A stretch of 34,980 bases of DNA from Intoshia linei (lineage: Eukaryota > Orthonectida > Rhopaluridae), in contig LWCA01000272.1 in assembly GCA_001642005.1 (NCBI GenBank), positions 1 to 34,980 on the forward strand, in the 5' to 3' direction. Shown here one piece after another: positions 1 to 34,980 of the stretch. Under the pieces are notes generated by a model, which was not told the DNA's origin, searched no databases, and was given only the letters and a program-made list of their open reading frames with translations. A program made the translations under genes and the position numbers. Positions within the stretch are counted from its first letter, which is position 1, and the number at the start of each line of letters is the position of its first letter.

Positions 1-421
1 TTGCGCGGCTAATTAGCGATTTGTGTGATAACTTTTCATATAAAGGTGGCAGAACAAAAATAATGGTATCAACAAGCGTACTTTTTAATTCCTTTTTTAA
101 TAGAAATGAAATATTCATGAAAATTAATGTTAATAGACCAAAAAATAATATCAATCGGAATGTCCTATGTTTATTGCACGCACTGTAATGTGGGAAGCAA
201 AGTTGCCAGAAAGTGTGTAATGTTACACATTTCTATAGATATGTGAAATGATAAAAAAACACATAATTTCACAAAAATTTAAAAAGTTTATTTTTTGTAA
301 AATGTGCGTAACTAAAGCGACCAGAATAAAATCTAACAACTTGTATTATCATTCAAAATATATCTAAACTATATTTGACATTTTTATACAAAATTTAATC
401 TCTTAAATTTAAATATTGAAT
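1..421. other. Leading stretch without recognised gene
   Basis: AT-rich DNA with no supported exon or RNA gene. It is probably the 5' flank or untranslated part of the hAT element that follows. I could not recognise a terminal inverted repeat or a target duplication. Confidence 0.4.
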
Positions 422-2282
422 ATGAGCCGAAAGTTAAATTTTTCTATGTTGCTGAATCAAAATGACCTGGAAATACGGAATGAAAAAATTTTTTGTTTAC
501 GTTGTAAAAATGTATACCCTATACACAAGGGAACATTAAAACGGCATGTTTTGACAGCCTTACATTCTAATGCACCAAATGTTTTACCTGTTTTAGATAC
601 CGATCAATCATCCAGTATTGTAAAAACTTTAAAAATAGAAATATGTATGGCTATTTATTCAGCTTGTCACACCTCTATCCTTTCAATCGAACATTTTACA
701 AAATTACTTAATACATTTAAAATATCAAATACACCTGTAAGATTAGGACGTACAAAGTGTTCGCAATTGATAAAAAATGTCATTTCTCCTGTTTTCTTTA
801 AAGAAATTGTCACAACATTAAAAGATCAACCATTATCCCTTATTGTCGATGAATCAACGGATATATTGTGCGAAAAATACTTGTGTGTTGTTATAAAATT
901 TTACTCCCCCAAATATTGTAGAATTGTTTCCTTTTTTTGGGATTAATTCATGTAACACGAACAGATGCTGATACACTATGTGGCTTACTTATTAAATTTT
1001 TCCAAGATTCTGGGATAAGTATCAAAAATTCTTATAAAGTGCATTTGCCATTCTTTAAACTTGTGTTGTTTGCGAGCATTTGATGATCTTCCAATTGATA
1101 TTGACAGTATAATACGAAACACATATAGCTTTTTACACCGCTCCAGTTTGAAAACCAGTGAATATGCTAATTTATTTAAATTAGTCGATAGAAGATATCC
1201 TTACAAATTTATCCCAATCAGCACAACAAGGTGGCTAGTACGCGGAAAAGCCATCAATTATAATTAATTATAAGTAATTATAACACAGTGGAGCACCTTA
1301 AAAGACTATTTTCAATTATGTATATCAAATCGTTCAAACTTGTCAGTTGCTGAGAATCTTGTAAGCTTATACAATCACGTGAATTTTGCGTATCTTTTAT
1401 TCCTTAAGCCGATTCTTTTTGAATTCAAATCCATGAACCGCAAGTTTCAATCTGAGAAAGCAGATCATTGCCGAATTTTGGTGGAGTTGAATAATTTTGT
1501 TAAATAGGTAATGTCCCGAATTATAAAAATAGAATATAATAATATGGCATTTGATTTTGAAAATGTGTTCAAAGACTTTGATGATGTAGATAGCGGTTAT
1601 GACTGTTACTGTTTTTTTGGAAATTTTTATCTGATAACAAACTTACAGAAAGCGAGATATTGGCCATTAAAAAGAAATGTAGATTATTTTTAATAACTCT
1701 AATCAAACAACTGTTTAAGAGGGTTTCTAAAAATGTTCGGATTTTAGACAAGATTCAATATGTTTCTCCATCCATTATCTTAAAGCACAACAAAAGAAAA
1801 TCTTTTTCAATGTTACCTCTAGAATTAGCCGAATTTACAAAATTAGGTATCATTGAAAGTCAATGGAGAAGTATAATTAATATAAATTGGTGTGATAAGT
1901 TGAAAACGGATAGGCTACCAGACGGTTCTACTTTTTTGACGATGGTTTTAACTTATAGGGATTCTGAAGGTGTCTTAGAATTTAAAGAGTTGACACTTTT
2001 TGCACTTAAAGTGTATTGCATCCCAATAAGTAATAATAAGCTGTAATAGAAAGAGTTTTTTCTGATCTAAATAATGTCCAAACCAAGCAAAGAAACAGAA
2101 TGAAAAAGAAAATGTTAAGCTCAATTCTGACTATCCAAAGCACGTTTCAAACTACTGGTTTGTGTTATGACTGCTTTGTTCCACCTAAAGAAATGATGAA
2201 TTACAATTCAAATATATACAATATTTTGGATAAATCAAATGAAAGTGCAGAATCTGATGACGATTCACATTTAATATTATAA
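422..2282 (+). pseudogene. Decayed hAT transposase with BED-type zinc finger (ZBED5/FAM200-like)
   Basis: The first open piece (ATG 422 to about 946) has a CxxC...H zinc finger near its start (CLRC, then LKRHV) and the catalytic-core segment SLIVDESTDI typical of hAT transposases. The reading then moves between frames. A one-base shift in a T-run near 935 continues as GLIHVTRTDADTL. A second shift near 1055 continues as LRAFDDLPIDID and ISTTRWL (1061-1267). A stop near 1264 interrupts the frame before QWSTLKDYF. Further pieces lie at 1660-2046. After another shift near 2040, the hAT C-terminal dimerisation motif ERVFSDLNNVQTKQRN is seen (about 2046-2095) and ends at 2282. With at least three frameshifts or stops this cannot encode an active transposase. 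Domain order and motifs identify the hAT superfamily; terminal repeats were not found. Confidence 0.85.
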
Positions 2283-2696
2283 TTAATAATTATGTGCGAT
2301 AAAAACGACATAACTTTGTGAATTACCTAATAAAACTGTAAATTTTGTCTAAAATTAAGTTTTGCTTTTTAGTCTAAGAAGCGATAAACATACATTTTGA
2401 ATATATTCAATAAAGTATTCTTCATATTTGTGGGCTTAAAGTCTAGGCTAAACTGCATAAGGCCCAGCACTTCAAAGCCGTGCATATTGGAAAAAAATAA
2501 TAAATAAAAACCTATCAATATTGGCTATAAATGATTTAGGTTTTTTGATAACAGTATCTAAAATTGACAAATTGTTAAAAAAGATGATAAAAATTAAACC
2601 AATAGTCTTTTTGGAGAATTTCAGTTGTTGGTATCCAGTTTTTTTTCTAAAACCAAAATTAAAAAAGTAACCCCTGAATAAAATTAAAAATTGTAA
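2283..2696. other. Gap between hAT relic and FRA10AC1-like gene
   Basis: No exon or RNA gene is supported. It lies downstream of the minus-strand FRA10AC1-like stop codon and probably holds its 3' UTR. A GC-richer patch around 2445-2490 looks like transposon debris but cannot be assigned. Confidence 0.4.
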
Positions 2697-4060
2697 CTAA
2701 AAAACAAACCTTTTACGATAATTAATCTTTATGGAACAAGGGGGGCAAAGGCCTAAATATTAATAAAAATGAATGAATAGATTAAATTACGTAGTTTGAC
2801 AAGGGCACTTTTATTTTCTTCGTTTTCGACATAATTGAAATTAACCTCCCAGCTGGTCAACGATTTTCTGGAATCACATCGGGTAGAACCGCAAATAAAT
2901 TGTCCTAAAATTAAAAATGTAAAAAATAAGTTTAATATTGAAATCAAAGAAAATATCAATTAAAAACCTTTTCCAATGATAACTTCCTTTTCTGTTCGCC
3001 AGCGCATGGCAATCTTAAATGTAAATTTAAAAATATTAATAAAAAATGTACTCGTCCTGATTTGTAATGTTTAATGTTACTGATGCAATACTCTTTATAC
3101 AGTCGATTATAATACTTATTTACCAATTTAATTTCCCTAAAAAATGTAAAATGAATAAATTAAAATAAATGCTACCAAAATTTACCATTGAGACAAATGT
3201 TTTAGTTTTTTATCGTCCTTAATAAATTGATAATTTTTTTGTAACAAATCATATTCTTCGTCTTCCTTAGTTCTAAAATTTTATTTGACAATATTAAACA
3301 TTATTAAACCCTTTTCCATTTTCACAAACATTCATATTTCTAATACGTAAATAAGTATTTACATAATCTTTGTGACGTGAATACTAAAAAAAAATAAATA
3401 AATTTATACATTTATTTAACCCTTTCTGTCTAGTGCAATTTTATGTACTATCACGGTGATAATATCACCACAAGTCTGAAATTTATGTTTTAATTTCAAC
3501 TTTTATAACTTGTATTAATTTAATTTATAATTGGGCCCAATCTGACATAAAATTAATTGGTACCAATTTGTAAATGAAAATTTTTATCAAAATGTTTTTA
3601 AATCGTCTTTGACCATGAGGTCTGTTGCTATAAAAGCTGTAATGTTTGCAATTGCAACTATAAAAAATATTTGTAAAAATACCGAATTGATAACAGAATC
3701 GTAGCTTAAATTAAATTAACGCTAATAAGAAAATTATATAATATATGCTAAATTTTGTGGTTGTTTCATTTGCATCTTGAAAGTTTAAAACTTATCATTT
3801 AATTGTAATTGGAACCATGTGTGAATGATAATTTCAATAAAAAATAAATTAATCTGCAAATAGATTCTTTCTGAAAATATATTAAGCATAAAAGAATAAA
3901 GTTTTTCATTATTTTATTGTGTATAACAGAATGCACAGACAGCAAAAGGGTTAAATTTGGAAAATTTAATTACTGCATCCATATGTATTTGTTGTTTATC
4001 TTTTTCTTTATTTTCGCTAAATATTGTAGAATATACAAAAAAATGATACATTAATTTCAT
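2697..4060 (-). CDS. FRA10AC1: FRA10AC1-like protein (spliceosome-associated), 8 exons, about 171 aa
   Basis: Exons on the minus strand: 4050-4060 (from ATG; it could extend to an acceptor at 4078), 3974-4016, 3310-3383, 3186-3272, 3052-3136, 2968-3013, 2791-2904, 2697-2752. All junctions are GT-AG and the phases fit into one 172-codon frame. Conserved stretches are HMDAYSRHKDYVN, NKYYNRLYKEYCI, MRWRTEKEVIIGKGQFICG and SLTSWEVNFNYVE, then LVKLRLCPPCSIK. These match the Fra10Ac1 domain, including its two Cys pairs (a likely zinc site). Human FRA10AC1 is about 315 aa; this copy keeps the conserved core and lacks the charged N- and C-terminal tails. The family is associated with the spliceosome (established knowledge). 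Intron lengths are 33, 590, 37, 49, 38, 63 and 38 nt; the 590-nt one contains a MITE. The exact N-terminus is the least certain part. Confidence 0.88.
3416..3954. mobile_element. piggyBac-like MITE with TTAA target duplication
   Basis: The sequence begins TTAA-CCCTTTCTGTC (3416-3430) and ends in the inverted form GACAGCAAAAGGG-TTAA (about 3938-3954). The element proper (3420-3950, 531 bp) is therefore flanked by the TTAA duplication typical of piggyBac. It contains no long reading frame, so it is non-autonomous. It sits inside the FRA10AC1-like intron between 3384 and 3973. Removing the element and one TTAA leaves an intron of about 55 nt, in line with the neighbouring introns. Confidence 0.82.
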
Positions 4061-5015
4061 TTTTTTGGAGGAACTGGCTAAAATTTTAATTACTGTAAAT
4101 TTATCAATATTAAATAAAGCGGAATTATCAGTTTTAATAGTAATTTACCCATATGTATAAATTTATCAATTTTTCATTTGATTTTAAAATATTGTAGTGT
4201 TCTTTAAATTTGAGATTTATTTTTTATGTTGTTTTGGTGATTTGTACACATTTAAATTATTAATATTATTTAAATGTGCGTGACAAATTTTATTTGAAAT
4301 TAGAATAAAGCATAATTCATCATAGGAGGTTTTTTTTGATAAAATGAACTAAATGGGAGCATCTTTTGTTAAAGTGAGAATTTAAATAAAAATTGATATT
4401 ATAATATCATAACTATCAAATCCAGGCCCGAGTACGACTCTCCGTGGCCGTGGAGAGGTGACTAGAGGTTATGTGGCAGAGATGACGAAATGTGTTTTCA
4501 TAATGAACATACCACTTGACATGTTTTTTAAGAAAATGATAAATTTACCTACAAAAAGTTTTTGATTAAATTTTTATAAATTGTTAATTTTTAATATTGT
4601 ACAAATAAATTTTAAATTGACAAGAAAATATTGATTCATATTTTGTTAAATTTTAAATTAAAAATCTCTAAATTTATGAATCAAAAAAGGCTCTGTAATA
4701 AAATTTGAGGATTACCACACAAAAGAGTCAGAATATTTAATAATTGTTTTAAAATGTAATCATTCTTAAGTTCAATTAACGGGTTCAAAAAAATTGTGAA
4801 TTTACCTATCTAAAGAAATTGATGGAAATTTTGTTAAGAATCCAAAAAATTTAAATTAAAATTATTACAAGAAATATTAAAGTTTAGAATCTCAACCTTA
4901 CATTGAGATAAAAAGTTCAATTGCGGAATAACGTTTTGATTATGTCTAAATTCATAATTATGAAAAACAATAAATTGCATCGATTATTTCAATATAAAAT
5001 AAACTTTATTTTAAT
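4061..5015. promoter_or_regulatory. Divergent intergenic region FRA10AC1-like / EXOSC1
   Basis: This is about 955 bp between two genes pointing away from each other, so it must hold both promoters and 5' UTRs. Further 5' non-coding exons of the minus-strand gene may lie here. No core promoter motif stands out in such AT-rich DNA. A GC-richer patch at about 4425-4490 resembles the end of a hAT-type element, and similar patches occur at about 15020-15060 and 17900-17930. Confidence 0.4.
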
Positions 5016-8000
5016 ATGCAAATTTCTACTTTGGATGACGTTACCTGTGTTCCAGGTAAAATGGTATTTAAACGTATTAATTACTAAAAAAGGTCAAATT
5101 TTAATTGAAAATGGACCAAATTGTGTACTTGGAGAAGGCGTTTATTCTAGAAATGATAAAATAATTAGCTCCATGGCTGGGAAAATATCTATATCTAATG
5201 TCAATCAAAAAGTAATTTTTTTTATTATGTAGTTTATTATTAAACGAATATTCCATATTTTTATATAAGAGTAGTTATCCGCTTTTTTATCGTAGTCTGA
5301 AAAATTTGAATTTTAAACTATCGGAATGTTAAATGTTACATTCTTAATTTAAAAATCATCATTTAATTCTTAGTAAGGATTCCTTACTTATATAAAGTGC
5401 TCTGTTTGTCTGTGTGTGTTTATCATTTATTTCAATAACTACCAGTCAGAATTTTATAAAGTATACATTTCTATTACGTTTTTTTCCGGGTGAAAGTAAA
5501 ATAAATTTCAACCTCCGAAATTCACATCTTAACTGTCAAAAACATTTATTTTCCTTTTTTTTAAAAATCAAACGAGTTCTAGAATTTAAAAAAATATATC
5601 TCTAGGTCCAAAACCACAAATTACTTTTTTTTAAAATAAAAAGAGCCCTAGAATTTAAAAAAATACAGGTGGTACAGTTGTATCCTGTTAACACCTAAAA
5701 AAAATTTCAATCGGAATAAGTGACGACTTCACGGTCAAAAAAGCATTTTAGTATTCATATATTTTTTTCCAAAATATTTTATTAAAACAAAAAATCTGAA
5801 ATAATTAACGGTCCGAAAATTAAAAAAAAAAATATTCTTATAGAGCTTATTTCAGTTGATATAAATAAAAAAGTTCAACCCAAAAATCTAAGCATTCCCG
5901 GTGAAAAATAATTTTTAATATATTATCAACCAATATTTTTCAAATATTTCGAATTAAAATAAAAATGAAGTGTAAATATTGATCCTACAATTTCAAAAAA
6001 AATGTGCATTGAACGTCTACACATTTCCAATTATAATAAAAATCTATATAATTCATTCCTTCGGAATTTTTTTTCATTGCTACGCAATTTTTCATACTCA
6101 TTACTTATTTTCAAAAATTTAACGAAATTTATTTTAAAACTACATTAATTTGCTGTACAGCAATTAAAAGTACAACTTTGTTATTATCATTTTTGTATTT
6201 ATTACAATGCTTGGCAATTTCTGTAAAATTCATCTGAAATGTTTTTAAACTGCTGCTTTCCTTAATTATTGATACAAAATTAATATTTTTTACTCATCGA
6301 AAGAAGATAGTGAATATACCAGGTTTATTTACAATTTTATTTTTTATGGAATTGAATATTTGCTATTTTGACAAATTTTAGGATTTATTATTTTTGAGAT
6401 TATACACTCATTACCTTTAATAAATTAAATAAATGGGATCACAAAATTGTTTTTAAAATTCTCTACAAAAATGCTAACCGAATAAAATTAAGTGGGAATT
6501 ATTCATTTTAAATTAAAAGCTAATGTGAAATTCAAGTTTAGGAATGACTTCTTTAAATGATTGTTAATAATGAGTAGCAATTTTAATTAAGATTTTATTA
6601 TTGTATTTATTTTTTTGGTAGAATTAGATAAATAATAAATAATTAAAACAATCTACATTTATTACGAAGAATACTGAATAAGCGATGTTTTTCTTTTCCA
6701 AGTTATTCAAACTCACCTAATGGATCAAAAATGAGAAGAAAAATTTTATTTGTTTCCAAAAAACTAAATATGAATATCATTGATGAAATACATGTATTAA
6801 AAATGCTATTCACTATTACCACTGCTTTAAAGTTTAAAGGAGTGGTTCCCAAATCTGTTACACCATAATACCGGTCATTTCACATTAGCTTTTAATTTGA
6901 AGTGAATTATTCCCACTTACTTTTATTTTGTTAACATTGTGTAAATAATTTTGTGATGCCATTTTTTTAATTAACATTTAACATTTAGGGAGAATAAGTG
7001 TATAATCTTAAAAATAAAGTAAAAAAGGTGCAATCCTAAAAATTGTCATAAATAAGTCAAATTCCAGAAAAAATAAAATTGCAAATAAACCTGTGTAGAA
7101 TTGCTTCTCTTGTATGTTTAATTACGTTGAGATAATTATCCTTATCTCATTACAACCGGTATTTTCTTTTTTAATAATTGGACGGTATACATTCAGTTTC
7201 TACTTTCGATAAGTAAAAAATAATGTATGTCAATAATTAACGAACTCAGCACTTTAAAAACATATTTCGGGTAAATTTTGCCAACATTGAAATAAATATA
7301 AAAATGATAATAACAAAGTTATAGTTCAAGTCATTTTTAACGGAAGGAATGAATTTATGAGATTTACACCCACATATCTTTATCGGAAGCTTGTAAACGT
7401 TCAATGTACATTTTTTTAAAATTGTAGATGAATATTTACATTTGTGAATACGTTTTAAATGTGTTTGTTTTTTTTTAAATTGTTAATATTTTAATTTAAT
7501 TTTTCTCACCTAAGTACTGTCTACCCAACGCCACGTACATTTAAAAAATATATCTGGAATCGTCTGCCCTTGTCACACGTAGTTACGTTTGTACCGAGTT
7601 GAATTTACCTTAATCTCGCCTTAGATAATAATTTTGTTTTAAAATTACAATGTTTAATTAAATGTGTACCTTATTTATTACAATTGCTAATTTGTTAATT
7701 ATAATTATTTTAGATTAAAATTGATATAAAAAATAAAAATAAAAGTTTTGTTATTCCAAAGATTGATTCTATTGTGGTTGCTCGAGTATTTTTATAAATT
7801 ATATTTTTTATTTTAATTTTTGGTACGTTTTCTGAAACTTGTACTAAAAATAATCATTTTCAAATTGATAAGATAACATAATTGTTGAACCCTGTTTTAA
7901 CCACACTTTAATTTAAGTATCATTTTACTGGTTCGTTAAAATACATTTACATTTTCACCGGTCTGGAAGAGATTAAAGGTTGGAAAACTTCCATCTATTC

Positions 8001-9636
8001 CTAATAATTCGATATAATTCACGGGACCATATGAAAATGGCAGCCAGTTTTTATAATTTTCAAAGTAAATTAAAACTATTTATTTTTTATATAAAATTTA
8101 TAAATATTATTACTCAAACCTAGGTAAATAGATTGGGTTAATATAAAAGGAAATTTTTAAGTGAATGAGAATACAAAAAAAATAAATATGATAAATTTTT
8201 ATTATGTCTCAAATGTTAAATAAATAAATTATTTTAACTTTTTAAGTCTTACATATTTAATATTATAAATTTTTAGGTGGACAAAGTCGAAAAAATACGA
8301 TGTACTTGTACTATTTTTAGAGTAGATGAAATTCAAACTAGTTTATTTTACGGTGTTATAAAGTAATTTTTTTATTATTATAATATTTACAACTACATAC
8401 ACGTATACACTTTATGTACGCTTTTATTTTATTTATTGTTAAATTATAGGACAGAGGTCGTAAAACAGAACCACATGGTCTGAAAAATATTTATTTGATT
8501 GGGGTCCATTTTATAAAAATTATAATTCATGTTATTATAGAGGCCGCTGATTTAGAAATTTATGAATTATGGTGGAATGGGGTGACAGGGGCGTTAGTTT
8601 AAAAAGGTTGAGATCCCTGAACTAATGAGTAACACTAAAAAGCTTATGAATCCTTAGTTAAGAGCAATCAAGTAATTTAGTTTTTAATCTATTCATTAAT
8701 GACCTTTCCTAAGTTAGTTATTAACGCCAAAGAGTATTATTTTAACCAATCTCCACTTTTATTTAAATAAAAAAAACGCCACCAGGGCGGAATCGAACCG
8801 CTGCGAATCCAATCACCTACGGTTTTGAAGACCGCACTCAAGACCACTCAAGCTCATGGCGGCAATATTTTTATATATTATTATTATATATATAAAATAT
8901 TGATTTAGTCGTGACGATGTTCGTAAAACTGAAAAAGACAAAATTCAAATGTATAATTGCTTTAGACCCGGTGATATTATTATGGCTAAAGTTGTAAGTT
9001 TATTTGTTCTTTATTTATTACCACGTTTACAAAATAAAATATATTCGACCAGTGGGTTTCGTTTAATTTCACTTTTTTATTGGCCCATTATTTATATTAC
9101 ATTTATGAATGAGTGTTTTTTTAAATCCAAATTATTTTTACTAAAAATCAAAATTTACCAACCCTAAAATGAAAAAATCAGTTTTAGGGTTCGTAAGACT
9201 GAATTTTTGCCTAAAAACTTGGTAAAAGTGGCTTTTTCCCTTAGCGGTTTGTAAAAATAGTTGTGTTAAAAATATTCTCTATATGCATCATGATTAAAAT
9301 AATAAATGGATAACTGAATATACAAATAATGAATATTTTACTATTTTTATACTTTCATTTTGAACAATTAATGTATTACATTAGGTATCTTTGGGAGAGG
9401 CGAACATGTATTGGCTTGCGACAAATTCTAATGAATTAGGAGTGATATTAGCTAAAAGTAAAGCAGGTAAACTAAAAAACCCAAAAATATGACATCTTAA
9501 ATTTTTAACAGGTCATCAAATGATACCAATAAGCTGGCAAGAAATGCAATGTTTAGAAACATTTGATAAAGAATTTAGAAAAACTGCAAAGATAACTGAA
9601 AAACAGTTAAAAGAATTGTACCTAGAACACCTGTAA
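5016..9636 (+). CDS. EXOSC1: Exosome complex component CSL4 (EXOSC1), 7 exons, 202 aa
   Basis: Exons: 5016-5055, 5093-5211, 7714-7785, 8277-8362, 8909-8993, 9385-9466, 9512-9636. Phases agree at every junction, giving 203 codons (human protein: 195 aa). Residues 11-14 are CVPG and about 32-44 are VYSRNDKIISSMA, matching the CSL4 N-terminal domain. The S1 RNA-binding domain spans roughly residues 66-140, with DDVRKTEKDKIQMY and CFRPGDIIMAKV. The C-terminal part has ELGVILAKSKAGHQMIPISW and FRKTA. CSL4 is one of the cap subunits (S1/KH ring) of the RNA exosome, which helps channel RNA to the 3'-5' exonuclease in nucleus and cytoplasm (established knowledge). Intron 1 is 37 nt with a TACTAA-like branch site; intron 6 is 45 nt; introns 2-5 are 391-2502 nt and carry repeats and a tRNA gene. 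The start ATG is the first that fits the conserved N-terminus. Confidence 0.93.
5381..5970. repeat. Interspersed repeat family, copy 1 (in EXOSC1 intron 2)
   Basis: It starts TCCTTACTTATATAAAG followed by a TGTCTGTGTGTG tract, then a conserved block around 5430-5530. Related copies start at 12161 and 19101. Directly in front lies AGTAAGGA, which makes an imperfect palindrome with the element start (5372-5388), as if two ends met head to head. No coding capacity. Confidence 0.6.
5971..7440. repeat. Long imperfect inverted repeat (arms about 560 bp)
   Basis: The left arm (about 5971-6531) and right arm (about 6877-7440) are imperfect reverse complements. Examples: TGCATTGAACGT at 6004 against ACGTTCAATGTACA near 7398; GCTAATGTGAAAT near 6519 against ATTTCACATTAGC near 6877; and CTTTGTTATTATCATTTTT near 6176 against its complement near 7300. 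The roughly 345-bp centre is unique. It lies in EXOSC1 intron 2, so the pre-mRNA could fold into a long hairpin. Arm similarity was judged by eye. Confidence 0.7.
8440..8619. repeat. Probable hAT-type element remnant
   Basis: It is GC-richer than its surroundings and ends in AAAAAGGTTGAGATCCCTG, a sequence of the style seen at hAT 3' termini. A matching left end and an 8-bp duplication were not found. It lies in EXOSC1 intron 4, just ahead of the tRNA. Confidence 0.35.
8769..8776 (-). terminator. RNA polymerase III terminator of the tRNA-Sec gene
   Basis: Eight T residues (read on the minus strand) follow the last base of the tRNA with no spacer, a strong Pol III terminator. Confidence 0.8.
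8777..8863 (-). tRNA. tRNA-Sec (anticodon TCA)
   Basis: On the minus strand this is exactly 87 nt, the usual animal tRNA-Sec length. It begins GCCGCCATG and ends CCTGGTGGC plus a G discriminator base, giving the long 9-bp acceptor stem of this tRNA (one G.T pair and one mismatch). The T-arm is a 4-bp stem with loop TTCGATT, i.e. the 9/4 architecture. The anticodon loop is CTTCAAA with anticodon TCA, flanked by a GCGGT/ACCGT stem. There is an extra arm of at least 4 bp between anticodon and T arms. This tRNA is charged with serine, converted to selenocysteine, and decodes UGA in selenoprotein mRNAs (established knowledge). It lies antisense inside EXOSC1 intron 4 (8363-8908). Intact arms and adjacent Pol III signals argue for a functional gene. 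Confidence 0.95.
8885..8900 (-). promoter_or_regulatory. TATA element upstream of tRNA-Sec
   Basis: A run of alternating T/A (TATATATATAAAATAT on the plus strand) lies 22-37 bp upstream of the tRNA 5' end. Animal tRNA-Sec genes use an upstream TATA box near -30 plus a proximal sequence element near -60 (established knowledge). The surroundings are AT-rich, so the motif alone is weak evidence. A PSE at the usual distance would fall inside EXOSC1 exon 5. Confidence 0.5.
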
Positions 9637-9644
9637 ATATATAT

Positions 9645-10554
9645 TTACAAAAACGTTTGTGGTATCAAATAGTCGGAAGGTGTATTGGATCGTCTTGGTT
9701 CATTTAGAAAGGAAGCCTCATCGATGAATTTGGCAAAATTATATTTTAATTGTTGAAATTTATCGATTTGTAACGCTAATTCACTTTTCAAATTATTATT
9801 AATTGTATGAATCTGCTCAATTTTGAATTCTAGTTGTCTAACTGTTTCATTTCGGACACTCAACTCTTTCCGCAATACAACTTCGACATGATTATCGACG
9901 GGAACATGTATTAACTCATCTTCAACTTTAACACTAACAACGTGTGATGATGTTTTTCTAGTAATATTGTTAATTTCTTCTTCATGTTCAAGTTTTAGTT
10001 TGTTAATTTGCTTTGTAATTGTTAAATTTTTCGAAATTTCATTTTCGATTAATTTGTTTCTTTCATTCATCGATGCTTTTTGTTTTTCAATTAATAATTT
10101 TTGCATTTTTTCATATTCAATACTAATATCCAACAAAAATTGTTCCATTCTTTTTTCAATAAGTTTCTTGTAAGTTTGCATAAAGTTCTAATCTCACAAT
10201 TATTTAATATGAGTAAAATATAACCTCCTTTTCCGTGTTAATTTTTTCAGTTTCAAATTTTATCTCGTTCCGGTACTTACTTTTCAAATTTTTAACATTT
10301 TCTTGAAATTTTTTTTCTCTTTCCATGTCCTCTTTTTTACTCAATTCAATTTTGTATTTTTCAATTTCTGTATTAAGAAATGTTTCATTTGCAATTTCAA
10401 TCTTTTTTTCAATTTCTTGGCCAATTTCTAAAAATTTTTTTTAAATTTTATGTTTCTTACTCAATATTTCGATATGGGTCACATTTTGAATTGTATCTAG
10501 CGAATCATTAGGTAATCCATCAGTAGTAGTTGGTTTTCCATGTCTGTTAGTCAT
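9645..10554 (-). CDS. Unidentified coiled-coil protein, 3 exons, about 279 aa
   Basis: Exons: 10461-10554, 10225-10427, 9645-10187. The introns are only 33 and 37 nt; both are GT-AG and keep frame. The first 30 residues are polar without obvious structure. Residues from about 32 onward are rich in E, K, I and N with heptad-like spacing (for example IGQEIEKKIEIANE), and this continues with one break near TSSHVVSVKVEDELIHVPVD to about residue 255. The C-terminal tail contains NEPRRSNTPSDY. No signal peptide or membrane segment. I do not recognise the family; a cytoskeletal, centrosomal or ciliary scaffold would fit such composition, but that is a guess. It converges on EXOSC1, the two stops being 8 bp apart, and begins 173 bp downstream of the AP2M1 stop on the same strand. 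Confidence 0.78.
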
Positions 10555-10645
10555 AATTACAAATCAATAATTCTTTTTAAATGGATCACTCCTATTGACA
10601 CAAATAAACAGATAATGGTATATTAATCTCATTTATGTTAATTAT

Positions 10646-10651
10646 TTTATT
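10646..10651 (-). promoter_or_regulatory. Candidate poly(A) signal for AP2M1
   Basis: AATAAA on the minus strand, about 77 nt after the AP2M1 stop codon and about 90 bp before the ATG of the next minus-strand gene. Confidence 0.5.
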
Positions 10652-10727
10652 TTTTCAATTTCGTCGATAGTATTTACTTGTGATAATAATTTTAATACAA
10701 ATTTAAAAACATGAAAAATAAATCCTT

Positions 10728-13700
10728 TTAACATCTAGTTTCATACAGTCCTGTAGATCCTATATATTTAACCCATTTGCTAACTTGACTATCAGTATAA
10801 CCCAATTTTCTTTCGTTGACTCTTAAATATCTGACTTTAATGCCTGACGGTGAAAATGGAACCTAAATACTAATTAAATATTTGAATTTTCAGATTAGTT
10901 ATTAGATTGTGTTTTATTTAAAACCTTAAATTTTAGAGAAATTTGAGGTCTAGGTTCTTTTTTGGCTGATTTTGAAATACTGATTGATATATCGGCAGTT
11001 AAAGTGTACTCCTTTAATCCGCTCATTTTAGATATTCTATTATAAACATATTCAGTTTAAATAATATTTATTTTTTATTACTTCCATATAATAGCATTGT
11101 CACTAGCTTTGTATTTGGCTTTGCCGCTCTTACAAAGTAATTTAACATTGTCTGTGCGTTTGGAAACGGGTATACGAACCTAAAAAGGATATTACAAACA
11201 ATTGAAATATTTTATTTTAAATACCAATTTTGGTCAAACAATTCAAGGCCCAAGGAAGTGTTACATTTCAGTTAACCGACCGGATTAGATTTTGAGAAAC
11301 ACTGCAATAATAACTACTAATTAAACCTAATTTTAAATGAAAAATAATTAAAATTGTTCAGAAGGCCGCACTTTCCCCACCTCTGAACTACTTGTATGTA
11401 ATATATTCTTATCAAAATAATTACTTCAATGTCTCTAGAAATAATTTCAGGTTTAAAGGCAGATTTTATGGTGACTTTTAATTCGGTAATATTATTATTT
11501 TCAACCATGTTGGGTATTATTCTGAAAGGTATGCTAATATCATTTGCCACTCTATATCTAAATACTGTTTTAAAATAATACAATTACTCAATTTAGAGTT
11601 ACAACACATGGGTTCAAACTTTATACTTTTTTTATAAATTTGTTAATTATATTTCTTATGGGTTAATCATAAACCAATTTTTAAAAATCGGGTTTCTCAA
11701 ATTTTCGCCGAGGTATATAATCAATATGCATTGTATATGCTTCTGAAACTCTGAATTGCATTCAAATTATGAATATAAGAATAACCTCATTAACACAAAT
11801 GTACCATCTGGAGGAATGAACGTGATGGAATGATCGTTTTCAAAAGTATTTAATCGAACACATTGATGAAAATGAACGTCATCGAGTTTAATATCGGATG
11901 AATCTTTTTTTCTAAATTAATAATTTTATAATAATAATCTTGAATGTTTATAAATGTACATTACTAAATAATTTTTAAAAAAATAGAGAGTAAGGAACAT
12001 TATTTCATCCAAGCCATTAATCAGCCTCCGAGTTATTAAAAATCACGGATAAATGGTTCTATTTGTAAAATTTTGGCATTATAAAAATTATTAGAATGGA
12101 AATAGATAAGAGTAAAAGTGATAAAATATGATTCTATAAAAAATTTTGATAATATGAAACATCCTTACTTATTATAAAACACTTTTTTTGTCTGTGTGTG
12201 TTATCGTTTATTTTAATAACTACGAGTCATAATTTTATAAACTCCACATTTCTATTACAGTATTTTCCAGGTGAAAATAAGGTAAATTTCAATCTCAGTA
12301 ACTCACATCTTACCGGTCAAAAACTGCAATTATCCTTTTTTTCAAAATCAAACGAGTGATAAAATTTAAAAAAATATATCTTCAGTGCCAAAACCCAAAT
12401 TACCTTTTTTTAAAAAAATTAATTTTTTTACCATATTTTCAAGGAGATTTTTAGGAAAATCTTTTCGCAATCAAAATTTCAAAAAAGGCTTCTTACGTAA
12501 ATTTTTTTGGGATCATATTTGGAAAATTTATAAGAGGATTTTAAGGAATCGAAGATGGTTTCAGTTTTTTAATTTTATTTGTTCCATCTTATTTAAGAAA
12601 GTAAGATTGTAGATTTTTAAAAAACACATATTACTAATACAGTTTTTCGAGCATTACATTTTATCGCAAATTAAATTTCAGAAAGTGAGTCTTTCAAATT
12701 AAAAACTTAAACTACCCATCCTATTTTTAAAAATAAAACACCTATACATTTTTTTAAATGTACATTCTGATACATATTTTAAAATCTTTAACATTATATA
12801 TTTCAATTTCAAAAAAATGTATCTTGACAAAACCCCAAATTACGTATACTAACGTATTTAAAAGTCTTTTCAATATGTGTATTATCGTTATTTTATAAAA
12901 TTAAAAAAACCAGTCCTAGAATTTATAAAAAATCACATTTAATACTCCATTTTCCTGTTAAAATATATAAATTTTCCATGTTAAGTTATGCTTTCTTGTT
13001 CAAAAAAGTAATTTACTGTTTACCCTTTTTTTAGGAAATTATTTCATTAAAACAAAAAATTTGATATAATTAAATGCTCCTAGAATATAAAAATAAAAAA
13101 TTGTCTTCACGTTTGGGAACCATTAATTTAAAAGATTGATACATATATTGTAGTGAAATTTTATGTAATATTTTATTATTTGGTAAAAATTGAAAAGTCC
13201 GCGTTCAACAGATCTAGGTGCTGTTTGTACAAAATACAAAAGAGCCTAGCTAGTGTAATATATTTAAAACGTTTACAAATTATTATTTTTTTAGAATCTG
13301 TTCTTTATGTGTATTTCAAATTGGGATTCCATAATAAAAAAATTGGCGACCTCTTAGATAAAACAATAATTTTCAAATATACATACTTTTTCATTGTAGT
13401 ATTAGTTAAATCTCCAGCTTTGATATTTTTGTTACAACTAAACAAGTCATTCACCGCAAATTTGCATTCAGGCATCCCACTGAGATAACACCTTACTTTT
13501 ATTTTCCCATCCACATAACATGAGATTATTTTGGCTAAATATTTAATTACAAGTATTCCAGAAAAATTATAAAATACATGTAAACAAAAATGATAAAAAT
13601 TTTTGAATTTTAAAAAATGGCCAAATTCTTACACAGCACTTCAAATGCGTGTCTTGTAGATACTTAGTTCCATATGGAAGGTAATAATACAAATATAAAA

Positions 13701-15811
13701 TTTCATAGTAATGTATTAATTACATATAATTAATATATATTATTTTATCAAAAAATTATAAAGGCCTCAAATATTCTCGTTATTAGGGCTCTAAAATTTT
13801 TTTGATATTTAACCATATATGGATCAAAATTGAAAAATCTGCTAGTCCGACTTGATATTTATACATTCCCTAATAGTAGCAGTGTAATGGTCGAATTGGG
13901 ACACAAAATTTAGGGATCAATCAGAGTATAAATTTAAATATCTATTCATATTGGGCTAAAAGAAACATATATTTTAGTTTGAAATTTAGTAACATTATTT
14001 GTATAGTTTCAGTTATATTTATACCACACAATCTTTTGAGAGCCATTAAAAAACTCAAATATCGAGTCACTTTATTTTTGAAACGGGATAAAGCCAATAA
14101 AAAAAATATTACTACCAAATTTAGTCCAGCAGAAAGTTAAGTTAAAAAGTTTTCTACTGCCCCTGATGACTACAGTCCCCTAGGTGGGCGCTACCGCCCA
14201 CGTTAGGAATCACTGATTTACACCATTAAAATGATTTTTATATATTCTATGACCAGACTCTGAAATAAATAAAATATACAATATGATGAAATAAGCAAGT
14301 GAATAGATTCAATCACATCCAAAAATAATTCATTATGACGATATTTGATGCCTTGTCGTCTCCATCCAATTTGTCCAGTTACTTGCGAAGTGATTTTATT
14401 CTTTTCTTGGTAAACCTACATTTAAATGCGATAAAACCTACATAATATAAAAAGAAAGAAACATACAACAGCTTTGACTCCGTGACCATAAACATATGAT
14501 CTAAGTATATTGGCATCAGTAATTTGAGGATAACCATAATCAAAAACCTCTAATAAATAAAATTATGAGTTAAATGAAAACTTTTGATTGTAACAAAACA
14601 GCCTTCCTCGAATGTCAACATTTAAAATAAACCCAACAGTTCTGGGTTTAATAAATACGCTTTTGAATGTATACCAGTGCAACTTAAACTGGGGTCCTCA
14701 AAATATTTTGCACTAATTACGTACAAATCATGTGTTATTTTACCTAGAGAAAATATATCAACATCAGAAATTTGCATTTTGCCAAATAAAACATAAAACA
14801 CATTTTGACAACAAAATGTCAAATTAAATTATAAACTAAGAATCGTAAATATGGAATATCCATGTCAGAGCTGAAGCTACTGTGCCACGATACCGGTAAT
14901 TGGGACATAACAAAATTTTTGTAATACGGAGGGCTTATTTTTCCAAATTGTGCATTAAAATGAAAAAATACTATTTTTGAATATCATAACTATTTCGGGT
15001 GCCAAATTTAAACTGTCCAGTACAAACCCGTCGAGAGGTGGCGCAGGCTTTATGGCATTACGCAGTTTCCGAAAAATTTTGTAGCCACTTTTTAATTTTC
15101 GGGTGAGTCTCGAGTATTATTGATTCCATCTTGATCCATGGTAACCTTTTTACTGATAATGAAAAATCTATTTCAATCTCATAAATTGAACTCTTAGCTT
15201 TTTATCATCATAAAATCATCAACACATTAGTAATTATTAAAGGGGTCCGTAAGAGTTTTGATAAACACTGATATGCCATAGTTTTTACTTTACTAACGAT
15301 TCATAAACAATAAAAATAATTTAAATTTGTCGACATTTTAGTCATAGGGGTTTGGGTAGTATAGTTTCGGTTAACACAACCATTCAGGGTACGCAATAAC
15401 CGTGTTTATCGCAGTAAATTTGAGTCGTAAAATTACCATCAATAATTTCATATATCAAAGAAAAATTATTCCTAATAGATTCTTGAGTAATTTTATGAAA
15501 ATACAATTGCAAAATTTGAATAATGGCAAACATTACTTCAAAAACCATCAATGCATTAACATTATGACAAGTAACACATATTATCCAAACTCCTTTTATT
15601 CTGACATGTAAAAATATATGCTTTCCGTATTGAACTATAGGTTTTTTAGAAGATTGTATATTGTGAATAACAGAAACTCTGAAAATGTCTATACTCTGCC
15701 GTCTAAATTGGGTTTATATAGACTACATTAAAATTACGATATATCGTCTCTAAATGTACGTGAGATCATTACTTCACCCTTATAATCGCATATGAATATT
15801 CCACCTATCAT
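10728..15811 (-). CDS. AP2M1: AP-2 complex subunit mu, complete, 10 exons, 436 aa
   Basis: Exons: 15738-15811, 15437-15702, 14467-14549, 14280-14415, 13387-13534, 11786-11911, 11425-11557, 11082-11179, 10925-11036, 10728-10862. All phases agree, giving 437 codons including the stop (human: 435 aa). The start [14 protein letters not shown] and the end [16 protein letters not shown] match the family ends exactly. Residues 1-141 are the longin-like N-terminal domain; the rest is the mu-homology domain. The AAK1-type phosphosite is kept in [11 protein letters not shown] (Thr about 154), as are Phe/Asp of FLDV and the Trp of KWVK in the YxxPhi cargo pocket. Two pocket residues differ conservatively (human Lys203 to Arg, Arg423 to Lys). 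Mu2 binds tyrosine sorting motifs and phosphoinositides in clathrin coats at the plasma membrane (established knowledge). Introns range from 35 to 1475 nt. For a normally very conserved protein it is unusually diverged. Confidence 0.96.
12161..13110. repeat. Interspersed repeat family, copy 2 (in AP2M1 intron 5)
   Basis: It starts ATCCTTACTTATTATAAAAC, followed by TGTCTGTGTGTG and the same block as copies at 5381 and 19101. Related sequence continues to about 13110 (TTCATTAAAACAAAAAAT). Edges at the far end are uncertain. Confidence 0.55.
13870..14214. repeat. Possible hAT-type element in AP2M1 intron 4
   Basis: The GC-rich end at about 14170-14214 (GTGGGCGCTACCGCCCACG, then TTAGGAATCACTG) is the kind of terminus found on hAT elements. 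A left end starting CAGTG near 13880 is possible, but no 8-bp duplication is present. Only the right end is moderately supported. Confidence 0.35.
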
Positions 15812-17413
15812 TTTTACAAAAAAATGTTTAAATTAGTCTAGAAAATCAATAAACTATGGTAATATTGTCTGGAAACAATATTTCAGTTATTGATGTGGTT
15901 TACAACCACTGGTTTTTATGTTTTATTTTGATTTATACAACTTTTTATAAATTACAATGATTGAAATAAAAACTATAATTTCACTGTAAAATCGTAAGTA
16001 AACATTAGATTCCACGTAGATTCAGTATCACTACCGAGGCTAAATATCAATTCATTTTGTAAATATAACATCAAACTTATTTTGTGACAAGATTTTATAT
16101 CTACAGAATTTTCTTAAATAAATTGAAGGTTTAGTTATTCAATGATTCGCAATTATAGCCAATGAACATTGTACATATGGATATTTAGTTGATATAAAAT
16201 TTTATTCAATATAAATCAAAACATTTTCATACTGTTGAAATTTATCTAAGAAATATAGGAATTGACGCTTTACTGAAATTAAACTTTCTTGCGAACAGCC
16301 GATCCACATTTTACGGATCACCAGTTGAGAACTACAATCATATACTTCGTTGCCAATGTCAAATATATTTTTAAATTTGAAAGCTTTTGATCATAATAAT
16401 CAACATGATAATAGGCTACATGATTTAATATTTTCAAAAGTTATCAAATTTTATAAAACATAAATTATTCATGATGAATATATTACTTGGAATGCATTTA
16501 AAAGTGGAAATCGTGGTAATATTATAAAAAAGCCAAAAATTTAACCCCAAGTGTTAAAATTGATTTAATTAATTTTTGTACATTTTTGCTTATATTTACT
16601 TTAGCATATCCTTTATCCAGTAAAGTGGAATATACTTATATTTGTTCAGTTTATGAATGTCATGATGTTATTTATGAAAAGAAAATTTCAAATTTCACGA
16701 GTATTTTTACAATGCATCACAATACTAAATATATTGTGCTTACACTTTGAAATTTTAAAAATGATTGCATAACACAGCACTTCCAAAATGCCGGTCGGGA
16801 CCAGTACTGGTCAGTGAAAATGTTCTACTAATTACAAATCAATTTATTACGTTTTTTATTAAATTTTGCACAGTAGAGTTCTGCAATACGATCCGAATAG
16901 ATTAAATTAAATTAATAATAATAATAAATTAATTATTTACGATATAATGAAGTGTAGTAATTTTTTTATAGATATCACTTTACATATGTGGTTCCAATTC
17001 AAATAGTATACGGACCACCATTTTAATTTTATAGGATCTCAAACGAAACAACAAATATAAAACATTTCTTAAAAAATTAAGTTTAAAGGTTTTTCTCAAC
17101 ACAATTTGGTAAAATCGTATATTTCAAGAAAATATTAGAAAAAGGGGAATTTTTCCTTGACGGTTTAAAATGGTATTTTTTATTTTGGTGTTTGGGAATA
17201 AGGTTTATTTCATAAAATTTGGAAAAATCGTGTTTTTCAAAAAAAGTGTGAGTCATAATAGTATCAGACGAACTGGTACCCAAAAAAATTTATGGGATCC
17301 TTAGGGGTTTCTGGTCCCAGTACTCCCATTTGGGAGCCGCGGATATACAGTGCATAATATACACTGTAGTTAGTTAAACACCGCTATTAAAATATTTGTA
17401 AATAAAATTTTAG
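15812..17413. other. Divergent region AP2M1 / HHAT with a candidate HHAT 5' exon
   Basis: This holds the AP2M1 promoter and the missing 5' part of the HHAT-like gene. An open stretch at 16520-16747 (+) encodes a hydrophobic segment followed by EYTYICSVYECHDVIYEKK. That resembles the SFYEVYK segment after the first membrane span of HHAT. It has no ATG, and its splice sites are unclear. A GC-richer patch at 16775-16815 and another at about 17300-17350 look like the two ends of a non-autonomous transposon, unproven. Confidence 0.35.
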
Positions 17414-20400
17414 ACGACCAAAATATCTACATCTATCTTGGTTTTATATCTGATAATGGATTTGAAATTGACACTATATTTGATACTCTATCTTGTATTC
17501 AGTTTGGTATTAATGTATCAAAAAATTGTACAAGATAATACATTCTTGTTTTGGCTTCACATATTATCCTACAATATTGTGCTGAAATTCATTTTAATAT
17601 GGACACCAGATATAAATTATCAATTTCAAATATTTCATATAATATTTTGCATGCAGCAATTGAAATTGGTTAGTTTTTATTACAAATCCAAATCCAAGTT
17701 AGGTAATAATCTGTGTCTCGTATTGAATGATGTTTTAAACCTTTTCGATTATTGCTTGTATTTACCGTCGTTGCTCACCGGACCATTCATCGATTATCAA
17801 TATTTTAAGGTAAATATATACTTTTTCAAGAAATTCTTACAAAAGTATAAAACACTTAATATAAAATAAAACATGATACATAAATATTTCGTATTGTAGC
17901 TCGATCATGGTAGGTTACATCATGGCAGAGTCTGCATCCCGTTAATACATTTAAAAAATATATGGTATCATAACAACTACTTAAAACTCAAGGGCCCACT
18001 ATTTGAAATTAATAGATGATATTAAAAAAAAATTTCGTATTGTTGAGCAAATTTTTTAACTTGTATCTAGGGCCAACAATTTTCATCGGGCCATGCTCAT
18101 TGTTGGCTCTCCACGGCCCTAACTAGGACACGTACTCAAAGAACAATCTTACTAATATCCATCACAGATTTCGACTCTAAGCCCATCCAAATGATCAAAA
18201 AAATGACCATCTACAAAATCTCTAAAACTAAATTTTAGATTGAAAATTTGAAGAATCTTAATATTTTAAATACTACCAAATCCTCAAAAAAATCCAACTT
18301 TAATAAATATGATGATAATTTATTCAACGGAAACATTGAAATTCAAATTTATAAAACGATTGTCTTCTTGTTTGGATACATTTCTTTAAATTGTTTCAAT
18401 TTTTTGATAAAACATTCAATTTTTTTTAAACTACCTATATCGATAATTCAACTACCAATTTATAATTATGCGATCTTATTTTACGAATTATTCAGGTTCT
18501 GGATACTATATCGTGTATTATTTGGATTTACTTACATATTTCTCAGTTATGACGGTATTTTCATTGACATTATTCCCGAAAATTTTTTCAAGCTAACATC
18601 CATGGACGCATGCAATAGGTTATTTCATTAATTATTTATTAATGTATATATCATTATATTTACATGTTTATGAAATCTGAATTAATCGTTTTAATCTTTA
18701 AAAGTTTGACTGTAAAAGTATGTATTAAATTCTATTTTTAGTCACATCACAGATTATTAAAATAATTATTTTCAAAGTGACAAGATTAAATTTTTACTTT
18801 GCAAGGTCCTGAGGACGTAACCCTTGATACATTTTGGTGATACAAAATTTTCTACACTTTAAATTATTTTTATCTTTAATTTTTTAATTCCTTTTTTAAA
18901 TCTATCAAACAAATAAATTCAATAATAAAATCTTAACATCTTAAAATTGCTACATTCACTATTAGCAATCCTTTAAAGATATGGATTCCAACCTTGTTTA
19001 CATGTCCCTTTATTTTATATTACGTTTTAATTTAAAGTAAATTATTACCACTTAATTTTATTTTGTGGTAATTCATTTGTATCAAGAACATTGAAACAAA
19101 ATCCTTACTTATATAATACATGTATGCTTTGTTTTTTTGTGTGTATGTGTGTTATCGTTTATTTCAATAACTACCAGTCTTAGAATTTTATAAAGTCCAC
19201 ATTTCGATTACAGTTTTTTCCGGGTGAAAGTAAAATAAATTTCAACCTCCCAAATTTACATCTTACGGATCAAAAAGCCCAATTGTTTTTTTTTTAAAAT
19301 CAAACGAGTTCGAGAATTTAAAAAAATATACACTCTGATGCGGATTTTAAAATCATAAACATTACCATAAATTTAAATTTTAAAAAATTATATCTTCATG
19401 GCCAAAACCGCAAATTCCTTCCTTATTTTTGAAAACAGCCCTAGAATTTCAAAAAATTTCAATTGGAATAAGTGACGTGATATTTTATTAAAACAAAAAA
19501 TCTGTAATAATTAACGGTCCAAAAAATAAAAAAAAGAAGATTATTCTGATAGAGCTTATTCCAGTTGATATAAATACAAAGTTTAACCTGAGAAATCTAC
19601 GCATTCCCGATGAAAAATAATTTTTAATATATTATGAACCAATCAACCCAAAAATCTAATTATTCCCGGTGAAAAATAATTTTTAATATATTTTCAATCA
19701 TTATTTTTCAAATATTTCGATTAAAATAAAAATTTAAAATTTAAATATTGATCCTACAATTACAACTGTACCATCTGTAATTTTTTTTAAATTTTAGGGT
19801 TGTTTTCATTTAAAAAAAGGGTAATCTAGGGTTTTGATCGTAAAAATAATGTTTTTTGATGTTTCCATTTATTATAATGCTTATGATTTTAAAAACTATA
19901 CCAAAATTTATGTTTCAAAAAATTTTAGAACATGTTTCATTTTTAAAACAAACGATAATTTGTGGTTTTGACCGTGAAGGTATGCGTTTCTGAGGCTAAG
20001 ATTAACGACAATGTGAATGATTTTAAAACGCGTCCCAGAATGTATGTTTTATTAAATTTTTGAACTTTTTTATTTTTATTTTTATATTATTTTTATTAAA
20101 CTATTTAAGAAATTGGGTACTGTTAAATTTTATGACTGTCAATTTTTTAAATGTACGGTAACACAGACATTCAATTTTATATAAGTAAAGGATGGTTAAA
20201 AATTGTAAGTTACAATGAAGACAGGCATTTTTACCAATTTTTTTTTTATATACAAGCAATGTAAGTTAGCATATTAATAACTTTACAAAATATTTAGAAA
20301 ATTCGACAAAACATTTCACAATTTTCTGAAAGAGTAAATAATATAAAATATACCATTTATATTCTAAATTAGATACATACATGTGCCACTCATTAAAACC

Positions 20401-20949
20401 CAAAAAAATGTCATTTTTTCAATATTAATTGTATCTACATTTTCTTTTATTTGGCATGGAATAAACCTTGAAATGTTGCCATTTTTTATATATAATATTA
20501 TGTACAATACGGGAATAAAAATAACTACAAAGTACTGTATGTGCAATAAAAATAAAAGGATTTCAAAAATTACAGTAATTATATGAAAATTAATTCAGTT
20601 ACATGTATTCCCATGAGTCACCCGTCACTTTTAGCAATCATTCTACATGTGCTGTATTTATAGTGAACTATACTGGCGGTTCTCAACAGTTTTTGAATAA
20701 TCATGCGATTATGCGCTAGAAATAAAGAATAAGTCGGAAATTATGACGACGAGTGGCATTTTACCTTCCAACTTCTCTCACCCAACCGACGAATTAATTA
20801 ATTTTGTAATAAACCCAAAACTTTTTATATTAGTACCTTTTTATTGGGTTTTTTATCATTTTAAAATTTTTCATCGATTTGAACTTAGTTTTAGTATATT
20901 CATTTTATTTAATATCATATTTAGTCTTAATTTTAGACAAGCATATTGA
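17414..20949 (+). CDS. HHAT: Hedgehog acyltransferase-like MBOAT protein, 5' partial
   Basis: Exons: 17414-17809, 18239-18618, 20298-20333 (36 nt), 20373-20574 and a last exon from about 20728 or 20734 to 20949. Together they give about 410 aa; human HHAT has 493, so some 80 N-terminal residues are missing upstream. The protein is dominated by membrane segments. Family landmarks are YCLYLPSLLTGPFIDYQYF, LFGFTYIFLSYDGI, then KFDKTFHNFLKEYIHVP with the conserved Asp, and FSFIWHG with the MBOAT catalytic His. HHAT sits in the ER membrane and attaches palmitate to the N-terminus of Hedgehog ligands (established knowledge). Assignment to HHAT rather than another MBOAT rests on the order and spacing of these motifs. 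The junction into the last exon is uncertain: neither donor nor acceptor is strong. Introns are 429, 1679, 39 and about 153 nt. Confidence 0.78.
19101..20193. repeat. Interspersed repeat family, copy 3, with terminal inverted repeats
   Basis: The left end ATCCTTACTTATATAA and right end TTATATAAGTAAAGGAT are inverted copies differing by one inserted base, so this copy looks full length (about 1.09 kb). It has no coding capacity. The interior holds the TGTGTGTATGTGTG tract and a block shared with copies at 5381 and 12161, plus an internal near-duplication around 19570-19690. It lies in the 1679-nt HHAT intron and explains most of that intron's length. Confidence 0.65.
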
Positions 20950-21315
20950 AGCCAATATTATTCATTATGTACATTATCGTAATCTCATCATTTGTGGCAA
21001 ACATTAATATACTAAATATTATGGATTAAAGCAAAAACACATTAAACAAATAAACGAGGTTAAAAATTGATAAAGTATAAATTTTAGCATACAAATCTAA
21101 TTGTATAATTTGTACGCATGTTACATTTTTTTCAAGTATTTACAATGTATTTACATTTAAATTATATTCTCATTTTGTTCGCACTGAATCACACTGTAAA
21201 TTAAAAATTTAAAATAAACTGAATTCACATTTATTATTTACATTTATATAAAAATATAAATTTGATAGGTAATCCAAGACAACATTTTTATAAAATATTT
21301 CAATTTTCAACTTCA
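20950..21315. other. HHAT to TOM1-like intergenic gap
   Basis: 366 bp of AT-rich DNA between two genes on the same strand. It must hold the HHAT 3' UTR and the TOM1-like promoter or 5' UTR. AATAAA-type sequences occur but none stands out. Confidence 0.45.
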
Positions 21316-24300
21316 ATGTCTCAAATTGCCAATATTTCAGTTTATCAGCACATTGGTAGGAATATATATATATAATAATTAAAATTGTATTTAGATTTAA
21401 TTGTTTATAAATACGGTGAAGATTGGACCCTCATCTCTAGACTATGGGATAAAATTAATAGCTCCAAAAGGTAAAAAATATAAATTATATAATTACAATA
21501 CAATAATATATAGTGCAAACGAATCTATCAATTCTTTAATAAAACATTTCAAATGTGATATTAAAAAACCTAAAGCTTTAATTAATACAATTTTGGTACT
21601 TTATAATTTTATTTATTTAATTTCTCATATTTTTTTATATATTAGGTTTTTAAATCTCTTGTTCTAAATTGTCAAAACTTTAATAATATTTTTATTCAAC
21701 AAAAACTGATTGATATATTTGGAGAAATACTGTGTGAAAATTCCATGTATCCCATCATTATTCAACAATATCTAGCTCACACCATCAATGTACATTAATT
21801 TAAATTTAAAGAAAATAAATATTATTTTATATCAACTAATAACTAAATAATTTTTGATAGAATTTAATCAGTGAATTGGATCGAATTGAATGTGTGGAAA
21901 GCTTGATTCATTTTCATGAGAAATTTATTGTTGATAAATTTGATTTAACAGAAATTAATATTGAAGCTTTATTAAAGTACAAAGAAGAGGTTTGGCATGT
22001 TTCTTTTAATATACTTTAATTTTGAAGGAAGAACCGTGTTATGAAATTATTACGGAACCTGAAATTAATCAAAATGTTGAAATTACACCTGGAAAAGATA
22101 TTTTTTCAGATATACAAATTGTTACAGTTAATACTCGAGTATTCAAAAAGTTATTGACAAGTGAAAATGAACATGGACAAGTGGTTCTAGATAAAAATGA
22201 GTATGAATTATTGATGGTTTGCTTTTTTTTACTTTATATATACTTTTTTAGTCTCTTCAAATTACCAATAAAAAAATGTCAAATCGATTGCAAATGATTA
22301 TTCCTTATTGCAGTGATGATTCACTTACATGTGATTTTTTTTATTATTTTATTGGGTGCTATCAATCGCAAATACAAATACATTTAATGAGCCGCATGCT
22401 GCTCACGTATAATTTATTTTCGGGGTTTGACGTAAGTTAACATTTTCAGTAAAAGGGTATATTATAATTTATAGTTGGTGATGTTTATTAATAATATATT
22501 TTATTTTTGGATAAGTAATTCACTTTTTATCCACTTTTTTTTAATAATAAATAAAAATTATTTCATTTTGAGGGCTACTCAATTTTTTTTTTATTTATTT
22601 ACCTTTGTTAATTAATTTTTTATAGTTTAATGGACTAAGCATTATTTTTATCATCCTAGGGCCTAGGGGTATATATTGTTCTATTTTTTGCGGATATAGA
22701 ATATAATATAAGTATGCTTTTTTTATAGTAATAATTATTTTAGTTAATCTTATAGAAATTAACGATCAACTCGTTTTACTTTTGTCTCTATTTGATGAAA
22801 AGGTCAAATCTGGCTTGATCAAAAAGAAGAAATTCATTAGTGAAAATCAAGTTGAATTTGAAAGTGAAGATAAAATTGATTCCATACCTAACATTTCTCC
22901 ACCTATAGAACATGTTTGCTTTTTGATATAATTTTAGATACATTTTCGGGCGAACATTCAGTTGAGCGATATATCTTAGACTTTAAGACTTAGAGCGATA
23001 TAATCATAGATTTTGCTTATTAATCGTATTAATTTTTTTACCCAATTTTTAAACATTTTATAAATAATTTTGGGATCAAAATTTGGTAGGGTTTTTGAGG
23101 GAACAATTTTTAAGTATTTTGAAGATAATTTTTTCGAATTAAATATTGTAAGGTTTTAAAATATTTTTAAAATTTTAACATATCTTCAAAATCTTTAAAA
23201 ATTGTGTATAAATTAAGGTTCCCTTAAAAATCATTTAAAATTTTGGTCGAAACGTTATCATAAAAATTTGATAAAAAAAAGGTTTCCTTAAAAACCTTTC
23301 AAAATTTTGGTCGAAACGTTAACATAAAAATTTTTTAAAATTGACTAAAAAAAAGGTTCTCTTCAAAATTTTTAAAAATTGGGTATAAAAAATTGTTCCC
23401 TTAAAAACCCTTAAAAATTTGGGTCGAAACATTATCATAAAAATTGTTAAAAATTTGATAAAAAAAAGGTTCCCTTAAAAACCTTTCAAAATATTGGTCG
23501 AAACGTTATCATAAAAATTTTTTAAAATGAGTAAAAAAAAAGATTTCCTTAAAAAACTTTTGAAAATTTTTATCGAAAAAATAACATAAAAATCTTTAAA
23601 AATTGAATAAAAAAAATCCCTTAAAAACCCAACCAAATTTGAAACCCAAAATTATCATCAAATTCTTTAAAATTTGGGTGAAAAATTTTTTCTAAAGAAA
23701 CCCACAAAAATTTCTTGAAAAAACAGTAATATAATACTTTAATAATATTTTAATTGCTGTGTAGAGAATGGACGTCAAATTTTGATATCATTGAAATTTT
23801 CAATTGACATGATCAGTTTTCCCTGTAATTATTGAGGATTCTAGCGTAATGCTTATTCTTAACTTGCTAAAATCTAAATCTTGCTAAAAGTGGGATCAGT
23901 GGTTTCTATTGAAAAGTTTCCATATTTTTACCACATTCTCATGATTTTGTGAATAACCATAAAATTCAAATAAATTTCTATTTTAAATTTTAGTTATATA
24001 GCGCTGTGTATGACATGTACTGACAAGTCAATACGGATTTCAGTCATTTTTAAGACATGAAAAATTTTTAAAATGTTTTTTCGTATCTATATATCAGCTT
24101 GTGACGATTATCTCTTAACAATCTAGACATCTCTTAACGAAAGCTCAGTGAAAGGTATAAGTTTTTCTAAACAAAAAATCTACCTTTGCTATGCAGATTT
24201 TCAAAGTGGTGATTTTGTTTCAAGAGTTTCACGCGGTTCACATATAATTTAATTATTAATTTATGATTTTAATATGCTAAATATCTTATTTAGAAAAAAG

Positions 24301-26035
24301 AAAAAGATAATCTCATATCTTTGGATGAACTTTCTGATGCTTATAGAGTTGATCCGGATGAACGACCGGTTGAAGATAAATTCAACATATTGTCGTTGTA
24401 TGATGAAACTAGAAAAGGTAATTATAGTTTCATTAATATAATATATCCAATGGATACTGCCTATACATTATTATTAATAATCACTATGGTAATTTATTTA
24501 TTTAATGAACCATTAACTGATTCATTAACATCGTGACAGTTAAATAAATACGTTTTTTGTGGAACTTTGAGAATACCCAACAAAATATGTACATTGTACA
24601 AACTTGGCACCTCCAATATTTCTTTTTTACTTAAAAACTAAATGTTTTATAAACATTCTTTTATAAAATTTTTCACGTCATTAGCAATTTTATCCACAGA
24701 TAATCTACATGTTGAAACAGATTGGAATTTTCATTTTCGCTGCTGAATGGTTCTCTGAATTCAAGATCATTCAACTTTGACAAAAGTATATTCAAAATCA
24801 TTTAAAAATTTAAAAATACCTTTACTACCTTTTCACTATAAGTATGAAATTTTTAATCGTTGTATCTAACTTAGATAATTCAAAAAATTCTTTAATTTCT
24901 GTAGAATATTCATGTGACCGCGTTTTCAGTTAACTTTGTTCTATAATCATAAACTATTTACTATTACACTCACAAACATCAAAAATGGCAATCATTCACA
25001 CCCGATTGCGTTGTTCTTGATTCCAGGCCGTTGTTAGTGGATGGTGTAAATTTTAAATACCCTTCATACCACTAGTGCTTGCAATTTCTCGAGAATTCTC
25101 AAAAAAAATAATTCATACTGTTAGTTATACAATAAAAATTTTTAATTAATCAATTATGACTTCAACCCTTTCGTGGCTATCTTCGTTTTTTTAAATACAC
25201 TGTTATATTGGCATTTTTTGATTTTTTTTATTGACAGGTTCATCCAATGATTTGATCATAGAATCTACGTGACGACGTAAACTAGTTCTAGAAGAATTTT
25301 TATAATTTATCATTTTACTACAAATAGAGCATTTTGTTTTTTCGGTTTCTCGTTTAAAATAGACATATATTTGAGGTGCACTAAATTTAACTCTTGCATT
25401 CAAAAAAAGTTGCTTTTTACTGTTGTTGTTAATATAAAAATAGGAATAATATTATAATTTTATAAATATTTAGATTCAGTAATATCAGATAAGCATGAAA
25501 CCGTGTATAAAAAGAATAGCGAAAACGAATTATCATTTCCTTATATTGAATCGGAAACGACAGAAAATGTAAATGATTATAGACAGGTACTTTAGCGATG
25601 CTGTGTATTGTTTTACCAGTTCCTATATTTTTTTAAAAATCATTTCAATTGGATGGCAGTTTTTTACGCTAAAATTTGATATAGTTATCGATCGCATTAA
25701 ACAAGTTAGCTTCAGCCTTAAGCTAACTTACATTATAAATACCGCAAATACACAAATAGAGCTTTTATTTGGAAATTAAATATTTATTTATTAGATTGAT
25801 TTGGATAATATCAACGTCAGTATCTCAGCCAGTGAAAAAGATAATGTATGTTATTTTAGTTTTTAACAAGTATGTGTATTACTATTATACTTGTTAATTA
25901 CATGTATATTAATTATAATGAATAATTATTTAGAATAAAAATGAATCGGATGATTATATAAATGTAAAGTTTACTGATTTCACTTTTTTTAATGACCAAT
26001 TTTAGGTTGAGAAAAAAAAGGAAAACAAAGAATGA
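21316..26035 (+). CDS. TOM1: TOM1-family VHS/GAT endosomal adaptor, 13 exons, 412 aa
   Basis: Exons: 21316-21355, 21395-21470, 21514-21595, 21646-21789, 21861-21989, 22028-22216, 22252-22330, 22744-22913, 24294-24417, 25474-25568, 25795-25845, 25934-25963, 26006-26035. Phases agree throughout (413 codons). Residues about 5-140 are a VHS domain, with KYGEDWTLISRLWDKINSS and LVLNCQNFNNIF. Residues about 170-270 are a GAT three-helix domain, with VTVNTRVFKKLL, LQITNKKMSNRLQMIIP and SLTFNLIEINDQL. Residues 310-315, LISLDE, fit a clathrin-box motif. The tail is acidic and then lysine-rich. TOM1 proteins bind ubiquitinated cargo, Tollip and clathrin on endosomes (established knowledge). Human TOM1 has 492 aa, so the tail is shorter here. 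Two exons are only 30 nt. Similarity to the family is low outside the motifs; a GGA-type protein is less likely because no ear domain follows. Confidence 0.82.
23170..23700. repeat. Degenerate tandem repeat (unit about 64-74 bp) in TOM1-like intron 8
   Basis: The phrase GGTCGAAACGTTATCATAAA and variants recur at 23245, 23309, 23422 and 23496, with a weaker one near 23565. They alternate with AAAAAAGGTTCCCTTAAAAACC-like segments. Spacing is 64-113 bp, so some units are fused or have lost their marker. Confidence 0.7.
25203..25403 (-). pseudogene. BED-type zinc finger fragment of a hAT transposase
   Basis: The minus-strand frame has VYFKRETEKTKCSICSKMI and then RTSLRRHVDSM, i.e. the aromatic residue, CxxC and His spacing of a BED finger. 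It is an isolated N-terminal piece with no downstream transposase core, so it is a relic. It lies antisense in TOM1-like intron 9 (24418-25473). Confidence 0.6.
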
Positions 26036-26056
26036 TTTCTATGATTGGAATTTGTA

Positions 26057-26062
26057 AATAAA
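26057..26062 (+). promoter_or_regulatory. Candidate poly(A) signal for the TOM1-like gene
   Basis: AATAAA 21 nt after the stop codon. The following bases form the reverse motif (TTTATT), so it could also serve transcripts of the convergent GFM1 gene. Confidence 0.5.
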
Positions 26063-26580
26063 TTTATTTGTTATATTCTGATACTAAATTAAATATTGTA
26101 CAATGTACAGCGCTGTTCTACAAACGCTGGTCCGCGAAGGGTGTATGTAAAATTTTTTAAATATATTATGAATAAAAATTGTAAAATAAAATCTTCCGAG
26201 AAAACAAAAAATAACGATTTGCGTAATGTTGAAATAATGCTTTTAAAGTTTTACCACCTTATCGGTTCGTCAAATATTTTTACAGTTTCACCGAATCTCT
26301 GGAGTGAAAAGGTTGGGAGACACTACATTGTTTTTGCATGTTATTACCAAAAAGAATTATCTTTAAAAATAATAAGTTATTTGACCGTGAAGTTAAAAGA
26401 TTTTGAAATTGTGATAATAAAAAAACCAATTCTAGAGATTAAAAACTAAATTAGATTTTGTTTAAATAAATAAACTTACTCGTATTTAGTACCCTTAAGA
26501 TAAATGAAAAAAATATTATCGGGTAATATAACAATTAAGCAAATAAAATTAAAAATTTAATACACATTTACAAACGAAAA
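26063..26580. other. Convergent gap TOM1-like / GFM1
   Basis: It holds the two 3' UTRs. A plus-strand open stretch at 26096-26449 has no recognisable domain and no supporting splice structure; I do not call it a gene. Confidence 0.4.
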
Positions 26581-29500
26581 TTAATCGATTCTATACTTTA
26601 ATCTCTTTTCTATAAAACCGGAATTTTCGGCAACAATTTCTTCTTGTCTTTCAGGTGTAACAGGGCTAGATCTACGGTATTCCATATTAAATTCTCCCTT
26701 TCCTTGAGTTAATGACCTTAACTCACCCATATATCCGAACATTTGATTTAGAGGAACCTAAACAGAAAACTAGCAACATGATTAAATATTATTAAATATA
26801 TTATCAAAATATTGATTAATAGCATTGATTGTGTATAAACACAAGATAAGACAGATAAAAGCTGTAGGCCTACAGCGTAGTCACAGTTTTAACATACTGT
26901 TAATATGTGGTTTTTATCCATGGCAGATAATTTTATGAAAGTCGTAATTACAGTAAAGTCAAAACTTAATATAATTAAATAATTGAGATTTAAGTTAACT
27001 GATTCAGAAAAACCAAATAATGAACAATAAAAAACCTCTACTGTCAAGGTATTGTATCCACCATCAGCATCATGATTCACAACAATGGCAGATCGTTTCA
27101 TCAAACCCATTGAAACTCTATTTTGATATTCCATCGGAATTAAAACTTCTACTTTCATGATTGGTTCCAACAAAACCCAATCAGTTTCATCATAAGCTAA
27201 ATATATTATTTTCATATTACGCTAAATATTACATTCTTGCAAAGCAAACTCCATAGCCAACATGAAAGAATAATCGTCAGAATCGACGATATGATAATTT
27301 CCTAAATAAATAAATACCAATTAAATTGTTTTTTATTATTATAATTTATAAACAATAAAAATTAGAAGTACAATTTAAATTTATTTGTAATTTATAAAAC
27401 TTTGTAAAATATTGATCATAACGTATACCGTATCGGTATTACCGAGTGAGTACTACTGACACCAGTGCACTGTTCACTGCCGTGTTGTGTAAATATTTTA
27501 ACAACATCAGGGTCCTCGATAAAATTGGACAATTTTCAACATTCTATAAGTACAAATTTCACATAAAGTACTAAAAGTATTTCGAATTGAAAAAACACTG
27601 CTAACACATCCTTATCTGGAACCAAAAAATAATTTGGACCCAAAGGAATACATTAAAGAAACAAAATGATATAAAATAAACCATCTGTAATAACGCATTT
27701 TAACCCAGAAATCTTGTGTCCAGACAATAAACCAACTTGACAAGCTTTTTTGAAACCCTAAAAAAATATTATTTTTATCAAAATAATTACCTTATGAATG
27801 GCCGGAATAAATTTTTTGGGTAAATTTGTGCCAAATGTTTTATCTTCAAATTTTAATGTAGTATTCAATTCTGTAGGAAGTGGCTAGGTAATTGAATTAA
27901 TTTATCTGTTTATATAATAATCTAATTGCTAAATTTTAAATAATTATACAATTAAAAAAAAATTTTTTTCAATAGTAACCAAAAAGTAAAGGTAATGAAA
28001 ATTTTACTTCAAAATATCCAATAATTCTGGCATATTGGCCTCTACCACCAGTTTGTCGTTTATGCAAATAATCGAATCTAATAAAATTATAAAATCATAA
28101 TAATGAACAAAAACTTGTATTTTTCCGGTAACGTTTCACGGTACGCTACTCTGGGTTTACCCAAAATACATTTTGCATTATATTCTCGCTCGAGTCTCTA
28201 TATTTAGTATGTCAAATATTATATACGTCAATAAATTACCTGAGCGTAAATTTCAAGGTGTAATTCTCCCATTCCAGAAACAACAGTTTCCATACTTTCT
28301 AGATCATAGTTTACTCGGAATGTGGGATCTTCCTTAACAAAACGAGATATGCCTTTTGAAAAAGAGTCAATCATTTTCTTTTCAGTTGGTTTAATAGACA
28401 TTGAAACTACTGGTTCAGGTACAAACATTGATTCCTTGAATTTTGAAATATTAATAAAATACTTGCCATAAACTAATAGCATACCATAGTTAAATGAGAA
28501 ATATCTTTGGAAGTAAATGTGTCGCCACTTTTGCAAGAAATTCCCATAAATGCACAAATATCACCGGAATGAGCTTCTTCAATGTCCTACACACTCATAA
28601 AATATAAAATGATAGTTCTGAAACACGATTTCGAATCGAATTTGACTCAAAATAAAATAGTTTTATTCGTACACGTTATGATGGTAGTGTAGATTCAGAA
28701 GTAATCCGGGGTAGGATATATTTATTATTTCTCGCTGAGTACACATACCAATTTATGAGCGCACCGATTGAGAAACATTACTCTACATCAGTGTTTCCCA
28801 ACCGTGGGGCCAGGCCCCACTGGTGGGTCATGACGAAATTTTTGGTAGGACATTGGAAATTTGGTGGATCCTGGGAAATATTACAAATGTGTAGGATTAT
28901 GAAACTTTAGATTAATTTATTGCAAAATGCCAAATTTGCAAATTTACAAAATTATCCGATTTTAACAACTTTTGCTAGGATTGCTTTGTTGCCATTTCCA
29001 TCCTCTTATTTAGCAGAATGCGGGTTTAGTGCAGTTTTAGACTTACTGACAAAAAAAATAAATAGACTACAAATTTCAAAATGGGGAGATTTACGATTAA
29101 AGCTTACAACATTAATACCTAATATTAATAAACTCTGTCAGAATGGTCATGCTCAATCGTCTTATTAATTCTAAAAAATAAATACATTATTATTGCTTTT
29201 ATCATTATTTTATTATAATTCGCTCGAATTTTTTTTCAGTGGGGCCTAGCATAAAAAAGGTTAGGCAACACTGCTCTACACGGTTGTTTCTGTTATCATA
29301 AATCCAGTCGAGTTACTCGGCCCAATGTAGAAATGTAAAATCTGTTGTGATTTGATTTACACTAAAAATACAAAAAATAAAAATTTAAAAATAGTTTTCA
29401 TTCAAAAAATGTTCCAGCAATTACAACTGGTCCATTGTACAATATACATCCCTCATTTATTTGGTATGATAAAGCACTCATTTCTTTGTATATAAATGAT

Positions 29501-32500
29501 AGTTTCTTTATAATATCCATGTATTATCAGCTGCAGTATGAACCGTATCGGGTCGAACAATAAAAGAACGAAACGGGGAAGTTTAAGACAATTAATATTG
29601 AAATATATGTAATAAATTCGAATGAAGTGTTGTGGACCGGGCCATACCCAAGATTATCACTGTAACACCCTAATAATCATTTTAATTTTAAGACAAAATT
29701 TTGATTTTTTTGTCCTACTAACCAAACAACAACAAATTATTGAGCACTTCATGTAGTATAATTATAATTAAGTTACTCTAAATTCACTAGCATTCATAAT
29801 TCCTAATCGAGATATTCGTATCTTTTTTTTAGTTCTAGTATTCACAACAATATCACCCCGTTTAATTGAACCCTGATAAATTCGCATATATGTCAATTGG
29901 CCAAATTTTGCTGCCTAATGTAAAAAACAAATGCTATATTTAATTAATTATTTATAAATCCATAGTCAGGATTCCCTAGCCCCATTTATAATACAACTGA
30001 TTTTTGTGATACAAATTTTAATTATAAAAGTACATGATAATATCAATTGTAAACTAACTGCAAAAAAACTGAAGGTTTCAACAGACCAGTTGACCCCAAG
30101 ACGAGGTATCAGATTAACTCATATTTCTGCAACAGCAATGAAAATATAAAAAATACTTCAAGCTTAAATGCTAATCCCAGATATGCTAAATTTTCATCAC
30201 GATCATTAGCCATCTTTATTTTTTCTACTTTTTCGCTAAAAAATGTGTTTTAAAATCTAAACAAATAGAAAAAAATTCTGAGAATGGTTGATTATTTTAA
30301 GTGTGCATTATATCAGGTATTATTAACTAATAAATTACTCCCTTTCATCAAGAGCGAAATTATTAATTTCGTTTGGAGAAGGTAAATAATCAGTAATAGC
30401 ATCTAAAACGCATTGTACTCCTTTATTTTTCAAGGCAGATCCACAAACTACCGGTATGAATTTTCTGGTGATTGTATTTCTACGAATTGCACTCTAAATG
30501 TAAAATTTAATTTATATTTTTAGCGGTAAGAATTGTGAATGAAATATAACACATACTTTCAATTGATCAGTGCTAGGATCTATATCCTGAACATACAATT
30601 CTCCAATTTCTTCATCAACATTTGACAAATGTTCTAAATTTTAAAATTCAAATAATGTTTAAAGATAAACTTGACACAGCATACCAAGTACTAGTTTTTC
30701 CCTTTCATCAAATATACTAATATACTTTTAAAATAACTTACCAATCAACTGTTTACGACAAATTTCCATTTCTTCTTTCATATTTGATGGAACATCTTTA
30801 TATATCATCTTCATTCTAATAAATTTTGATTAATTTATTTTTTTAATTATTAAATTCAATACCCACATGTCCCTTCAAAATAAACAGCTCTACGGTTGAT
30901 GAGATCGATGAGGCCTGTCAACGATGCTGAGATTCCAATTGGTATATAAATTAGTGCCGAATTATGGCCCAATTTATTTCTACAAAATAATTAAATATTC
31001 ATTACTATATATTACATTTAATTTATTAGATTTTTAATTCTTTTCACGTTAAAAATTTTACCGAACTTCTTCAATCACTTTGAAAACATCTGCACCATTT
31101 CTATCCAATTTGTTGATAAAAGTAATAAATGGCACATTGTATCGTTTCATTTGTCTGTCGACTGTATAACTTTGGCATTGAACGCCTCCAACTCCACAAA
31201 GAACAAATACTGCTCCATCCAATACACTCAAAGCTCTTTCCACTTCAATTGTAAAATCAATATGTCCTAATAAATATTTTTGAAAACATTATCCATAATT
31301 TATTCAATAACAATATCATTATAAATTAATCAATTTACAATATTGAAAATATTAAATAATTTTCAAATAATGTTATCGTCCAATCATAACAAATATTACC
31401 TGTGTCAAGATAATAAATTTGGCGCAATATAAAGTTTTTTATTTTTTTATCAAGTTAATTTCATTGACACAATTATATTTATAAATAAACAATTTTATAT
31501 TTTATTTTAAAAATTAATTAACCTGGAGTATCGATGATATTAATTACTTTATCGTTCCATTTTGTACTAATAGCAGCACTTTGGATTGTTATTCCTCTTT
31601 GTCTTTCTAATTCCATAAAATCCATTGTTGCGCCAACTCCATCTCTACCTCGTACTTCATGCATTTTTGATACTTTTCCAGTATAAAACAAAAATCTTTC
31701 AGTTACAGTAGTTTTTCCGGAATCTATATGAGCTGAAATTCCAATATTTCGTATATCTTTCTATATTTTATGTATATTTTATATATTTTCTAAAATTTAT
31801 TTTGTAAAATGGCAAAATGTCTAGACTAGGTGCAACTAAAGTCATCTATATGGACCCTTAGATCAATATAAAAAATTGAGACTATTGAGGAGTCATTGGG
31901 ATAACTGGATTTTTTTTATTCTTTTAAGTGTAATATTACCTTATATTTAATGCACTTATATAATTATCATTTTTAGGGGCCATGAGATGTGTCTGTTATA
32001 AGTTGAGGAAACATGAATCTGACCACGGCGAAACGTGTTTGGAGCACTAGACTGGTCAGGGATTCGATGATAATCCACTTGAACTACCTAATGTACCTGA
32101 AATTGTTGTAGTCAAACATAGAATAAGAGAAAATGAAAAAAAGATAAAAAAATAAAAAAATTAGTTTTTGTGTACTCAGTTAACTCAGAAAGACACTGCC
32201 TCTATGAGGAAAAAAAGTTATCACAGAGATGTTTTAATTGGTTCCAAGGAGCAGTCAAAGTGATTGATATGAACCCTGGTGTCATATTCAGAATTTTTAG
32301 GGCTGTAAGTTACAATTTGTAACTGTAATTTAATAAATATTTAGAACTTTTCATTTGATGGAATTGTTATAAAGAAATTCAAATTTAAAAATTTAACCCA
32401 TTGAATCCAAATCCATGTACATTGTACACACTGGTGGGTACAAATCTCTTTGCATTGCACAGTCAGGATCGTGGAGAGAGGGCTATATTCCTGCGCCTAC

Positions 32501-33188
32501 AATTTTAATAGGCCTACTTTTTTAATTTAATAATAGGTAATGTTGGAAAATTTCTAATGTATACCAAAATAATCATATAATAAAATGTTCTATGCATCGA
32601 TAATGATCGATTAAGCAATTTATAGAGATCCTAATGTTTAAAATAAAATTTATAGGGGCCCATTGCTGCCTCTCCATGGCTCTGTACACAGAGTGTAATC
32701 TCGTACATTTGACTTACTACAATGAGTGAAATATACATATTTAGTATAAGTCAATAATATTGACTCAATTTGGTTGGCGGACCAAATGTGAAAAAAAATC
32801 TTTACTCAAAAAATTATGTTAAAACTAACAGATTTAATTAATTTATAATAATTTTAATTCATAAAATGAAATATGAAATAATAAAAATAAAATAAGACAA
32901 AAATTGTAATAATAAATAAATCAATCAATCATGAAAAATATATGAAAAAAATGTAAAATAAGAAATATGTGTAAAAAATTGTTATAAAAAATAAAAATTT
33001 ATATTATAAATCGGGCCGCACATTCCATAATTTGGGGCCGCAAATGGCCCGAGGGCCGCATAATTGACACCCCTGCTCAATATCAACCATTTCAATATCA
33101 TAATAATAAAAATTACCATTTTTGTAAGATTTTTGTCGGTAACCCAATTCGATAAATTCCGAAACGGTGTTAAATTTAGTTTGGTTAG
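26581..33188 (-). CDS. GFM1: Mitochondrial elongation factor G1, 18 exons found, first exon missing
   Basis: Exons: 33117-33188, 31523-31760, 31062-31266, 30863-30979, 30742-30815, 30557-30633, 30339-30493, 30157-30235, 29777-29914, 28485-28586, 28240-28434, 28115-28197, 28008-28077, 27791-27883, 27682-27757, 27233-27301, 27036-27196, 26581-26757. Phases agree at every junction, giving 726 aa (human: 751). GTPase motifs are [12 protein letters not shown] (P-loop), RGITIQSAA (switch I), DTPGHIDF (DxxG), NKLD and GSALKNKG. Domain II has [12 protein letters not shown]; domains III-V have [46 protein letters not shown] and [10 protein letters not shown]. It translocates mitochondrial ribosomes during elongation (established knowledge). 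The 33117 exon (24 codons) fits phase and position but has no family motif. The exon with ATG and targeting peptide was not identified. Introns range from 33 to 1356 nt. Confidence 0.95.
28789..29273 (+). mobile_element. Internally deleted hAT element with 8-bp target duplication
   Basis: Terminal inverted repeats are CAGTGTTTCCCAACC at 28789 and its counterpart GGTTAGGCAACACTG ending at 29273 (two mismatches). The flanks are CTCTACAT (28781-28788) and CTCTACAC (29274-29281), an 8-bp duplication with one change, the hallmark of hAT insertion. Inside, 28920-29168 still encodes the transposase C-terminus, including [18 protein letters not shown] and [11 protein letters not shown]; the rest is deleted. 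The element is 485 bp and sits antisense in GFM1 intron 28587-29776. Confidence 0.9.
32750..33075. mobile_element. Non-autonomous hAT-like element in GFM1 intron
   Basis: The right end (about 33013-33075) is GC-rich, with GGGCCGCA repeats and the terminus TAATTGACACCCCTG. The left side has TGACTCAATTTGGTTGGCGG near 32761, an inverted relative of that end. The left terminus is worn and no clean duplication is seen. The element ends about 40 bp from the donor of the 33117-33188 exon. Confidence 0.6.
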
Positions 33189-33830
33189 CTAAAAAGATAA
33201 TTTAATACTTTTTAATATTTTATAAAAATATATGCTAACAATAATAAAATTGAACTGATTGTCTGTGGGCACTAGGGCTATTCCAATTTGGACTGGAAAT
33301 CCAAATTGGATTTTTTTGAAATTTAAAAAAGACATATATAATAAATAATCTCCATTTAATTTTCTGCAGAATGATATAAATTTTTTTATTTTCGTCACAA
33401 AAAACCCCCGCGTCTTTATCTGTTTATCCAACATTTTTCATAGTAAAAAAATATTTCAACATTTTTTCATCCGTAGTTGCCACGCATTTGTTATAATTTT
33501 AAGATATAGTATAGATCTTGTGACACTAATCATATTAATTAAAAAAAATCAATAAAAAATCGTTTATTTTAGGCACAGTCACCGACAAACTTTTAGTCAT
33601 TTTTAAAAAAATTATAAAATTTCAAAAAAAGACATGAATTTATATAAATTTTGTTAAAATATTTTAAATGTTTCTGCTTAAATACTTTTTAACTACTATT
33701 GTAAAAAAATAATTTTGTTAAGTTTATAATATTATGAGTAGAACGAATTTAAAAATGATAAAACTTAATTCATCATCATTCAATCATTGTGAATAATTTA
33801 TTACCGTAGTATACTATTTATATTTCTTAA
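33189..33830. other. Presumed GFM1 5' region
   Basis: The missing first GFM1 exon should lie upstream of 33188 on the minus strand. A short minus-strand frame starting at 33434 has a basic start (MLDKQIKTRGFFVTKIKKF) that could pass for a mitochondrial targeting peptide. No donor joins it convincingly in phase, so it is not annotated as an exon. Confidence 0.25.
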
Positions 33831-34210
33831 CCCATTAACGGCCAGTTTGTAAAAACGAACACTTAGTTTTTATTGTTTAAATGCAAAGTTTAAATAAATT
33901 ATATAAATGCAAGACTATTTTTCATGCATGTATGATTTATACAATTAATACCAATAATATTTTTTTATTTTATAGTATCGTTTGACAAATTAAAAACGTT
34001 TCAAATATTTACCTTTACATTAAAAAATTATCATAAATAAATTTTAAAATTTTATATGAATCTAAATTATTCTTACTTTTTTGATATAATATATCTTAAG
34101 GGCTAAATCGACTGTATATACTTCCTGAATAATAATTTCTATAATTATAATTATTTCATTAGATACAGCCTATTTTAGAAATGTCCGTAAAAACGAACAT
34201 TGGCCTAATG
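33831..34210. mobile_element. Possible piggyBac-like element
   Basis: Left end TTAA-CCCATTAACGGCCAG (TTAA at 33827-33830). Near the right end TTGGCCTAATG (about 34200-34210) is an inverted relative of CATTAACGGCCA. The motif GTAAAAACGAACA occurs at both 33849 and 34187 in the same orientation. No right-hand TTAA is adjacent, so the right end is eroded or the assignment is wrong. Confidence 0.35.
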
Positions 34211-34336
34211 CAACAAAATAAATTTTTTTGTCTCCTTGGCATACAGTATTGGTCATATAATTAAATAACCAATAGAGGAAATTAAACAAAACTTTAGATA
34301 GTCATGTAACGTATATTTAGGTACACATATACCAAG

Positions 34337-34980
34337 TTAATATTTTGTTGAACCGCCATTAGCACTAATGAGACCATTTATTCTTCTAGGCATCCCAATA
34401 ATCAATTCTTTTAATAATTCTTGTATTCTTGGAGAATGGTTCCAAACCTTGTATAATGGATCAATCAATTATGTTCTTGTATTAATTTCTATTTTATGAA
34501 CTTCATCCTTCAGAATTGACCAAATATTTTCAATTGGGTTCATATCAGGATAATTTCCTGGCCATTTCAACAGAGTAATACCCTTATTTTCAAAGAACGT
34601 CATTATAGACTTTGATTTGTGACATGGTGCAGAATCTTGTTGAAATGTGTAATCAGTATTGTCAAACAAATGGGGAATTTCATTTAGGAATAATTCCATC
34701 ACATTCTTGTACACTTTTTGGTTCATTTTTCCCTTAATTATCTGCAATTTGCTCATACCTTTTACGGGTATAGCACCCTAGACCATCACTTTCGCTGGAA
34801 ATTTTACAGTTTGTCTTACACAATCTGATCTTGAGAATCACTGGATTTTCTCCGAACTCGAAGGAGGGGTTTTCGAATTTTTTTGTATGATTTGTATCCT
34901 GCATCTACAAATCTACGGTTCACTGTTCTTCTTGATAAATTAATATTTTTGATTTTAAGTTTAGATACGATTTCATTGCA
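34337..34980 (-). pseudogene. Decayed Tc1/mariner transposase, C-terminal part, cut by window end
   Basis: On the minus strand the frame ends with GGSTKY at 34337, the usual C-terminus of Tc1-type transposases. Upstream it shows NPIENIW with the third catalytic acidic residue, QQDSAPCH with the second, and VKGMSKLQIIKG. An N-terminal helix-turn-helix piece, LSRRTVNRRFVDAGY, is at about 34880-34925. In-frame stops interrupt it near 34472 (TAA), near 34780 (TAG in place of the Trp of the conserved VMVWG) and near 34824, so it is inactive. The N-terminus lies beyond the window. Confidence 0.85.

What the first reader, a model, noticed from the sequence alone, without database searches (positions are those of the whole stretch)
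8777..8863. Selenocysteine tRNA nested antisense in an exosome-gene intron
A complete 87-nt tRNA-Sec with an immediate Pol III T-run lies on the opposite strand in EXOSC1 intron 4. If it uses the usual upstream promoter, its PSE position (about -50 to -66, roughly 8911-8929) falls inside EXOSC1 exon 5, so one stretch would be both coding and Pol III promoter. Polymerases II and III would transcribe the same DNA in opposite directions. It also shows that this AT-rich, fast-evolving genome probably keeps selenoprotein synthesis.
Basis: partly seen in the sequence, partly recalled or inferred. Interest (0 to 1): 0.75.

Follow-up and report, generated by a model that had tools for sequence, protein, structure and literature searches.

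The report
Selenocysteine tRNA inside an exosome-gene intron
A tiny parasitic worm carries a sound selenocysteine tRNA gene backwards inside an intron of an exosome gene and still has most of the genes needed to use it, but the suggested overlap of its promoter with a coding exon finds no support in the sequence.

Summary
8777-8863 (-) is a complete tRNA-Sec (ARAGORN; Rfam RF01852, 70.3 bits), the only hit above cut-off in the 34.65-Mb assembly. It lies antisense in intron 4 (8363-8908) of an intact seven-exon EXOSC1/CSL4 gene, whose protein is 100% identical to a record of the orthonectid Intoshia linei.

The machinery claim is supported: pieces of SepSecS, EEFSEC and SEPHS2, with in-frame TGA at the Sec site of SEPHS2 and two GPx genes. 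PSTK and SECIS were not found; SBP2 was not sought.

The exon-as-promoter claim is not supported. This genome's own element, ATAAATTATG, lies within -77 to -60 of 2 of 2 U6, 5 of 6 U1, RNase P and MRP genes. At that place (8925-8940, exon 5) tRNA-Sec matches GAATAAATTATG at 5 of 12 bases at best. Present instead: a TATA-like box at -31 inside the 45-nt intronic spacer, and a consensus B box; the A box is weak. TATA plus B box is the likeliest driver. A diverged PSE is not excluded: 3 of 3 U2 genes also lack the motif. An ordinary gene with a mildly unusual promoter.

The parts
8777..8863 (-). tRNA-Sec gene, 87 nt, anticodon TCA
   Evidence: ARAGORN; RF01852 70.3 bits; stems
8769..8776 (-). run of eight T directly after the tRNA, likely Pol III terminator
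   Evidence: sequence; 21 of 21 ordinary tRNA genes examined also have at least five T there
8789..8799 (-). B box GGTTCGATTCC
   Evidence: 57 genome matches against 2 for the reversed control pattern; not all are tRNA genes
8844..8854 (-). A-box-like AGCTTGAGTGG, weak
   Evidence: score 5.8 against 10.3-16.3 in 21 ordinary tRNA genes; 1.6% of 5000 random stretches do as well
8885..8894 (-). TATA-like run TATATATATA, starts at -31
   Evidence: 8 of 8 consensus positions; U6 has TATATAAA at -28; 115 of 4000 random places reach 8
8925..8940 (-). place where a PSE like that of U6, RNase P and MRP would lie (-77..-62), inside exon 5; no PSE-like sequence found
5016..5055 (+). EXOSC1 exon 1 (coding part)
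5093..5211 (+). EXOSC1 exon 2
7714..7785 (+). EXOSC1 exon 3
8277..8362 (+). EXOSC1 exon 4
8363..8908 (+). EXOSC1 intron 4, host of the tRNA gene
   Evidence: GT...AG
8909..8993 (+). EXOSC1 exon 5
9385..9466 (+). EXOSC1 exon 6
9512..9636 (+). EXOSC1 exon 7 (coding part) with stop codon
   Evidence: whole protein 100% identical to P0001

Best explanation
A single-copy, intact tRNA-Sec gene of the orthonectid Intoshia linei, nested antisense in intron 4 of EXOSC1. Pol III most likely starts on a TATA-like box in the 45-nt spacer before exon 5, helped by the internal B box (TFIIIC to TFIIIB), reads 87 nt and stops in the T-run inside the intron, so neither promoter nor transcript needs exon sequence. 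The tRNA then serves SEPHS2, GPx and perhaps other selenoproteins through SepSecS and EEFSEC. Shown: gene, location, machinery pieces, absence of the genome's PSE motif at its usual place, presence of TATA-like and B boxes. Inferred: expression, TFIIIC use, charging and decoding.
For: gene, single hit above cut-off, stems; host gene intact, species; SepSecS; EEFSEC; SEPHS2 with LKGUGCKVPQ; GPx with VNVASEUGLT and VNVASEUSLT; own PSE motif in 2 of 2 U6 and 5 of 6 U1 genes, which were found by Rfam without regard to it; RNase P, MRP, found through it; absent at its place before tRNA-Sec (54, 63); 46 (TATA-like at -31; 17 of 21 ordinary tRNA genes score 7 or 8 against 1175 of 4000 random places); 39 (B box).
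Against: The A box is poor, so a plain type-2 promoter is not clean. In AT-rich DNA a TATA run is cheap. 3 of 3 U2 genes also lack the PSE motif, so missing the motif does not prove missing SNAPc. PSTK gave 0 hits, AIRS 0 hits; both SEPHS2 pieces are below the selD cut-off; the EEFSEC piece is barely above its own (27.3 and 31.8 against 27). No SECIS was found beside GPx or SEPHS2. No expression data. Selenocysteine tRNA is listed among type-3 genes in PMC7279448 (passages).
Confidence: 0.6

Rival explanations
1. The gene keeps the classical external promoter: a diverged PSE, bound by SNAPc, lies at about -77 to -50, inside exon 5, so the codons there double as promoter.
For: Selenocysteine tRNA is listed as a type-3 gene (PMC7279448 passages; PMC4671959 abstract); a TATA-like box stands at the right distance; A box weak; U2 genes, 3 of 3, lack the motif although they are snRNA genes.
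Against: No match to the genome's PSE at that place: at most 5 of 12, score -7.9 against 14.2-21.4. Both U6 genes, RNase P and MRP have GAATAAATTATG in full, though the last two were found through the motif. Exon 5 codes residues that match recalled human EXOSC1 well, which leaves little freedom.
Confidence: 0.25
2. A plain type-2 tRNA promoter (A and B boxes), as for any other tRNA gene, the upstream TATA-like box being the general habit of this genome.
For: Consensus B box; TATA-like matches at -40 to -19 are more frequent before ordinary tRNA genes here than at random places.
Against: A box scores 5.8 against 10.3-16.3.
Confidence: 0.12
3. A relic or silent copy; a working tRNA-Sec lies in the unassembled part or Sec is no longer used.
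For: No expression data; no PSTK or SECIS found; one mismatched acceptor pair.
Against: Otherwise intact stems, immediate T-run, only hit above cut-off, TGA kept at the Sec site of SEPHS2 and two GPx genes.
Confidence: 0.03

Closest known systems
Eukaryotic tRNA-Sec genes (Rfam RF01852)
   Same: 87 nt, 9-bp acceptor, 6-bp D stem, 4-bp T stem, UCA anticodon, G at the 3' end, T-run
   Different: no PSE of the genome's own kind upstream; selenocysteine tRNA is listed among genes with PSE and TATA (PMC7279448 passages)
Human tRNA-Sec2 copy in a PARVB intron
   Same: tRNA-Sec in an intron of a protein gene (PMC5330540 passages)
   Different: that copy is a second one and a likely pseudogene; here it is the only one found
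Yeast SNR6-type promoter (TATA plus B box; recalled, no call)
   Same: TATA-like box upstream and a B box as the two recognisable elements
   Different: B box is inside the gene here; U6 of this genome has a PSE-like motif

Membership tests
Eukaryotic tRNA-Sec (RF01852) | family score above gathering cut-off, UCA anticodon | tested here: met
   70.3 against 47 bits; TCA
Eukaryotic tRNA-Sec (RF01852) | 9-bp acceptor, 4-bp T stem, 6-bp D stem | tested here: met
   8 of 9, 4 of 4, 6 of 6 pairs
Eukaryotic tRNA-Sec (RF01852) | Sec machinery in the same genome | tested here: inconclusive
   mostly met: SepSecS, EEFSEC, SEPHS2 pieces, Sec-type GPx; PSTK 0 hits, SBP2 not sought, SECIS not found
Eukaryotic tRNA-Sec (RF01852) | transcribed and charged | not testable with these tools
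   no reads available
Type-3 Pol III promoter | PSE of the genome's own kind at about -77 to -60 | tested here: not met
   caveat: 3 of 3 U2 genes lack it too
Type-3 Pol III promoter | TATA box near -30 | tested here: met
   not specific in this AT-rich genome
Type-2 Pol III promoter | consensus B box | tested here: met
   GGTTCGATTCC
Type-2 Pol III promoter | A box like that of other tRNA genes | tested here: inconclusive
   5.8 against 10.3-16.3, yet only 1.6% of random stretches reach it

The most novel reading that the evidence does not exclude
In this orthonectid the tRNA-Sec gene has left the SNAPc/PSE promoter class that U6, RNase P and MRP of the same genome keep, and runs on a TATA box plus internal B box packed into a 45-nt intronic spacer and the gene itself: a promoter-class switch of tRNA-Sec in an animal.
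Probability: 0.4. Interest if true: 0.5.

Novelty: new member of a known kind. Interest (0 to 1): 0.33.

Why it matters
It indicates that one of the most reduced animals keeps selenocysteine, whereas some insects (PMC2500217, abstract in the listing) and Astigmata (mites; PMC5330540, passage) have lost it. I saw no earlier report for an orthonectid, but the search was limited: the listings show none and are capped, and 'selen' does not occur in the main text of two orthonectid papers and one dicyemid paper that I searched; the other papers among the 35 that name Intoshia linei were not opened. If the promoter reading is right, the textbook external promoter of tRNA-Sec is not fixed in animals, which a simple transcription assay could test.

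Tried and rejected
PSE search upstream of tRNA-Sec on both strands up to 300 nt: best forward 5.0, best reverse 1.3, against 15.4-22.0 in the seven training genes. A pattern of PSE plus TATA gave 11 places against 7 for the reversed control, so it is noisy by itself; of the 9 places outside U6, 2 were RNase P and MRP. A motif shared in place by tRNA-Sec and the snRNA genes was not found: the best 14-base windows differ at 4 bases and are AT-rich. PF00586 (AIRS) gave 0 hits, but the full-length selD model found SEPHS2 in two pieces, both below its curated cut-off, with the Sec context read by eye. PSTK by PF08433: 0 hits, 2 candidates scored. SECIS by Rfam and by a home-made scan: none; the scan was strict (7 of 60 control stretches gave a hit) and was not tested on a known SECIS. 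Synonymous-site comparison of exon 5 was impossible: the assembly has no relatives here. Literature searches on tRNA-Sec promoters outside vertebrates: I saw no direct test of an invertebrate tRNA-Sec promoter in the listings, which are capped. Of the papers, I saw passages of PMC5330540, PMC9841428, PMC7279448, PMC6543705 and PMC12249979 and a term count of PMC6736024; all others only as listings with the start of the abstract.

Rows left out: of six U1 hits, two (L019, L020) are below the U1 cut-off; L019 was used for the PSE matrix, L020 (score 10.7) was not; the U2 genes were scored but not used to build it. RNase P and MRP entered it after being found with part of the same motif, so they are not independent. 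tRNA comparison: 57 B-box places, 56 fetched besides the window's own; 19 of the 56 hold an ordinary tRNA gene by ARAGORN, and two more tRNA genes (L003, found otherwise, and a second one in L076) make 21; the other 37 are, by eye, a repeat family and chance. The B box was the selection criterion, so its presence in the 19 is by construction.

Full report
The tRNA. ARAGORN finds one tRNA in the window, tRNA-Sec at 8777-8863 on the minus strand. Rfam agrees at 70.3 bits, E 1.3e-12, full length. All five arms form, with one U:C mismatch in the 9-pair acceptor stem, and eight T follow directly. In the assembly that holds the window (34.65 Mb, 1319 contigs) it is the only listed hit above the family cut-off; three weaker hits are tRNA-Ser genes (53 of 648 first-look candidates were scored). 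Plain energy folding of the bare strand prefers another pairing of the anticodon and T half, with a modest z-score of -2.23.

The host gene. A tblastn with recalled human EXOSC1 and splice-site reading gave seven exons, 5016-9636, with an open frame of 202 codons and a stop. The protein is identical over its length to 'Exosome complex component csl4 [Intoshia linei]' on a contig of 34,980 bases (P0001), which names the organism; P0001 matches EXOSC1, ECR1_N and RRP4_S1 in Pfam. The tRNA gene lies in the fourth intron, 8363-8908, antisense, 45 nt from exon 5 and 414 nt from exon 4.

The Sec system. In the same assembly SepSecS matches in five pieces on one contig; three of the five contain stop codons, which on reading the frames appear to lie in short introns (by eye). 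The fourth EEFSEC domain matches barely above its cut-off inside a 203-residue open frame. SEPHS2 matches in two pieces that fall below the selD cut-off; one carries LKGUGCKVPQ, U being an in-frame TGA, and also a TAA that I did not place. Two neighbouring GPx genes, four pieces above cut-off, carry TGA where the catalytic Sec stands (VNVASEUGLT, VNVASEUSLT); three of these pieces also hold TAG or TAA, again not placed. That these are the usual Sec contexts is recalled knowledge. PSTK was not found, SBP2 was not sought, and no SECIS was seen. I read this as retained Sec decoding, with those gaps.

The promoter question. I took the genome's own snRNA-type genes as the yardstick. Both U6 genes have GAATAAATTATG at -76 to -65. 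Of six U1 hits (four above the U1 cut-off), five have ATAAATTATG, three of them the full GAATAAATTATG; the sixth, L020, has a decayed form. The three U2 genes do not have it. A genome search for ATAAATTATG followed by TATATAAA found both U6 genes again, RNase P and MRP, each with GAATAAATTATG 34-36 nt before TATATAAA, but the reversed control pattern gave 7 places against 11. With a matrix of nine sites, left-out scores are 14.2 to 21.4; tRNA-Sec reaches -7.9 for starts -95 to -56 and 3.7 for starts -110 to -51, a value that 13% of random window stretches reach; ordinary tRNA genes range from -5.1 to 8.7. Directly counted, no start between -79 and -68 has more than 5 of 12 matches.

What is there. 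A run TATATATATA starts at -31, within the intronic spacer (exon 5 begins at -46). It matches the TATA consensus at all 8 positions, which 115 of 4000 random places do; 17 of 21 ordinary tRNA genes score 7 or 8 somewhere in -40 to -19, against 1175 of 4000 random places, so TATA-like boxes there are a habit of this genome and not a mark of type 3. The B box is GGTTCGATTCC. The A box is weak: 5.8 against 10.3-16.3 in 21 ordinary tRNA genes, though better than 98% of random stretches.

Reading. The simplest account is TATA plus B box, with the whole unit inside the intron. I recall, without a call, that the frog tRNA-Sec promoter was described as combining PSE, TATA and an internal B box; this gene would then have kept two of three. 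The main doubt is that U2 genes of this genome lack the PSE motif too, so SNAPc may accept other sequences. Transcription of both strands by Pol II and Pol III is implied by the layout but not shown.

Verdict. A real, probably working tRNA-Sec in an unusual animal; nesting in an intron is not new (a human copy lies in a PARVB intron, PMC5330540 passages). The coding-exon promoter is not supported. Interest is modest; the promoter-class switch is worth one experiment.

Noticed in passing
L036 (G000:C1003:27867-27914, -): GAATAAATTATG and TTTGTATATAAA, as before U6, stand upstream of a stretch of about 85 nt (by eye) ending in TTTT, with no Rfam match at E 0.5: a possible unnamed type-3 Pol III RNA.
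   Followed up: partly
L012, L013, L014: The three U2 genes lack the PSE motif that U6 and most U1 genes share in this genome.
   Followed up: partly
window 9636-9647: EXOSC1 and a convergent ORF that looks coiled-coil (9645-10187, -, no Pfam match) have their stop codons eight bases apart.
   Followed up: no
L095 4746-7914: Two GPx genes with in-frame TGA at the Sec site lie in opposite orientation about 2.5 kb apart.
   Followed up: partly
L041, L042, L044, L046, L048, L049 and others: Many B-box pattern hits belong to one dispersed repeat with a sequence like gaagtggcgacgggcttgcta before GGTTCGATTCC; not a tRNA by ARAGORN.
   Followed up: no
window 413-2282, 28911-29168 and 34469-34777: ORFs that look like hAT and Tc1 transposase pieces (labels recalled, ORFs).
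   Followed up: no
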